DNA of 64,000 bases, taken from the NCBI GenBank assembly GCA_938045805.1, contig CALIBL010000096.1, positions 1-64,000 of the forward strand. Direction: 5' to 3'. Positions 1-64,000 of this stretch are shown one piece after another. The position numbers were made by a program, and so were the translations under genes. Numbering within the stretch: the stretch's first letter is position 1; each line of letters opens with the position of its first letter. The notes under the pieces are model-generated. The model worked only from the letters and a program-made list of their open reading frames with translations. It was not told where the DNA came from and did not search any database. Origin of the DNA: an uncultured Rubripirellula sp. Its GTDB lineage: Bacteria; Planctomycetota; Planctomycetia; Pirellulales; Pirellulaceae.

Positions 1-984
1 TCGTTGCGGGGTAGTCGAGGTGATTTACAGGCGATGGTGGACCGGGTGGTCGCGATCTCAGATTTGCAGGCGCAAGATTCTGAGACTTGGAGTAGTCCTG
101 AGCCGGATTACGCTGGCGCAATCTGTTCAACCATTGAAAGCGATAGCGTGCCCGTTGGGACGCTATGGATTTTCAGTGAGCGGAAGAAGGACTTTTCGGT
201 TGCCGAGACCACGGTTGCGGAACTTTCTGCTTCCGAAATTGGGGAGAGTTTGAGGCAGGCATCAGCAGAGAAACAGCAGGTGCATGAGCTCCGGCACGAG
301 CCTGCTCAAGATCTTGCGCAGTGGCAATTCGAATCGCTGCCGGTCGGTAGCCTAGTCGCGTCGGGTTGGCGAGTTGACGGGATGCTCGAGTCACCACGAC
401 CGTGGGCGAGTGGTTGGCATCTATGGGATATTCTTCCCGATGGAACGCTGATGATTGTTCTCGCTGAAGCGGTCGAAAATTCGGTCAAAGGTGCGATGAC
501 CGCGGCACTTGCTCGCGCTGCGGTGACGGCACATACGGGGTATCGGCACAAGCCAGCTGATCTCTTGCAACGAGTGAGTGACACCTTATGGCAATCGAGT
601 ACCGCCGAGCAGTTGCTCTCTCTACTGTACGCTCGTATTGATCCGTTTAGCGGTGAGGCGGAACTCGCTTCAGCGGGTTCATTACAGGCGGTGGTCGGTA
701 ACCGTTACGGCAGTCGTGCAGTTGGTTCATCAGCGAGTGACCCTCTGAATACGGCGATCGAGGTCGATCCCGTCATCGAGTCGTTCCATCTTCAGCCTGG
801 CGAAACTTTCTTGGCTTACACCTCGGGGCTTGCCGAAAGCTTTTCTGGCAGTGCTTCAATTTCGCATGCACTGCAAGATGCTATGGCGGCCAAGGAGCAA
901 AACCCGCTCGCTCGCTTGAGACGCCAAATCGCTGAGAACGAGTTGGTGCATGAGCGTGGAGCGGTCAGTTTGCTACGCGAATAG
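1..984 (+). CDS. SpoIIE/PP2C-type serine phosphatase, 5' end outside window
   Basis: The reading frame is open from base 1 to a TAG at 982-984, so the gene begins before the window; the TTG at 4 is not a convincing start. The first ~85 visible residues look like the end of a GAF-type sensor domain. From about residue 115 the protein resembles the SpoIIE/RsbU-type PP2C phosphatase fold: a GWHLWDILPDG stretch, an AEAVENSVKGAMTAALARA segment (in these enzymes the acidic residues near 'GDVxGKG' bind metal), and a late FLAYTSGLAES segment. The usual GDVSGKG is changed to EAVENSVKG, so the metal site may be altered. Such proteins dephosphorylate anti-anti-sigma factors in partner-switching pathways; the target here is unknown. 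It ends 13 bp from the convergent DUF1501 gene. Confidence 0.7.
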   Translation, partial: SLRGSRGDLQAMVDRVVAISDLQAQDSETWSSPEPDYAGAICSTIESDSVPVGTLWIFSERKKDFSVAETTVAELSASEIGESLRQASAEKQQVHELRHEPAQDLAQWQFESLPVGSLVASGWRVDGMLESPRPWASGWHLWDILPDGTLMIVLAEAVENSVKGAMTAALARAAVTAHTGYRHKPADLLQRVSDTLWQSSTAEQLLSLLYARIDPFSGEAELASAGSLQAVVGNRYGSRAVGSSASDPLNTAIEVDPVIESFHLQPGETFLAYTSGLAESFSGSASISHALQDAMAAKEQNPLARLRRQIAENELVHERGAVSLLRE

Positions 985-997
985 AGTCGTCGCTTTG

Positions 998-2437
998 CTA
1001 GGTCATGATTTCATGGACGACATCACCGTGTACGTCGGTGAGTCGGAAGTCACGACCATCATGCCGGAACGTGAGTTGCTCGTGATTCAGTCCAAGCAGG
1101 TGTAGCAGTGTTGCGTGCCAGTCATGCATGTGCACCTTGTTCTGAATTGCATGGTGACCGAATTCGTCCGTTTGGCCGAAGCTGAATCCCGGTTTGACCC
1201 CTGCACCCGCCGCAAAAATAGTGAAGCCATCTGGGTTGTGGTCACGGCCGGTTCCATTGGACTGGGCGTACGGGGTGCGTCCAAATTCGCCGCCCCACCA
1301 AATTAGAGTGTCTTCAAGCAATCCGCGTTGCTTGAGGTCCTGAATCAGTCCTGCTACCGGTTGGTCCGTGTTCAGGGCGTGCTCAGCGTGCTTTTCGAGA
1401 TTGGAATGCTGATCCCAGCGTGGGTTGTTCGAATTGTCTCCGTAGTTCACTTGCACGAATCTCACCCCAGCCTCGCAAAGACGCCGAGCCATTAAGCATT
1501 GCCGGCCGAAATCGTCGGTCGCTTTTTGTCCGATGCCGTACATGTTTTGGATGTGCTCCGGCTCTTGACTCAGATCTAGCAGGTCGGGAGCCGTTATCTG
1601 CATTCGCCAAGCAAGTTCGTATGAATTTAAAACGGCGTCAAATTCAGCGGTTCCCGCATGCTTGGCAATCTGCTGCTCATTCAAACGCCGGAGGATATCA
1701 AGTTGTCTCTGTTGCTGAGGTCGAGTCCAACGAGAGTTGGTCACATTTTTAAGTTTGATGTCCGACGCTCTGCCACCGGCCCGGCCAATCGCCGTTCCTT
1801 GATAGATCGACGGAAGGAAAGCGTTGTTGTAGTTTCGTGGTCCCCCATTACCCATCGATGGTTGAAGAGTCACAAAGCCGGGCAGGTTATCGTTTTCACT
1901 ACCGAGTCCATAGAGAACCCATGAGCCTACCGAGGGGCGAATGAGGTTGATGGAACCGGTGTGGAGGAATAGGGTTGCCGGGCCATGCGCGACGCCGTCA
2001 GTATGCATTCCTTTTAAGAAGCATAGGTCATCGACTTGCTTTGCGATGTGCGGGAACAGTTCCGAGACATGTTGCCCGCATTCACCGTACTGCTTGAATT
2101 TCCATGGTGATTGGAAAATGCGATGCTTGGTGATTTTCTTCGTCTTGGCGAGCACCCGTGCATCATCAAAGACCTCCAGTTCGCCATCTCGTTTGGCTAG
2201 GATCGGTTTGTAATCAAACGTGTCGACGTGGCTTGGACCACCTTGCATAAAAATGAAGATGACGCGTTTGGCTCGGGCCGGAAAATGAGGTTGTCGCTCG
2301 TGGAGTGGATTGATTAACTCTGATGTGGAATCTGCAGCGTGAGATGAGCAAGCGAGTGCGGAGGCGGCGATGTGTCCAAAACCACAACCGAGTGATCTCA
2401 GCAAGGTTCGGCGATTGAGATTGTTAAGGTGATCCAT
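998..2437 (-). CDS. DUF1501 family exported protein (copy B)
   Basis: About 479 residues. DUF1501 proteins are sulfatase/alkaline-phosphatase-fold proteins abundant in planctomycetes, with poorly known substrates. Visible hallmarks are FMQGGPSHVDTFDYKP near the N terminus and GGEFGRTPYAQ followed by GRDHNPDGF near the C terminus, the usual conserved blocks. The N terminus carries a twin-arginine-like segment, RRTLLRSLG, followed by a hydrophobic alanine-rich stretch, implying Tat export. ATG 2437 is preferred; a TTG at 2446 would overlap the preceding stop by four bases. It is the last gene of a four-gene minus-strand run and pairs with the cytochrome/DUF1553 gene just upstream. A role in breakdown of sulfated or complex polysaccharide is often proposed for the pair but not shown by sequence. 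Confidence 0.9.
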   Translation of the reverse strand: MDHLNNLNRRTLLRSLGCGFGHIAASALACSSHAADSTSELINPLHERQPHFPARAKRVIFIFMQGGPSHVDTFDYKPILAKRDGELEVFDDARVLAKTKKITKHRIFQSPWKFKQYGECGQHVSELFPHIAKQVDDLCFLKGMHTDGVAHGPATLFLHTGSINLIRPSVGSWVLYGLGSENDNLPGFVTLQPSMGNGGPRNYNNAFLPSIYQGTAIGRAGGRASDIKLKNVTNSRWTRPQQQRQLDILRRLNEQQIAKHAGTAEFDAVLNSYELAWRMQITAPDLLDLSQEPEHIQNMYGIGQKATDDFGRQCLMARRLCEAGVRFVQVNYGDNSNNPRWDQHSNLEKHAEHALNTDQPVAGLIQDLKQRGLLEDTLIWWGGEFGRTPYAQSNGTGRDHNPDGFTIFAAGAGVKPGFSFGQTDEFGHHAIQNKVHMHDWHATLLHLLGLNHEQLTFRHDGRDFRLTDVHGDVVHEIMT

Positions 2438-2442
2438 CGCAG

Positions 2443-5370
2443 TCAATTCACGTAAAGGAAGTCAACGCTCTGGCAAAGCGTTTGGTAGACCATGGTCCAT
2501 TGATCAAGTTCTTGTTCGTTTGATGGAGTACCCACCGCCGTATCGTTAATCGACTCGGCTAGTTGTTCCATGATTTCCGCTTCCAGTTTACTCGGGAATC
2601 GTCCAAGGGTTTGGAGGAAGGCAAGTTCGATTCGCTTATCGGTATTTAATTCGAGGGAAAGTAAAGCTTTTGCCGCATTTCTTGTTTGATCGAGAATCAG
2701 TGGGTGGTTCATCAACCAGAGAGCCTGTGACGCGACGGTGCTTTCGTTACGTTTGCCCTGTTGGATATTTGGATCTGCAAAATCAAATACTTCGAAAACT
2801 TCCGGCAGCGTGTTTCTGAATACTGGCAGGTAAACGCTACGGCGTCGACTCTCAAACTGATAGTCGTATTCAATTTTTGTACCAGCTTTGATGCTGGGGC
2901 CCCCTCGTGCAGGGTCCAGTGTCTTGCCGATTTTGAGTAGGGTGTCCCGAATGTCTTCGGCACGCAGACGCTTCCGGTTGGCTCGATGATAGAGTCGATT
3001 TTCGGAGTCAAATGCGGAGCTCTCGGTAAGAGAGGATGCTTGCTGGTAAGTGCTGGAAAGTGCAATGGTTTTGATCAAGCTTTTGACAGACCAGTTCTCT
3101 TCAATGAGTTGGGTTGCTAGATGGTCCAGCAGTTCAGGGTGTGATGGCGCTGTGCCGGTGCTTCCAAAATTATCTAAAGACCTGACAAGTCCCCTGCCCA
3201 TCATCCAGTACCAAATACGGTTCGCCATCACTCGAGCGGTCAGGGGATTTTGACGGTCAGCGATCCATCGAGCGAGTTCAAGGCGTCCGCTGCTGCTTTC
3301 ATCAAGATCTTGGAATGGCTCCCACTTTGCGGCGGATAGGACGTTACGTTTTACCCGTTCGCCCTTTTGTGAGGTCACTCCACGAATGGCAATCTCAATA
3401 TCCCCAGGGCTCTGGCTTTCTGAGACCGCCATCGCTACGGGGCGAATCGTCGCGGCTTGTTTCTCTTTTTTAATCTCCTGCTCAATCTCCGCGATCTGTG
3501 ACTTGAGGGATTCGATCTCTTGTTGCTGCTCCGGTGATTTCGTTGAGGCCAATGTCGGGAAGGTTTGATCAATCGATTGTGCGACTGGGGCTAAGACAAT
3601 GGAGTCGGCGATTACGACGCCGTCTTGTGCAGCTTGATTTGCGATCGTGATTTTTGCCGGCAACTCCTCACTGAATGTGAAAGTGCCGAGTTCAGTGAAG
3701 GAGCCGTGGATCGGTCCGGGCGGACGCTGATTGATGGTAACGCTGGTTTCCCCATCGACGTGACGAATTTTTACCGCAACCTTCGATGCTCGGTTGCTGC
3801 CGGGTGTGTGCGAAATGTAGAGTCGATAGGATCCAATGGCATCGCCAGCATCTTCAAAAGTGACTGACTTTTCTCCAAGCCCCATGTTTTCATCATGGAT
3901 GTATTGCTTGCCAACATAGCCGGCGATGAAGATTGATTCTTTCCAAACTCCCTCGCGTGTGGCATCAATATCATCGAGCACGACCGCGTTGATCGAATCA
4001 ACATTGATTTGTTTCATTTTTTTGAGAGTCCCCTGCAGTTCGTCGATCCGATTTTGCTTGGACTTTTGATCGTTCTCAAGACGAGCCAGTTCCGCTTCCT
4101 GCTTGGCGATCAATGTTTCTTGTTTCTCGTCGAGTGGTAGGTCCACCTTGTTCCAGGATGAAACATTCGAGTGGATGAGTGAGAGAGTGCTTTTGAAGAT
4201 GCCGGCTAGAGCGTAGTAGTCGGCGGTTGGAATCGGGTCGAATTTATGATCATGGCAGCGAGCACAACCAATGGTCATGCCCATCATCGATTTTCCAATC
4301 GTGTCGAGCTGTTCGTCAACGACATCCATCTCGAGGATGTCCTTGTCCTGCATCTCGTAGTTGGTAGGGCCCAGTAAAAGGAAACCTGTTGCGATAAGCT
4401 GTCGTTGGCGTTCGAGATGGTCGTTGCTCGTCAGTAGATCGCCAGCAATTTGCTCGATGATGAACTGATCATAGGGCGTGTCGCGATTGAAAGATTCAAT
4501 CACGTAATCGCGAAACTTCCAAGCGTCAGGGAACAATAGCGTGCGACCGCCGCCGCTTGATTCCGCAAATCGAACAACGTCAAGCCAGTGTCGCCCCCAG
4601 CGTTCGCCAAATGCGGGTTGGTCAAGTAGTTGATCAACTACTTTCTCCCAAGCATTGGGGTCTGTTTCATTAACAAAAGCTGTGATCTCTTCGACCGACG
4701 GAGGTAGTCCCGTGAGGTCGTAATGAATACGGCGTATCAGTGTCTCTCGATCCGCAATCGGTGCGGGTTCGAGTTCGTTTTTATGCAGTTCATCAAGAAT
4801 GAAATAGTCGAGATCCAATGTCGCCCACTCCTTCGTATCAGCACTGCGTGGAACTTCTGGAGTTACCAAAGGCTGAAACGACCAAAAGGAACGGTCGACC
4901 TGTTGCGGCGTTGTGGTTTTGGCCGCTGAATGGTTGCTCCTTTTCACTCTCGGGTCAAACGCACCGAGTTGAATCCACTTTTCAAAGGCTTCGATCGTTG
5001 AATCAGGCAGTTTGCCTTTCGGAGGCATGTCCATGCCACCTTCATACCGAATTGCTTCGAGTAAGAGGCTATCCATGTCTCCGGCAACGATCGCGGGGCC
5101 GGAGTCTCCGCCGACTTCCCAGCCTTCTTTCGCATCAAGTCTCAGACCACTTTGTTGCTTCTTTTGGCCATGACATCTTTCACAGTGCTCAATCAATGTT
5201 GGGCGAATATGCTTCTCGAATAGTTCTTCGCTTTTGAGCGTTAAGTCGCTCTGGCTCGAATCTTGTCCGAGAACGGGGCGCGTCAAAACAAACAGACCGA
5301 AAAGAACCATCCCGACTAGGATGGTTTTGTCTCGCTGTATTTGTCTGTTTGATTGGGCTTCGGATTTCAC
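2443..5370 (-). CDS. Cytochrome-c / DUF1549 / DUF1553 exported protein (copy B)
   Basis: About 975 residues. Order of domains: signal segment (residues ~17-36, ending in VLGQ), a planctomycete cytochrome-c domain with a heme-type CERCH near residue 63, DUF1549 with a second CARCHDHKFDP near residue 368, a middle region with a coiled-coil-like Glu/Lys/Gln stretch on either side of a beta-rich ligand-binding-like module, and C-terminal DUF1553 (TARVMANRIWYWMMGRG onward). The open frame extends up to 5511, but that would overlap the upstream gene by 58 bases and add a non-signal leader. GTG 5370 gives a normal signal peptide; ATG 5310 is another option. It is followed directly by its DUF1501 partner. 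Likely a periplasmic heme protein; the reaction is unknown. Confidence 0.88.
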   Translation of the reverse strand: MKSEAQSNRQIQRDKTILVGMVLFGLFVLTRPVLGQDSSQSDLTLKSEELFEKHIRPTLIEHCERCHGQKKQQSGLRLDAKEGWEVGGDSGPAIVAGDMDSLLLEAIRYEGGMDMPPKGKLPDSTIEAFEKWIQLGAFDPRVKRSNHSAAKTTTPQQVDRSFWSFQPLVTPEVPRSADTKEWATLDLDYFILDELHKNELEPAPIADRETLIRRIHYDLTGLPPSVEEITAFVNETDPNAWEKVVDQLLDQPAFGERWGRHWLDVVRFAESSGGGRTLLFPDAWKFRDYVIESFNRDTPYDQFIIEQIAGDLLTSNDHLERQRQLIATGFLLLGPTNYEMQDKDILEMDVVDEQLDTIGKSMMGMTIGCARCHDHKFDPIPTADYYALAGIFKSTLSLIHSNVSSWNKVDLPLDEKQETLIAKQEAELARLENDQKSKQNRIDELQGTLKKMKQINVDSINAVVLDDIDATREGVWKESIFIAGYVGKQYIHDENMGLGEKSVTFEDAGDAIGSYRLYISHTPGSNRASKVAVKIRHVDGETSVTINQRPPGPIHGSFTELGTFTFSEELPAKITIANQAAQDGVVIADSIVLAPVAQSIDQTFPTLASTKSPEQQQEIESLKSQIAEIEQEIKKEKQAATIRPVAMAVSESQSPGDIEIAIRGVTSQKGERVKRNVLSAAKWEPFQDLDESSSGRLELARWIADRQNPLTARVMANRIWYWMMGRGLVRSLDNFGSTGTAPSHPELLDHLATQLIEENWSVKSLIKTIALSSTYQQASSLTESSAFDSENRLYHRANRKRLRAEDIRDTLLKIGKTLDPARGGPSIKAGTKIEYDYQFESRRRSVYLPVFRNTLPEVFEVFDFADPNIQQGKRNESTVASQALWLMNHPLILDQTRNAAKALLSLELNTDKRIELAFLQTLGRFPSKLEAEIMEQLAESINDTAVGTPSNEQELDQWTMVYQTLCQSVDFLYVN

Positions 5371-5453
5371 GATTTTGGGGCAGTCGCAATGTTTGCCTGA
5401 ATTGGATCTGTGTTGTTTGCTTAGATGCTTTGAAGTGTTGCTGTTAAGATGAA

Positions 5454-8400
5454 CTACTGCACGAAATAGAACGCTTTCATGTTGAAGAGAGTATGAGCAA
5501 GATCGCTCCACGCTCTTTCATCCAACTTCCCATGAACCTCACCCTGCGTGTTGAGAAATTGTTCATAAGCTTCTAGCTGTTTGTCCGTTGGTTCGCTTCC
5601 GTGAGCCGCAACCACCATTGAGGTGATTTTGTCTCTAAGATTGTTCTGGTCATTTGATGCAACTTGTTTGCCCCAACGATTTGATAATTCAATCACCAGT
5701 GGGTCATTCATCAATGCCAGAGCTTGTGCTGGAACATTTGATTTGCTTCGTCGGCCTTGAGGGCCGAAGGGATTGGGTGTATCGAAGGTGGCAAAGAATG
5801 GATTAAGGAAGTTTCGGTAGATCGATAGGTAGATACTACGCCTTCCATTTCCATCCAACGGTCCGCTGCCACGAGCTCCGCGTCCAGTCATGAATTCGGT
5901 GCGATGGGTCGGCACACTGCCACCGTAGTGTGCTGAGTTCAAACTCCCTGCGACTGCGAGCATCGTATCTCGAATGGTTTCGCCCATGAGACGTCGGATC
6001 GGCATAAAGTAGAGTGTTTGATTCGTTGGGTCAGCTTGGGTCATCTGCTGGATTGGCAGCGATGGGTGAGGTTTGCTCTGCTGCCTGTAGGTTGCTGAGA
6101 GAACGATGGATCGTATCGTTTGCTTCATTGACCAGTCAGAGGTCATGTGCTCCGAGGCTAGCCAGTCTAGAAGATCCGCATTGGACGGTGGTTGTCCTTG
6201 CGGTCCAAAATCATCCACGGTTGGTACGATGCCTGTTCCAAACAGGTGATGCCAGATCCGATTGACAATGACGCGAGAGGTGAGAGGGTTCTCGGGGTCG
6301 GTCAGATCTTCTGCAAGATTGAGGCGAGAGCCAGTTTCACCGCCGAACGCCGTTAGGTTTCGCGGAGGTACCTTTGTTCCTGGGTTTGTGTGGCTACCGC
6401 GAATGTAAACCGATGCATCCTCTGTGGTTCCCTGAGTCATTGCTAGAACGAACCGAGGAGGAGCTAGCTTTTGGTTTGCCGATTTGATTTCCGAAAATGC
6501 ATCCGCAAAATTTGCTTCGATCAGCGCGGCTAACTCGGGCGTGCGTTGTGATTGCCATGCAAGCCAGCGGTTGGATCTTTTGCTTTGTAGATCCGTGATC
6601 GCTTGATCAATCTGCAGTGCCATTTGCGTTTCATCTAACGCAGCGCCAACGGCTGTCTTGGGGGCCCCAGAGTTTGAGAAGACGATCTGGTCGATCGCAA
6701 TCTCCGCATCCCCATTATCAATGAACTCTAGATAACAGCGGTGGCCAATGTATTTGTTGAGATTGCCTCCAAGGGATTTCCACTGCCACTGACCCTTCGT
6801 GTCGGTTCCTCCGCCCTGCAGTAGCGTGCCGTTAAATAACAGACCGTTAAAGCCGGTCATTTGGTAGTTGTCGATGATGACCTGAATCTTAATATTGGCC
6901 GTTGATTTAATCAGAAAGTGGATATTGTTCTTTTCGATGGTGAACGTGGGAGAGCGTAAGGATCCCGTCTGCTTGTTTCCCCAAATGCCACTGTCCATGG
7001 TGTAGGGCATCGCTAGAGTTCCATCGCTACGCACTCGTAGGTCTTCCCCGATTGCTGCAAATCCTCCGTTAGAAGTTGACCAACCTGCGGGCAGTTTGCC
7101 GTCTGAGAAAGTTTCGAATTCAATGAACTCGTTGTTGGGGTCGTCTGCTACCTGATTAGAGGTGAAAGTTAGTTGGGAAGGAATGTCTTGCGTTGCCGCG
7201 TTCAGTTGAATTGCATCACGAATTACCTGAGGCTGCTGCGACGCGTCCCTGATCCCGTGTTCAATAACATTCAGTTGCTTTGCGATGGTATCTCGAGCGT
7301 TCTTGCGTTGCTGATCAACGTCAAGGTTGTATTCTTGGCGAGCACTACTTTGGATGTGGGCGCTCAGGGAGTAGTAGTCCTTTGTTGAAATCGCGTCGAA
7401 CTTGTGGTCATGGCAGCGAGCGCACGCAACGGTGAGACCAAGGAATGCTTTGCCGAATACATCGATCTGATTATCGATGATTCCGGCTTCGTTTCCGAGT
7501 ACATCGGTCGGAGAGTGAGTTGCTTCATGTAGATACCAAAAACCGGTTCCGATCACTGACTCATTGAAATGTTGTTCCGGGTGGAGTCTGGGTTGAGGGA
7601 GGAGGTCTCCAGCAAGGTGCTCGTGAACGAGTTGGTCGTAGGGGACATCCGCGTTGAGGGCTCGGATTACATAATCTCGATACTCGGTCGCATGCGGTAT
7701 CGCGTAATCGAATTCGTGTCCGTAAGTTTCCGCGTACCTCATGAGATCAAGCCAATGCCTTGCCCATTTCTCACCGAAGTAGGTTGATTCGAGCAAGCTG
7801 TCGACGACTTTCTCATAGGCGTTATCCGAGTCGTCTTTGACAAATTCAGAAATCTGCTGAGCCGTTGGCGGCAGGCCAATGAGATCAAGGTAGATACGAC
7901 GCAACCAAGTTGGTTTGTAAGCAGTTTCCGCGGGCCGCAACCCTCGTGCCTCTTGCTCGGCGAGCACAAATCGATCGAGTCCTGTTTTTACCCATTTTTC
8001 ATTTTGAACTTCGGGCAGGGCTGGTTTTCGAATCGGTCGCCATGACCAATGGCTTTCAAATCGTTTTTCGAGGTTGAAGTTTTCCCGTTCGTTCATCGAG
8101 GGATCTTCTTCGATTTTCTCGCGCGGGTCGGGTGCACCCATGGTGATCCACTTTTCTAAGTCGGCGATCTGATTATCGGCAAGCTTGGATCGTGGAGGCA
8201 TCCCACTGATCACATTTTCTTCATATCGCACGGCTTCCATCAGCAGGCTCTGCCTCGGATCGTGGGGAATGATTGCTGGTCCGGAATCGCCTCCGGTCTC
8301 CCAACCCCATTTTGAGTCGAGAAGGAGTCCTGCTTCGATCGTTTCCGAGTCGGTGGCGTGGCATTCGTAGCAGTGTTCGACCAAGATTGGTCGAACCTTA

Positions 8401-8552
8401 GATTCGAAGAATTGACTTTGTTCCGCAGTCAATGAAATCCCTTCTTGAGCTGCTACTTTCCGTTGTGTGAGTTGCGATACTAACGCGACGCAGAGGATTG
8501 CCACCAGCCAGAGAGGGAGAATTGGATTTCGATTGAAGATGAAATGAATCAC
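5454..8552 (-). CDS. Cytochrome-c / DUF1549 / DUF1553 exported protein (copy A)
   Basis: 1032 residues. A signal peptide (residues 1-36, ending KVAAQE) is followed by a planctomycete cytochrome-c domain with CYECH at residues 61-65, DUF1549 with a second CARCHDHKFD near residue 377, a ~180-residue beta-rich module (about residues 470-640) and C-terminal DUF1553 (TSRVIVNRIWHHLFGTG onward). The GTG start at 8552 is well supported: AGGAGG lies seven bases upstream inside the end of the DUF1501-A gene, and start and stop overlap as GTGA, implying translational coupling. It has the same architecture as copy B next door but is clearly diverged, so this is an old duplication or separate acquisition rather than a recent repeat. 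Confidence 0.92.
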   Translation of the reverse strand: MIHFIFNRNPILPLWLVAILCVALVSQLTQRKVAAQEGISLTAEQSQFFESKVRPILVEHCYECHATDSETIEAGLLLDSKWGWETGGDSGPAIIPHDPRQSLLMEAVRYEENVISGMPPRSKLADNQIADLEKWITMGAPDPREKIEEDPSMNERENFNLEKRFESHWSWRPIRKPALPEVQNEKWVKTGLDRFVLAEQEARGLRPAETAYKPTWLRRIYLDLIGLPPTAQQISEFVKDDSDNAYEKVVDSLLESTYFGEKWARHWLDLMRYAETYGHEFDYAIPHATEYRDYVIRALNADVPYDQLVHEHLAGDLLPQPRLHPEQHFNESVIGTGFWYLHEATHSPTDVLGNEAGIIDNQIDVFGKAFLGLTVACARCHDHKFDAISTKDYYSLSAHIQSSARQEYNLDVDQQRKNARDTIAKQLNVIEHGIRDASQQPQVIRDAIQLNAATQDIPSQLTFTSNQVADDPNNEFIEFETFSDGKLPAGWSTSNGGFAAIGEDLRVRSDGTLAMPYTMDSGIWGNKQTGSLRSPTFTIEKNNIHFLIKSTANIKIQVIIDNYQMTGFNGLLFNGTLLQGGGTDTKGQWQWKSLGGNLNKYIGHRCYLEFIDNGDAEIAIDQIVFSNSGAPKTAVGAALDETQMALQIDQAITDLQSKRSNRWLAWQSQRTPELAALIEANFADAFSEIKSANQKLAPPRFVLAMTQGTTEDASVYIRGSHTNPGTKVPPRNLTAFGGETGSRLNLAEDLTDPENPLTSRVIVNRIWHHLFGTGIVPTVDDFGPQGQPPSNADLLDWLASEHMTSDWSMKQTIRSIVLSATYRQQSKPHPSLPIQQMTQADPTNQTLYFMPIRRLMGETIRDTMLAVAGSLNSAHYGGSVPTHRTEFMTGRGARGSGPLDGNGRRSIYLSIYRNFLNPFFATFDTPNPFGPQGRRSKSNVPAQALALMNDPLVIELSNRWGKQVASNDQNNLRDKITSMVVAAHGSEPTDKQLEAYEQFLNTQGEVHGKLDERAWSDLAHTLFNMKAFYFVQ

Positions 8553-10009
8553 GCGAGCACCTCCTTGATGATGTGGCCATGGACATCGGTCAGCCGCATG
8601 TCTCGACCGCTGAATCGAAAAGTGCTTTGAGTGTGATCGACACCGAGAAGATGTAGCATTGTGGCGTGGAGGTCATGGATTTCAAAACGGTTCTCCACCG
8701 CTCGGTAACCCCATTGATCGGTCGCACCAACGCTTGCCCCACCCTTCACTCCTCCGCCGGCCATCCATACTGTGAATCCGAATGGGTTATGGTCGCGACC
8801 GTTTGATCCCTGTGCAAAGGGTGTGCGTCCAAACTCACCTGCCCACACCAATAGCGTCGATTCAAAGAGTCCGGTTCGTTTGAGGTCCTTGATTAACGCT
8901 GCGATGGGTTGGTCGACGGTACGGCAGTTCTTATTGTGTCCATCAACGAGGCCGCCATGTTGATCCCAACGGTCGCCGTTTCCGCCCGGGCACGTTAGTT
9001 CGATAAAACGCACCCCGCGTTCCACTAAGCGTCTTGCGATCAGGCATTGCCGTGCGAAGGTTTTCGTGTTGTCGAATTCTGCATCTAGGCCGTAAAGCTT
9101 CTTTGTCTCTTCGGTTTCCTGACTAAGGTCCATGAGTTCGGGTACGGACCGCTGCATTTGGTAGGCGGTTTCGTAGTTGCTGATCGCCGCTTCAATTTCT
9201 GATTCGCCACCGAGTGAATCATTGAGTTCTCTGTCAAATTGTCGGATCAGATCCAGTTTGTTGAGTTGGATTTGATCCGTTCTTTCCCGACGTTGGATAT
9301 TGGGAAGCGGTTGATCCTTGGGGAGGAAAATCGATCCCTGATAGGCCGATGGTAGAAAGCCAGATCCAAAGCAATCCAAGCCACCCGGCGGGATCAAGCC
9401 TCCGTTGATGACAACGAAGCCAGGTAGGTTTTGATTTTCACTTCCAAGTCCGTAACCCATCCACGCACCCATGCTCGGGCGACCTTGTAGCCCATTGCCT
9501 GTGTGCAAAAAATAATTTGCCGAAGTGTGTTCAGAAAACTGCGAAGTCATGGACTTGATGAACGCGAGGTCGTCGGCAACTTCGGAAAGGTGCGGGAAAA
9601 GTGAGCTGATCCAGTGACCGCTTTCACCGTGTTGCTTGAACTCCCAAGGGCTTTTCAGAACGCTGCCGACAGCATCGAACTGTGTCGGTGCAAGATTGCC
9701 GATCACTTCATGTGGATTCTTGCCGTTGTATTTTTCTAGGGCAGGCTTGTAATCAAAGGTGTCCACGTGTGAAGGGCCGCCATCCATATACAGGAAGATG
9801 ACGTTCTTGGCTTTGCTCGGAAAGTGAGGCTTCTTAGGTGCCCAAGGCGATTGCTGAGGTGATTCAGCAGCATCCACTGTGGCGTGTGACTGAAGGCTTT
9901 GGAGAGCGATCGCACCAAAGCCGTTCGCACACCACTGCAGCATTTCTCTGCGGTTCTGTGGGCGGTTCGTGAAGCGACGACAGTGATGGCGGCCATTTGG
10001 TGTGGTCAT
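8549..10009 (-). CDS. DUF1501 family exported protein (copy A)
   Basis: 486 residues, the same family as the protein at 998-2437. Conserved blocks: FLYMDGGPSHVDTFDYKP, an AGEFGRTPFAQ motif and GRDHNPFGFT, then a histidine-containing EIHDLHATMLHLLG near the C terminus. The N terminus has NRREMLQWCANGFGA, a Tat-like RR segment with a hydrophobic run, so export in folded form is likely. It is first in the transcribed order A-DUF1501, A-cytochrome, B-cytochrome, B-DUF1501. No good ribosome-binding site is visible before ATG 10009. Substrate unknown; the fold is that of sulfatases, but no sulfatase C/S-x-P-x-R signature is visible. Confidence 0.92.
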   Translation of the reverse strand: MTTPNGRHHCRRFTNRPQNRREMLQWCANGFGAIALQSLQSHATVDAAESPQQSPWAPKKPHFPSKAKNVIFLYMDGGPSHVDTFDYKPALEKYNGKNPHEVIGNLAPTQFDAVGSVLKSPWEFKQHGESGHWISSLFPHLSEVADDLAFIKSMTSQFSEHTSANYFLHTGNGLQGRPSMGAWMGYGLGSENQNLPGFVVINGGLIPPGGLDCFGSGFLPSAYQGSIFLPKDQPLPNIQRRERTDQIQLNKLDLIRQFDRELNDSLGGESEIEAAISNYETAYQMQRSVPELMDLSQETEETKKLYGLDAEFDNTKTFARQCLIARRLVERGVRFIELTCPGGNGDRWDQHGGLVDGHNKNCRTVDQPIAALIKDLKRTGLFESTLLVWAGEFGRTPFAQGSNGRDHNPFGFTVWMAGGGVKGGASVGATDQWGYRAVENRFEIHDLHATMLHLLGVDHTQSTFRFSGRDMRLTDVHGHIIKEVLA

Positions 10010-10253
10010 AAGGACTTACGCAAGAATTGTGTGGCAAGTGCAATGCTGGAGATCATGCTCCAGTGCTTGTGTTCTCTCAGGACTTACATGCCTGCTCGAA
10101 CTATTACCGTAACCTGGCGTTTGAGCCAACGGTTCATCTTCAGTCACGGAAATCGCGGTTACCGTATTGTAGCAGCGGTCGGGGCGAGTCGCACGAGAGA
10201 TTGCCACAGTCGAGGCACCTGAGCGTCCTCGGAGCCAAAAGTAAACAGGAGTT

Positions 10254-11054
10254 TTACTTTTTTGTCATTTCACCCTCAAGGTATTGAACATAGACGCGAG
10301 CCACATCACCCATGTAGTGGTGCGGCGCATTCGCAGCTGATTTTTTTAGCCACTCCAGTGCTTCCTTTGTTTGACCTTTGGCGTCTGCGTAGAGACCCAG
10401 ATAAAAATATCCATAGAATTCCGCACGACTTTTTTCACCAGAAGTGGCTGGGACGGACAGAACCTTTTTCTTGACTCGTTCCACATCGCCGTCCTTCAGC
10501 ATCAATAAAACTTCCTCCATGGGAATCCTCGGATCGTTTGGCGCTGGCAGCACCAGTTCGGTCGCCTTCTCAAACGAATCTGCTCTCGCGAGGCAGAGGA
10601 AATGCCAAGCTGCGTTCTCGACGTCGTTCGGGTTGACGTTTCGGTGTACCTCAAATTGTTTGACACCTGCCTTGTACTCTCCGGCGAAGTACTGAGCGAT
10701 ACCTCTCTGCCAAAGGTAAGGTAAAGCATCGGGTTCATCCTTGAGGTAGCGGTCAAAATACTCAAGTGACACTTTCGGTTTACCGCATCTCAGGAAGGTG
10801 TCAGCGGTCGTTAAGATTGCAGCGGGCGAGGATGGAAATTGTTTCGCGAGTTGACCGGCGGTGTCTAATGCTACTTGCGTGTCACCTTGCCTCAATGCAG
10901 AGATCGCTCGTGTGCGGAGTTCTATCTCGGTCATGGGACGCTCTTTTGGGTTGATCTCTTGAGCATCGCTTGAAAGCGATAACAGTGCGGCGAGAACGAT
11001 GGTAACGAGAGGCAGAGTGAGAGCGTTTGAACGCTTGGCAGCTTCAGTCATCAT
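10254..11054 (-). CDS. Exported tetratricopeptide-repeat protein
   Basis: 266 residues. A hydrophobic signal segment (residues ~12-31, ending SSDAQ) precedes several TPR-like helical pairs, for example around ALRQGDTQVALDTAGQLAK, KVSLEYFDRYLKDEPDALPYLWQRG and FYLGLYADAKGQTKEALEWLKKSA. TPR proteins are scaffolds for protein-protein contacts; no enzymatic motif is visible. Two adjacent ATG codons (11054, 11051) are possible starts. It lies 99 bp downstream of the chorismate-lyase-like gene on the same strand and could be the last gene of that transcript, or independent. Periplasmic or membrane-anchored location is inferred from the signal segment. Confidence 0.82.
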   Translation of the reverse strand: MMTEAAKRSNALTLPLVTIVLAALLSLSSDAQEINPKERPMTEIELRTRAISALRQGDTQVALDTAGQLAKQFPSSPAAILTTADTFLRCGKPKVSLEYFDRYLKDEPDALPYLWQRGIAQYFAGEYKAGVKQFEVHRNVNPNDVENAAWHFLCLARADSFEKATELVLPAPNDPRIPMEEVLLMLKDGDVERVKKKVLSVPATSGEKSRAEFYGYFYLGLYADAKGQTKEALEWLKKSAANAPHHYMGDVARVYVQYLEGEMTKK

Positions 11055-11153
11055 GATGGATGGCCAGTATTCTTAAGTGACTAAGTAGAAAGATTGGATG
11101 GACCTCATACTGCTATGGATTCATCCAACTTTTGATTGTTGACACCGAGTTTC

Positions 11154-11714
11154 TTAGCAGCGATTGACAATCTCAAGGAGTTCAATCGCCGGCATTCGGT
11201 CACAGTGAATCAAGGCGGTTCTTCCGTAGAGAGTGGTTCCTACAGTTTGGTTCATTTTTGACGCGAGCGATCGTCCCGCTCTGATGTGCCAAAGGTCACA
11301 CAGTTCAACTTCGCGGAGGACATCGTGTTGAATCAATACTCGACCCAAAGGGATTTGCTGACTTTCAATCTGCTTCCAAACGACGGGCGCCAGTTTTGTA
11401 GTGTCGAGTCGAACGATTCCGTACTGTACCACTCGTTGCGTGTGCTGGGTTACCAGCGTGATTTCTCTGGCGTACCACTGTCCGCGTTGGTGATTTGCAT
11501 GGACTTGCACATCGACGGGTTCCCCCGCGTGAGCCTCGACCGTCACCGTCATGTGGGCGTGATGATCAAGGAGTTTGCTGTAGGGCTGAGGAATCGATGT
11601 TTGCTTGATGAAATCGCCGAGTTCGGAATGGCCGATCGGTTCTCCGTAGAACTCATCAATCAGCTCGAGGAGGTTCACGAGGGATTTTGATGGTGTAAGA
11701 TTTTCTTCGCTCAT
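11154..11714 (-). CDS. Chorismate-lyase-like (UbiC/DUF98 superfamily) protein
   Basis: About 186 residues, the usual length for chorismate pyruvate-lyases. Chorismate lyase splits chorismate into 4-hydroxybenzoate and pyruvate. Visible family features: LLDHHAHMTVTVE near residue 50, WYAREITLV with the arginine (residue 83) at the place of the substrate-binding Arg of E. coli UbiC, IPLGRVL with the family PLG turn, and MPAIELLEIV near the C terminus, where UbiC has its catalytic Glu. Recognition is by eye; identity to UbiC is low. ATG 11714 lies 14 bases after the DUF116-prenyl-synthase stop; a TTG at 11732 would instead overlap that stop as TTGA. Either way it is tightly coupled to an isoprenoid gene. 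No UbiA-type prenyltransferase is in the window, so the acceptor step is not accounted for. Confidence 0.68.
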   Translation of the reverse strand: MSEENLTPSKSLVNLLELIDEFYGEPIGHSELGDFIKQTSIPQPYSKLLDHHAHMTVTVEAHAGEPVDVQVHANHQRGQWYAREITLVTQHTQRVVQYGIVRLDTTKLAPVVWKQIESQQIPLGRVLIQHDVLREVELCDLWHIRAGRSLASKMNQTVGTTLYGRTALIHCDRMPAIELLEIVNRC

Positions 11715-11728
11715 GTGCCCGGTCAACC

Positions 11729-13582
11729 TCAAAGCGTCGGTGCGTTGATGCCTAGAGTCACCACGGGGGGCGAAGGAATTTCAGGGCGTTCCAGCACGGT
11801 GTCGACGAGGAAGTAGAACAAGCGACGCAGCGGATCGGTGTCGAGTTCATCTGCTACCTGCTCAGCGCGAGCTTGATGCTTATCAACCAGATCAAGTGCG
11901 GTTTCGAAAACGTTAGCCTGATCATAGAGTTTGCGGACGCGAGCGATACGCTGTTGATCCGAGAGATCTCCCTCACCATTGGCAAGTGACAGTAGTTCTT
12001 CCACTTGCTCTTCGGGAAGCGTTTGCAGGGCGAGCGCCCAGAGCAGAGTTGGGCGACCACCGATCACGTCACCGCCAGCAAGACGCTTGTTGGAGTCATC
12101 GCCTGTCCAGTCATCGATATCGTTAAGGATCTGAAAGGCAACTCCCATGTTCCTGCTGAAGGTTCGAATCGCTTCTCGATACTTTTCAATCTCACCAGCT
12201 AGGCGAATGCCGCTAATCAAAGCTGCTTCGAATGCGGGCGAGGTCTTCAATGCGTAAATCTTCAGAGCATCAAGCGGTGTGAGTCGCCGATCTTTAGCAT
12301 CACGCCAAAGCAGCTCAGCACCCTGCCCCTCTGAAAGTCTCATGTGTGCTGTCGCGAGGGAATCGAGCACATCGGCCCGCGCCTCGGGACTGACCTCGTC
12401 GCCGGCATCAGCTCGACTCAGAAGTCGATAGCCTAGGCCAATCAGATAGTCACCCACATTGATGGCAGTGGCGAGACCAAAACGCCGATGAACGGCTAGC
12501 TGTCCATAACGGAATGCGTCGTCATCCTGAATGTCATCATGAACAAGGCTTGCTTTGTGAAAGGTTTCGATGCTCATGGCCGCTCGACGGACTGCATCGG
12601 GAATCTTCTCGACCGCCGATGCGTTACCTGGGTCGGTGCAGTGACCACCGGTCATCGCGTCATAGGCAGCAAGCGTGATAAAAGGTCTGGAATGTTTACC
12701 ACCGCGGCTGAGGAAGTCGTAAGCGATGTGTTCGGTGGAAGCGATTCGATCCATCGATTCGACGGTGTCCGCGGTCACCGCTTCTTCACCCAGAGGAGCT
12801 CGGCTTCGCAGACGCGGAGCATTCCGGTCGATGTTCTCCGGTTTAAAAAGTTCTTCAGCTGCTCGCATGAGATGAACGTAGGTGCGGGCTCCCTTCGCCT
12901 CGGGTTGGTACGGTGTACGAATCATTTCGTCCACCCAAGGCTCGTCCACTTTGGTATTCCTGCAGTCACTGCTTAGAAGGGGAACCGCCATGCAAGGAAT
13001 ACCCGCAAGGAGAACTTTGTCGATGGCTTTCTCCAACACGTTCAAACATGCGACGCCCACGACCGCATCCACGTAGCCTCCGACGATGATCTTCATCACA
13101 ACCGGCGAACCCTCCGCGACCAGCACACGGTAGCCCATGTCTTCGGCAATGCCACGGAAGTCCGCAATACTGCAAGCTCCGCACTCCTTGCAATTCATCC
13201 CGAACTGGTCGTACTCTGCTGGGCAGCCTTCGGCGTGTTTCAGGCAGTGCGGCAAGAGGAAGAGTCGTCTCTCGGGAGGTACCGCAGAGAGAGGTCCTTT
13301 CCAGTAGGCAGAGCTAATCATCACCATTGTCCAGCCCAAATACGACTCTGGTAGATCCGCTTCAGCGAGTGTCGCGCGAGCAATGCGTTCCATCTCGTCC
13401 TTGTTGACCGGCACTTCGGGATCAAGACGACTGGCCACCTCCTCGCATCTCGCGCGCAGACTTTCACGGAGCTCCAGAGTCTCTGGCACGTCCTTGAGGT
13501 GGCTCGTCTTGCGACGGTTCGGACGATCCGATGTTGACTGTAGATCCGATGTTGACTCGCTGGTGGTGACTCCGCTCGACAA
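11729..13582 (-). CDS. DUF116-polyprenyl diphosphate synthase fusion
   Basis: About 617 residues with two domains. Residues ~100-215 match DUF116: several cysteines (113, 120, 131, 134, 137) with a CKECGACSIADFR block, then RVLVAEGSPVV and GVACLNVLEKAIDK; this suggests a metal site. Residues ~280-600 are a trans-polyprenyl synthase: RGGKHSRP for substrate binding, a first Asp-rich motif DDIQDDD (349-355) and a second DIDDWTGDD (488-496). These enzymes chain isopentenyl diphosphate onto an allylic primer. The frame stays open to 13822, but that part overlaps the real C terminus of the upstream cyclase. TTG 13582 is the best start seen, with TGAGG eight bases upstream. The N-terminal linker contains a short tandem repeat. 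The DUF116 role is unknown. Confidence 0.88.
   Translation of the reverse strand: MSSGVTTSESTSDLQSTSDRPNRRKTSHLKDVPETLELRESLRARCEEVASRLDPEVPVNKDEMERIARATLAEADLPESYLGWTMVMISSAYWKGPLSAVPPERRLFLLPHCLKHAEGCPAEYDQFGMNCKECGACSIADFRGIAEDMGYRVLVAEGSPVVMKIIVGGYVDAVVGVACLNVLEKAIDKVLLAGIPCMAVPLLSSDCRNTKVDEPWVDEMIRTPYQPEAKGARTYVHLMRAAEELFKPENIDRNAPRLRSRAPLGEEAVTADTVESMDRIASTEHIAYDFLSRGGKHSRPFITLAAYDAMTGGHCTDPGNASAVEKIPDAVRRAAMSIETFHKASLVHDDIQDDDAFRYGQLAVHRRFGLATAINVGDYLIGLGYRLLSRADAGDEVSPEARADVLDSLATAHMRLSEGQGAELLWRDAKDRRLTPLDALKIYALKTSPAFEAALISGIRLAGEIEKYREAIRTFSRNMGVAFQILNDIDDWTGDDSNKRLAGGDVIGGRPTLLWALALQTLPEEQVEELLSLANGEGDLSDQQRIARVRKLYDQANVFETALDLVDKHQARAEQVADELDTDPLRRLFYFLVDTVLERPEIPSPPVVTLGINAPTL
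13525..13557. repeat. Two-copy 18-bp-period tandem repeat in linker
   Basis: GATCCGATGTTGACT occurs at 13525-13539 and again at 13543-13557, separated by three bases. On the minus strand it encodes a repeated Ser-Thr-Ser-Asp element in the low-complexity N-terminal linker of the DUF116-prenyl synthase. It probably reflects local slippage duplication with no separate function. Confidence 0.85.
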
Positions 13583-13655
13583 ACCATGTACCTCAGATTG
13601 TGGTGGAGTTGCTGGTGGGTGATGTGTGGAGGATGGTTGGAGAAATTGCCCAAAG

Positions 13656-15896
13656 CTAGGTGGGCCAAGCTTCTTCCAGGGGTGGCGACGAGATTCGTAG
13701 GAATTTCCCCAAGGCACTCGCCGTGAAAATATGTGGGTAGAGTTTTTCGTGGTACCACAACTTGGCGAAGTAGAAACCAATTGGCCAAGGGACTTGATGT
13801 TGCCCCGAATCGATCCCTGCAACCAAAAACTCGACTCCCCGAATTATAGACTCGCGCAGTACTTCCTTCCCAGCGTCCTGAAAGGACAAACCCGCCGTTT
13901 CCTCGGTAATACCTTCTGCGGGCCACTTTTCTGTGTTTTCTGCGGAAACTTTAACGGTCGATCCCCCCGCTGATGGCAGTGATTTCGGGGTGGATTCAAC
14001 CGACGAAGTCCTAGGATTTTCCTGCCAGTGATGTGACTCGAGCAGATTTACGGGGATACTGGCAGAACAATCTTGAGACGCCCGACTCGCAAAAAGATCC
14101 AACTGCTGGGATTTTGCGACCGTAATCAGCGCATCTACAGCGAGAGCAGTTTCTTCCATACTACTGGTGACCTTTCGCTGTGATGGCAGTTTTGAGGTGG
14201 AGTTTTTATCAAGCCATTTCGTGACTGATGCACCGCCGCCCCACCCACCGTCCAAGTTTTGTTCGGATATCAGGTAACGAGATCCACGTTCGACAACTTT
14301 GTCATCCAAAAAATGGACTGCCGCAGCGAGGACCTTTGCAGTGCCATAAATCGGATTGCTTTCGTCTTCACGATCTTGATTACCGAACCATAGAGGAAGC
14401 CAAGAGCCATCGAGTTGTTGGTTTTTGGTGAGAAACTGCTTTGCTCGCTTTAAGGAAGCGTCCTGACCGTTTTTGATACCAATTTCAGATGCGGCTTTGA
14501 TCGCTCGGAGTGCGTGTGCGGTGAGGTCATTACTGCTTCGATCAAAGGGAAGTTTTCCCCATCCACGGCAAAAGGTCGGCCAACCACCGTTGCGGTTCTG
14601 TAGTCGCTTGAGCCAACTAATTGCATCGTGCACGGCTTGATGGATTTCAGAGCGCTTTGAATGATTCCAGCGGGTCGCTTCGCGAAGCGCGAGAATCGCT
14701 GCGGGGGTGTCGTCACTGTCGGGAACTGCTCCACTGAGATCGCTCCAGCCCCAACCTCCAGGCTCGGCACCTGTGAAGGGATGTCGCTTTCGGTGTTGGC
14801 ATTTCAAGTGCCACGAGATAAGTGATTCAGTACACCAGCTTCCGTCGTCCTCCGGGTCGCACGACAGTGCATGCATCGATAACGATGTGACCCATGTTGC
14901 GAGATTCGTATCGATAGGCCAGAGCCCCTTGTCATCGACCGAATCAAGGAGAAATCGCAGTCCGTTTTCAGAGACGATATGATTCGCTCGTCCGGTTACT
15001 GCCAAGCTCATCACAACAAATGCGGTAAGCGGTGTCGCTTCAAGAAAGCCGCCGCTCTCAGGCTGCATTCGATCGAGTACCTTCATGGTGCGTTCAATCA
15101 GCAACGAGCGAATCGCTCGTATCGGGAAGACTGATTTCGGGCCGTGGAAGTGCCGAGTCTGTCCAATCGCAACCAGAGCAGGAATGGCATAACTGACAAC
15201 AGGCATTCTCAATAAGCGATACATCGACTGTGGGAATGCTGCTGCTTCAAACGGCAACGCCGGCACTTGTTCCCACGGAACCAAGCCAGCGATGGCGAGG
15301 TTTGTAAGGATCGGCACAACAAAGGTTTTGTCCGTGCCATAGCGTGCTTTGAGCCCCTCGAATGCTCCCGCTTTTTCAATGTAGCCCTCTAGTGATCGAA
15401 TTTGCTCATCACTCAGTGAGTGTTGCACTGCTCGATTCGCTAAGGTGGATGCCGCAAGGACAAGGTAGCTAGTTGCGATATTGGAGTGACTCCGATCCGT
15501 ATCGCCAAACCCACCATCTTCGTTCTGCTGTTCTCTGAGTGCATCAATGCCGGTGATCACCGCGGCGATCAACACTTCTCGGGCGATTGGATTGACGTTG
15601 TTCGAAGTGGATCGCCCAAGTGGTCGACTAGACTCTTGATTGCCTCGTGAATTTGATCCTTTGGGATCAAATGGAGGATGGGTTGGTAATGCCTCCGTTT
15701 TTTCGTCGCTTGACGAATGAATCAAGTTGGCTGCCAATGCACTGATAGCCGTCGCGGTGCTTAAAGACGATGGAGAAAGTTCGCCCACCCAATAACCGCC
15801 GGCAACCCTTTGATCAAGAAGTTCTTTTCGCAGCGAGTCAAGTGACTGACGGACGCGTTGAACGATGAATGGATCTGGACGCTGTGTGGTGGTCAT
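13656..15896 (-). CDS. Squalene-hopene-cyclase-like class II terpene cyclase
   Basis: 746 residues from ATG 15896; the frame is open to 16040, but residues before MTTTQRPDP look non-coding. It has the multi-repeat alpha/alpha-barrel pattern of squalene/oxidosqualene cyclases: NEDGGFGDTD, a PWEQVPALPFE segment, EPGGWGWSDL followed by PDSDDTPAA (residues ~392-399, the place of the catalytic DxDD acid motif), NRNGGWPTF, LDGSWLPLWFG with YGTAKVL, NLDGGWGG and METALAVDAL-like ends, and a C-terminal FYFAKLWYHEKLYPH. Two Ser-rich insertions interrupt the fold (~60-100 and ~597-677). DxDD cyclases protonate a polyprene to start ring closure; squalene or another polyprene could be the substrate. Next gene downstream is the prenyl synthase, about 75 bases away. 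It is cytoplasmic or peripheral; no signal peptide. Confidence 0.85.
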   Translation of the reverse strand: MTTTQRPDPFIVQRVRQSLDSLRKELLDQRVAGGYWVGELSPSSLSTATAISALAANLIHSSSDEKTEALPTHPPFDPKGSNSRGNQESSRPLGRSTSNNVNPIAREVLIAAVITGIDALREQQNEDGGFGDTDRSHSNIATSYLVLAASTLANRAVQHSLSDEQIRSLEGYIEKAGAFEGLKARYGTDKTFVVPILTNLAIAGLVPWEQVPALPFEAAAFPQSMYRLLRMPVVSYAIPALVAIGQTRHFHGPKSVFPIRAIRSLLIERTMKVLDRMQPESGGFLEATPLTAFVVMSLAVTGRANHIVSENGLRFLLDSVDDKGLWPIDTNLATWVTSLSMHALSCDPEDDGSWCTESLISWHLKCQHRKRHPFTGAEPGGWGWSDLSGAVPDSDDTPAAILALREATRWNHSKRSEIHQAVHDAISWLKRLQNRNGGWPTFCRGWGKLPFDRSSNDLTAHALRAIKAASEIGIKNGQDASLKRAKQFLTKNQQLDGSWLPLWFGNQDREDESNPIYGTAKVLAAAVHFLDDKVVERGSRYLISEQNLDGGWGGGASVTKWLDKNSTSKLPSQRKVTSSMEETALAVDALITVAKSQQLDLFASRASQDCSASIPVNLLESHHWQENPRTSSVESTPKSLPSAGGSTVKVSAENTEKWPAEGITEETAGLSFQDAGKEVLRESIIRGVEFLVAGIDSGQHQVPWPIGFYFAKLWYHEKLYPHIFTASALGKFLRISSPPLEEAWPT

Positions 15897-16163
15897 CTGG
15901 GTGAGGCCAATCCGATTGCTCGGTTTCCGCGGTGATAAAAGGGGGTTACAGCAGCACGAGTCCGCTGCTTCCGCAAAGATAGCGAAGTGTGAAATGATAG
16001 GAGAGCAGGTAAGCCTATTCCAGTGACTCGCAGGAGTCATTCAGTAATGAGCCGTTCGATGGGCGGTTGATTCGTGATGGTGCGGTGAGTTTGGATCGAT
16101 TATCTTGCTGTGCTGTTAGCGTAATCCACTTCCCTTTCGAATTGAATCGTTTTAGAGAAATCC

Positions 16164-17072
16164 ATGAGAAGACGTCATCTGCTTCAACTCGCATCCTCGG
16201 CTCTTGCACTGTCATCGATGCCCGCTATCGCTCGCGAAGCTTTTCATCGCAGTGGTGGTCCACGTTTTCAACTTGGACTCGCAGCCTACTCACTGAGGAA
16301 CTATTTTTCGTTTTCTCGAGGGAGGAAGCAGGATCCTGCTAAGGACGGCAAGCCATTGGACATGTATCGCTTCATTGATTATTGCGTTGAGCAGGGAGTA
16401 GATGCCGCCGAACTTACCAGCTATTTCTTTGATCCTAATATTCAGGACGAAACCTTTCTCGACATCAAGCGATACGCTTTCGTGAGAGGTGTGGCGATAT
16501 CGGGAACCGCGATCGGTAATAACTTTACGATTGGTGCCGGTCCAAAATTAGAAGAGGAAATCGCGAAAGCGATGACTTGGATTGATCGAGCAAGTCTATT
16601 GGGTGCACCTCATGTTCGTTTCTTTGCCGGCACTGGAAAGCAGTTACAGCAAGATCCCAAGCGAATGGATGAAGCATGCGAGGCAATCGAAAAGTGTGCT
16701 CAGCATGCAGCCAAGTGTGGCGTGTTTATCGGTATCGAGAATCACGGCAATCTAACAAGCGCCCAAATGTTGGAAATCATGGAACGGGTTCAAAGTCCGT
16801 GGGTGGGGATCAATCTAGATACAGGGAATTTTTGGTCAGATGATCCGTATGGTGATCTTGAAAAATGCGCGCCCTACGCCGTGAATGTTCAAGTCAAAGT
16901 CAGTATGAAAAAACCAAACGGTGAACATTACCCAGCTGATTTAGATCGAGTGGGTAAGATTCTCAAAGAGGCGTCCTATCAGGGATACGTCATTTTGGAA
17001 TATGAGGACGCAGAGCCTTATCAGAATATTCCTGAATCTTTGAATCGCTTGAGGCAATCGTTGGGTATCTAA
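16164..17072 (+). CDS. Sugar phosphate isomerase/epimerase-like TIM-barrel protein, Tat-type leader
   Basis: 302 residues. The leader MRRRHLLQLASSALALSS is Tat-like (weak RRxxLL form), so export is likely. The rest is an AP-endonuclease-2/xylose-isomerase-like TIM barrel: FIDYCVEQGVDAAELTSY, IGIENHGN (metal-ligand Glu), GINLDTGNFW (metal Asp) and VILEYED (C-terminal Glu). This family isomerises or epimerises sugars or sugar derivatives with a divalent metal; exported versions are common in planctomycetes and their substrates are mostly unknown. It is transcribed divergently from the terpene cyclase with about 267 bases between the starts, so a link to that locus is only positional. Confidence 0.85.
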   Translation: MRRRHLLQLASSALALSSMPAIAREAFHRSGGPRFQLGLAAYSLRNYFSFSRGRKQDPAKDGKPLDMYRFIDYCVEQGVDAAELTSYFFDPNIQDETFLDIKRYAFVRGVAISGTAIGNNFTIGAGPKLEEEIAKAMTWIDRASLLGAPHVRFFAGTGKQLQQDPKRMDEACEAIEKCAQHAAKCGVFIGIENHGNLTSAQMLEIMERVQSPWVGINLDTGNFWSDDPYGDLEKCAPYAVNVQVKVSMKKPNGEHYPADLDRVGKILKEASYQGYVILEYEDAEPYQNIPESLNRLRQSLGI

Positions 17073-17261
17073 GCCGCGCATTGAAGTTCTGAATTGAATC
17101 GCCCATTTGCTTGATGGCTTGTCGAAGCCACGTTTGTTGTCATCGAGTGATCTTGTTGGCCGAGCTTGACGAAGAAATCCGATTTTTGGTACGGATTTCA
17201 AGCAAGAAAGGTCTCCATTTCAATCCGTTGGAAGCATGCGTGAAACTCGCTGCGCGAAGAG

Positions 17262-18467
17262 ATGTTTTGGCATTTGCGCCATCACCTGAGTCAAACTGTA
17301 TGGGTCCTTGCATTGGCGGGGACTTTTGAGGTTGCGTGCGCCCAAGAGACACTAGAAGCCACGTGGCGTTCGGGCTTCTCACGCTGGAACGGGACGTCCT
17401 ACGAGCATCTTCCAATGGAAGATGCAGCGGCCTCTAGTTCGATCGACTTGAATCCCAAAGACTCCCCCCATTCGTCTGGATCGCCGCATTCTGCGGTTCC
17501 CACGGTGGATGAAGAACTGGGTGCCAAGAAGCAGTTAACACCTTACCGTGATCTCTCTGCGAATGTGCTTGACGTTGGAAGCGTTGAAGTTCAGATTTCC
17601 GACGATCGTATTTCTGGTTTAAATCCATCGGAAGGGAAGCTTGAGCCGAATACATCCACGGTGGTCTCCCCGCCAGTCACGCAAAGCGAGCCGAGTGCAT
17701 CGGAGGACCCATCGGCAGTCAGTGTTACCGAGGTAGTTCAGGAGGAAGGGTTGCGAGGTTGGCGATCGCGATTAGGATCCTTCTGGAGTCCTTCCGCTTC
17801 GACTTTCGAGTGGTTGCAAAGCTGGGATTCACAGGCTGAGTTGGGACTCGATGGTAGTTCCGGTAACGCTGAAACACTTGGTGTGCACACCGGGTTTGAA
17901 TCAAAACGGTCTACCAAATACTTTGATCTTGAACTCGATGTTGATTATCGGCAAGCACGAAATCGTAATAAGACGACCGAGGATAACGGACGCATCGCGA
18001 GTGACTTTGATCGCATGTTCAACGGTACTTCCCATTCTGCGTTTGGAAAGTTTGGAACCGAGTGGGATCGATTCAAAGCATTCGATCTCAGGCTGAACTT
18101 GAACGGCGGTTATGGTTATCATTGGATTCGAAGAGATGACGCGTCGCTGGTAACTCGCTTCGGAGCTGGGGCCTCCAGAGAGATTGGTGCGCCAAACGAT
18201 GACTGGGTTCCTGAAGCCGTTTTCGGTGTCGAGTCGGAACGCAAGTGGTCGACGCGTCAAAAGATGAAGCAGAAGTTACAGTACTTTCCAGCGTGGGAAG
18301 ACTTTGGCAATTTTCGTCTTGTTGCAGACCTGTCGTGGGAAACCACCTTGGATGAAGCCGATAAGTTACGGCTGAAGTGGTCAATGAATAATCGATACGA
18401 CAGCACGCCTCAGGGTGCACGTCGCAATGACCTGTACTACTCGCTGTTGCTTCTGTACAAGTTCTAG
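17262..18467 (+). CDS. DUF481 outer-membrane beta-barrel protein
   Basis: 401 residues. The signal peptide ends around AGTFEVACAQ. Residues ~25-175 are a variable, acidic and proline-rich linker. From ~185 the sequence has the alternating polar/hydrophobic strands of the DUF481 (YdiY-like) barrel: WDSQAELGLDGSSGNAET, FDLELDVDYRQARN, FGTEWDRFKAFDLRLNLNGGYGYHW and a C-terminal strand ending in YSLLLLYKF with terminal phenylalanine, typical of BamA-inserted outer-membrane proteins. Function is unknown; the family is linked to salt response in some bacteria. It stands alone, with the next gene convergent. Confidence 0.82.
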   Translation: MFWHLRHHLSQTVWVLALAGTFEVACAQETLEATWRSGFSRWNGTSYEHLPMEDAAASSSIDLNPKDSPHSSGSPHSAVPTVDEELGAKKQLTPYRDLSANVLDVGSVEVQISDDRISGLNPSEGKLEPNTSTVVSPPVTQSEPSASEDPSAVSVTEVVQEEGLRGWRSRLGSFWSPSASTFEWLQSWDSQAELGLDGSSGNAETLGVHTGFESKRSTKYFDLELDVDYRQARNRNKTTEDNGRIASDFDRMFNGTSHSAFGKFGTEWDRFKAFDLRLNLNGGYGYHWIRRDDASLVTRFGAGASREIGAPNDDWVPEAVFGVESERKWSTRQKMKQKLQYFPAWEDFGNFRLVADLSWETTLDEADKLRLKWSMNNRYDSTPQGARRNDLYYSLLLLYKF

Positions 18468-18571
18468 GCGATCGCCTCTACATTTCTCCGCCGTTAATCT
18501 TTTTACGCCATGAATCTGATTGTTGGCGTTGATTCATTCGCCATATCAGCTGGCACATCTTTCGCCTGGCA

Positions 18572-19252
18572 TCATCTGAGAAAGACATATAGCAGTCCAC
18601 CTGCTTGAGGTCGTTCAATGATCGCATCGAGAAAGTTAGGTGGGCCGGTCAGGCCACGGGCTTCACGAGAAAATCCATAGCGTTCAGTCGGAATCCCGAA
18701 CCGGTTGAGCGTCAATTGCTGGTCGTTATTTTCGTCGTGATAAGCGGCCACTGCAAATTCGCTCGGCAGGCCATCTACGGGAATCACCCATAATGCTTCG
18801 CCGTTTTGCAGTTTTAGTGACTGTGAAACGAGTGCTTGATCGCCACTGTTGAAGGTTGCCGAATTGGCATGGATTGCAGCTTTGACGGTCCCCGTGTCGT
18901 TAGGAGCGCCCGCAATCCGGATCGCGATCATGTTCTCCTGCTGAAGGATGGACTGGCTATCTTCTTCGAGTTGCTCGACGGTCTGGATCATCTCTCCATC
19001 AGGGAAACGTGGCGGTACAAAACGGGTTTGTTGGTACCAGATCACTAGAAAGCCAAACCCGGTAATCGCAAAGAAGACGGTCAGGAGTAGGGGTCCGTGG
19101 TTTTCTTTCCAGCGACTTGTCGTTGAGCCCTGAGGCTGCGCCTGATTTGACAGTGTCTGGGGGATCACGCTTGGTGGGATAGAATCTTCGGGTGACTCGA
19201 TGGCTTCCGCGCCATCTGTCTGTTTGAATTCGTTAACTGGATCGGTAGCCAT
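18572..19252 (-). CDS. DUF2141 membrane-anchored protein
   Basis: About 226 residues from ATG 19252 (open frame to 19315). A cytoplasmic Pro/Gln-rich N terminus of ~50 residues is followed by one membrane helix (LLLTVFFAITGFGFLVIWY) and a periplasmic domain. The C-terminal half shows the DUF2141 pattern FAVAAYHDENNDQQLTLN, GIPTERYGFS and GPPNFLDAII, a small beta-sandwich of unknown role. Alone on the minus strand between a convergent DUF481 gene and the DUF4259-like gene. Confidence 0.78.
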   Translation of the reverse strand: MATDPVNEFKQTDGAEAIESPEDSIPPSVIPQTLSNQAQPQGSTTSRWKENHGPLLLTVFFAITGFGFLVIWYQQTRFVPPRFPDGEMIQTVEQLEEDSQSILQQENMIAIRIAGAPNDTGTVKAAIHANSATFNSGDQALVSQSLKLQNGEALWVIPVDGLPSEFAVAAYHDENNDQQLTLNRFGIPTERYGFSREARGLTGPPNFLDAIIERPQAGGLLYVFLR

Positions 19253-19373
19253 TGCTTTTAGGCTTCTCTTTGGACGGTCGGGAGTCAGTGGGAAGCACTG
19301 ACATTCTACGATCAAGAACCAGTGAGTTTAGTGGTTCCAGCATCTTAATACACCGGGAGTCTGAAAAATCAGT

Positions 19374-19823
19374 TCAAGCTGCGTTGCCGAATGTTGAATG
19401 ACTGAAGTCGTCCTCAAGTAGTCGCAGTAAGTTCTGTTTGTCTTCAAGCCATTCAGTTCCAAGTTTCTCATGATCCATCCATCGTTCAAGTAATTCTGAC
19501 CGTAGGCCAAAATCTGAATGAGGATTCAGTATCTGACGCAACGCAGCGATGGCTCTTAGAGTGAGAGACTTGAAGTCCAAGTCTTGGTGTTCTGTCATCC
19601 AAAGCTTAACTGCGTCGGGATAAGGTCGACTTTGGGGAGCGTAACTGGCGTGGATTAGCTCTGCGGTACAGAGCACACCGACACATGCCAAATAATTAAG
19701 ATCGTTGGTGTCACCAAGTTCAAGGCAGTGCGTAAGAAAAACGACCGGGTCGGAATCATTTAGATCCTCAATCCAGTCGCGGGCAATTTCATCTTCGAAG
19801 GTATGGATTCCCCAAGGATGCAT
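19374..19823 (-). CDS. DUF4259-like small protein
   Basis: 149 residues. The N terminus MHPWGIHTFEDEIARDWIEDL matches the DUF4259 pattern (WG-x-x-x-F-x-x-D-x-A-x-D-W), followed by helical segments with conserved-looking ALRQIL and LLERWMDHE. Function of the family is unknown; some members sit in polymorphic-toxin immunity neighbourhoods, but no toxin gene is adjacent here. No signal peptide or membrane helix, so cytoplasmic. About 120 bases separate it from the DUF2141 gene start on the same strand. Confidence 0.7.
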   Translation of the reverse strand: MHPWGIHTFEDEIARDWIEDLNDSDPVVFLTHCLELGDTNDLNYLACVGVLCTAELIHASYAPQSRPYPDAVKLWMTEHQDLDFKSLTLRAIAALRQILNPHSDFGLRSELLERWMDHEKLGTEWLEDKQNLLRLLEDDFSHSTFGNAA

Positions 19824-19922
19824 GCTGACTTCAGCTCTTTACCAAGCTCCAAGCTTCTCAAATCAATAGCTTAAAAATGTCTGTCAGTCCCTTGGATTTG
19901 GTGGGTCAAGATTTTTGACCGA

Positions 19923-21296
19923 CTACTTATTCCACCACCAGCGGTTTGTAGTTGCAGCAGCGAGCGCTTCCTTTCGGATCTTGTCCCCGCTCTGGTCTGC
20001 AACTTGATTTTGCACCACTTCGAATCCGTTGATGTCCACGCCACCAGAGGCGGTGACGACCCAGCCCGCTCGGCCTCGGATGAAGCTGCAATGTGGCTCA
20101 ACGGCTTTGGGTGTGGTGTACGATGCAAGCTGAAGGGCTTCGTTTTCGGATCCGAGTACCGAAAGATCGAGTTCTGCCTTTTCAGCAAGTCGCTCTTGAA
20201 CAATCAAGGTGGCGACAACGGTCAAGTCCATCATGTTTTGGAGCTCAGAGAAGACAGGCATCTCTTTTGAAAGATCAGCGTAGGACTCGGTCATTTTGTC
20301 TGCCCAAGCCTTTGCCATCTTGTCAACGCCACCACGTTTGACGGAGCCATCTTGATTCACAATGTCTTGTTCGGTCATCGTCTGAACACCTTGGCCAGAG
20401 AGTTTCCAAGCGAGTCCGTCTTCACTCTTTCCAATTGAATCGTAATTGCACGCCATCCACCAACGTGGGTTCTGATTCTTTGTTTGTTGGCTGTTACGCG
20501 ACATTTCCAAGTAGCTTGGAAGCGTCGCAACGGGTGATGGCGTGAGGCCCATTGCAACACGTTTCATCTCAAAGTCGGCAGCAACGAGCGTTCGAGCGAA
20601 TCGACTGTCGGTGGGGATCCCGCTGAGGTAGATCATTTGGGGGCCGAATGCTTCTCGCATTGAAGCTTCAAGAACGACCGGACTTTGACCAGGACGAAGC
20701 TTGACACGGTTCAGTAGTTGCTGAAGTCTTCGACGGCCTTCTTCTGTTGGCTCGATCGAGCAAGTAATGCCTTCCTGTCGAGCATTTTCAACGCTGCGTA
20801 GTGCAACAGTGAGGTCAGCGAGACGCATGGTTGCCCCACCAGTGACTGTGCCAACAACGAATCCGTCTTCTCGTATCTTCCAAGGCTCGGCTGGTCCAGC
20901 GACGATCAGGTCGTGGTTCTCTTGGTCGACGAAGACGTATTCAATCCTTTGCAGACCTGCCATGAATTCCACTTCGGCAGGAATCTCTTTTCCAGCAGCA
21001 TGGCTTTCGGCAACTGCTGCCTGCAGACCTTTTAGAGACACCATTCGCATCTCGGCAGCTTCACGCAGGTCGCCGTTGATGATTTGGTTTACGTTTTGTA
21101 GTTGGTTCGCCAATTCTTGACGATCCTCGAGACTAGCAGCTCGAACCATACCAGCCGGGTCAATCACAACACCGCCGACGGAACGTCCACGTTGGCCAAA
21201 GCTGAGGCCGGCGTGAAGGGCGGTCGCGAGAGAAAGGACCCCAAGGGACAGGGTCGCAAGAACGATCGAAATACGTTTTGAGTCCGAATGGATCAC
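19923..21296 (-). CDS. DUF1598 exported protein
   Basis: About 457 residues. The GTG start at 21296 is preferred because GGAG lies seven bases upstream; a TTG six codons further up has no such site. The signal peptide covers roughly the first 30 residues (ending ATALHA). The mature protein has GRSVGGVVIDPAGMVRAA and a long mixed alpha/beta region with VFVDQENHDLIVAGPAEPW, the pattern of the planctomycete-restricted DUF1598 family. No catalytic motif is recognisable. It is divergent from the FHA-sigma54 activator gene, sharing a ~415-base intergenic region. Confidence 0.8.
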   Translation of the reverse strand: MIHSDSKRISIVLATLSLGVLSLATALHAGLSFGQRGRSVGGVVIDPAGMVRAASLEDRQELANQLQNVNQIINGDLREAAEMRMVSLKGLQAAVAESHAAGKEIPAEVEFMAGLQRIEYVFVDQENHDLIVAGPAEPWKIREDGFVVGTVTGGATMRLADLTVALRSVENARQEGITCSIEPTEEGRRRLQQLLNRVKLRPGQSPVVLEASMREAFGPQMIYLSGIPTDSRFARTLVAADFEMKRVAMGLTPSPVATLPSYLEMSRNSQQTKNQNPRWWMACNYDSIGKSEDGLAWKLSGQGVQTMTEQDIVNQDGSVKRGGVDKMAKAWADKMTESYADLSKEMPVFSELQNMMDLTVVATLIVQERLAEKAELDLSVLGSENEALQLASYTTPKAVEPHCSFIRGRAGWVVTASGGVDINGFEVVQNQVADQSGDKIRKEALAAATTNRWWWNK

Positions 21297-21712
21297 AATG
21301 GATCTCCGCAGCAAGCCACCGACACTGGGTCTCGGCGGTCGTGAAAGGGATTTAAGCCGACAAACTGTTCCTATTGTGACCAGCGTTTCCCAAAATTCGA
21401 GGAAAAAATGCTCGTCCGAGAAATAGTTGTCGTCAGAATAGTTATCGTCGCAAACTAGGGCAACAGAAGCTTTCTAGCGTTTGCTGGCCCTCCAAGGCTA
21501 GGGAAATCTTAGGTTGAAAAGCGGTGAACCGTTAGAAAATTGAAATTCTCGCGAAAAAAGCACCCAATAAGGCCAAGTCGGCAAGCTGGCGATGTTCCTA
21601 CTCGAAAGACAATGCTCTCAAGATCCAAGAGTCGAAATCCGGCCTAAAGCGTTTTTTTCATGGCTCAGAAGCCGTCTCGACGCTTGCGGCGAGAGAAATT
21701 GCTTGAGTTCTT
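21297..21712. other. Intergenic region between divergent DUF1598 and FHA-activator genes
   Basis: 416 bases without a credible gene. It must hold the promoters of both divergent genes. The only structure noticed is an imperfect direct repeat AATAGTTGTCGTC / AATAGTTATCGTC around 21422-21449 (15-base spacing), which might be a regulator site or chance. No clear sigma-54 element (TGGC-N8-GC) or terminator was found. Confidence 0.5.
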
Positions 21713-23869
21713 GTGTCGCTTTTCCTAACATCCACTCGCAAATTCTTTTTTCTCGGCTCTCAAGGGAGCGATGGCGTTTTGACTGCACAACCTCCTCCCG
21801 TCGCCCCTGCCTCCAGCCAGAAATCTTCTTCAGGTAATGGTGCTTACCTTGTGTTGCGAGCGGCGGGGCGTTGGAGTGATGTCTTCCGCCTGGCACCCCC
21901 CAGCGAGGTGGTTCTTGGCAGGGCGTCGTCGAACCAGATTGTGATCCGAGATCAGCAGGCTAGTCGCCATCACGCCAAGGTATTGTGGAACGGGAACACA
22001 TGGGTGCTGAGCGATCTAGGCAGCGTGAATGGAACATTCCTGAATCAGAATCGGATTTCGGAGGAACAGCGACTTGAAGATGGGGATGTCATTCAAGTTG
22101 GCGGATGCGAAATCACTTATTCAGTGACCATTCCCGGACTCAGTCATCCCGTGATGACTCCTGAGGGCCAAGCAACTGATGATCAGATGACGGTGGAAGT
22201 GGATACCGGCATGATCACTGAGCGCAGGCGTCATAGTTCCTATTTAAGTGTTGGCGGTACCAACGCAGTCCGCAACACGCGAACTTTCGCTTCGCGAGGC
22301 TCGACGGATGAAACCGGAGTGAACGCTCCACAAGCCGATGCATCTCACCGACTACTACTGCTCGCTTTTCAGCTCGCACGAACCGACGAACCGTCCAAGG
22401 TGATCGAGGCGGTGTTGGATGATCTATCGACTCAGATTCAGTTTGACAGTGGCGGTCTTTATTTGGCGAAGTCCGGATCCTCGAAGGAAGCTAAATCGGA
22501 AATCGCACTGGTTGCAACTCGTCAATCAGGGCAACGCAGTTATCGGCGTCCACCGGATTCGCTCACCGCTTCAATCGCCCGCGCGGAGTCGGAGGCGATC
22601 TTAGCTCGGAATGTCTTGGGGGATCCTGAGATGGCGACCGAGAACAGTCAGGGTGAGATTGATGTTGAAAGTGTGATCCTTGCGCCTTTGCGCGATCGCG
22701 ATGGTCAGTATCGAGGTATGATCCACCTCACGACATCTCGAGGGAGTACGCCCCTGCAAACACGTGACCTCGAATACGTTGTGGCGGTGGGAGAGATCCT
22801 CACCGCGTCACTCGTTCAATTGAATGACCGTCGAAAACTTGCTCGATCGCTACGTCAAACGAAGCAGCAGGTCAAAGAATTGCAGCGTCGGCTAGGTGAC
22901 AAGGTTCGGATTCTCGGTAACAGCCAATCGATGCAGCAGTTGGGGGAAAAGATTGGACTCGCGGCTCCCACCTCCGCAACGGTTCTGGTTCGCGGTGAAT
23001 CCGGAGTTGGTAAGGAGCTCGTTGCATCGGCGATCCACCATGCCAGTGACCGATCCGACGGCCCGCTGATCTGCCTGAACTGTGCAGCGTTGTCGCCGAC
23101 ATTGCTCGAGAGTGAGCTCTTTGGGCATGAGAAGGGGGCATTCACCGGTGCGACGGAACGCAAATCCGGTAAATTTGAACTTGCCGATGGCGGCACCCTG
23201 ATGCTCGATGAAATTGGTGAGATGGACATCGAGATTCAGGCAAAATTCTTACGAGTCCTCGAGGGGCATCCGTTTGAACGAGTCGGGGGACAGGAGGCGA
23301 TACGTGTCGACGTGCGAGTGGTTGCCGCAACGAATCGCGATCTCCAGCAGATGGTTGAAGAGAAGCGGTTTCGCCAAGACCTTTACTATCGCTTGCATGT
23401 GGTTGAGCTACTGATTCCACCGTTGCGAGACCGTGGACAGGATAGTTTGCTGATCGCCGAACACTTTCTCAATCAGCTCAATCATCAGATGGGACGCAAA
23501 ATCACCGGCTTCAGTGATGAAGCTCAGCGCATTCTGCTGAACTATCCGTGGCCTGGGAACGTTCGCGAGTTGCGAAACGTCGTGGAACGCGCGGTGGTGC
23601 TCAACACAAAGTCTGTCATTGAAGCTGAAGATCTCTCTTTGTCTCCGACTCTAGGTTCCAACCTTACCGGATCAGGGTTTGACGCTGCTTTGACGGGTCA
23701 AGTGATCACCGAGGATTCGTCGGAAATCAGTCTGGCAGATTTGGAAAGGAAACACATTGACCGGGTGTTGCAACACACCGGTGGCAACAAGAGCCGCGCT
23801 GCTTCCATACTGGGAATTGAACGAAGCACGTTGGATCGAAAATTGAAACGCTACCAACAGTCTCGTTAA
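21713..23869 (+). CDS. Sigma-54-dependent activator with FHA and GAF domains
   Basis: 718 residues. Domains in order: FHA (~45-140; [28 protein letters not shown]), which binds phosphothreonine; GAF (~205-370); a coiled segment; AAA+ sigma-54 activator domain (~400-630) with Walker A GESGVGKE, the GAFTGA loop that contacts sigma-54, and Walker B-type [10 protein letters not shown]; and a C-terminal Fis-type helix-turn-helix ([22 protein letters not shown]). It should open sigma-54 promoters in response to a phosphoprotein partner through FHA rather than a response-regulator receiver. The start is uncertain: GTG 21713 or TTG 21779, the latter with AAGGGAG ten bases upstream. Targets unknown; the divergent DUF1598 gene is a candidate. 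Confidence 0.9.
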
Positions 23870-23988
23870 GCTAGGCTTCTGGCCATTGAGGAAGCGGCGA
23901 ACTGCTGATCGCTTCGTTTAGCGTTTGAACTTTGCACGTCTTTTACGATTGGACCTGCTACCGAGGTTTGGACGATGATCTTTTGGTC

Positions 23989-24339
23989 CTAAGCAGAAAA
24001 ATCGAGTCGCTGGTCTTGAGAGGGAATTGAGTTCGTTGAGTCTGTTGGTTTTTGAATCAATTGGTCCCGATAATCGATCATCTCTTTTTCGTTCGCGGAG
24101 TGATCTGCATGTTGATTGGACCGGGCGAATTGATCCCAAGGGAGCTGTCCATCAGGGTTCCGGTCGCCGGTCGCGTTGCTCTCGGTGATTTCTATCGCTC
24201 GATCACTTTTACCATTCAGTTTGTTCGCGGTGTTCACTCGATCCGTTATTTCTTGATCAGCTGCGTCTCTAGTCCCTTCTTTTGAAGCGGCATAGGGGAT
24301 CCCTGAGATCGAAGAAGTCATCGAGTTGTGAATGTGCAT
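23989..24339 (-). CDS. Small hydrophilic protein, unknown
   Basis: 116 residues from ATG 24339 (AAGG about nine bases upstream), with MTSSISGIPYAAS from an internal ATG at 24321 as an alternative start. Highly charged, rich in Asp, Asn, Gln and Ser, no signal peptide or membrane helix, probably disordered. A segment NATGDRNPDGQLPWDQF resembles the short Asp-rich ends seen in some planctomycete small proteins, but I cannot name a family. It lies about 70 bases downstream of the AsmA-like gene's terminal side on the same strand. Coding status rests on frame length and plausible composition only. Confidence 0.45.
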   Translation of the reverse strand: MHIHNSMTSSISGIPYAASKEGTRDAADQEITDRVNTANKLNGKSDRAIEITESNATGDRNPDGQLPWDQFARSNQHADHSANEKEMIDYRDQLIQKPTDSTNSIPSQDQRLDFSA

Positions 24340-24410
24340 CAATTCGCCTTGCGATTTGGTTAACGACGTTATGACTAAAACGCTTCACGGGCGCGGTCTG
24401 TGTGATCCAC

Positions 24411-27400
24411 TTACCGCCGCTGACTATCGGTCATGCCTGGCAAAAGCCACTCCAAGGTTTCGCTGACGCGTTCCAGTGCTTTTCGCTCAATCTGCGGAGC
24501 ACCAACCGGGCCACGAACATTGATCGTCCAAAGTGTGTATCGGGTTCCCCCGAGGGGGCGTATTAGTTGAGTGAAAGTGTTTTGAGGGCTGACGCGGGTG
24601 TTGAAAGTTAGGTCAAGTTCACGTCGTCGGTTCAACGTCCCTCCTCCTTGGAGGGCAACCAGATCGCCCCACATCTGAATGTCATGGAATGTTGTCGTGT
24701 CGCCGTAGAAGGAGAACCGAAATTGGCCATCGGTGAACGCGACATCTTCGGTGGCCTCAAGTCGAAGCAGATTGAGGATTTGAACGATGAGTGGAAGTTG
24801 GTAGATATTGGCTCCACTGACCCTCGCAGTGCCTGAGCCACGTAAAAGGTCAATAGCACCAAGATTTCCCTGCAGGTGGGTTTGCCCGCTGAGTGTGCCC
24901 GTCAGGTTTTGATTCGAATGACCGAAGTCTGCCAGCAATGTGGGTAGTTGAGCGTAGTAAGTATTAATGTCCACATCGAAGTTGCCGTTTGAGAGTACGA
25001 CATTGCCATCGAGATCGATGAGTCCGCCAAACAGATTTCCTCGAATCGCAGAGAGGGGTTGCTGTGCCGGTGACTCGTTGGGAGATTTAGCTAGGCTGCC
25101 GAGCGATAGATTGTCGTCTTCGATGGAAAAGGGACCCCGAATCCCTGTGATCTGAATCTCATTGACGTGCATCGAATCAATTCGGACTTCTCCGAAAGCT
25201 TGGATGGTAGATTCGTCACGTACTCCTTCGATCGACAATTCGCCGCGGAGTGAATGTACCGGACCAACATCCGCAATCCGGTTGCCTTCGAGTTGTAGGG
25301 TCAGGTTCCAAGTTAAGGTTGGTTCAGGGTGTTTGGTATCTGGCATCGCAATCTTGGTTTGACCGCGGATATTTAGCGGCCCTCGCAGTTGCAAGGCTCG
25401 CATCGCCGCACGCATTTGTTCCGGTAGTGCTGCAATGAGTTCAGCGTCGGGATGAAGACGACAACCGCTGTGCAAATTGAGAAAGAGTTCCCAACGTCCT
25501 GTTCGATCTTCAACACAGAAACCATCCGCAGAAAAACTCGAGGCGTCATGGCGGCCTCGGATTGATTCGATCGTGACGGTCTTCCCGTCAAATCGAACCG
25601 AACCTCCGGTGACATCCAAACGATACGGCAAGCTCTGCGGACGCAGACTGAGTGTTTGGCTGGTGATTTGTGGGTTGTCTCTTTGGACGGCATATAGATC
25701 GATCTTGAGCGGGGTTCCTTCGCCAATTTGACGAAGTCCTACGCTCATTTCGTCAAGTGTTCCGCTTGGAGCCAACGAATCCCACACCTGCTGACTTTCA
25801 GTTGGCAAGGAGGTTCGAAGTGATTCATCCATCGGAATGTCATTGGTATGAAACTGTAATGCAAGATCCGAAGGTGCTTGCTCGATATCATTGGCGTCTC
25901 GACGCGTCATCTTGTAGGTGCCATCACACCGAATCGTACCCGCATTTGCGTTGCTTGCTCGTATCCCTGCAAGAGTCACCAAGTCATCATCGACAAGAAT
26001 CGTGCCGGTGACGTTGTACAGCGGGTAGGGGAATTTTTCGTACCGCATGTGCCCGTCCATCACTCGCAAGTCCACTCGCTTGGAGAGGTTCTTGTTGGCG
26101 TCAACTTCGATGGATGCGGAAGTGACTTGGATCGAACCTCGAGGGTGGAGTGATCGAACAAAAGACTCTAACTTCGATGTTGGTTCGCCCCGAGGTGTCA
26201 ATGCGGCGAATAAGGTTTGGTCGATTGGCACGGGGCCATCTGTTGCCAAAATAAAAGATAGACGCGAGTTTTCGGTTCTCTCGACTGGAATCTGAAAGGC
26301 ACATTGAATTCGGTTATCACCAACTCGACCACTCAGTGTGTCCGCCGTGATGCGATTTGATGCGATCTCGATTTTGCCAACCACGCTTTCCACCGGGTAT
26401 GGGAATCGCTCATACCGCACGTCAACTCCCTTGCACGTAATCGACGCTTCTGGGGTCCAACCACTTTGGTCGCGTCTCAATCGGGCATCGAAATCGATGT
26501 GTCCGCTGGGGAGAAGGCGTTCCCAAATGATTCTCGCCTTTTCCGGCAGGGTGACGGCGAGTTGTTGATCCAATAGCAGTCCTCGCGCCGAGAGTTTGAG
26601 GTCTAGCGGGCTTTCCCGTTGGTAGCCATCGATCTGCCCCGTCGTCCTCAGGATCGCTTCCCCTAGATTCGCCTGTGATGCTTCAATTTTGATGCCCTCG
26701 TGCGATAGGCAGAACATGCCACGAATGTTGGAAAGGGGGCGAGGTAGAAGAGGGTGAGCGACTTGCCCTTGGTGAACCGTGGTTTTTGCTTCAAATCTCC
26801 ACGGTTGGTTGGAACCTTTGGATGCTGAGATTGAAATGTCGCCTTGGCAATTCAGATCGCGAATTCCAGTGAGTGCCTGCCGGAGATTTGACGGCAGCTG
26901 ATCAACCGTGGAGCGATCAACCTGCACTCCACTGATCGCGCTGCGGATGTCAACGAGGTTGGCGGTGGTTTTGATTTTGGCGGTGATTTGATTCGCGATA
27001 GGAGAACTTCCGCGGATCGCAATCATTCGGTGAGTGGTTCCGTCGCGTTGTGGCAGGTTGTCGATCACGATTTCATCAAAGTCACATTGCAGTGGGCGTT
27101 TGGCGTTCTGCGCACCGAGCAAGTTAACTCGCGTCTGCCGCACGATCATTTTTGGCGCTTCCGGACCTAGCTTGGGAAGCGGCAGAAGTCTTGCGATCGC
27201 TAGTTGCCCCTGATCATCAATCCATGTGTTAGCGGTAACCCCTTCGAGAATGATCGCCTGTGTGTTCAGGGGTAGACTTTGGTGGAGAAGTTTCTCAGGG
27301 TCAATCTCCGCCATCACGGTCAGGCGATTGATGAGAATCACTTCGCGTTTAGAAGTCTGCTCGCCTGATCGTGAGGATTGAGCACGTTCGGCTCCTTCCC

Positions 27401-27647
27401 TGATCCGTATGTCATTGAAGGTGAGGCCGACTCTTGAATCGAAGTGGCCTCTGCCGACCGATACCTCGAACCCCTCATAGTGCTCTTGTAGGTCACTCTG
27501 GAATTTTCGGCGAGCTGTTTCGCCAATTGTCTGCGGCGCGAAAGCCTGAATCACAAAGTATAGAATGCTGAGGATCAGCGCAAGTTGAAACAGCCGAGAC
27601 AGTTTTCTCGGTCGGCGGGCATCGGAATCCGGCGTCTTGCCGCTCAA
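24411..27647 (-). CDS. Large AsmA/TamB-like inner-membrane-anchored protein
   Basis: 1078 residues. One N-terminal membrane helix (LFQLALILSILYFVIQAFA) is followed by a very long periplasmic beta-repeat region with recurring units of the form 'KFPYPLYNVTGTILVDDDLVTLAGI', typical of AsmA-like/DUF3971 proteins that span the envelope and are thought to move phospholipids or assist outer-membrane biogenesis. The C terminus contains the AsmA-like block YQLPLIVQILNLLRL, FYGDTTTFHDIQMWGD and GTRYTLWTINVRGPVG. TTG 27647 is supported by GGAAGG eight bases upstream. Its closest neighbours on the strand are the membrane GT-C-like and GT2 genes, consistent with an envelope function. Confidence 0.85.
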   Translation of the reverse strand: MSGKTPDSDARRPRKLSRLFQLALILSILYFVIQAFAPQTIGETARRKFQSDLQEHYEGFEVSVGRGHFDSRVGLTFNDIRIREGAERAQSSRSGEQTSKREVILINRLTVMAEIDPEKLLHQSLPLNTQAIILEGVTANTWIDDQGQLAIARLLPLPKLGPEAPKMIVRQTRVNLLGAQNAKRPLQCDFDEIVIDNLPQRDGTTHRMIAIRGSSPIANQITAKIKTTANLVDIRSAISGVQVDRSTVDQLPSNLRQALTGIRDLNCQGDISISASKGSNQPWRFEAKTTVHQGQVAHPLLPRPLSNIRGMFCLSHEGIKIEASQANLGEAILRTTGQIDGYQRESPLDLKLSARGLLLDQQLAVTLPEKARIIWERLLPSGHIDFDARLRRDQSGWTPEASITCKGVDVRYERFPYPVESVVGKIEIASNRITADTLSGRVGDNRIQCAFQIPVERTENSRLSFILATDGPVPIDQTLFAALTPRGEPTSKLESFVRSLHPRGSIQVTSASIEVDANKNLSKRVDLRVMDGHMRYEKFPYPLYNVTGTILVDDDLVTLAGIRASNANAGTIRCDGTYKMTRRDANDIEQAPSDLALQFHTNDIPMDESLRTSLPTESQQVWDSLAPSGTLDEMSVGLRQIGEGTPLKIDLYAVQRDNPQITSQTLSLRPQSLPYRLDVTGGSVRFDGKTVTIESIRGRHDASSFSADGFCVEDRTGRWELFLNLHSGCRLHPDAELIAALPEQMRAAMRALQLRGPLNIRGQTKIAMPDTKHPEPTLTWNLTLQLEGNRIADVGPVHSLRGELSIEGVRDESTIQAFGEVRIDSMHVNEIQITGIRGPFSIEDDNLSLGSLAKSPNESPAQQPLSAIRGNLFGGLIDLDGNVVLSNGNFDVDINTYYAQLPTLLADFGHSNQNLTGTLSGQTHLQGNLGAIDLLRGSGTARVSGANIYQLPLIVQILNLLRLEATEDVAFTDGQFRFSFYGDTTTFHDIQMWGDLVALQGGGTLNRRRELDLTFNTRVSPQNTFTQLIRPLGGTRYTLWTINVRGPVGAPQIERKALERVSETLEWLLPGMTDSQRR

Positions 27648-27752
27648 TTCGCAGACCTTCCCTGGATCAACCTCTTCGTTAAGAATTCATTTCCGTGAAT
27701 TCATCGATCGCCACTCCTGACAATCGCTTCGCCGTCAAGTCTAGCCGTCGCT

Positions 27753-29465
27753 TCAGCCCTCAATCCAGCCCAAAAACAGCCAGAACCGATAGATCCATGG
27801 TGACTGCCATGGAGTTTGCAATGCGGTAGAAACCGAGAAGAGACTGAATGCTAGCAAGGCAATTGCCGTCAGTCGGCCGATTCGCCAACGCTGCAGCTGC
27901 TCAAAGGCGGGGGCGATCACCACAAGCCAAAGTGGTGCGAACCACAGAAGCCAGCGGAAGCAGACGCTTACGCCACCGTAGTTGCGGTCGATCAGCGGGC
28001 GATTCAAGTAGAACAAAAAACAGACCAACGAAGCGACGAGCACTGCTAGGTGAAACCAACGCACTGTGCGATTGGTCGTGCTAAGCCCCAGCAGCCAACC
28101 GAGAGGGAGCAACGCCCAGATTGGGGTGATTGAAAAAAGACCATGGTGACCAATCGTAAGATTCATCAAGTAGGTGGTTTTACTCGGTTCGCCACGATCG
28201 ACACCCTGACGGTTTCCCTCTTTCCAGTAAGTTCCTGGGTATTCATACCAGTCATCCCAGCGATAAACACGCCACTGCTGTTCTTGCTGCACCAAAGCGT
28301 ATTGAATCTGGCCATTTTTCACGAGCCAACGAGACGGCTCGTCCGACTCGGTAACGATCAATGACTTCGTATTCGATGCGCCGAGTTTCTTGAATTCCCC
28401 CAAGTCTTCCAGTCTTGTTGAGAGTGTCTGATTGAGCGATGGGTCGGGTGAGTCACGCTTGGTTGCCGACGTGGCGGCAGAGGTTTCAATTGAGGTAAGC
28501 AGTTGCCCATTGCCTCGGTGAGCATAGGGGGGTCGAAGGCTCTGGTGAGCGATCCAGTTGGTTCCAAAAAAGGCGGCTGCGATGACGAGTCCACCGGATA
28601 GATACGGTAACCAAGATGAACGATCTTTGATGAAAAATAGGCATCCCCAAAGTGCCGTCATGGAAAGCGCTGGCAATTCGTTTGCCGCACCCAAGGTCGC
28701 CGCTGCCCCCGCGATGCAGGTCCAGAGGAAGGTTCCAAGCTTTGATGAACCGACAGTTTTGTCATCCTGGGAGTTGCGGCTTGAATCATCCGTAGGGTTC
28801 GCTTGCTTGGTGTTTGACCTCAGATAGATCCACATTGCAACGGCAGTCGCTGTGCATGCAGGTAAATGATTGTTGAGTGAAATGCTGAAGGGTAGCACCA
28901 TCGTGCCAAAGCAAACACTCGCGGCAGCAATCTGTCGACTCCAGTTGTTCTCAATGACCCGATGGATGCTTGCGATGGTCGCGTAAAAAAAAGCGGCTAA
29001 TAGCGGCAGATTGAACAGCATCAGGAGCAAACGCGGTACGTAAAGCGGATGCTGGGTGAGAGAAAGCCCTGTGATCTGGTAGACGATCCAGTAAAGACCC
29101 GCAACGATGGTCGCGAGGAGCGGGGGTTTGCTGCTGTAGTAATGTTGTTGACCGTCGGATCCCAAGTGCCTGACCTTGTCGATCGTGTTCCACGGTCGTC
29201 GGTTCCGGTGAATGGGATTCGCAATCACGATCTGCTGATCGATAACGTAGGTACCCTTCTCAACCAAGGAAGCAACTGTCGCCCAGCGACTTCGGTCGTT
29301 GGCGCTGAGGAAGGCAGTGTCTCCCTCGCGACTGGTGACCATCGCAATGCGTCCAGCGGTCATCGCTAGGGCGAGAGCAACCATGAGGTGATAGCTTGAC
29401 CACACGCTTTGGTTGGATGGCAAAGACCGTGCAACCGCATGTTCAACCGATTCACTCTGGCTCAT
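27753..29465 (-). CDS. Polytopic GT-C-like membrane protein
   Basis: 570 residues with about ten membrane helices. Near the N terminus NDRSRWATVASLVEKGTY and HYYSSKPPLLATIVAG resemble the luminal-loop pattern of GT-C glycosyltransferases (ArnT/PMT-like 'KPPL'). A large hydrophilic loop lies around residues 300-400. GT-C enzymes move sugars from polyprenyl-phosphate donors to lipids or proteins outside the membrane. Its start overlaps the end of the GT2 gene by 14 bases; GT2 enzymes of that type make polyprenyl-phosphate sugars, so the two may work in sequence: the GT2 makes the donor, this protein uses it. Substrate and acceptor are not visible. Confidence 0.72.
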   Translation of the reverse strand: MSQSESVEHAVARSLPSNQSVWSSYHLMVALALAMTAGRIAMVTSREGDTAFLSANDRSRWATVASLVEKGTYVIDQQIVIANPIHRNRRPWNTIDKVRHLGSDGQQHYYSSKPPLLATIVAGLYWIVYQITGLSLTQHPLYVPRLLLMLFNLPLLAAFFYATIASIHRVIENNWSRQIAAASVCFGTMVLPFSISLNNHLPACTATAVAMWIYLRSNTKQANPTDDSSRNSQDDKTVGSSKLGTFLWTCIAGAAATLGAANELPALSMTALWGCLFFIKDRSSWLPYLSGGLVIAAAFFGTNWIAHQSLRPPYAHRGNGQLLTSIETSAATSATKRDSPDPSLNQTLSTRLEDLGEFKKLGASNTKSLIVTESDEPSRWLVKNGQIQYALVQQEQQWRVYRWDDWYEYPGTYWKEGNRQGVDRGEPSKTTYLMNLTIGHHGLFSITPIWALLPLGWLLGLSTTNRTVRWFHLAVLVASLVCFLFYLNRPLIDRNYGGVSVCFRWLLWFAPLWLVVIAPAFEQLQRWRIGRLTAIALLAFSLFSVSTALQTPWQSPWIYRFWLFLGWIEG

Positions 29466-30441
29466 GATTCTTTTCCTTCAATCCATCGCCCGATGTCTCA
29501 CTAATGCTGTACCCCTGCTCCGCTGAACGTGTCCGAGAAACAAAAAGTTCAGCGAGTAAGCCAGCGAGCAAGAATTGTGACCCCAAAAGTAAGGCAAGGA
29601 TGCAGTAATAGAAAATCGCGGTTTCATGCAGATGAATCGCTTCAAGTTTTTCAACCATTCGAGTCACACACCACATCAACGATAGATAAGTGATCCCGAT
29701 TCCACCAACACCGAAGAAGAACATCCCGAATCCACCGATCAGGTGCAAGGGACGCGAAGAGAAACTGGTTAACAGGTAGATGGTGATGAGATCAAGGAAG
29801 CCTTTGAGAATTCGGGAAACTCCGTACTTGGATCGTCCGTGTTCGCGGGCGTGATGCTCCACTTCAATTTCACCAACTCGCCATCCATGCGAGGACGCGA
29901 GCACGGGGACGAATCGGTGTCTTTCCCCATAGAGTTGTACTTCGTCAAAAATTTCCCTGCGATACGTTTTAAATCCGCAGTTGTGATCGTGCAGGTGTAC
30001 TCCGGTCAAGCGGCTCACAAGCCAATTGAAGACCCGACTGGGTAGCACTTTGTGCCATGGATCGTGTCGGACTCGTTTCCAGCCACTGACGACATCGAAG
30101 CCTGAATCAATTTTTTCAATGAATCTTGGGATCTCTTTTGGGTCATCTTGCAGGTCGGCGTCCATGGTGACGACCAGTTCGCCCCGGCATCGAGAGAACC
30201 CTGCGGCGAGTGCTGCAGCTTTGCCGAAATTGCGGCGAAACCGAATCGCTTCGGTATTTGAGTTAACGCTACAAAGTGCCCTCATGACTGACCAAGTCGT
30301 GTCGGTCGACCCGTCGTCAACAAAGATCAGTTGAGGTTCAATCGACTCCTCTTCGCAGGTTCGAATAATTCGCGAATGAAGCTCTGGTAGAGAGATCTCT
30401 TCATCCATCGCTGGTATGACGAAAGAAACGGATCGGTTCAT
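29452..30441 (-). CDS. Family 2 glycosyltransferase (polyprenyl-phosphate sugar synthase type)
   Basis: 329 residues. N-terminal GT-A domain: SFVIPAMDEE, VDDGSTDTTW and MDADLQDDP (metal and nucleotide-sugar binding), then a conserved RHRFVPVLAS segment. C-terminal part has two membrane helices (~235-260 and ~275-300). This layout fits DPM1/GtrB/ArnC-like enzymes that transfer a sugar from a nucleotide donor to polyprenyl phosphate at the inner membrane. It precedes and overlaps the GT-C-like gene, indicating a coupled pair. Undecaprenyl phosphate for such an enzyme would depend on uppS, present at 52916-53683. Confidence 0.9.
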   Translation of the reverse strand: MNRSVSFVIPAMDEEISLPELHSRIIRTCEEESIEPQLIFVDDGSTDTTWSVMRALCSVNSNTEAIRFRRNFGKAAALAAGFSRCRGELVVTMDADLQDDPKEIPRFIEKIDSGFDVVSGWKRVRHDPWHKVLPSRVFNWLVSRLTGVHLHDHNCGFKTYRREIFDEVQLYGERHRFVPVLASSHGWRVGEIEVEHHAREHGRSKYGVSRILKGFLDLITIYLLTSFSSRPLHLIGGFGMFFFGVGGIGITYLSLMWCVTRMVEKLEAIHLHETAIFYYCILALLLGSQFLLAGLLAELFVSRTRSAEQGYSISETSGDGLKEKNHEPE

Positions 30442-30830
30442 GATGGCGGTCGTTGCGTTAGATGAATGGGTGTGTCCCGCTCGGAACTCCCAGGCAAGCG
30501 TTTCCTGTAAAGATACGGTAACTGATTTGCTACTGGTTTGCCTCAGATTTAGCTTGATAAAAGTATGCGCGGTGGTACAGCGGAACGCGAAATTCGCTTG
30601 CGGCAGATCCCCTCAAAGTGAATCAAAAGGTGACAGATCGACCGGATGCGGGAATGATTGGATACAAGTTTTTGTCTTTTTTGAGGGGTATCTGAATAAA
30701 AAGTTCTGGAGTGTCCCCGCAGCACACAAAACTCGTCTATAAATTCGCACCTGCACCAATGCCAAGGGATAGGTAAATCCTTCACGGGTGCGGAACGTAA
30801 TGGTTTCTTTCTTCGCTGCGATTAGATCTG
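30442..30830. other. Intergenic region upstream of DUF485-symporter operon
   Basis: 389 bases between divergent genes. No credible gene. It contains a long-range inverted repeat, CCCCTCAAA at 30609-30617 and TTTGAGGGG at 30680-30688, which could form a leader stem about 140 bases upstream of the DUF485 start. The distance between arms (62 bases) makes an operator less likely. Otherwise nothing recognised. Confidence 0.5.
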
Positions 30831-31172
30831 ATGAAAACATCTGAAACGATTTCGCCGGAGCGACAGTACAACACAAAGCTAGGCCTGAACCTCTTTGTTG
30901 TTTACCTCTTGCTCTATCTCGGTTTTGTACTCGGTAACGCATTCTTTGCTGACCTGATGGAAATCAAGGTCATGCTGGGTTTGAATCTTGCGATCGTCTA
31001 CGGGTTTGCGTTGATCAAAATGGCATTCATCCTGTCTCTGATTTACGGCTTGATGTGCAAAAGTGAGCCGGCGTCTGATTCGGTTGAGAAGCCTACTCCA
31101 GCCGCGACGAGCGAGGGCAAACTTGATAGTCCTTCTGGTGAAAGCCTTGATTCGAAGGAGGGCGAGCAGTGA
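30831..31172 (+). CDS. DUF485 membrane protein
   Basis: 113 residues. Two membrane helices (LNLFVVYLLLYLGFVLGNAFF and LNLAIVYGFALIKMAFILSLIYGLM) with a short hydrophilic link, the layout of DUF485 (YjcH) proteins, followed by a charged Ser/Glu/Pro-rich tail. DUF485 genes accompany acetate/solute:sodium symporters of the ActP type. The stop overlaps the symporter start by four bases (GTGA), so the two are translated together and probably form one transport system. Confidence 0.9.
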   Translation: MKTSETISPERQYNTKLGLNLFVVYLLLYLGFVLGNAFFADLMEIKVMLGLNLAIVYGFALIKMAFILSLIYGLMCKSEPASDSVEKPTPAATSEGKLDSPSGESLDSKEGEQ

Positions 31173-33115
31173 TTTATGATCCAGCGCCGATGGCGATTGT
31201 TATCTTTTTGTTGTTCGTGGTTGGTACCGTCGCTCTCAGTTTTTACTTGGGACGTCGAGCGAACTCTTCTGAGGGCTACTTTGCGGCTCACGGGCAGATT
31301 CCTTGGTTCGTCAACGGTGTTGCTTTCGCGGGCGATTATCTCTCAGCGGCTTCGTTCCTCGGGATCTGCGGGATGATTGCCGCTTATGGTTACGATGGCT
31401 TTCTGTATTCGATTGGGTTTTTGGCAGGTTGGATTGTAGCGCTCTTCGTGATCGCGGAGCCAATGAAACGACTTGGCCGGTTCACTTTTGCTGATGCGTT
31501 GGATGCAAATTTTGACTCCAGAGGAATCAAGGCAGCCGCCGGGATCAGCACCCTTGTTGTTAGTGTCTTCTACTTGATCCCGCAGATGGTGGGTGCTGGG
31601 TCATTGATTCAGCCTCTGCTCGGTTACCCACACTGGGTGGGCGTTGTGCTTGTCGGGATCGTCGTGATCACCATTGTGGTGACCGCTGGTATGGTTTCGA
31701 CCACTTGGGTGCAGTTTTTTAAAGGCTCTTTATTGGTCGTCTTCAGTGCCATCCTGGTAATGATGGTTCTGGATAAGGGACTCACGGTCGATCAAGAAAC
31801 CTTTGAAGTGCTCGGTCCGTTTCCTCAAAGCGAACTAACATCGGAGAGCCTTGCGGGAAGGGATGTCTTGGCTGCCGAGGATGGCTGGGAAGGCAAGAAA
31901 GATGACCAAGGGAACGTGATTCAGCAGTTTGTACGTCTCCGGTCCGTGGATGGCATCGGCTATGATGTCTTTCAGATTGAACGATCATCTGATGATGCGA
32001 GTGATCAGGTTTGGCTGCGTCAGGGGCAGGCGATCACGGTTGCTGACGGTTCCACCATGATTGATGGTGCGCCCAAGGGGATCGGTGAGAAAGAGAAGCA
32101 GTTACTCCCCGTTGGTCGCCTATCGAAGCTGCCAGACGGCCAAGCTTCAACGGGGCCTCTTGGGCCCGTCACATACTTTACCACCCTGTCCGAGAGTGAA
32201 GTGATGTTGTGGGGCAAAGAAGCTTTGTCCCACTCGGACGGATCAACTACTACCGTTTACTTTCAGAAACCGACCGAGGGGAGCCGAGTTTTGCGTCCTG
32301 GTGAGCATCCAAAGTTTGCTGGGATTCGAGGTGGCGAAGTCAAGGATCGGCTGAATTTTCTTTCTCTGATGCTTGCGTTGTTCTGCGGAACCGCTTCGCT
32401 GCCGCACATCCTGATTCGCTACTACACCGTCAAGGATGGAGCTGCAGCTCGCAAAAGCACGATCGTCGGGATTGCCACGATCGGATTCTTTTATGTCCTG
32501 ACCTTGTATCTTGGGCTCGGTGCCATGACCAGCGGGGCCTTGGATCTGACCGACACGAACATGGCTGCTCCACTACTGGCTCGAAGTATCAGTCCCTGGC
32601 TGTTTGCCGTCATCTCCGCCATCGCTTTCACGACCGTTCTCGGTACCGTGAGCGGCTTGATTCTGGCCAGTAGCGGTGCCGTTGCGCACGATCTGCTGTC
32701 AGGTGTTTTGGGCGTCAAGTTGACCAGCGACCAGCAGGTGCGGGTAGCCAAGATCGCCGCTGTGGTCGTCGGAGTGATTGCCATTGTGCTGGGGATCCTG
32801 TTCAAAGAGCTTAATGTTGGTTACCTCGTTGGATGGGCGTTCAGCATCGCGGCTAGTGCAAATCTTCCTGCATTGGTGATGCTGTTGTTTTGGAAGGGAA
32901 CGACGCGTCAAGGAATTGTTGCCAGCGTGCTGGTGGGCATGATCAGTTCGCTCGGCTGGATTCTTCTTTCGGCTGACACGTACAAGTCCGTTTATGGTCT
33001 GGATCCGAATGATGCTTTGGCTCCGTTCAGCCAGCCTGGCATTGTGACGATACCTTTGGCCTTTATCACGCTCATTGTCGTCTCGAAGCTCACAAAGCCG
33101 GTGGAATCGACCTGA
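31169..33115 (+). CDS. Sodium:solute symporter (ActP-like), with large hydrophilic insertion
   Basis: 648 residues. SSS-family helices are clear: FLLFVVGTVALSFYLGRRANS, then YFAAHGQIPWFVNGVAFAGDYLSAASFLGI (conserved sodium-site region) and later LMLALFCGTASLPHILIRYYTV, an ActP-type motif. Usual length in this family is about 550; here a hydrophilic insertion at residues ~200-390 splits the helical part. Coupled to the DUF485 gene as in acs-yjcH-actP operons of other bacteria, so a small carboxylate such as acetate is a fair guess, not shown. Start is GTG 31169, overlapping the DUF485 stop. Energy source should be the sodium gradient. Confidence 0.88.
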   Translation: MIYDPAPMAIVIFLLFVVGTVALSFYLGRRANSSEGYFAAHGQIPWFVNGVAFAGDYLSAASFLGICGMIAAYGYDGFLYSIGFLAGWIVALFVIAEPMKRLGRFTFADALDANFDSRGIKAAAGISTLVVSVFYLIPQMVGAGSLIQPLLGYPHWVGVVLVGIVVITIVVTAGMVSTTWVQFFKGSLLVVFSAILVMMVLDKGLTVDQETFEVLGPFPQSELTSESLAGRDVLAAEDGWEGKKDDQGNVIQQFVRLRSVDGIGYDVFQIERSSDDASDQVWLRQGQAITVADGSTMIDGAPKGIGEKEKQLLPVGRLSKLPDGQASTGPLGPVTYFTTLSESEVMLWGKEALSHSDGSTTTVYFQKPTEGSRVLRPGEHPKFAGIRGGEVKDRLNFLSLMLALFCGTASLPHILIRYYTVKDGAAARKSTIVGIATIGFFYVLTLYLGLGAMTSGALDLTDTNMAAPLLARSISPWLFAVISAIAFTTVLGTVSGLILASSGAVAHDLLSGVLGVKLTSDQQVRVAKIAAVVVGVIAIVLGILFKELNVGYLVGWAFSIAASANLPALVMLLFWKGTTRQGIVASVLVGMISSLGWILLSADTYKSVYGLDPNDALAPFSQPGIVTIPLAFITLIVVSKLTKPVEST

Positions 33116-33362
33116 GTGGTTTTAGATTGCTTGATCCTCAGCCAAAACTCATCAACTTGAATCTTCGTTTTTTAGGGAACTGAATCCGACTTGGCCTCCG
33201 TTAACAATTCTCGTTAAACTACCTACCTTACGCAGCTGTAAAAGATTCTGCTGCAATTGAAGACGTCATCAGAATCCGAGCAGGGACGTGACCCATTTTG
33301 GGATGTCGAGGAGAAATCGCATCCAAAAGTGGACTTGGGGATAGGTTACACGGAGAGTACCC

Positions 33363-34607
33363 ATGGCGGACGAGTCGTTCCGATTTCTGCATGCCAGTGA
33401 TTTTCATCTCGAACGTCCTTTGACCGACCTTGATGATCTTCCCGATTCTCTGCGTGATACGATTCTTCAAGCACCGCGGTCAGCGGTTTCTTCGCTCGTC
33501 GATGCTGCAATATCCGAAGACGTTGATTTTGTGATCTTGTCCGGTGATCTTCTTCAGCCACAATCGGCGGGGCCATATGGAATTTCATTGTTACTCGAAG
33601 GTTTTGATTGTTTAAGAGAAGCCGGCAAGCAGGTTTATTGGGCTGCGGGCATCGTTGATGATGAAGATCTTTGGCCGACAGCTATCAACCTTCCCGAGAA
33701 CGTCATCGTTTTTCCGAAGACCCAAGCACAGTCAATAACGACTCGCAGAGCGGAGCAGCCTCTTTGTCGAATCGTGGGGCGTAGTTGCGATGGAAATGCT
33801 GCGGTAGATGTCCCAAGTTTCAAAGTTGATTTTTCAAACCTATTTACGATCGGTGTCGCTTACGGGCAGGTCACTGCTGAGACGCTATCGGAGTGTCAAT
33901 TTAATTATTGGGCGTTGGGGGGAAGTCATCAGCGATCGATTTATGAACATCCAAGTGGTTGGGTTGCCGCCTACTGTGGGACTCCGCAGGGACGATCACT
34001 TGACGAGGTTGGTGAACATGGATTTCAAATCGTGGAGGTTGATGGGGATCGGTCAATCAGAGTTCAACATCGGAACGTTGATTCATGTTGCTACTGCCGC
34101 GTGGCACTCAACGAGCAAGAAATCGTATCGATGGGTGGTATCGAGAATCTGATTGGCGACAAAATTTATCGATTACAGAACGAACATGGTTCTCAGCATT
34201 TACTGATTGCTTGGGAACTCGAGTTATCGGATCCTGAGAAACTCGGAGCGATGAAAGACCTTGAGCACGTCTTGGACTGGGCGCGTCGAGAATACGGAGC
34301 GGGAGAACCAGCGGCTTGGTCACTATCGTTGACCCTCCGATCACCTGATCTCTACCCCAAAGCGTGGTGCGAGGAGGAAACCATTTTGGGAGATTTTCTG
34401 CGCGCTTCGGCGAAGTACCAAAATGTGGAATCTCGTTCCATCGACCTAAGGCCAATGTTGACTCAATCGCCGCCTCTTCACGCAGCAGTTACTTCGCGTT
34501 TGACCGAACTTTCTGAATCTGAGTTACGTGACGCGTTACAGAACGCGACAAGAGTTGGTGTGGAATGGTTGCGTGGTGGTGCCGCCGATGGGAGGCAACT
34601 CGGATGA
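33363..34607 (+). CDS. SbcD/YhaO-like metallophosphoesterase, metal site degenerate
   Basis: 414 residues. The N-terminal part has the calcineurin-like fold of SbcD/YhaO nucleases: FLHASDFHLERP (Asp13, His15) and FVILSGDLL (Asp62). The next motif, GNHD in active enzymes, reads GIVD (96-99), and the GHxH motif reads GGSH (186-189); the earlier His site around 167 reads Tyr. Several metal ligands are therefore gone, so hydrolysis is doubtful. GGAG lies seven bases before ATG 33363. The stop overlaps the ATPase start as ATGA, the arrangement of sbcD-sbcC and yhaO-yhaN pairs involved in DNA end processing. It may serve as a DNA-binding or structural partner of the ATPase. Confidence 0.85.
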   Translation: MADESFRFLHASDFHLERPLTDLDDLPDSLRDTILQAPRSAVSSLVDAAISEDVDFVILSGDLLQPQSAGPYGISLLLEGFDCLREAGKQVYWAAGIVDDEDLWPTAINLPENVIVFPKTQAQSITTRRAEQPLCRIVGRSCDGNAAVDVPSFKVDFSNLFTIGVAYGQVTAETLSECQFNYWALGGSHQRSIYEHPSGWVAAYCGTPQGRSLDEVGEHGFQIVEVDGDRSIRVQHRNVDSCCYCRVALNEQEIVSMGGIENLIGDKIYRLQNEHGSQHLLIAWELELSDPEKLGAMKDLEHVLDWARREYGAGEPAAWSLSLTLRSPDLYPKAWCEEETILGDFLRASAKYQNVESRSIDLRPMLTQSPPLHAAVTSRLTELSESELRDALQNATRVGVEWLRGGAADGRQLG

Positions 34608-37600
34608 GAGTCAAAGAGATACAGATCGATGGATTCGGTGTGTGGACCGGGCTTTCGGTTGAATCGCTAAATGAGAACATGACTCTGTTTTACGGCCCCA
34701 ATGAAGCCGGTAAAACGACGTTGATGCAATTCATCCGAGCGATGTTCTACGGGTTCTCTGGGGATCGGACTGCACGTTATTTTCCGCCCGTCTTTGGAGG
34801 GCCTCACGGAGGAGCGATCCGGATCGCCGGGGATACGGGCGGGTACACGATCCGCCGACACCATGAACCGGTCGGCGATCAGCACCAAGAGCAAGTTTCA
34901 GTCATTGGGCCGGGGGGAGCTCAGCGAGGACAGCAGCAGCTTGACACTTTGCTTGGGCCGATTGATGAATCAATCTTTACCAATGTGTTTGCCATTGGAT
35001 TGAGAGAGTTGCAAGAACTGAGTTCCCTCGATGACACGGAAGCAGCAGACGAACTCTACAAACTCTCAACAGGTCTTGATCGTGTTTCACTGGTGGAGGT
35101 GATGCGAGGACTGAACCGTTCTCGTTCGGATTTGATTGGAACGGCCGATGGAACGGCTTCGGGTTCGGAACATTCTCTCCGGCAACTGCTCACCAAACGC
35201 GAACGTCTTCGGAATGAAGTGCAGTCATTGATGCTTGGCAGCCAGCGGTGGGTCGAGTTGGCGACCAAACGGCAGACACAAGAAAAAGAGATTCACCGAT
35301 TGGTTGAGCGAGTGAGTTCTCTGGAGCAACAAGCACGTTGTGTTGAGGTTGCGACAAGTGTCTATGAGACTTGGTGTCAAAGGGACGAGCTTTCCAAGCG
35401 AATAGACATTCTGTCAGCTGAGCCGTCACTTCCTGATGATGCCCCCAAGCGTTTGAACGAGATTGAATCACAAATCGAGCAGCAACGGTTCAAGCTTGAT
35501 GAGATCAAGGAGAAACGCAGGGAGATTCGGGTTCAAGCCGAACAGTTTCCGATTCATCGTAAATTGCTTGAATTAAAACCGGGGATTGAGTTTGCAGCAC
35601 AGCAGGTTCCATGGATTGAGACTATAGAAGAGCAAATTCGGATGCTCGGTGAGCAGTTGAATTCCATTCGCGATCAACTGCAGCAGGACGCGGATCGATT
35701 GGGCTTCAGCCAACTCGATGATGTTGCATCCTCCGGTTCCGCTCTTCAGTCCTTGCCCACCCTCTCTCGCAAATCCATCGCATCACTTGCTGATCCGGCG
35801 CGGCGAGTGAAGCAGCAGTTGTTCCTTTTGCGGCAAGCAAGATCGCAAGCCAAAGAGTATCAGGAAGAGGTGGATCGTCTAGGGACCAAGCTCTCGCGGA
35901 CTCTTGAGCGGGCCTCGGCAGAGGATCTGCAGCATGCGATTCGTCAGCAGACCGCCGAACTGAAAAAACTGCGAGACCGAGTTCAAGTTGGCGAAAGGCT
36001 GCATCAGTTAAAGCAGCAGTTTCGCGAGTTGGATCAGGAGACGGTTGAACTAACGACTGCAGAGGCCCTGCCGGTCGATCGTTTGGTGCTGTTGGCCGTG
36101 CCATTTGTGTTTGGTTCCATGGCGGTCATCTACGGCGTTGCTCATCTGCTGAACCTGAATTTCTTAGTTGACCAACCCGATTCAACCTGGGGCATGCTGT
36201 GCGTGTTGATGGGAGCGATCGGATTGCTTCTGTTTCATTTTGGGAGGGAGAGTGGCCAGCGGCGAACGGAAACGGATCGCGAAAATTGTGAACGTCAGCT
36301 GGTTTCAATTCGAAGGCAGATCCGCGAATTGGAGTCAGAAGCACACGGACTTGATTCGCAGATCCCACCGAGGGAGGAATCTTTAGAGCTGCGTGTAAGG
36401 GAGAAAGAAGCATTACTCGATGAGCTGGAATCTACCCTGCCTCTTTACCATCAACACGAGGCGGCAAAACATTCCTGCAAGCTTGCGAAAAAGCGAGCAC
36501 ACATCTCGGCAAATGAATTGAAGAAAGCTCGCGAGTTATGGTGTGATGCTCTTGAGTCGATTGGCCTCAGTCGTTCGATGCCGCCGACTAAAGTTAAATT
36601 GCTAAGCGGGAATTACGAGCAATTGCAAACCGGCATCAGGAGAATGAAGGAGCTGGAGAGCGAACAGCAAATGCGTCAAAGCGAGCGAAACGCGATTGCG
36701 AAGAACATCGATACGCTGTACCAGCAGGTGATGCATTCAACGGAAAGAGAACGACTCCGTGATGCTGAAACCGTTGTCGGTAATCTGGAAATCCAAATGG
36801 GAATTCGGGATCGGCAGGATCCTCTAGAGCAATTGAATTACTTGCAAGAGGGACTTGCTCGTCAGTCACATTGGATCAAGCTCAGGGGTGAACTCAAAGA
36901 AGAAGACCTGCAGCTAAAGAGGCAGCAATCCGCGTCAAGTCGAGCCATTGCGTTGGCCGAACAGCAACGTATCGCATTGTGGACAAAATGTGGTGTCGAA
37001 TCGGCAGAGGAATTTTACGAACGTTTGGATTTGAAATCGGAATTACACGACTCCGTCGAGCAACGTGATCAACTTGAGCAGACGATCACTAAAATGATCG
37101 GGGCACGTATCGAACGCTCACAGGTTCAAGCAGAAATTGATGATGCAACACCCGAAGACCTTGAAAATCGCTGGGAGGGTTTGACCGAGAAGATCAGTGA
37201 AACCGAGTCGATCATTTCCACATCGCGTACGGAGTTAGGCGAAATCGGTCAGGAGATGAAGTTTCTCGCTGAAGATGCAACCTTGGCGACTCGCCAACTC
37301 GAATTGGCCTGCGTCGAACGTAAGATCGAATCGGAGGTCAAACGTTGGCAGACATTGGCGTTGGCGAGTTTTTTGCTCGATGACGTCTGCACCACCTTCG
37401 AACGAGAGAGGCAACCGGAGACACTGCGTGAAGCGTCTGGGTTCCTTGATCAGCTTACAAACGGCAAGTACCACCGAATTTGGACAAGCCTTGGAACGAA
37501 TCAGCTTCACGTCGATGATCGGGCTGGTCGAACCCTTGAGATTGATCGACTGAGTCGAGGGACTCGAGAGGCTGTCTTCATCGCTTTAAGACTTTCGCTA

Positions 37601-38605
37601 ACGGCTGTCTACGCACGGCGCGGAGTGAGGTTGCCGTTGGTGTTGGACGATGTGCTTGTCAATTTTGACGGTGATCGAGCTGCTCACGCAGCTAAAACCT
37701 TGGATGCTTTTGCCAAGAGAGGCCACCAGGTTTTGATGTTCACCTGCCACAGGCACATTGTTGAAATCTTTCAGTCGATCGGCGTGGAGACACGGATCAT
37801 GCCGCCCCATGGCCAACCGGGGCGTGCGGAGATTTCGGATGCTCCCATCACCACTCCAAGTGTTCCTGGTGGTACATCCATCACGAGTGCCCTGTCGCCC
37901 GACCATTCTTTGGATAACCCACCGAGCAATGAGACAACTGACTCGGAGGCGGCGAAGTCTAATTTAGGTGAAATAAAGACTGAAGATGAGTTCACTCCGC
38001 CTGACACCAATTTAATATCTTCGGAAAGCACCGCTGAGGTTACTGAAGTTGCTAATGCACAACTCACTTTCACTGATTTTGATACTGCAGCACCGAAAGA
38101 AGAGAAAGTCGGTGTTGCTGAAATCGGTCGGGGCCGTGAGCAGGCGGTCGAGTCGACTTCGTCCGATGATCCCCAGTTCAAGCCTCCAAAATCAGTGGGA
38201 ATCACTTGGGCTTGGTTCGAGAAGGAACCTTCGGAGATGCTTAGGGAGGTCGAGAAGTCATCGATAGGTGATTCAGATTTTGAAGCATCTGAGGAAGAGG
38301 TTCGAAGTGACGATGCCCCACGTGAAGAATCGCTATCTCAGGAACCGCTCCAAGCCAAGTCAATTGATCCATTAAAGACGCACGAAGAGTCGAGTCCCAC
38401 GGCCGAAGTCAATTTGGATTCCGCTCATAGCATTTCGACAGTAGACCATGTTTTAGATGTGGACTCGTTATGCGAAGGCGGTGGAGCGAGCGAAAGTGAT
38501 CTGCTGATTCAAGAAGATAAAGTCACCAAGTACGAGGATGAGGACGCTGAGTACGAGGATGAGGACGCTGAGGATAGCGATGAAGAGCAGCAAGATGTTG
38601 CCTAG
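34604..38605 (+). CDS. YhaN/SbcC-like SMC-type ATPase with internal membrane helices and acidic tail
   Basis: 1333 residues from ATG 34604 (an upstream ATG at 34565 lies in the previous gene). N-terminal ABC half: GPNEAGKTTL at ~29-38. Long coiled coils follow, then two likely membrane helices at ~490-547 (LVLLAVPFVFGSMAVIYG and MLCVLMGAIGLLLFHFG), further coiled coil, and the C-terminal ABC half with signature LSRGTREAVF (~982) and Walker B LPLVLDDVLVNFD (~1010). After ~1065 comes a ~265-residue low-complexity acidic tail ending in a duplicated EYEDEDA element. YhaN-type proteins resemble SbcC but are shorter in the coil and lack a zinc hook; none is seen here. It is likely a membrane-attached DNA-repair or chromosome ATPase. 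Confidence 0.88.
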   Translation: MRVKEIQIDGFGVWTGLSVESLNENMTLFYGPNEAGKTTLMQFIRAMFYGFSGDRTARYFPPVFGGPHGGAIRIAGDTGGYTIRRHHEPVGDQHQEQVSVIGPGGAQRGQQQLDTLLGPIDESIFTNVFAIGLRELQELSSLDDTEAADELYKLSTGLDRVSLVEVMRGLNRSRSDLIGTADGTASGSEHSLRQLLTKRERLRNEVQSLMLGSQRWVELATKRQTQEKEIHRLVERVSSLEQQARCVEVATSVYETWCQRDELSKRIDILSAEPSLPDDAPKRLNEIESQIEQQRFKLDEIKEKRREIRVQAEQFPIHRKLLELKPGIEFAAQQVPWIETIEEQIRMLGEQLNSIRDQLQQDADRLGFSQLDDVASSGSALQSLPTLSRKSIASLADPARRVKQQLFLLRQARSQAKEYQEEVDRLGTKLSRTLERASAEDLQHAIRQQTAELKKLRDRVQVGERLHQLKQQFRELDQETVELTTAEALPVDRLVLLAVPFVFGSMAVIYGVAHLLNLNFLVDQPDSTWGMLCVLMGAIGLLLFHFGRESGQRRTETDRENCERQLVSIRRQIRELESEAHGLDSQIPPREESLELRVREKEALLDELESTLPLYHQHEAAKHSCKLAKKRAHISANELKKARELWCDALESIGLSRSMPPTKVKLLSGNYEQLQTGIRRMKELESEQQMRQSERNAIAKNIDTLYQQVMHSTERERLRDAETVVGNLEIQMGIRDRQDPLEQLNYLQEGLARQSHWIKLRGELKEEDLQLKRQQSASSRAIALAEQQRIALWTKCGVESAEEFYERLDLKSELHDSVEQRDQLEQTITKMIGARIERSQVQAEIDDATPEDLENRWEGLTEKISETESIISTSRTELGEIGQEMKFLAEDATLATRQLELACVERKIESEVKRWQTLALASFLLDDVCTTFERERQPETLREASGFLDQLTNGKYHRIWTSLGTNQLHVDDRAGRTLEIDRLSRGTREAVFIALRLSLTAVYARRGVRLPLVLDDVLVNFDGDRAAHAAKTLDAFAKRGHQVLMFTCHRHIVEIFQSIGVETRIMPPHGQPGRAEISDAPITTPSVPGGTSITSALSPDHSLDNPPSNETTDSEAAKSNLGEIKTEDEFTPPDTNLISSESTAEVTEVANAQLTFTDFDTAAPKEEKVGVAEIGRGREQAVESTSSDDPQFKPPKSVGITWAWFEKEPSEMLREVEKSSIGDSDFEASEEEVRSDDAPREESLSQEPLQAKSIDPLKTHEESSPTAEVNLDSAHSISTVDHVLDVDSLCEGGGASESDLLIQEDKVTKYEDEDAEYEDEDAEDSDEEQQDVA
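38531..38572. repeat. Exact 21-bp tandem duplication in acidic tail
   Basis: The 21-base unit starting TACGAGGATGAGGACGCT is present twice in a row, 38531-38551 and 38552-38572. It encodes a seven-residue YEDEDAE unit at the end of the YhaN-like ATPase. The identity at DNA level implies recent slippage; copy number may vary between strains. Confidence 0.95.
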
Positions 38606-38690
38606 AGAATTTTCGCTGCTGGTGTTTATTGCGTTGCCTTGCGATGCAGCACAGTGAGTGATGTTGATTCCATGACTGGAGGAAAACGGA

Positions 38691-39338
38691 TTGTTTCGAC
38701 AGATTTACCAATGGATAGAATCCAAACTTCCAACGAATCGCCCGAGTGATCTTTCACAATCGCTAGGTCAGGATGGGGCTCTAGGCGAGGCGGGGCATGT
38801 TCGCTTGCGTTGTCGAGTTCAGTTTCCCAAGAAAAATGGTTCACCGCGTTCGCCGTTACCATCGGTCACGGGATCCGTGGTGTCCATTCATGCAGCGACG
38901 ATTTATCAGATGTCTCTGCGACGTCTAAAACTCTTCTCTTCGAAGCGTTGTCAGCAATTGGAAAAGTTGGGCATCGATACGGCTGGAGCATTGGTCGATG
39001 CTGATCCATATTGGATCGCAGGACATTTTTCCGCCAAGAAGAAAGCCGAACGATCGATTCGGCATTACCAGCAAGCCATCCGAGTTGCCGCATCGGTGCC
39101 GGAAATGTTGCCGCATCACGCGAGCCTTCTTTTTCGTATTCATCGAAAACACCGGAAAGGTTTGGCTGCCGAGACTCCGACAAAGTTATTTCGAGATTTA
39201 CAACGTTATTCAGAAAGTACCTCCGGTAGAAAGCACCTGCGGGGAGGAGCTTTACCGCCGGTGGAACGAATCAAAGTCTGGATTGACCACTGTGCAAAAA
39301 CCGAGAGCTTTGAGTTTCAGCAAAGTATGGCTGGGTAG
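38691..39338 (+). CDS. DUF4332-like protein
   Basis: 215 residues. The TTG start at 38691 is supported by GGAGG eight bases upstream. Residues ~75-150 read as helix-hairpin-helix-like DUF4332: LRRLKLFSSKRCQQLEKLGIDTAGALVDADP, with the 'L-x-x-L-G-I-x-T-x-x-x-L' pattern of nonspecific DNA- or protein-binding helical hairpins. The N and C termini are basic and unassigned. No signal peptide, so cytoplasmic. It follows the SbcD/YhaN-like pair by 85 bases on the same strand and could be co-transcribed; a DNA-related role would fit but is inference. Confidence 0.7.
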   Translation: MFRQIYQWIESKLPTNRPSDLSQSLGQDGALGEAGHVRLRCRVQFPKKNGSPRSPLPSVTGSVVSIHAATIYQMSLRRLKLFSSKRCQQLEKLGIDTAGALVDADPYWIAGHFSAKKKAERSIRHYQQAIRVAASVPEMLPHHASLLFRIHRKHRKGLAAETPTKLFRDLQRYSESTSGRKHLRGGALPPVERIKVWIDHCAKTESFEFQQSMAG

Positions 39339-39360
39339 TGATCCTTCGGTTGCTTCAAAC

Positions 39361-40677
39361 TCATCTCAGGTAGATCTTCTGATGGTTTGATTTTGCCAGA
39401 ATCCCCCTGATTTCTAGTAAGCTGACCGATGCGATGACGTTCTGCGCGGGCAGTTGCGTGCGTTGGATGATCGTATCGATCGCAGAGCCGTCAGGAGCGA
39501 TAGCCTCAATGATTTTTTTCTCCGCTGCGCTGCATTCACTGATGTAAGAGGATTTTGTTTGCGACGAGGGTTTTTCAGAAGTGTTTTTGTGATTCTTCGT
39601 CCATGAATTGTGACCCGATAATGAGAGTGTTGGTTGATTTTTTTTCTGATGATTGAACCGAGGAAAGAGAGGGTCACCTGGTAGTTCTTCAAGGATGTCA
39701 TCGATATCTTGCACCAGCTTCGCACCATCACGAATCAGGTCGTTACAGCCTCGGGACATTTCACTTGAGATAGGACCGGGTATCGCCATGACATCGCGAT
39801 TTTGCTCCAACGCGAGTCTCGCCGTGATGAGTGATCCGCTTTTGCGAGGCGCTTCGATCACCAGCGTGATGACGGATAGCCCGCTGATGATTCGATTTCT
39901 TCTGGGGAATGAGTTTTTATTCGGTCTCTGGTTTGGATCGTATTCGCTGAGCATGGTCCCGTGTTGGCGAATTCGTTGAGCAAGTGACCGATTCTCTGGG
40001 GGGTAGACTTGCGCCAGACCGCTACCCAGTACAGCAACGGTTTGACCATTTGATTCAAGGCATGCTTGGTGTGAAATAGAGTCGATTCCTCTCGCTAGTC
40101 CACTAACGATGACAATCCCCGCTTCTGCGAGTTGCTGGGAGATTCGTTTGGCCTGCTGGCATCCGTAAGGTGTGGGATTCCGTGTTCCAACAATCGCCAC
40201 CGCGGGCCGTGCGGTGAAATCCTGATCCCCTTGGTGAAAGAGCACTAGAGGCGCATCCTCGATTTCCCTCAAACGAGCGGGGTAAGAAGGGGAGTTCTTG
40301 CGATGAATTCGGCAAGCATTGCGTTGACACCATTTCAGTATCTCTGAAACTGGGACATTGTTGGGAGCGTTTTGGATCGATTCAACCAGTTTGTTCCCAA
40401 TGCTTGGCACCGAGAGCAATTCTTGACGTGTCGCCCGCATGATCTCCGTTGAATCCTCAAAACGATTGAACAACCGCGTGATGGTTCGTGGGCCGATTCC
40501 AGCGGCCAGTGCCAAGATTAAATCGTTCACAAGCTCCAGATCGTGAAACTCGTTCGCTGCACGGGGACCTTCAGCTCGACGACTCAATCTTTCGCTATGA
40601 CTGGGTTCGATCGGGCAATCAAACTGATCTGGATCAACCGATGAATTATCCGAGATTGCATGATCCGGTCCACGCAT
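39361..40677 (-). CDS. dprA: DNA processing protein DprA (Smf)
   Basis: About 438 residues. DprA loads RecA on incoming single-stranded DNA during transformation. The Rossmann-like core is evident: AIVGTRNPTPYG, VSGLARGIDSISHQACL, AVLGSGLAQVYPPENR, a FPRRNRIISGLS block and GPISSEMSRGCNDLIRDGA. A helix-hairpin-helix-like stretch (LILALAAGIGPRTITRLF) precedes it and a winged-helix DprA C-terminal domain (AAEKKIIEAIAPDG onward) follows. ATG 40677 has GGAAAG nearby; the open frame continues to a TTG at 40719. It converges on the DUF4332 gene with 22 bases between stops. No other competence gene is in the window. Confidence 0.93.
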   Translation of the reverse strand: MRGPDHAISDNSSVDPDQFDCPIEPSHSERLSRRAEGPRAANEFHDLELVNDLILALAAGIGPRTITRLFNRFEDSTEIMRATRQELLSVPSIGNKLVESIQNAPNNVPVSEILKWCQRNACRIHRKNSPSYPARLREIEDAPLVLFHQGDQDFTARPAVAIVGTRNPTPYGCQQAKRISQQLAEAGIVIVSGLARGIDSISHQACLESNGQTVAVLGSGLAQVYPPENRSLAQRIRQHGTMLSEYDPNQRPNKNSFPRRNRIISGLSVITLVIEAPRKSGSLITARLALEQNRDVMAIPGPISSEMSRGCNDLIRDGAKLVQDIDDILEELPGDPLFPRFNHQKKNQPTLSLSGHNSWTKNHKNTSEKPSSQTKSSYISECSAAEKKIIEAIAPDGSAIDTIIQRTQLPAQNVIASVSLLEIRGILAKSNHQKIYLR

Positions 40678-40719
40678 TGAGGGTGTCTTTCCGTTGTGTG
40701 AAAATTGGAGCCGAGTCAA

Positions 40720-41211
40720 TTCCGCTAGGTGAATGAAAGACGCCTACTTGGAAGGTTCAATCCGAGATTTTTGTGGTGGATTGAAGGTCAGCATCTTCTC
40801 GTTGTTCATGGGTCCGAAACCTTTTTACCTCGCTAATATTCGCAGCGTCCGTTTCCCTAGGCAAATCACTTTTGGTTGTCGATACTCGAGAGAATCACGT
40901 TTTGCTTGACTGGTCGCGAGTTAATCACTGACTCCCGGTTCGTCTCCTCGTGCCCAACACGGATGTCGCACATTCACCGCCTGAGGCTATTTGACTGGAT
41001 TGCCTATCTTGGCTGATTTGTTGCCTCTGAGCTGTGAATCGAAGTATCGGTTTAGCTCCAAAACAGCTACGATGTTGCCGTTGGAGCGGGAGAGAGATTG
41101 CGTGATTTTCAATGATTGAGCGAGTCAATTTGCAATAATCCGCTCTAAGTCTCTTTGTCGATGGGTAATCGAGACACTTTTTATCTGGCCAAGACCTGAA
41201 GATTATTTTTC
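40720..41211. other. Intergenic region between dprA and lepB
   Basis: About 490 bases between divergent genes. A 67-codon minus-strand frame at 40925-41128 has no family features and is not accepted as a gene. No tRNA, terminator or riboswitch was recognised. The region should hold promoters for both dprA and lepB. Confidence 0.5.
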
Positions 41212-43251
41212 ATGGGTAAACGAGCTAATCATTCCGGTAGCAATCCGAGTGCTTCGAACGCTCGCAATGAGGGTATAGCTCGCGATCCCGCAGTCGAGCG
41301 AGCGGAGCGATTTCGTGTTGCGGCACAGCGTGAGACGATTGAGGCTTTTGTTGTTGCCTTCATCTTGGCGTTGCTGTTTCGCGCTTTTCTCGCCGAGGCT
41401 TTCGTGATTCCCACCGGTTCGATGGCTCCGACTTTGATGGGGGCCCATAAGGATGTTTCATGTTCGCAGTGCGGAACGTCCTTCCAGTGTGGTGCAAGTC
41501 GTGAACGTAACGGAACAGAATCTAGCTTGGTCGTCGTAGCGGGGGTATGTCCCAATTGTCGTTATGTGAACGGACTAGATTTAAAAGAGAACAAAAATCA
41601 TTTAACGTTCAACGGAGACAGGATTCTCGTCAACAAGTTCACCTACGCTTTAAGTGATCCCGAGCGTTGGGATGTGATTGTTTTCAAATACCCTGGGAAT
41701 CCCAAGCAGAATTACATCAAGCGTCTGGTGGGATTACCCAATGAGACTTTGACGATCCGCCACGGTGATGTTTTTGTCCACCCAACCGGCACCGATGAAT
41801 CCGATCAAATTGTGCGAAAACCTCCCAAGACTCTGCTCGCAATGAGTCATTTGGTGTACGACACCGATCACCAATCAGACACCCTGATTGCCTCGGATTA
41901 TCCGAGCAGATGGCAACCTTGGATGGCTGGTCAGGATGAGGTTCCTACCGACTCATGGAATGTCAAACGCGAGTCCAGTGGTTTGACTGCAGAGGTCACT
42001 GCAGATGATCAGGATCATTGGCTCCGATACTTTCACCGTTGGCCCAGTGATCAGGAGTGGGAACTTGCTGCCGGGGGTGAGTCGCTCGCGGAGGTGGATC
42101 CGTACTCGAGTCGGGCTATCACCGATTTTTATGCCTATGATTCTTATGTCCATGTGAGTTCAGGATATGTCTACCAGCAGCGACCATCGATGATTGCCGG
42201 AGGTCGTGTTGAGCGGATGCTAAACGGTGGCTACTCGAAAGGTGTCTTTTCCGATAGTTATCAGTCCGGGGTCGGTCCGCAGCAATTTGGCAGGCTTTCC
42301 GAATGGGGTGGGCAGGATTCACGCGGTCAGCAGATCGGGCGTGATGGCTTGCACTGGATTGGTGACTTGATCTTTGAAGTCGATCTCGAGACTGGTGCAG
42401 ACTGTAAAACTGTCACGCTCGAGCTCGTTGAGGCCGGTGTGAAGTACCAATGCCTGATCGATTTATCATCGGGACAAGCCTCTCTATCAATTGATTCTGG
42501 AAAGCCGCAACCTTTTGTGAGTGCTACCAGAAAAATAGTGGTGCAGCCAACCGCCGAGACATCGATTCGCGCGGGCCAGCGAGTTTCGCTTCGATTCAGT
42601 AATTGTGACGACCAATTATTGTTGTGGGTTGATGATCGGTTGGTTGATTTTAAAGGGGCAACCACGTTTGATTCATTGTTGTATCGATCGGACGAAGAAA
42701 ACCGTCCTTATTACACCGCGGAGCATCCGCTGGACGCGAGCCCAGCAGCGGTGGCTGTCAGTGGCGGGAAAGCGACGATTCGACATCTGCGAATCGATCG
42801 CGACAAGTATTACATCGCCAATAATGACAGTGATCTAGCGATGGTGGATTACGACATGAGTGAACTTTGGGCCAAAGCTGGTCAGAGTGTTTCGATTAAG
42901 GATTTCCAAGAAGTTTTTGCCGACCCTTCGCTTTGGGATGCGTTTCAGGGCTGGGAGTCACGAAGGCGTGTCTCCTTCGTGATGGGTGCGGATCAGTTTT
43001 TTCCCATGGGTGATAACAGCCCTGAGAGTCTCGATGCTCGTTGTTGGGCTGGCTGGAAGGCACAGACACCAATGCCCCGAGGTTCTTCGAGGAATGAAGC
43101 TGTTAACAAAGATGCTTGGTATTGGTCAGACAAATCATTTGTTCCTCGCGAACTTCTTGTTGGGAAAGCGGTGGTGGTGTTCTGGCCGCACTCTTGGAAT
43201 GCACCAGTTCCCTTTTTGCCAAACTTTAAACGCTTCAAATTGATTCGCTAA
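41212..43251 (+). CDS. lepB: Signal peptidase I with zinc-ribbon and large insertion
   Basis: 679 residues, more than twice a typical signal peptidase I. It cleaves signal peptides from exported proteins at the membrane. One membrane helix (FVVAFILALLFRAFLAEAF), then the catalytic serine in IPTGSMAPTL (Ser70), a four-cysteine ribbon CSQC...CPNC (Cys84, 87, 113, 116), the catalytic lysine in NYIKRLVGLP (Lys170), and the late conserved GDNSPESLDAR (from ~600). Between ~200 and ~590 lies an insertion of about 390 residues with beta-rich, LamG/concanavalin-like character. All catalytic residues are kept, so activity is expected. LptB follows 18 bases downstream, suggesting an operon. Confidence 0.93.
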   Translation: MGKRANHSGSNPSASNARNEGIARDPAVERAERFRVAAQRETIEAFVVAFILALLFRAFLAEAFVIPTGSMAPTLMGAHKDVSCSQCGTSFQCGASRERNGTESSLVVVAGVCPNCRYVNGLDLKENKNHLTFNGDRILVNKFTYALSDPERWDVIVFKYPGNPKQNYIKRLVGLPNETLTIRHGDVFVHPTGTDESDQIVRKPPKTLLAMSHLVYDTDHQSDTLIASDYPSRWQPWMAGQDEVPTDSWNVKRESSGLTAEVTADDQDHWLRYFHRWPSDQEWELAAGGESLAEVDPYSSRAITDFYAYDSYVHVSSGYVYQQRPSMIAGGRVERMLNGGYSKGVFSDSYQSGVGPQQFGRLSEWGGQDSRGQQIGRDGLHWIGDLIFEVDLETGADCKTVTLELVEAGVKYQCLIDLSSGQASLSIDSGKPQPFVSATRKIVVQPTAETSIRAGQRVSLRFSNCDDQLLLWVDDRLVDFKGATTFDSLLYRSDEENRPYYTAEHPLDASPAAVAVSGGKATIRHLRIDRDKYYIANNDSDLAMVDYDMSELWAKAGQSVSIKDFQEVFADPSLWDAFQGWESRRRVSFVMGADQFFPMGDNSPESLDARCWAGWKAQTPMPRGSSRNEAVNKDAWYWSDKSFVPRELLVGKAVVVFWPHSWNAPVPFLPNFKRFKLIR

Positions 43252-43269
43252 ATCAGGAGTCTCAAGAGA

Positions 43270-44145
43270 ATGGATTCTCAAACGATTATGGCTCCGACGA
43301 GAAGTGAGTCGCGTCGATCGGCTGAACCCGTGATGCAGGCGATCGATCTTCAAAAGACCTACGGTCGCAAAAGGGTTGTCGATGGCGTTAACCTGCACGT
43401 GGGACCTTCGGAGATTGTGGGACTCTTGGGGCCCAATGGCGCCGGCAAGTCCACAAGTTTTCGAATGATCTGCGGGATGGTCGAACCAGATCACGGTCGT
43501 GTGTTTCTGGCGGGTAAAGATGTTACAAGTTGGCCAATGTTTCGACGCGCACGAGACGGCCATATGGGTTACCTACCGCAGGAACCAAGCGTTTTTCAGA
43601 AATTGACGGTTGAGCAAAATATCTCATCGCTTCTTGAACTTCGTGGGGCGGATCGTGCAAGGAGAAAGCAACGCACGAATGAACTGCTTGAAGAATTTGG
43701 AATCGATCACAAAAGGAAGGATCTAGCTCATCAATTGAGTGGTGGTTTGCGTCGGCGTTTGGAAATCGCAAGGTGTCTGGTTTCTGATCCAAAGATTGTC
43801 ATGCTTGACGAACCGTTCGCGGGCATTGATCCGAAGACAGTTCAGTCGATTCAAGGAGTGATTGAGCAGTTGCGATCCAGCGGAATTAGTGTTTTGATCA
43901 CAGATCACGCCGCCCGAGACATTTTGGAGACGGTTGATCGCTGTTATGTGATCTATGAGGGGCAGGTGCTCATCGATGAGTCACCCGAGCAGGTCAAACA
44001 GCATCCCAAAGTCCGGCAGGTCTACCTTGGAGATATTGATCGGTCTGGTGATTCCGGTAATCCAACGGTGGCAAGACCGCACTTTCGCTCTGATCGTGGT
44101 AGTCCGACACGTTCACGCCCTTCGTATCGGCGAACCGATCTTTGA
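43270..44145 (+). CDS. lptB: LptB-type ABC transporter ATP-binding protein
   Basis: 291 residues. ATPase motifs: Walker A GPNGAGKST, Q-loop GYLPQEPSVF, signature LSGGLRRRLEIAR, Walker B IVMLDEPFAGIDP and switch His in ITDHAARDIL. The GYLPQEPSVFQKLTVEQNI and DEPFAGIDP phrases are characteristic of LptB, the cytoplasmic motor that extracts lipopolysaccharide for transport to the outer membrane. The last ~35 residues form an extra basic Ser/Arg-rich tail beyond the usual length of ~240. It lies just after lepB on the same strand. LptF/G, LptC and LptA are not in the window. Confidence 0.9.
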   Translation: MDSQTIMAPTRSESRRSAEPVMQAIDLQKTYGRKRVVDGVNLHVGPSEIVGLLGPNGAGKSTSFRMICGMVEPDHGRVFLAGKDVTSWPMFRRARDGHMGYLPQEPSVFQKLTVEQNISSLLELRGADRARRKQRTNELLEEFGIDHKRKDLAHQLSGGLRRRLEIARCLVSDPKIVMLDEPFAGIDPKTVQSIQGVIEQLRSSGISVLITDHAARDILETVDRCYVIYEGQVLIDESPEQVKQHPKVRQVYLGDIDRSGDSGNPTVARPHFRSDRGSPTRSRPSYRRTDL

Positions 44146-44507
44146 TTCGCTTGCCGAATTCAATACCGACAAAGTCGGTCTTTGCTGCACTCGGGAGCCA
44201 CATTGAGGCTTGGGAGTCGAGAAGTGGTCGCTGAAGGGGGAGGCTTCAACTGTCAATGATGGTGAACAAGGCCACATTTTGGATTCGGAGGTGGTCGAGA
44301 TTGGGGCAAAAAATATTTTGCGGCAGGATGTCGGTTTCGTTGCGATAGAAGCTTTGGTAAATTCTCGCCTCAAGCGGTCACGATGCGATTGATGAGCGCT
44401 GTAAATCCGAGTTCACGGAAACGCTAGGTCGCGCACTCGCAGGTCACTCTGGTAAGTTTCTTGTTCTCGCGAGATTGCACCGACTGCTTTGAAAGGATCA
44501 ACGAAAC
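44146..44507. other. Intergenic region between lptB and tRNA-Ser
   Basis: 362 bases. Contains the hairpin at 44165-44179 (listed separately) and probably the tRNA promoter. Small open frames here on both strands (e.g. minus 44113-44373) have no recognisable features and run into lptB, so none is accepted. Confidence 0.5.
44165..44183 (+). terminator. Possible weak terminator after lptB
   Basis: ACCGAC-AAA-GTCGGT is a perfect six-base-pair stem 20 bases after the lptB stop, followed only by CTTTG, so the U-tract is poor. Terminator function is uncertain; it may instead stabilise the 3' end. Confidence 0.35.
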
Positions 44508-44592
44508 GGATGGGTGGCCGAGTGGTCGAAGGCACCAGTCTTGAAAACTGGCGTAGGGCAACCTACCGTGGGTTCGAATCCCACCCCATCCG
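44508..44592 (+). tRNA. tRNA-Ser (anticodon UGA)
   Basis: 85 bases. Acceptor arms GGATGGG (44508-44514) and CCCATCC (44585-44591) pair fully, with discriminator G at 44592. The anticodon arm is CCAGT-CTTGAAA-ACTGG, giving anticodon TGA. A long class II variable arm TAGG-GCAA-CCTA and a T arm GTGGG-TTCGAAT-CCCAC are present. The 3' CCA is not encoded. UGA reads UCA and related serine codons. Confidence 0.97.
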
Positions 44593-44653
44593 CTTTTTCT
44601 CATCTGAACCTGCTCTTCTTGCGTGCACCGATTTCGTGCATTGATTCCGTGCA

Positions 44654-44684
44654 ATAAAAAAACCGCCGGGTTGCTCCAGCGGTT
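44654..44684 (-). terminator. Intrinsic terminator of gltA
   Basis: On the minus strand AACCGCTGG and CCGGCGGTT can form a nine-pair stem (one G-U) around a short loop, followed by a run of seven T. It lies about 30 bases after the citrate synthase stop and between it and the convergent tRNA. Confidence 0.85.
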
Positions 44685-44714
44685 GTTTACAGCTTTTCAA
44701 AGCATACGGCAGGA

Positions 44715-46034
44715 TTAGCTGCGCTTCTCAATCGACACAAAGTCACGCTCGTTGTAGCCGGTATAGATTTGGCGTGGGCGATTGATGCGTTTTGCCGGAT
44801 TCGCGTGCATCTCTCTCCAATGAGCGATCCAACCAGGAAGTCGACCGATCGCAAATAGCACCGTAAACATCTGAACGGGAATGCCAATCGCTCGGTAGAT
44901 GACGCCGGAGTAGAAGTCGACGTTCGGGTAGAGTTTACGCTCGATGAAATATTCGTCTCTGAGGGCCACTTCTTCAAGTTGCTGTGCGACTTCGAACAAT
45001 GGATCGTCGAGTTGAAGCTTATTAAGAAGCTTCTCGCAGCTGGATCGAATGATTGTTGCCCGAGGGTCGCGGTTTTTGTAGACGCGATGTCCAAAGCCCA
45101 TTAGACGGAAATTGTTGTCCTTATCCTTGGCCATATCGACATACTTCTTGACGTTACCACCATCTTTGGCAATTCGGTCGAGCATGTTCACGCAGGCTTC
45201 ATTAGCTCCGCCGTGCAGTGGCCCCCACAGTGCCCCAATCCCAGCCGAGATGGATGCAAAGAGGTTCGCATTGCTACTGCCTACCATTCGGACGGTTGAG
45301 GTGCTGCAGTTCTGCTCGTGGTCTGCGTGGACGATTAGCAAGAGGTTGAGCGCTTCGGCAAAGTCCGGATCAACCAAGTATTCATTTGCGGGTGTGGCGA
45401 ACATCATGTGAAGGAAATTTTCACAGTAGCTCAATTCATTGTTCGGGTAGATGAATGGCTGGCCCATTGACTTTTTGTAGCTGTACGCTGCGATGGTTGG
45501 CAGCTTCGCTAGCAGGCGATCAATCGAAACAGCTACCTGTTCCTCATCCTGTGGGTCCATCGCGTCTTGGTAGAACGTCGATAGGGCTCCCACCACGCTA
45601 CTCAGGATCGCCATTGGGTGAGCGTCACGAGGGAAGCCGTTGTAGAACGACCTCATGTCCTCGTGGATCATGGTGTGTTCCCTAATTCCCGTTCGGAACG
45701 CCTCTGCTTGCTTCGCGGTAGGAAGTTCACCGTGAATCAGCAGATAAGCGGTTTCGATGAAATCAGATTGGGCAGCAAGTTGTTCGATCGGATAACCGCG
45801 GTACCGCAGAATGCCCTTTTCTCCATCAAGGTAGGTGATACCGCTACGGGTGCTACCGGTATTGACGTAGCCTTCATCAAGTGTCACCAAGCCTGTCTTT
45901 GCTCGCAGTTGCGAAATGTCGATTCCTCGTTCGCCCTCCGAGCCCTCGACAACTGGCAACATCAGTTCCTGATCGCCGTAGATCACTTTGATGCTTTCGG
46001 CTTGTTCGACTTCGAGGCGGGCGGGATTTGACAT
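44715..46034 (-). CDS. gltA: Citrate synthase
   Basis: About 439 residues from ATG 46034. It condenses oxaloacetate and acetyl-CoA to citrate, entry to the TCA cycle. Catalytic His in LHGGANEA, His in MGFGHRVYK and Asp in NVDFYSG are all present, with AILSSVVGALSTFY and the C-terminal Arg-rich IYTGYNERDFV typical of the type II (hexameric, Gram-negative-like) enzyme. The open frame extends 12 codons further but without features. A strong terminator follows. The CorC-like gene upstream lies over 230 bases away, so a separate promoter is likely. Confidence 0.97.
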   Translation of the reverse strand: MSNPARLEVEQAESIKVIYGDQELMLPVVEGSEGERGIDISQLRAKTGLVTLDEGYVNTGSTRSGITYLDGEKGILRYRGYPIEQLAAQSDFIETAYLLIHGELPTAKQAEAFRTGIREHTMIHEDMRSFYNGFPRDAHPMAILSSVVGALSTFYQDAMDPQDEEQVAVSIDRLLAKLPTIAAYSYKKSMGQPFIYPNNELSYCENFLHMMFATPANEYLVDPDFAEALNLLLIVHADHEQNCSTSTVRMVGSSNANLFASISAGIGALWGPLHGGANEACVNMLDRIAKDGGNVKKYVDMAKDKDNNFRLMGFGHRVYKNRDPRATIIRSSCEKLLNKLQLDDPLFEVAQQLEEVALRDEYFIERKLYPNVDFYSGVIYRAIGIPVQMFTVLFAIGRLPGWIAHWREMHANPAKRINRPRQIYTGYNERDFVSIEKRS

Positions 46035-46271
46035 CAGCGATTCCAAAATGGCTGTTAGAACGAATTGCAACTATGTTAAGTAGCTTATCCGAGGGGTGTT
46101 GGAAGCTCTCCTTGCCATCAAACCATGGCACCCCCTTCTGGATTTGCTAGCAGTGTAGCGGGGCTGTCCAGAACCGGCAATCAGTTCCTCTCTCTTACTG
46201 GATGAAAGCGGGCGATAAAAATGCACCAAAACCGTGAAAATATGCGGTTATTGGCTCATTTTTCGGTTCGC

Positions 46272-47567
46272 TCAGGTCCCTTGTTCGAGCGGATCGACAG
46301 AATGTCGAATTCGCATCGTTTGAATCTTCTGGTGGTTAGCCTGAAGGATCTCGATTTCGGATTGCCCGATCTGTAGATGTTGGCCAATTTCAGGGATGGT
46401 GCCGACATGATACAGAACGTACCCCGCAATGGTTTCGTAGTCATCGCGTTCAGGGAGATTCCAGCCGGTGATTTCGTTGAGATCATCCATCATGACACGT
46501 CCCTCGACTCGAACCGTATTGGTGTCGATTAATTCGATACCAAACTCTTCCTCTTCGTCTGATTCGTCAACGATTTCACCAACAATTTCTTCGAGCGCAT
46601 CTTCAATCGTGACGACTCCCACCATTTGCTGAAATTCATCAAGAACAATTGCCATGTGGCTGCGGCTATTGAGAAACTCCATCAGCAGCGCTTCAACGTC
46701 ACGATCAACTGGGACTGTCCATGCATGTCGCATCAAGTCGACCAGCGGTTCTTCCGGGATTTTTTGTTGGGCAAAAAACGGAATGAGGTCTTTGACGTAC
46801 AGGATGCCAAGGACTTGGTCGAGCGTTCCATCATACACGGGGAATCGAGTTCGACCCGACTCTACGATCACTTCCAGGATCTTGACCCAGTCCCATGAAA
46901 TATCGAGCCCATCAACATCACCTCGTGGAGTCATGATGTGGCCAATGGTGTCTTCGTGCAGCGTCATGACGCCTTGAATCATGTCCCGAACACCGGGGCC
47001 GAAAAACCCTTCTCGTGTGCCCGCGGTCACGATCGTTCGGATCTCGTCCTCTAATTGCTCCTCCTCTTCATCTTTACTCTCAACGGTACCGGTGACCCTC
47101 CTGGTGATTAGCTCGACAACATGTCCTGGGGCTGCGAGTGGACTCATGAAGATGGAGTTGGCATACCAAAATGGCCAGGTGTGATAGAGAACCCGTCTCG
47201 AAGCAAATCGTGTAACGGCGTCGGGGAGCCAAACGTGAACCATCATCATCATCACAACGGCCCAAACACCCCAGGCGATCAGCGACCAATCGTTGCGGAT
47301 TTCATCGGTTTGATTCGATGTAATGGCAACCGTTCCCGCGATGAGGAATAAGACCGTTCCCATCATGCGAAGGTATTCACTACCGCGAATGGCCGCATCC
47401 TGATGATCCAAGACCGCTCCGAATCTTTCGCGATTACGTTTAAGGCGGCAATAGGCTTCAAATGGACGTCCCGCAAATCGGTCAAGAAGTTCTCCTCCAA
47501 GACCGCCGATGCTGCTGAACAGGAAGCCAATCAGAGAAAGTGTCCACCAGATTTCAGAATGACTCAT
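46272..47567 (-). CDS. CorC/HlyC-like CBS-domain membrane protein
   Basis: About 431 residues. N-terminal membrane helices (~1-150) of CNNM/DUF21-like type are followed by two CBS domains (MTPRGDVDGLDISWDWVKILEVIVESG..., TVPVDRDVEALLMEF) and a C-terminal CorC_HlyC domain (RVMMDDLNEITGWNLP to AGYVLYHVG). Such proteins are linked to magnesium/cobalt homeostasis and bind adenine nucleotides through CBS. ATG 47567 overlaps the ybeY stop as ATGA and has GGGGGAGG directly upstream; a TTG four codons earlier is less likely. It ends the phoH-HD-ybeY-corC set. Confidence 0.92.
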   Translation of the reverse strand: MSHSEIWWTLSLIGFLFSSIGGLGGELLDRFAGRPFEAYCRLKRNRERFGAVLDHQDAAIRGSEYLRMMGTVLFLIAGTVAITSNQTDEIRNDWSLIAWGVWAVVMMMMVHVWLPDAVTRFASRRVLYHTWPFWYANSIFMSPLAAPGHVVELITRRVTGTVESKDEEEEQLEDEIRTIVTAGTREGFFGPGVRDMIQGVMTLHEDTIGHIMTPRGDVDGLDISWDWVKILEVIVESGRTRFPVYDGTLDQVLGILYVKDLIPFFAQQKIPEEPLVDLMRHAWTVPVDRDVEALLMEFLNSRSHMAIVLDEFQQMVGVVTIEDALEEIVGEIVDESDEEEEFGIELIDTNTVRVEGRVMMDDLNEITGWNLPERDDYETIAGYVLYHVGTIPEIGQHLQIGQSEIEILQANHQKIQTMRIRHSVDPLEQGT

Positions 47568-48040
47568 TGCCTCCCCCAATCCGGAGAGAACGCTTCGGTG
47601 AGTTCAACGTTGAGTCTCCTCAAAACCTCCTGCTCGGCTTGCCTCATCTTGAGTCTTGCGTCTGAATCTTGATCGTCCATCCCGGCAATGTGGAGGGTTC
47701 CATGAACGATGTAGAGAGCCAATTCATGCTCGACTTGCCAACTCATTTCTTCAGCGTTTTTCTGGGCCGTCTCAAGGCTCACCACCAATTCCCCGTCGAT
47801 TGTGCTTTCACATGATCCGTAGTCAAAACTGATCACGTCGGTGGGATAGTCGTGTTGAAGGTGATTCCGATTGATTTCGTGAATAGTGGGGTCATCGGTA
47901 ATGCGAACACCAATTTGTCCGCAGTCAAACCCCCGCAATCTTGCGGCAGCCACAACGACCTCGCAGATTCGCTCTGGGGTCAGCGGGCTGCAGATCACGG
48001 GGTCGATGAGAACGTCGACGACGATTTCGTGTTCGGGCAC
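47564..48040 (-). CDS. ybeY: Endoribonuclease YbeY, third zinc ligand His replaced by Asp
   Basis: 158 residues, GTG start. YbeY is a metal-dependent RNase needed for 16S rRNA 3' maturation and ribosome quality control. HLQHDYPTDVISFDY and GELVVSLETA match the family; the active-site block reads HGTLHIAGMDD, where E. coli has H-x3-H-x5-H. The third position is Asp, an alternative zinc ligand. It is 22 bases downstream of the HD phosphohydrolase and overlaps the CorC-like gene. The phoH-HD-ybeY-corC order is widely conserved. Confidence 0.93.
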   Translation of the reverse strand: MPEHEIVVDVLIDPVICSPLTPERICEVVVAAARLRGFDCGQIGVRITDDPTIHEINRNHLQHDYPTDVISFDYGSCESTIDGELVVSLETAQKNAEEMSWQVEHELALYIVHGTLHIAGMDDQDSDARLKMRQAEQEVLRRLNVELTEAFSPDWGRQ

Positions 48041-48062
48041 GTGGTTTAAAGCTGCGATGAAT

Positions 48063-50420
48063 TTAAGCGGTTTGTTGTCCGGGATACTTTACCCGAGCAT
48101 GGTAGATAGCGGTTAAGGATTTGTGCAGGCTACGCCGGATGGTTGCGAGTTGTTGGAAGGTGAGTCCACACTGATCGAACTGTCCATCGGTCATTTTCTT
48201 TTCGGCGATCTTGTCAACCAAGCCTTGAATTCGAGCTGGGGTAGGGTCAACCAATGTCCGGCTGGCACTTTCCACCGCATCTGCCAGCATCATCACCGCA
48301 GCTTCCAACGTTTGGGGTTTAGGGCCTGGATAGCGGAAGTCTTGATCACTGACCTGTTCAGCATCTGGATCTTTTTCGCTACGGCACTTCGCTTCACGGT
48401 AAAAATACTCCACCAAAGTTGTGCCGTGGTGCTGGAGGATAAAATCAATGATTGGCTTGGGGAGGTGATGGCTGCGGGCCAGATCCGCGCCATCTTTGAC
48501 ATGGGCGATGATCACGAGAGTGCTCATTGCCGGTTGCAAGGAATCGTGTTGATTCACGCCCTCACTTTGGTTCTCGACGAAGTATTCAGGCTTAAACATC
48601 TTTCCGATGTCATGGAAGTAAGCTCCCACTCGAACCAGCAACCCGTTAGCGCCGATTTCATCGGCAGCCGCCTCCGCGATTGAGGCAACGTTGATTGAGT
48701 GGTTGTAAGTTCCAGGTGCGCGCTGAGCGAGTCTACGGAGCAGCGGATGGCTGGCGTCACCCAGTTCCAATAGGCTCAGATCGGTCTGGACTCCAAACGC
48801 CTTCTCGACCAGCGGGAGCAAGCCAGTCATCGCGGTCGCGGAGACAACGATGCAGAAGCCGGACCAAAACGCATCGCGAAAGAGCGTTAAGACCACGGTG
48901 TCGAATCGAGGGACTTGGTACTGAGGTGTGAGTCCGCCGGCATCGACGTCCGATAAGGTCGTTCCAGTGACGATCCCTACTCCCACCACCGTCAAAACGG
49001 TGATCACAGCCGCAGTCGCACCAACGTAGAACAGGTGGGTGCGCGTCCGAATCCTTCCGAGAAGGAGTGTGCAACTGGTGAAGGCTGCGGCCATCATCAC
49101 TAACTGCTGCAGTCCTTCCCCAAGCAGAAGTGTCATGCTCACGCTCGTGGCCGCCATCAACAAAAGGGCGAGTTCTCGCCCGTAGACAACTGCAGTCAAG
49201 ATTGAAGCTAGGACGAGAGGTACCAGCTCACCTCGCCATTGATCCGCCGAGGCAAAGTGCCCAAGAACGACCGTTGTGACGATGATCAAAAGCATTTTTG
49301 CGAGCTTACCGCGATCCTGTAGCAGACTGCGATCATCGACAAAGAAAATGTAGCATCCGCAAAGCAGATAGAGCGCGATAATCATCCCCGCGTAAGCAAC
49401 AACTCGCGAGACTTTATCGGTCCAACTCATCTGCTCCACTAGCGTGCTCCATTCTTTGCGGAGCAGCAGAAGTTGTTCGTCACCGAGCGGGACACCAGCT
49501 TCGGCCAGCGTATCGGTTCCGGTGCGATAGGTGGTCATCACCGGCTCCACCTCGGCCGCAGCCGTTTCGCTCGCTTCGACGCTACGATTTTCATCGTACG
49601 ACAGAGTCTGGTATTCGGGCAGTCTTTCAACAAGCCAGTTACTGATCATCATGGCGACGGCCTGGCTTGCTTCGGCCGGAAACTTGGTCCGAAATTCTTC
49701 CTTCAGACGTTTTTCGATTCCGGGAGCCGCTTCGGCGATCCTCGCGTTTTTCATTTCGACGAATTCGATGTCCTCAGGATTGCCATCCTGATAGACGCGG
49801 ATCATCGCCGGTGCACCTTTCTCTGGTGAGTGCTCAAGGCTTTGAATCAATCCGAGACGGTAGTTAGGCTGAAACGCAATCTCTAGAGCCCGCTGAAACG
49901 CTTCAAGTTTTGGGTCCGAGGCAAATACATCTTTCATTGCCTCAAAGCGGTTCTGCGGGGTTTCGTCTGAGGTGACAATGGCTCGAGGTTTGAATTGGGA
50001 AAACGCATCGCGTTCTTCCGGTTTCATTTCGTCATAGTTGGGAGCGGCAAGGACCACAAAGAGTTGGTCTCGGAGGGCTGCCTGTAAATCATAAAGCGGT
50101 TTCGGCCGATTACTGTAAAAGGCAAGTTGCTCCCTAGCCTTACGATCACGAAGCGATTTTGTCTGTTCGTTGTTCTCAACCTCAAAAGTCACTCGAGTGA
50201 CAAAGTTGTAAGGCAAAATGTCTTGTTTGCGGTGGGCGAATTGCGGTCGCCATGTTTGACATGCCACGAGCAATGTGATCGCGGCGAGCACAGCGAGACC
50301 GATACGGATCATGAAGTCCGCCTTGTCGCTGTCCTGCCACCATTGCAACAACTTTGGCTTTTGAATGCCGAGTGAATTGATGCGTTCAGGTCGATTTCGT
50401 TGTTTGTTGGATCCGCTCAT
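48063..50420 (-). CDS. 7TM-HD phosphohydrolase (PgpH-type, c-di-AMP family)
   Basis: About 785 residues from ATG 50420; 20 codons upstream are open but featureless. N-terminal membrane helix, large extracytoplasmic 7TMR-HDED domain (~80-330), seven membrane helices (~340-560), then a cytoplasmic HD domain with YNHSINVASIAEAA and GAYFHDIGKMFKPEYF (His-Asp metal pair near residue 605). PgpH-type enzymes hydrolyse cyclic di-AMP; some planctomycete homologues may act on other nucleotides. It lies between phoH and ybeY in the conserved order. Regulation by ligand binding of the outer domain is inferred from the family. Confidence 0.92.
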   Translation of the reverse strand: MSGSNKQRNRPERINSLGIQKPKLLQWWQDSDKADFMIRIGLAVLAAITLLVACQTWRPQFAHRKQDILPYNFVTRVTFEVENNEQTKSLRDRKAREQLAFYSNRPKPLYDLQAALRDQLFVVLAAPNYDEMKPEERDAFSQFKPRAIVTSDETPQNRFEAMKDVFASDPKLEAFQRALEIAFQPNYRLGLIQSLEHSPEKGAPAMIRVYQDGNPEDIEFVEMKNARIAEAAPGIEKRLKEEFRTKFPAEASQAVAMMISNWLVERLPEYQTLSYDENRSVEASETAAAEVEPVMTTYRTGTDTLAEAGVPLGDEQLLLLRKEWSTLVEQMSWTDKVSRVVAYAGMIIALYLLCGCYIFFVDDRSLLQDRGKLAKMLLIIVTTVVLGHFASADQWRGELVPLVLASILTAVVYGRELALLLMAATSVSMTLLLGEGLQQLVMMAAAFTSCTLLLGRIRTRTHLFYVGATAAVITVLTVVGVGIVTGTTLSDVDAGGLTPQYQVPRFDTVVLTLFRDAFWSGFCIVVSATAMTGLLPLVEKAFGVQTDLSLLELGDASHPLLRRLAQRAPGTYNHSINVASIAEAAADEIGANGLLVRVGAYFHDIGKMFKPEYFVENQSEGVNQHDSLQPAMSTLVIIAHVKDGADLARSHHLPKPIIDFILQHHGTTLVEYFYREAKCRSEKDPDAEQVSDQDFRYPGPKPQTLEAAVMMLADAVESASRTLVDPTPARIQGLVDKIAEKKMTDGQFDQCGLTFQQLATIRRSLHKSLTAIYHARVKYPGQQTA

Positions 50421-50609
50421 CTCAGTGGATTCATCATTCAGCCAAGTCCACTGCACTCCACTGCAGTTGCTTTGCATCAACTTGGTGAAATTAGCTTTTC
50501 GCTAACGCGATCAATCCTGTCGGCTCCTGTTGTGTGTGTCTGGTTTGAGCATCGTGTGATTTGGGATGGCGTCTTCCGGACGGATTCATTTGCCCGTCCA
50601 GTTCCATCA

Positions 50610-51641
50610 TCATTGGTCGTCCTCGTAGGCCTCAACAATCTTTTGGACCAATCGATGGCGAACGATGTCAGACGCTTGCAGTCTGACCGTTCCGATTCCA
50701 TCGATCTCGCCGAGTCGTCTAAGCGCGTCGCGCAGTCCGCTGGTAATACCTCGAGGAAGGTCTTGTTGCGTTTCGTCCCCGCTGACCACCATTTTGCTCC
50801 GTTCGCCCATGCGGGTAAGGAACATCTTCATCTGCGAAATGGTCGCATTTTGGGCTTCATCTAAAATGATGAAAGCGTCATTCAATGTTCGTCCACGCAT
50901 GTAAGCCAATGGAATCACTTCAATCGTATCCTGCTCCATGAGGTTTCGGGCCTGATCGTAATCGATCATGTCGCCCAAAGCGTCCATCAAGGGACGTAGG
51001 TACGGGTTGAGTTTGGCTCTCAGGTCACCGGGTAGGAAACCTAGGTTCTCGCCCGCCTCAACGGCAGGTCGCACCAGTACGATTTTTCGAACCTCGCCAG
51101 CACGCAAGCTCTCTACCGCGGTCGCAACCGCTAAATAGGTTTTTCCACATCCTGCAGGACCGGTTGCAAAGGTTAGGTCGTATTTCCGGATCGACTCGAC
51201 ATAGCGAGATTGCCCCGGAGTTCGTGGTTTGACACGCCGGCCTCCGTGCTGCAGCTGGATGTCGCTCGCCCCTGTGTGGGAAGGCTTTTCCCGTTGATTC
51301 CCATCCGTGATGTGACCGGAACTCCGGTCGCTACCCACTAACGCCCGCTGGCGTTGTAGGACCGATTCGGGATTGTCGATGGCAGCCCCTTCGTCAAAGG
51401 CCGCTTGGTCCACGTCACCCGGGCTAATCCCGCCATTTTTGCGTGAGATCTTACGCAGCTTCTCAAGGGTTCGTGCCGCTGATTCGACTCCAGGCTGGTC
51501 ACCCGCGATGCGAATACTGCCATCGCGCTGTGTGATGCTCACATCAAATAATCTGCGAATACGGCGTAGGTGTTGATCGCGAGGCCCAAAAAGATCCAAG
51601 ATCTCTTGCTGGTTAGCAATCGATAGCGTCGCTTCTGTCAT
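50610..51641 (-). CDS. ybeZ: PhoH-family ATPase (YbeZ)
   Basis: 343 residues. Walker A GPAGCGKTYLAVA, VRPAVEAGENLGFLPGD, Walker B-type FIILDEAQNAT and GDETQQDLP are the PhoH signature. An N-terminal KH-like region (residues ~15-75) would bind RNA. YbeZ works with YbeY in rRNA processing; its ATPase/helicase-like role is not well defined. Gap of 189 bases to the HD gene and 177 to cdsA; the run may have internal promoters. Confidence 0.95.
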   Translation of the reverse strand: MTEATLSIANQQEILDLFGPRDQHLRRIRRLFDVSITQRDGSIRIAGDQPGVESAARTLEKLRKISRKNGGISPGDVDQAAFDEGAAIDNPESVLQRQRALVGSDRSSGHITDGNQREKPSHTGASDIQLQHGGRRVKPRTPGQSRYVESIRKYDLTFATGPAGCGKTYLAVATAVESLRAGEVRKIVLVRPAVEAGENLGFLPGDLRAKLNPYLRPLMDALGDMIDYDQARNLMEQDTIEVIPLAYMRGRTLNDAFIILDEAQNATISQMKMFLTRMGERSKMVVSGDETQQDLPRGITSGLRDALRRLGEIDGIGTVRLQASDIVRHRLVQKIVEAYEDDQ

Positions 51642-51818
51642 TCGTCTCCCGATGGGGACTCCGAGGAATCAATAGGTGGTCAAATCGCTCTGCGTTCTCC
51701 TGCACCGCCCTCTATTGTACTCGCCAACAGGTCTGGAAAAGAAAGGGGGTAATTTCAAGAAAGCTCAGAGGGAGGGCCAAGAGGAAACCAAACGCCGCAA
51801 AAGTTAAGGATTACAGCG

Positions 51819-52841
51819 TTATGCTCCCGCCACACCCGAAGCGAAGCAAAGAAAAGCGGGGATTGACGCAAAAATCAGGGAATCCGTGACATCCCAAATA
51901 CCCCCTAAACCGGGGAGCAGTTCTCCGCTGTCTTTGGCTCCACATTCACGTTTCACCAAAGATTCAGCCAAATCGCCCAGCATCCCCGTGATCGCAAGTA
52001 ATCCACCGAGAATGATCGAACCGACCAAGGGGCTGGCGAGCAGCGGCACGGATGGGGTGGACGCAGGAGGGGCAGACGAGCCGGCGACCGCTGGGAAGAG
52101 CCACGTCAGGCAGGCGTAGGCTACGAGCATGGCGGTCAAGACACCACCGATTGACCCTTCCCATGTTTTGCCTGGACTGAGTCGCGGGATCAGCTTGTGC
52201 TTTCCAATCGCCTTACCCGTGAAGTAGGCTCCGGCATCGGTCGACTTGGTGACCGCAATGGTCGTCAAAAGGGCCGCTAAGCCCCAGTTCCCGCTTCCAA
52301 GACTTCTCAATGCAACCAAAAGTGCCAGCGGTAATCCGACATAGAGTGCGATGAAACTTCCGTTAGCGATTCGACTCAAAGCGATTTTTGGTGGCCCCTG
52401 TTCGCTCCGTTGAGTCTGCTCACTCGGTTGAGTTTCAGAATCTGCGACTGCAGACGTGCCTTCGTGACCGTTTCCGTATCGCATCATTTCTTTTCCAATG
52501 ATCAGGAACATCCCCCCAGTCGCTCCAATCACCAGCCAGCCCAATCGACCTAGCGGACAGTTAGCAGGGTAGGTGTCACCCATCAGGGGCCAAAGGTGCG
52601 GGATGTATCCCATCGCGGTAATCAGGGAGGTAGCAACGAGGGTGATCAGGCGATCTACCGATTGTCCACTTCGCAGCAACATCGTGGCAGCGTCATGGCT
52701 GGTCCCTAATGCAAAGAACATCAACACCGGGAAAAGCCACAATCCTTCTGCACCACTGAAACCGTAGTTCCCATCGAGATAGATCAGGATGGAGATGAGC
52801 GAGATAAGGATGGCAGAGCTTTTTAAACGATCTTTCAGCAC
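51819..52841 (-). CDS. cdsA: Phosphatidate cytidylyltransferase
   Basis: 340 residues, GTG start. It makes CDP-diacylglycerol from phosphatidate and CTP for phospholipid synthesis. About eight membrane helices. The C-terminal family block is GDLAESLVKRECGAKDSG followed by LPGLGGIWDVTDSLI; the usual text is GHGGxLDRxDS, so His to Leu and LDR to WDV differ while the KDSG and DS ends remain. Acts in the inner membrane. It follows uppS by 74 bases, the common uppS-cdsA order of many bacteria. Confidence 0.93.
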   Translation of the reverse strand: MLKDRLKSSAILISLISILIYLDGNYGFSGAEGLWLFPVLMFFALGTSHDAATMLLRSGQSVDRLITLVATSLITAMGYIPHLWPLMGDTYPANCPLGRLGWLVIGATGGMFLIIGKEMMRYGNGHEGTSAVADSETQPSEQTQRSEQGPPKIALSRIANGSFIALYVGLPLALLVALRSLGSGNWGLAALLTTIAVTKSTDAGAYFTGKAIGKHKLIPRLSPGKTWEGSIGGVLTAMLVAYACLTWLFPAVAGSSAPPASTPSVPLLASPLVGSIILGGLLAITGMLGDLAESLVKRECGAKDSGELLPGLGGIWDVTDSLIFASIPAFLCFASGVAGA

Positions 52842-52915
52842 GTGTTATCTCCGGTAAGACAAGAGCCGTTCAACCAATGATTGTCATGGTGTTACAAGGT
52901 CAGCGTGAATTCGTT

Positions 52916-53683
52916 TCACTCGTTCACGTTGAGTCCTCCGAATCGTCTTTGACGAGTACTGAATTCAATCATTGCTGAAACAAAATCTTCTTTTGTGAAC
53001 TCTGGCCAGCATTTTTCTGTCATCCAGAATTCAGCGTAGCTCAATTGCCAAAGAAGAAAATTGCTGACTCGTAGATCACCACCGGTGCGAATCAACAGAT
53101 CCACCTCCGGAAGCGCGGACGTGTACAGATGATCGCTAACAGTTTTCTCATCGATCGCGGAGATATTTATCTCGCCACTTTGCACCTTGTCCGCAATCTT
53201 ACGAACGGCCTGAGTGATTTCATCACGCCCCCCGTAGTCGATGGCAAGTACTAAGCGAGTCCCCGGGTTCTTCTCAGACATTGAGATTGTCCGGTCCATT
53301 TGTTGAAGGACATTCTCAGGCAGGCGGTCGCGTCGCCCGATCACTTGCAGGCGGAGGCCTTGCTCCATGATTGCCTTGCGTTCCTCGATTAAATATTGCT
53401 CGAGTAGATGCATCAAGAAATCAAGTTCGGCTTGCGGTCGCTTCCAGTTTTCACTGGAAAGGCAGTAAAGCGTGAGGGTATCGACGCCAATTTCCGTGGC
53501 TGTCTCGCTGACCATGCGTACCGTGCTCACGCCGTGACGATGCCCCTCGATCCTGGGAAGATCCCGACTCTGAGCCCAGCGACCATTGCCGTCCATAATG
53601 ATCGCGATGTGACGGGGAACCTCTCCCGCCTTCGCATCGCGAATCAACTGGTCAACGTGGTCGAGTGAACTCGATTCTGGCAT
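52916..53683 (-). CDS. uppS: Isoprenyl transferase (undecaprenyl diphosphate synthase)
   Basis: 255 residues. cis-prenyltransferase making the undecaprenyl carrier for peptidoglycan and envelope sugars. Motifs: IIMDGNGRWAQSR, GHRHGVSTVR, LYCLSSENWKRP, AIDYGGRDEI (usual N replaced by D before YGGR) and DLLIRTGGDLRVSNFLLWQ. Ends about 75 bases before cdsA; begins 10 bases after purA's stop, so translation coupling is likely. The GT2/GT-C pair elsewhere in the window would draw on this lipid. Confidence 0.97.
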   Translation of the reverse strand: MPESSSLDHVDQLIRDAKAGEVPRHIAIIMDGNGRWAQSRDLPRIEGHRHGVSTVRMVSETATEIGVDTLTLYCLSSENWKRPQAELDFLMHLLEQYLIEERKAIMEQGLRLQVIGRRDRLPENVLQQMDRTISMSEKNPGTRLVLAIDYGGRDEITQAVRKIADKVQSGEINISAIDEKTVSDHLYTSALPEVDLLIRTGGDLRVSNFLLWQLSYAEFWMTEKCWPEFTKEDFVSAMIEFSTRQRRFGGLNVNE

Positions 53684-53693
53684 GACAGGGGGA

Positions 53694-55016
53694 CTAGTTC
53701 TTTAGTTCGAGTGCGTTAGCAGCTTCGGTAAAGATGGTTTGAGCACGATCAGGTCCTACTGAAAGAACACCGACTGGAATACCCACCAACTCCTCAATTC
53801 GCTTCACGTAGTCCAGTGCTCCGCTGGGGAAATCACTGACTTGCCTGACATCATCCACCGGCTGATTCCATCCGGGAATGGTTTCGTAGATTGGCTTACA
53901 ACGTCGGAGTTGATCAGCGTGTGCCGGGAAGGTGTCTAGTCGCTTTCCGTCGAGTTCGTAAGCGACACACACTTTGAGTTCATCAAAGTGTGCAAGCACA
54001 TCCATCATCATCAGAGCGAGACGTGTGACGCCACTAAGTCTCGCGGTGTACTTCAGTGCGACCGCATCGAACCAGCCGCAACGTCGAGGCCGACCCGTTG
54101 TGGTTCCAAACTCATTGCCCAGCGTACGAATCTTCTCTCCAGTCGCATCGTCGAGTTCGGTTGGGAAAGGTCCTCCGCCGACTCGAGTGCTGTAGGCTTT
54201 ACAGACACCGAGCACATGATTGATCCAGCGAGGAGGAACACCGGCGCCAGCGCAGACCCCAACACCACTGCTATTGCTGCTGGTAACAAATGGGAAAGTA
54301 CCGTGATCAATATCCAACAGAGCGCCCTGAGCACCCTCAAACAGAATCTTTTTGTCCGCTTCACAAGCTGCAAGAAGCATTTCGGTTGTATCGCCGATCA
54401 TGTCCTTAAGTCGTTCAGCCCAATCCGCGGCGAGGGAAATCACTCGTTCAGGTGAGATGGAATCAAGTTCTTCTTGGGTCGCTCCCATTTTTGTAAGCAG
54501 TTCAACCTTCTGGGCTGCAACGGTTCCAATGCGTTCATCTCGGGATTCCTGAATCAGGTCTGCCATGCGAATCGCGTGCGTTCTCCCCACTTTATCTCGG
54601 TAGCATGGCCCGATCCCACGATTCGTTGTCCCGATGGATTCCCCGCGAACTGCTGTGCTGTTAATGATTTTGTCTTCAGCGATGTGCCAAGGCATCACCA
54701 GATGCGCACGCTCGCTAATTCGCATGTTTTTTTCGCAGTGGATACCTCGATTCGCTAAACCATCGATTTCGTCAAGCATGGTCGAGGGGTTAATGACGAC
54801 GCCCGGCGTGATGAAGTTCTGAACCTGCGTGTGCAGAATTCCGCTGGGAATGTGGTGCAACTTGTATGTCTGATCGCCGGCAACAACCGTGTGCCCAGCA
54901 TTGGCACCACCTTGATAGCGAACAACGAGGTCAAATTGTGGAGCTAAGAGATCGACGAGCTTTCCTTTTGCTTCATCGCCCCACTGCAGTCCAATCACAC
55001 ACGTTCCAGACACCAT
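53694..55016 (-). CDS. purA: Adenylosuccinate synthetase
   Basis: About 440 residues from ATG 55016 (the frame runs to 55076 without family residues). It joins IMP and aspartate with GTP in AMP synthesis. Family motifs: [16 protein letters not shown] (P-loop-like, with Ala for the usual Gly), [43 protein letters not shown] and [13 protein letters not shown]. It is followed by uppS after 10 bases. Confidence 0.97.
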
Positions 55017-55226
55017 GCACTCCAAAAATTCAACGATTAGTGCCCTGCAGACAAGTTCATGAGGGCATCGGCGCAAACGGCAAAGACTAAGCCGCTGAGG
55101 TCAATCTGACAAGCCACCCCACGCCAATACTCTTTTGCTTGAGTGATTTGTATTCGCCATCAAAAGGTCGGCTGTTCAACGAGTTGCTCGAGTCTCTCGT
55201 GGAACAGCTACCGTGGCTATCCTCGT

Positions 55227-56129
55227 CTACCTTGCTGCCATCCAGATTTGTTCGTCAGCGGCCTGAATTAGGGGGTCGAACTCAGGAATCTCGGAGGCAT
55301 TGTTGCCTTGTTCATGCTTGCGAAAGAGAAAAAGGTAGGTCTCATTTTGCGGACGATAACGATGAAAGAAGAGTTGGTTTTTCGCAACAATCTTCGTTTT
55401 TAGCAAAGGATGCATCTCGGAAGGCGACTTGCCGCCGACCAAGCGATCAGCCAAGGGATCCGCGAGGTGCTCGAATCCCAATTCGCTGGGATGTAGTTGA
55501 TCTTCGGTCAGATCAGCCGTTTGTGGCACCCAGTTGGTGGTAATGACCGCGAGGTTTCTCGACTGAGCCACGGCGCCGACAATCTGTTGGCATCGACTCA
55601 TCGACTGGTCATAACCGGGTGATTGAACGCCCGGCATTGCAAACGGACTCAGTAGAATAATTCGTCGTTTCTGCTTGGTGAGTTCATCAAGCAACCGATT
55701 CAGTCCCGGTTCAAAGCGGTCGACAGCAGGTGGGCCATCGCTCGCTTCGGCAAAACCATAAGCCACGAGTACCACGGTGGGATCAGCCGTCTGTACATCG
55801 CGCAGTAATCTCGCAAAACCAGCCTCTGGGTTATCGAAGACTTTTCTTGCTAATCCGTGGACGTCATCTCCTGACCAACCAAGATTTCTAACGGTGAGCT
55901 TCCAGTCCGGCCGTCGAGCCTGTAGTTCCGCTTCAACCGCCCCGCTTCGCTGCATTCGCTCAACGAGTGTCCCGCCGAGGATGGCGATACGGTCGTTAGG
56001 TTTCAGCAGCGGCTCTTGGGCAACCGCATTCGAGTTTATTTGAGCATTCGCGATCCAAATAACGCCAAGCATGAACAGAGATGATCGACTCAATTTAGTT
56101 CTCGGTCCACGGCAAATCGAGGTTTGCAT
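55227..56129 (-). CDS. Exported SGNH/GDSL-like hydrolase
   Basis: About 300 residues. ATG 56129 is preferred since GAGAGAG lies about six bases upstream and a signal peptide follows (ending NAVAQ); the frame is open to 56285. The core begins DRIAILGGTLVERM, where active GDSL enzymes have GDS; here the block-I serine is not obvious (Gly-Gly-Thr). Later YGFAEASDGPP and the C-terminal DQLHPSELGFEH, with the D-x-x-H pair of SGNH hydrolases, are clear. Planctomycete members of this type commonly lack the canonical serine. Substrate unknown, probably a carbohydrate ester. Confidence 0.78.
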   Translation of the reverse strand: MQTSICRGPRTKLSRSSLFMLGVIWIANAQINSNAVAQEPLLKPNDRIAILGGTLVERMQRSGAVEAELQARRPDWKLTVRNLGWSGDDVHGLARKVFDNPEAGFARLLRDVQTADPTVVLVAYGFAEASDGPPAVDRFEPGLNRLLDELTKQKRRIILLSPFAMPGVQSPGYDQSMSRCQQIVGAVAQSRNLAVITTNWVPQTADLTEDQLHPSELGFEHLADPLADRLVGGKSPSEMHPLLKTKIVAKNQLFFHRYRPQNETYLFLFRKHEQGNNASEIPEFDPLIQAADEQIWMAAR

Positions 56130-56371
56130 GAAGCTCTCTCGCGATGATTGAATAAGGACAATGGTCAGCCGGTGAGGGCGAGACTTTCCCAGTACCATCG
56201 CATAGTTTAACGCGAAATCAACGCTGGTGGGCGATGCTTGTTTTTTACTCATCGGATCACATCGAGGTGACCGACTGAGCACCATGGACGGTCGTCAGCC
56301 GGTCACCAATCGATATGCCACCGAGTTTGATCAGATCGGAAGAAACCATTGAGGCTTCCACCGACCGAGTC

Positions 56372-56929
56372 TTACTTGCCAAGTTCAGCTTCGACAGCCT
56401 TGACCAGATCCGCATCGCTGGGCTTGGTACGTGGCGCGTAGCGGCCGACGAGTTGTCCATCACGATCGATTAGAAACTTTTCGAAATTCCAGCTGATGTC
56501 ACCTTTGCCTGCTGGCTTGGTGTCTTGGCTTGTAAGGAACTTGTAGATCGGAGCGGCTTCACCGCCGTTGACGTCAATTTTGCTGAACATCGGGAACGAA
56601 ACGTTGTAGTTGGCACTGCAGAACTGCTTGATTTCCGCTTCAGTGCCCGGTTCTTGCCGGCCGAATTGATTGCAAGGGAAGCCGAGAATGACAAAGCCCT
56701 TGCCTTCGTACTTCTCGTACATCTGCTGAAGCCCAGCATATTGTGGGGTTAAACCACAGCGGCTGGCGGTGTTGACGACGAGTACCACCTTGCCTTCGTA
56801 GTCTTCGAGATCGACGGTCTCTCCATCAATCGTTTTGGCTTTGAAATTGAGGGCACATTCGTGGTCGTCGGCTGATGCCATGCTGAGGAATGCTCCGAGT
56901 ACAAGGGTCATTGAGAGGGCGAAACGCAT
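56372..56929 (-). CDS. Exported glutathione peroxidase
   Basis: About 185 residues. ATG 56929 with GGAG eight bases upstream; the frame is open to 57076 but without features. A signal peptide (residues 1-20, ending MASADD) points to periplasmic location, unusual for this family. Catalytic Cys in NTASRCGLTPQY, Gln in FPCNQFGRQEPG and Trp-Asn in ISWNFEKFLID form the usual tetrad. It reduces peroxides using thioredoxin or glutathione-type donors; the periplasmic donor is unknown. Confidence 0.93.
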   Translation of the reverse strand: MRFALSMTLVLGAFLSMASADDHECALNFKAKTIDGETVDLEDYEGKVVLVVNTASRCGLTPQYAGLQQMYEKYEGKGFVILGFPCNQFGRQEPGTEAEIKQFCSANYNVSFPMFSKIDVNGGEAAPIYKFLTSQDTKPAGKGDISWNFEKFLIDRDGQLVGRYAPRTKPSDADLVKAVEAELGK

Positions 56930-57186
56930 ACTGATCGCTCCGAAGAGGGAAGATGGTGAAGGGGAAACGCATGAAAATGCCACATTTTTTACGAACTGAG
57001 GCAGTATAGCGGCACTCACAGTAGCAGTGAGAGCCTCATGCGGGTACGTTTTCCGCAGGCTGCTCTCCGCTGTCATTGGAGTGTAGTCCGCCGGAAAGTC
57101 CAGTTGAGGGACGTTGTTTAGCCCTCAGCTTCTGTTTCAGCTCTTATTTTTTTAACGACTTTGTTCTGTAGACGAAGGCTTTGCCC

Positions 57187-58746
57187 ATGAGTAACGCAGT
57201 AAATAATGTGGCGGCTCCCAACGCAAAACGCTTGCTTTGGGCCGGCTTCATGGCCATTTTGGCCGCAGGTGTTGGATTCAGTATTCGTGGAGGCATTCTC
57301 GGTCAGTGGGCTGAGCAATACGGCTTCACCATGACCGAGCTCGGTGCTATCACCGGTGGTGGTTTGACCGGTTTCGGTCTGATCATTTTGTTTGGCTCTT
57401 TAATTGCCGATGCGGTTGGCTACGGTAAGCTGATGTGGTTAGCCTTTATTACCCACGTCATTTCAGCTGTGTTGACTTTAGCTGCGGGTGCGGCATTCGA
57501 ATCTGGCGGTAAAGACGCCGCGTTCCAGTGTCTTTACTGGGGGATGTTCCTGTTCGCCATCGGTAACGGTATCTGTGAGGCAGTGGTCAATCCGCTAGTC
57601 GCTACCCTCTTCCCAAAAGAAAAGACTCACTATCTGAATATTCTCCACGCTGGGTGGCCCGGCGGATTGATCGTTGGTGGCCTCGCTGCTTACGTCATGA
57701 ATCCGGACGGCCAAGAGCCCGTTTCTTGGCAGGTTCAAATTTCTCTCTTTATGATTCCGGTCATTCTCTATGGCGTCATGATTTTTGGTCAGAAGTTTCC
57801 CAAATCGGAAGCCGGTGAAGCAGGGGTTAGTTACGGGCAAATGTTCGCACAACTTGCAGCCCCTTTGATGATCTTCCTTCTTCTGATCCAAGCGATGGTT
57901 GGCTATGTGGAGCTGGGTACTGACTCTTGGATTTCCAAAATCACCGGTTCCATCATGGAATCGCCCCAGAAAGGTCTTCTGCTATTCGTTTACACATCGG
58001 GTTTGATGTTTGCCCTGCGATTTTTCGCTGGTCCTATCGTCCATCGAATTTCGCCGCTTGGACTTCTGTTCGTTAGTGGGATCTTGGGCTTCACCGGCTT
58101 GCAGTTACTGGGTGCTGCGACGAGCGTGGCTCTTTGTGTGATTGCAGCAACCGTTTACGCCTGTGGTAAGACTTTCCTTTGGCCAACGATGTTGGCGGTT
58201 GTGTCTGAGAGATTTCCGCGAGGCGGTGCAATAACGATCGGTGCCGTTGGCGGTGCGGGGATGTTATCCGCCGGATTGCTGGGTGGACCCGGTATTGGTT
58301 TCAAGCAGGATTACCACGCTTCGAATCTACTCAAGCAAGAATCACCAGCAGTCTACGAGCGATATCAGGCTGCCGCTGAGAACCAGTTCCTCGGTTATTC
58401 TGTTATTGGACTCGATGGAGCGAAGGTTGGTGTCTTGGATGATGGAGGCAAAGAGTTGGCTCGAGCTGCAGATCTTGCTAACGACGAGAACACCAAGGCA
58501 CTCGAAGCGTGGTGGGCGGAAGCATCCGAGACAGCCGGAACTGACAAGCCAGCGGTGACCGCTGCCACCTTACATGGTGGTCGTATGGCTCTGAAACTGA
58601 CCTCCTATGTGCCAGCAGTGATGGCTGTCTGCTACTTGCTGTTGATCTTGGGCTTCAAGGCACGCGGAGGATACAAGGCCATCGAGGTTGAAGAGACCGC
58701 AGATGCGCCCGCCGACTCCGAGCAGTCCTCCGACGACCAAGCTTAG
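57187..58746 (+). CDS. MFS transporter (FucP/sugar-permease-like)
   Basis: 519 residues from ATG 57187 (a TTG lies two codons before). Twelve membrane helices: GFMAILAAGVGFSIRGGILGQWAEQYG opens the first half, and LHAGWPGGLIVGGLAAYV resembles the FucP-like 'H-A-x-W-P' stretch. A hydrophilic loop of ~100 residues (~380-470) lies between the last helices. The C-terminal tail is acidic. Such planctomycete transporters are probably sugar permeases; substrate unknown. A strong terminator follows. Confidence 0.85.
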   Translation: MSNAVNNVAAPNAKRLLWAGFMAILAAGVGFSIRGGILGQWAEQYGFTMTELGAITGGGLTGFGLIILFGSLIADAVGYGKLMWLAFITHVISAVLTLAAGAAFESGGKDAAFQCLYWGMFLFAIGNGICEAVVNPLVATLFPKEKTHYLNILHAGWPGGLIVGGLAAYVMNPDGQEPVSWQVQISLFMIPVILYGVMIFGQKFPKSEAGEAGVSYGQMFAQLAAPLMIFLLLIQAMVGYVELGTDSWISKITGSIMESPQKGLLLFVYTSGLMFALRFFAGPIVHRISPLGLLFVSGILGFTGLQLLGAATSVALCVIAATVYACGKTFLWPTMLAVVSERFPRGGAITIGAVGGAGMLSAGLLGGPGIGFKQDYHASNLLKQESPAVYERYQAAAENQFLGYSVIGLDGAKVGVLDDGGKELARAADLANDENTKALEAWWAEASETAGTDKPAVTAATLHGGRMALKLTSYVPAVMAVCYLLLILGFKARGGYKAIEVEETADAPADSEQSSDDQA

Positions 58747-58821
58747 CCACCGGTGAGCCGCCTAGCGGTATCGCTGTTCAAGGGTTCTCGGCCGAGCGTT
58801 GGTTCGTGCTAAACTTCATGG

Positions 58822-58861
58822 AAAGCGGAGCAATTCGATTGGTAATTGCTCCGCTTTTTTT
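58822..58861 (+). terminator. Strong intrinsic terminator after MFS transporter
   Basis: AGCGGAGCAATT and AATTGCTCCGCT form a perfect 12-base-pair stem with an eight-base loop, followed by a run of T. It lies about 75 bases after the transporter stop and ends transcription before aspS. Confidence 0.95.
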
Positions 58862-58945
58862 ATCGCTTTAACGCAATCGCATAAAACTTCTTCATCCTCG
58901 GTACGCACCTTACGAAACGGTGTGGTACGAGTATGATGATCGTTT

Positions 58946-60763
58946 TTGACGACCCTTCTTCCACAACCCCATCAAACTGCCGTGCTACGCACCCACACCT
59001 GCGGACAACTCCGCAAGACCGACGTTGGAACCGAAGTGACTCTCTGCGGATGGGTCGATAGTAAGCGAGATCACGGCGGTGCTGTCTTTATCGATTTGCG
59101 AGATCGTTATGGATTGACTCAGGTTGTGATCGGACCACCCGAATCCAGTGCCGAGCAGATTGATGAGGCAGGACGGGTGCCAGCGGAGAGTGTGATTTTG
59201 ATTCGGGGGATCGTTACCGATCGTCTAGAAGGAAAGATCAACGAAAAATTGGCGACCGGTGAAATCGAGGTGCGCACTGTTTACTTCGAAGTACTCAATC
59301 TCTGCCAAACCCCGCCTTTCACTCCAGGGCAGAGTGATCTGCCGGGAGAAGATCTACGACTGAAGTATCGATTCCTGGATCTCCGTCGAAAGGAGATGCA
59401 ACGATCGTTGGTGCTTCGCAGTCAGATCGTTAAGTCGATGCGAGACTACTTTGAGACTCATGACTTCATCGATGTTGAGACACCGATTCTTGGTCGCAGC
59501 ACGCCAGAGGGAGCCCGTGATTATCTCGTTCCGAGCCGAGTGCATCCGGCCAACTTTTACGCGTTGCCTCAGTCGCCGCAGCTTTACAAACAAATTTTGA
59601 TGGTTGCCGGTTTTGACCGTTATGTGCAGGTCGCAAAGTGTTTTCGCGATGAGGACCTTCGCGCGGACCGTCAGCCTGAATTCACACAACTCGACCTTGA
59701 GATGTCCTTTGTTGATTCTGATGACATTATCGATCTGATCGATGGACTTGTTGCCAAGGTTGCGAAGGAAGTGCTCGGCAAAGAGGTGAAGACTCCACTG
59801 CCTCGTATGACCTACGAGGAGGCGATGCGACGCTTTGGATCCGATGCACCCGATCTTCGTTTTGGCATGGAAATTATCGACATCACCGAGGTTGCTAAGA
59901 AGACGGAGTTTCGCGTCTTCCGAGGGACCGCCGATTCTGGCGGCTTTGTACGTGGTATCAACGTCGAGCAGGCTGCACCACAGTACTCAAGGCGTCAGAT
60001 TGATGAGCTGACCGAGTACGTTAAGAGTGATTTTGGTGCGAAGGGTCTTGCTTGGTTTCGAGTCGAAGAGGATGGTTCTCTGTGGAGTCCGATTAGTAAG
60101 AACTTGGATGAGGCACACCTTGCGGAAATCAAATCAGCACTTGATGGTAAACCTGGCGATTTGCTGATGTTCTTAGCTGATAGCTGGGAGGTCACCTGTA
60201 AAGGTCTCTCAGGGCTTCGTAAACGTCTTGCCGGTGAGCTTGGGCTCATTGACCCGAATGAACTCAACTGTAGTTGGGTAACCGAGTTTCCGATGTTCGA
60301 GTGGGATGCGGAAGGTCAGCGTTGGAATGCAATGCACCACCCCTTCACTGCTCCGCTCGCTAGCGACTTGGGTGCCTTGACGGAAAGTCCAGAAACGTGC
60401 CGGGCACAAGCGTATGACCTCGTTATCAACGGTAGCGAGGCTGGTGGTGGAACCATTCGAATCCATGATCCCAAGACACAGTCACAAGTGTTTGATCTTT
60501 TGGGAATTGACGAGGAGACGGCTGAGGATCGATTCGGTTTCTTGCTCAATGCTCTCAAGTACGGTGCTCCTCCACACGGTGGGATTGCACTCGGTGTCGA
60601 TCGCTGGGTGATGTTACTCGCTGGCTTGGACAATATCCGTGAAGTGATCGCTTTTCCGAAAACGCAGAAGGCGGCGGACTTGATGACGGAGGCACCCGGG
60701 CAGGTTGATCATGAGCAGCTTCGCGAATTGCACCTTCGTACCGCCAAGGTGCAAAAAAGCTAA
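58946..60763 (+). CDS. aspS: Aspartyl-tRNA synthetase
   Basis: 605 residues. Charges tRNA-Asp (class II). N-terminal OB-fold anticodon domain (VTLCGWVDSKRDHGGAVFIDLRDR), motif 2 (FRDEDLRADRQPEFTQLD), the bacterial GAD insertion domain (~290-410) and motif 3 (GIALGVDRWVMLLAG). TTG 58946 is the given start; GTG 58982 (VLRTHT) is a possible alternative and neither has a clear ribosome-binding site. Transcribed from its own promoter after the strong terminator. Confidence 0.96.
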   Translation: MTTLLPQPHQTAVLRTHTCGQLRKTDVGTEVTLCGWVDSKRDHGGAVFIDLRDRYGLTQVVIGPPESSAEQIDEAGRVPAESVILIRGIVTDRLEGKINEKLATGEIEVRTVYFEVLNLCQTPPFTPGQSDLPGEDLRLKYRFLDLRRKEMQRSLVLRSQIVKSMRDYFETHDFIDVETPILGRSTPEGARDYLVPSRVHPANFYALPQSPQLYKQILMVAGFDRYVQVAKCFRDEDLRADRQPEFTQLDLEMSFVDSDDIIDLIDGLVAKVAKEVLGKEVKTPLPRMTYEEAMRRFGSDAPDLRFGMEIIDITEVAKKTEFRVFRGTADSGGFVRGINVEQAAPQYSRRQIDELTEYVKSDFGAKGLAWFRVEEDGSLWSPISKNLDEAHLAEIKSALDGKPGDLLMFLADSWEVTCKGLSGLRKRLAGELGLIDPNELNCSWVTEFPMFEWDAEGQRWNAMHHPFTAPLASDLGALTESPETCRAQAYDLVINGSEAGGGTIRIHDPKTQSQVFDLLGIDEETAEDRFGFLLNALKYGAPPHGGIALGVDRWVMLLAGLDNIREVIAFPKTQKAADLMTEAPGQVDHEQLRELHLRTAKVQKS

Positions 60764-60872
60764 ATGCTTTTGCTAGATTCCACTATCGAAGACTTGGATC
60801 ATTTCCGGTCCGACTCGTTATAGGTCTTCGATCACCAACCGTGGGTGTTGCAGTACTTCATGCTTACGGAGG

Positions 60873-62087
60873 TCATGCCTGCAATGATGCGGCGGCTTTT
60901 TTAATCCGGTGTCTCTCCGAGAGTACGAAAATGACTCCGGATGCAAAGCAGGTGATACCAATACAGGCGAATAGAACCGGATAGTCATACAATTCACCAA
61001 TCCATCCGAGGATTGGGGCACCGAGGATCGTCCCCAGATCCAGCATCATCAATGCTAGAGCCGAACCCGTTCCCCGCACCATGGTCGGGAAGCTAGCCAG
61101 AGTAATCGATGTCATCGTATGAAACATCAAGCTATGCCCAATACCAGTTAGACCAGCGGGTATGACGATCCACCAAGTGTGCTCGGCGGTTACCCAAGAA
61201 AAACCAAGCATTCCGATCGACATGAACGCGATACCCGCGATCAGCACTTTATGAGGACCCACGCGATCGGGGAGTCGACGGAAGCAAAGGCGTACGAGGA
61301 TCGCTAGGCCGGCATAAAAGAGAAAGAAGAGGCCAATGACCGAATGCTCGCGAAACGCCAGTGATGCATGATCAATGAAACTTGCCACAAAAATAAACGG
61401 GCCCGCCATGCAAACCCCGAAAGCAAAGTCGACTGCGAGGATCGCACCCGGCCAGTGCTTTTTGACGATGTGGAAAAAGGCACCGATTCGAAGCGAAGTA
61501 CTTGAGCAATGATGCTTTGGGGGGCGCGCGAGCAGGAGTCCCAAAATTGAAATGAGGTTCGCACCTGCCGCAATCCAAAAGATCGCCATGAAGTTCTCTC
61601 GCGTTCGTTCCGCAAGAAAAAGGTCACCCAGTACGGGACCCATCAGCATGCCGAGGAAGCCACCGATGCCCAAGATGCCGATCGCCTCAGTGCGTCGATC
61701 TTCGGGAGCAATTTGAGAGATGTAGGTGAGTCCACTCGCAAACACGATCGCTCCGGCGAGCAGTAATCCTGATCGAGCAAGGTAGATAAGCGGACCCACC
61801 TCCGTGATCAATAGATTGCTAAGGCTTGCGACAATGAAGAGCATGTAACCCACGATCCACATCGTGCGAGAACCCCACCGGTTAATCCACTGCGCCATCC
61901 ACGGTCGCAGAATCAAACCCGCCGTCGCGCTGCCGCCCATTACCAGTCCGACCTGCCTCAGGTCTCCTCCCAGAAACTCGATCCAGCGAGCATAGTGAGC
62001 CATGAGCGTGTTCGCACCGACAAAGCAGGTTTGGCTGGCAAAGGCGATGAGGAAATTGCGATCGTAAAGGCGTTTGGGAGAATCCAA
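60873..62087 (-). CDS. MFS transporter, unknown substrate
   Basis: 404 residues, about twelve membrane helices, TTG start (no ATG upstream in frame). AGLILRPWMAQWINRWGSRT matches the conserved loop 2-3 pattern of MFS permeases (usually GxLaDrxGrR). No specific subfamily signature recognised; could be an efflux or nutrient carrier. Converges on aspS and lies about 100 bases downstream of the nfo gene on the same strand. Confidence 0.85.
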   Translation of the reverse strand: MDSPKRLYDRNFLIAFASQTCFVGANTLMAHYARWIEFLGGDLRQVGLVMGGSATAGLILRPWMAQWINRWGSRTMWIVGYMLFIVASLSNLLITEVGPLIYLARSGLLLAGAIVFASGLTYISQIAPEDRRTEAIGILGIGGFLGMLMGPVLGDLFLAERTRENFMAIFWIAAGANLISILGLLLARPPKHHCSSTSLRIGAFFHIVKKHWPGAILAVDFAFGVCMAGPFIFVASFIDHASLAFREHSVIGLFFLFYAGLAILVRLCFRRLPDRVGPHKVLIAGIAFMSIGMLGFSWVTAEHTWWIVIPAGLTGIGHSLMFHTMTSITLASFPTMVRGTGSALALMMLDLGTILGAPILGWIGELYDYPVLFACIGITCFASGVIFVLSERHRIKKAAASLQA

Positions 62088-62187
62088 AATGTTTTGCCGA
62101 AGGTCTGCGGTGGGAAAGGATCTGTGTGAGGCGGATTAGACGTCGAGGTTAAGTTTCCCGCAATCAAGTGCGATCGCGTCGTAGCAC

Positions 62188-63141
62188 TCACAGGCTACGA
62201 AGAACTTGCAGGTTGATTGCATCCCAGTCTCGTCCGGTTTCCTCATCAACCCCTTTTTCTGTTTCAAGGTACCCGGGGAGTTGTCCGAGAGTTTCGTGCT
62301 CCTTAATCATCCGAAATCCGGCCAGTCCGATTTCTCCAAGTCCGATATGTTCGTGGCGGTCCACGCGGCTTCCCAAGGGTTTCTTGCTGTCATTGAGGTG
62401 GAGAGCTTTGATGGCGTTACATGGTAGGACGTCATCAATGACGGAAGTCATCTCCTTGAATCCGTTAGGGGTATTCAGTTCATAGCCAGCAGCGAAGGCA
62501 TGGCAGGTATCCATGCAGATTCCTACTCGTTCCGAATCTCCGATGCCGTCAAGCATCTGGCCCAGTTCTTCGAAGCGATGCCCAAGGCAGGTGCCTTGCC
62601 CCGCGGTGTTTTCCAGTAAGACTCGACAGCTTATGTGCTGTGTACGCTCTAACACCTGCTTCATGCCGTCAATGATTCGAGCAATCCCTTCCGATTCACT
62701 GCTCTCGGTGTATGCTCCGGGGTGCAAGACCAGACCTTGGATACCTAGACGATTGCAGCGATCTAATTCTGCGATCAATGCATGAATGGATTTATCGAAG
62801 AGATCCTCCTTGGGGGATGCCAAGTTGATCAGGTACGAGGCATGGGCGATCGGATGGCTGAGGTTTGATTGGTTGAGTGCAGAAATCCATCGATCAATTT
62901 CTTTTTGCGGAAGCGACTTCGTTTGCCAGTCGATCATGGAAGATTCATTTGATTCTGCAGGTTCCAAAGCCGTCGGTAAATCGCTCACTGAGCAGGACCC
63001 CGGCTTGGCTCCCTGAAATGCAGGCCATTGCCGCGGTGGATTGGTCACAAAGACCTGAATGCACTCACAATTAAGCTCCTCCGCACGCTCGACCGCTCTG
63101 AATAACCCACCTTGGCATGAGACGTGAGAACCGAGGAGCAT
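62188..63141 (-). CDS. nfo: Endonuclease IV (AP endonuclease)
   Basis: 317 residues. It cleaves abasic sites in DNA base-excision repair. Zinc-ligand motifs present: HASYLIN, LHPGAYT, LENTAGQG, CMDTCHAFAAGY, LHLNDSKKP with DRHEHIGLGEIG, and LETEKG. Length exceeds the usual ~280 residues because of an insertion at ~45-75. The N terminus LLGSHVSCQGG is the family's standard start; ATG 63141. Confidence 0.95.
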   Translation of the reverse strand: MLLGSHVSCQGGLFRAVERAEELNCECIQVFVTNPPRQWPAFQGAKPGSCSVSDLPTALEPAESNESSMIDWQTKSLPQKEIDRWISALNQSNLSHPIAHASYLINLASPKEDLFDKSIHALIAELDRCNRLGIQGLVLHPGAYTESSESEGIARIIDGMKQVLERTQHISCRVLLENTAGQGTCLGHRFEELGQMLDGIGDSERVGICMDTCHAFAAGYELNTPNGFKEMTSVIDDVLPCNAIKALHLNDSKKPLGSRVDRHEHIGLGEIGLAGFRMIKEHETLGQLPGYLETEKGVDEETGRDWDAINLQVLRSL

Positions 63142-63653
63142 GATGTGGATACCTCTAGAAGGGTCTTTTATTTGGAAAGCAATCGATGAGAGGCCGATGC
63201 GAGGTCTTGGTCAATTGCGTTGCACCGTCGTCTTGAATTTGCTGAATTCGAACAAGTCTATCGACGCGGTTTGAAACCGCCTAGCACGAGTAGCCTTTTG
63301 AATCGATCGTGACGGTTGCGATGAACGGTTCACCTGAACCGTTACGGTCGTGACAGCTAAGGCAGGTTGTGATGGAAAGTGGAAATGGGTTGAACAGGCG
63401 GATCCCGTGGACTATTTCAATTGCAGAGTGCTTACCGCATGGATCCTCAATTATTTCATCACTCAATCTTCGTTTTTGATTTGCGTGGTGATTAGCGTGC
63501 ACTAGTCGATGCACTTTCGTTAGGAAATCACTTGCGTTTCCGTTGCATCACGCGATTGAAAATCACTCTTGCTCAACTCCTCCATCATTCATTGAGCAGG
63601 AAATCAATTTCGGCGACAGATTTATTTACCGTACGAAGAGAAGGTTACCTTCC
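63142..63653. other. Intergenic region with palindrome and short CXXCH-encoding frame
   Basis: About 510 bases between divergent nfo and the exported protein gene. A near-perfect palindrome, AACGGTTCA-CC-TGAACCGTT, lies at 63324-63343 and may be a regulator site or RNA stem. A minus-strand frame, 63281-63514 (77 codons), contains CLSCHDRNGSG (heme-binding-type CXXCH) but overlaps the palindrome and lacks a signal peptide; not accepted as a gene. Also GTGCA...TGCAC near 63500. Confidence 0.45.
63324..63343. promoter_or_regulatory. 20-bp palindrome, possible operator
   Basis: Nine-base arms AACGGTTCA and TGAACCGTT flank CC. It lies about 310 bases before the exported-protein start and 180 bases upstream of nfo. 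A dimeric regulator could bind it; no regulator is adjacent. Function is not established. Confidence 0.4.
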
Positions 63654-64000
63654 ATGCACCGTTCTTTTACTCGGCGACTTACCGGAACAGGCATTGCCAT
63701 TTGCCTGTTGATTGCACTCGCTCCCAGCCTCCACGCGGGGATATCGATTCAAGCGAACTACTTAGATTCCGCCGGCGAGGGTTTTTATGATGCAACTCTC
63801 GGAACCCAACGGCAGACCGCTTTTGAATTCGCTCTCGATATTTGGGGTAACGCTCTCGGGGCAAGCTACTCCGGTCAAACCATTGTCATTGATGCTGAGT
63901 TCAATGATTTAGGTGGTACTGGCTCGTCGGCTACCCTCGGTCAGGCGGGGGCGTCCGGTTATTACAACCTGAACACATCCACCCCGCTGATTCATGCCAG
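63654..64000 (+). CDS. Exported protein of unknown function, 3' end outside window
   Basis: 115 residues visible, frame open to the window end. ATG 63654 with GAGAAGG about ten bases upstream. A basic start (MHRSFTRRLTG) and hydrophobic core (IAICLLIALAPSLHA) form a clear signal peptide. The mature N terminus has ATLGTQRQTAFEFALDIWGNAL, resembling PEP-CTERM-type or metalloprotease-like exported proteins, but the C-terminal sorting motif lies beyond the window, so this is not confirmed. Confidence 0.75.
   Translation, partial: MHRSFTRRLTGTGIAICLLIALAPSLHAGISIQANYLDSAGEGFYDATLGTQRQTAFEFALDIWGNALGASYSGQTIVIDAEFNDLGGTGSSATLGQAGASGYYNLNTSTPLIHA

Follow-up and report, generated by a model that had tools for sequence, protein, structure and literature searches.

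A clade-wide degenerate SbcD/YhaO-like subunit paired with a putative membrane-anchored Rad50-like ATPase in planctomycetes

The closest described counterparts of the genes analyzed here are the SbcCD/Mre11-Rad50 complexes and, in Bacillus, YhaO-YhaN (SbcEF). In Bacillus, the yhaONM cluster is described as containing an SbcD-like gene together with a gene for an SMC-like ATPase, and SbcE/YhaN appears as an SMC-like protein of double-strand-break repair (Krishnamurthy et al. 2010, as cited elsewhere). The zinc hook of Rad50 is described as a dimerization module (PMC6969161), and yeast Mre11-H125N as an engineered nuclease-dead mutant (PMC7260605). A parallel is reported for the fungal Dis3/RNase II pseudonucleases (PMC8097288), in which catalysis was lost and the protein kept for another role; these are likewise retained non-catalytic relatives of nucleases, although they belong to an unrelated family and have an RNA-binding role.

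The window, that is, the whole stretch of 64,000 nucleotides that was analyzed, carries a gene pair related to these systems and a third gene downstream on the same strand. The features are as follows:

33363..34607, plus strand: degenerate SbcD/YhaO (Mre11-like) subunit of 414 amino acids (aa), an open reading frame (ORF) with an ATG start; it has lost the catalytic His and the metal-site-2 ligands and kept those of metal site 1.
34604..38605, plus strand: Rad50-like ATPase of the YhaN/SbcE type (AAA_27), 1333 aa from a conserved ATG, with a 4-bp ATGA overlap with the subunit gene.
36083..36244, plus strand: predicted transmembrane hairpin of two helices, located midway along the ATPase coiled coil (residues 494-547 when numbered from the ATG at 34604) and called from hydropathy and K/R bias.
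38691..39338, plus strand: DUF4332 protein of 215 aa, beginning 85 nt past the ATPase stop (DUF4332 match at 2e-12); the domain is fused to such an ATPase in another family, f21.

As in SbcCD and Mre11-Rad50, a protein of the phosphoesterase-type sequence family is paired, gene next to gene, with one that has split ABC-type heads and a long coiled coil. Unlike those complexes, the pair in the window lacks a complete two-metal site and a CxxC hook, and a membrane hairpin is predicted in mid-coil. The likeness to YhaO-YhaN of Bacillus lies in the clustering of an SbcD-like gene with one for an SMC-like, AAA_27-type ATPase; the planctomycete subunit differs in being without nuclease motifs, the Bacillus proteins being compared by description. 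Bacillus YhaN presumably carries annotated membrane segments. Our preferred reading, to which we give a probability of roughly one half, is that the subunit is a non-catalytic part of a membrane-anchored, Rad50-like ATPase complex that acts on DNA.

In the 414-aa ORF, motif I reads ASDFHLE and motif II LSGDLL, so that DxH and GD are present, while motif III reads AAGIVDDED, with GIVD replacing GNHD, and motif V reads WALGGSHQR, with GGSH replacing GHxH. An earlier note on this DNA had read all four motifs in the same way. In motif IV, a Tyr (IGVAY, Y167) replaces the His, the intact copy in the same genome having VGLLH. The register of the motifs was set by flanking residues (YWALG-x-x-H-x-R and G-x-x-D). 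In Pyrococcus Mre11, we take metal site 1 to consist of D8, H10, D49, and H208 and metal site 2 of D49, N84, H173, and H206. When the family profile was compared with Pyrococcus Mre11 (1ii7) in HMMER and the equivalences were read off by counting along the alignment, I97/V98 corresponded to N84/H85, G187 to H206, H189 to H208, and D62 to D49. The subunit in the window has lost the equivalents of N84, H173, and H206 (metal 2) and of the catalytic H85, and its site-1 set (D13, H15, D62, and H189) is complete. The claim in the earlier note that the two-metal site is broken therefore stands, with the refinement that the site is halved rather than erased: on the aligned residues, at most a one-metal site is left. 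We infer that the subunit has no nuclease activity; some metal binding or chemistry may persist through the retained site-1 ligands.

The catalytic His of the same motif is changed in nuclease-dead Mre11 mutants, namely H125N of yeast and the Pyrococcus protein of PDB entry 3dsd, whose sequence reads GNSD; yeast H125 we take to be equivalent to the catalytic His of GNHD. Laboratory mutants of this kind serve to separate DNA cutting from DNA holding. The change was engineered there and is natural and clade-wide here.

Profile comparisons relate the subunit to its intact counterparts over its length. Alignment with an intact-YhaO profile (hhalign) gave a probability of 100 and an E value of 2.7e-60 over 399 columns, covering both the phosphoesterase and the C-terminal parts, and Mre11 in the PDB was matched at 2.8e-10 with the family profile, compared with only 0.44 for the single sequence. 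The intact paralogue matches PF00149 at 2.3e-14; a Pfam scan of the degenerate subunit returned no match at 1e-3, and its scores were below the cut-offs of the curated nuclease models TIGR00619 (24.1 bits, cut-off 77.65) and Mre11_Halo (29.6 bits, cut-off 550). A search for relatives among viral contigs found none. An AF2 model of the subunit built from 2 sequences had a mean pLDDT of 38 and was set aside.

The subunit query had matches at 1e-15 in 186 of the 199 genomes of the family Pirellulaceae, a few of which may be intact paralogues. Rows for alignment were picked by hand, mostly one per genus, from matches to the degenerate query or to alignment A1, and they lean toward degenerate copies in the family. 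The 142 rows comprise 44 with all five motifs and 98 degenerate ones, of which 97 lack both motif III and motif V and one (L169) is intermediate; the "intact" class, like the "hairpin" class used below, is defined by our own motif and hydropathy cut-offs, so that uniformity within either class follows from how it was defined. His at the H85 column occurs in 0/60 Pirellulaceae rows (window included) and in 0/21 rows that represent 16 further families of this order, and the counts for the H206 column are the same (0/60 and 0/21). Asn at N84 is present in 2 of the Pirellulaceae rows and 0 of the other same-order rows, and His at H173 in 23 and 10, respectively. In this alignment of orthologues, which the earlier note had proposed as a check, the losses at H85 and H206 are thus common to all 81 rows of the same family or order. 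Orthologues with full motifs, which the note had named as a refuting outcome, did not turn up, and its reading of a non-catalytic role is supported. Local mutation or assembly error was discarded, since an independent record (L032, the metagenome-assembled genome Rubripirellula sp. MOX_bin56, 81% identical and, as the closest record with a name, the basis for the family names used here) and the sampled family carry the same changes.

The degenerate pair is present in 17 families of the order and in family f21, which is of the same class and probably falls within Planctomycetales. Site 1 is eroded as well in f21, being complete in 0/15 rows. Two near-identical f21 rows (L125 and L131) carry GQHD, with His at the position of H85, and their motifs I, II, and V are broken. 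All subunit matches fetched from f6 (L104) and from f111 to f115 were of the intact kind, and in families f8 and f112 most of the genomes listed had no subunit match at the cut-offs used. Family f8, of the same order as the window, is largely without the gene: 15 listed genomes had no match at 1e-15, and there was one weak match at 3.1e-19.

At the site-1 columns, D8 is kept in 55 of the 60 Pirellulaceae rows, H10 in 51, D49 in 49, and H208 in 43, and all four occur together in 42; the corresponding counts for the 21 other same-order rows are 18, 16, 15, 15, and 14. If the columns were independent, the single-column fractions would predict about 27/60 complete sets in Pirellulaceae, an expectation uncorrected for relatedness. 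Such joint retention would fit continued enzymatic activity, in which the subunit acts as a one-metal phosphodiesterase or phosphatase through D13, H15, D62, and H189, with a changed substrate or rate. However, the catalytic His and the metal-2 ligand H206 are absent from 81/81 rows, and the pair persists where the full site 1 is missing, namely in 18/60 Pirellulaceae and 15/15 f21 rows. A one-metal enzyme seems to us unlikely, and the non-catalytic subunit remains the preferred reading.

The ATPase gene adjoins the subunit gene in 60/60 Pirellulaceae loci and in 21/21 other same-order loci (L056 is cut by a contig end). Partners were scored by script for 89 of the 98 degenerate rows; the window was scored apart, and seven more partners were found adjoining by tblastn, which covers all the degenerate rows but L169. 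The distance between the two genes is -4 in 16 of the 57 script-scored Pirellulaceae loci and lies between -120 and +150 in all 57. In the window, the subunit stop (34605-34607) overlaps the ATPase start at 34604 as ATGA; the longest ATPase ORF begins at 34565, and most orthologues begin at the Met equivalent to its M14 (34604). The protein matches AAA_27 (PF13514) at 6e-12 with 46 bits (cut-off 22), and its Walker A (GPNEAGKT), signature (LSRGTREA), and Walker B (LVLDDVLVNFD) motifs are intact, at about residues 44, 996, and 1025 in the numbering of the long ORF. The overlap with an intact SMC-type ATPase gene, also described in the earlier note, is thus borne out. The PADLOC LmuB profile matches residues 18-476 of the ATPase at 2.6e-12, which would fit a Lamassu-like SMC defense system. 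In contrast, no PADLOC match at 0.01 was found on the degenerate subunit or the DUF4332 protein, and the presence of a subunit match in nearly the whole family (186/199 genomes) is unlike a mobile defense system, so a defense function appears very improbable.

No CxxC (zinc hook) is present in the ATPase of the window, and a hydrophobic hairpin occupies that place instead; this predicted membrane hairpin in the partner tells more about the pair than the motif losses in the subunit do. Among the script-scored Pirellulaceae partners, 57/57 have at least one hydrophobic segment above 1.6 within residues 380-680. Of the 86 partners of degenerate subunits assigned to the hairpin class by our cut-offs, 58 have a second helix that scores above 1.6, and in 85 it scores above 1.0. 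The coil arms on either side are similar in length, with medians of 454 and 416 aa (82 of the 86 partners), and K/R make up 4.2% of the hairpin loop compared with 12.9% of the flanks, the flank being higher in 75/86 partners. By this hydropathy argument, the profile fits membrane insertion at the coil apex with both the N and the C terminus inside.

Trees were built quickly, with SH-aLRT support only, and are unrooted with several long branches; most Pirellulaceae rows were omitted to limit size, and L129 because it aligned poorly. In the subunit tree (99 rows, active-site columns removed), 53 degenerate rows fall on one side of a branch with an SH-aLRT of 95, leaving L178 and L169 outside. 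The tree of the ATPase heads (78 rows), which draws on no nuclease sequence, contains the same split, with 47 degenerate rows and a support of 93 (not starred), again with L178 outside. Intact pairs without the hairpin form a separate group with a support of 99 in both trees. Copies with full motifs from the same genomes as degenerate ones (e.g., L089 and L171) sit elsewhere in the subunit tree and are therefore paralogues.

The simplest reading, with which the trees are compatible, is that the degenerate group began with one main loss, after which site 1 eroded lineage by lineage. A single clean loss is not upheld, because L169, in which GNAD stands for GNHD and GHVH is kept, represents a separate partial loss; this locus (L169:653-2326) comes from outside the class. 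Another locus from outside the class, L178:611-2224, has the same changes as the clade of the window (GLVD and GGYH) and a hairpin ATPase. Grouping L178 with the degenerate rows also gives one side of a branch, with a support of 59, and its state may reflect convergence, transfer, or a deep shared loss.

Relative to L032, the subunit gene has a dN of 0.121, a dS of 0.95, and a dN/dS of 0.128, a ratio that is approximate at so high a dS. The value is 0.140 for the N-terminal 250 codons and 0.109 for the C-terminal 164 codons, and the partner ATPase has 0.124. Selection on the subunit gene is purifying, in agreement with the view in the earlier note that selection seems to keep a non-catalytic role. 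These ratios also bear on the idea that the gene is decaying and heading for loss. Erosion of site-1 ligands in several lineages, with no complete set in any of the 15 f21 rows, and the near-absence of matches in f8 would be expected of such a gene; however, neither the overall dN/dS nor the still lower C-terminal value is, and the degenerate pair has been kept in the 17 families of the order and in f21. We find decay scarcely credible.

The DUF4332 protein is read as being of the helix-hairpin-helix type because the HHH_5 and Cdd1 profiles match the same stretches. In f21, the near-identical L125 and L131 carry DUF4332 at the C terminus of the hairpin ATPase of their degenerate pair. Among the sampled loci of the family, the gene was seen next to the pair in the window and otherwise in just two, L032 and L085; 51/57 of the loci extend at least 700 nt beyond the ATPase. 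A functional link between DUF4332 and the ATPase pair is likely, given the fusions in the other family. Four other f21 loci (L119, L122, L151, and L129) hold a different kind of degenerate pair, with an ATPase-like protein that has a Walker A motif, no hairpin, and two copies of DUF4332; a pattern search of those from L119, L122, and L151 found no signature or Walker B motif. In the genome of the window, which is 94% complete, DUF4332 was found at two loci only, one in the window and one on contig C19. The protein on C19 (L192:3874-6705) has 943 aa, is coiled-coil-like without a recognizable Walker A, and ends in two C-terminal copies of DUF4332; the surrounding 14 kb contain no SbcD-like ORF. 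It is possibly a pseudo-ATPase relative of the partner gene in the window.

In the membrane-anchored complex that we favor, the degenerate subunit would behave like Mre11, dimerizing and binding to the coil base of the ATPase. The two ATP-bound heads would clamp DNA, and the DUF4332 protein might be an additional DNA-binding part. The coil apex would be inserted in the cytoplasmic membrane at the place where Rad50 dimerizes through its zinc hook, and the clamp would be opened and closed through the binding of ATP. The outcome would be a reversible tether of DNA to the membrane, for broken ends or for nucleoid organization, rather than a DNA cutter; this role is suggested by the likeness to Mre11-Rad50. 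The same loss of nuclease motifs beside a predicted membrane hairpin might instead mark a membrane machine with a task unrelated to DNA, such as envelope or stress signaling, re-used after the nuclease was lost. Against such a machine, the head motifs and the pairing are like those of Rad50/Mre11, the DUF4332 domain with its overlapping helix-hairpin-helix profiles is fused or adjoining, and, as a weak indication, dprA lies downstream on the opposite strand. We consider a role away from DNA improbable.

Many genomes contain an intact YhaO as well. That of the window encodes an intact pair at G000:C5 (GNHD and GHIH) with an ATPase of 1192 aa and no hairpin, and its subunit was matched at 1e-30 in 85/119 genomes of the family. 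With an intact YhaO encoded elsewhere in the genome, the degenerate protein could be a regulatory or heterodimer subunit that damps or targets that nuclease. To this may be opposed the degenerate gene adjoining its own ATPase gene and the content of genomes without a close intact match. There are 34 genomes with no intact match at 1e-30. Of the 20 of these that were listed, the 14 with a degenerate match better than 1e-45 were searched with an intact-YhaO profile (cut-off 1e-6). Eight of them (G001, G011, G012, G023, G027, G054, G059, and G067) yielded the degenerate gene alone; the other six (G010, G021, G025, G033, G044, and G064) also yielded some other or divergent phosphoesterase. Thus, an intact YhaO is not required for the degenerate pair to be kept. 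A search of 10 genomes with TIGR00619, which covered G059, G011, and G023 of these eight, found a curated-level SbcD in G059 and G010, matched G023 through the degenerate gene alone, and gave no match at 1e-3 in the single-contig genome G011. Partnership with an intact copy as the sole role is weakened by the genomes without a close intact copy, and we rate a heterodimer as quite improbable. In G044, an intact-type YhaO (L197/L220) is seemingly split over two frames and is possibly broken or an assembly error.

Returning to the tether, a broader proposal can be made tentatively, with the odds leaning somewhat against it. At least one order of planctomycetes, and in more eroded form a second group of families, would possess a nuclease-free, membrane-anchored complex of the Mre11-Rad50 kind dedicated to tethering DNA to the membrane, with the coil apex as the anchor and the former nuclease as a structural subunit of the clamp; it would be the sole YhaO-type complex in some genomes, and elsewhere ATPase motifs would have been lost and DUF4332 added. 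A literature search that covered few subscription journals found no description of such a system among the matches listed. Mre11-Rad50 both cuts and holds DNA, and here evolution appears to have split the two functions across a whole clade and retained the result. The pair therefore offers a natural system for asking what DNA holding does alone, in many cases in a genome that also carries an intact paralogue, and a lead on possible DNA-membrane attachment in planctomycetes.

The hairpin also occurs in 8/31 scored partners of intact subunits and is absent from 23/31. All eight of these intact rows come from outside the class and lie outside the degenerate group, which makes the hairpin either older than the loss of the nuclease or independent of it. 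Four loci from outside the class (L133, L134, L135, and L174) combine intact YhaO-type motifs with a hairpin ATPase of the YhaN type and may represent a membrane-anchored version that is possibly still a nuclease. At a further locus, L137, a single contig carries two intact pairs of YhaO and hairpin YhaN, separated by about 10 kb.
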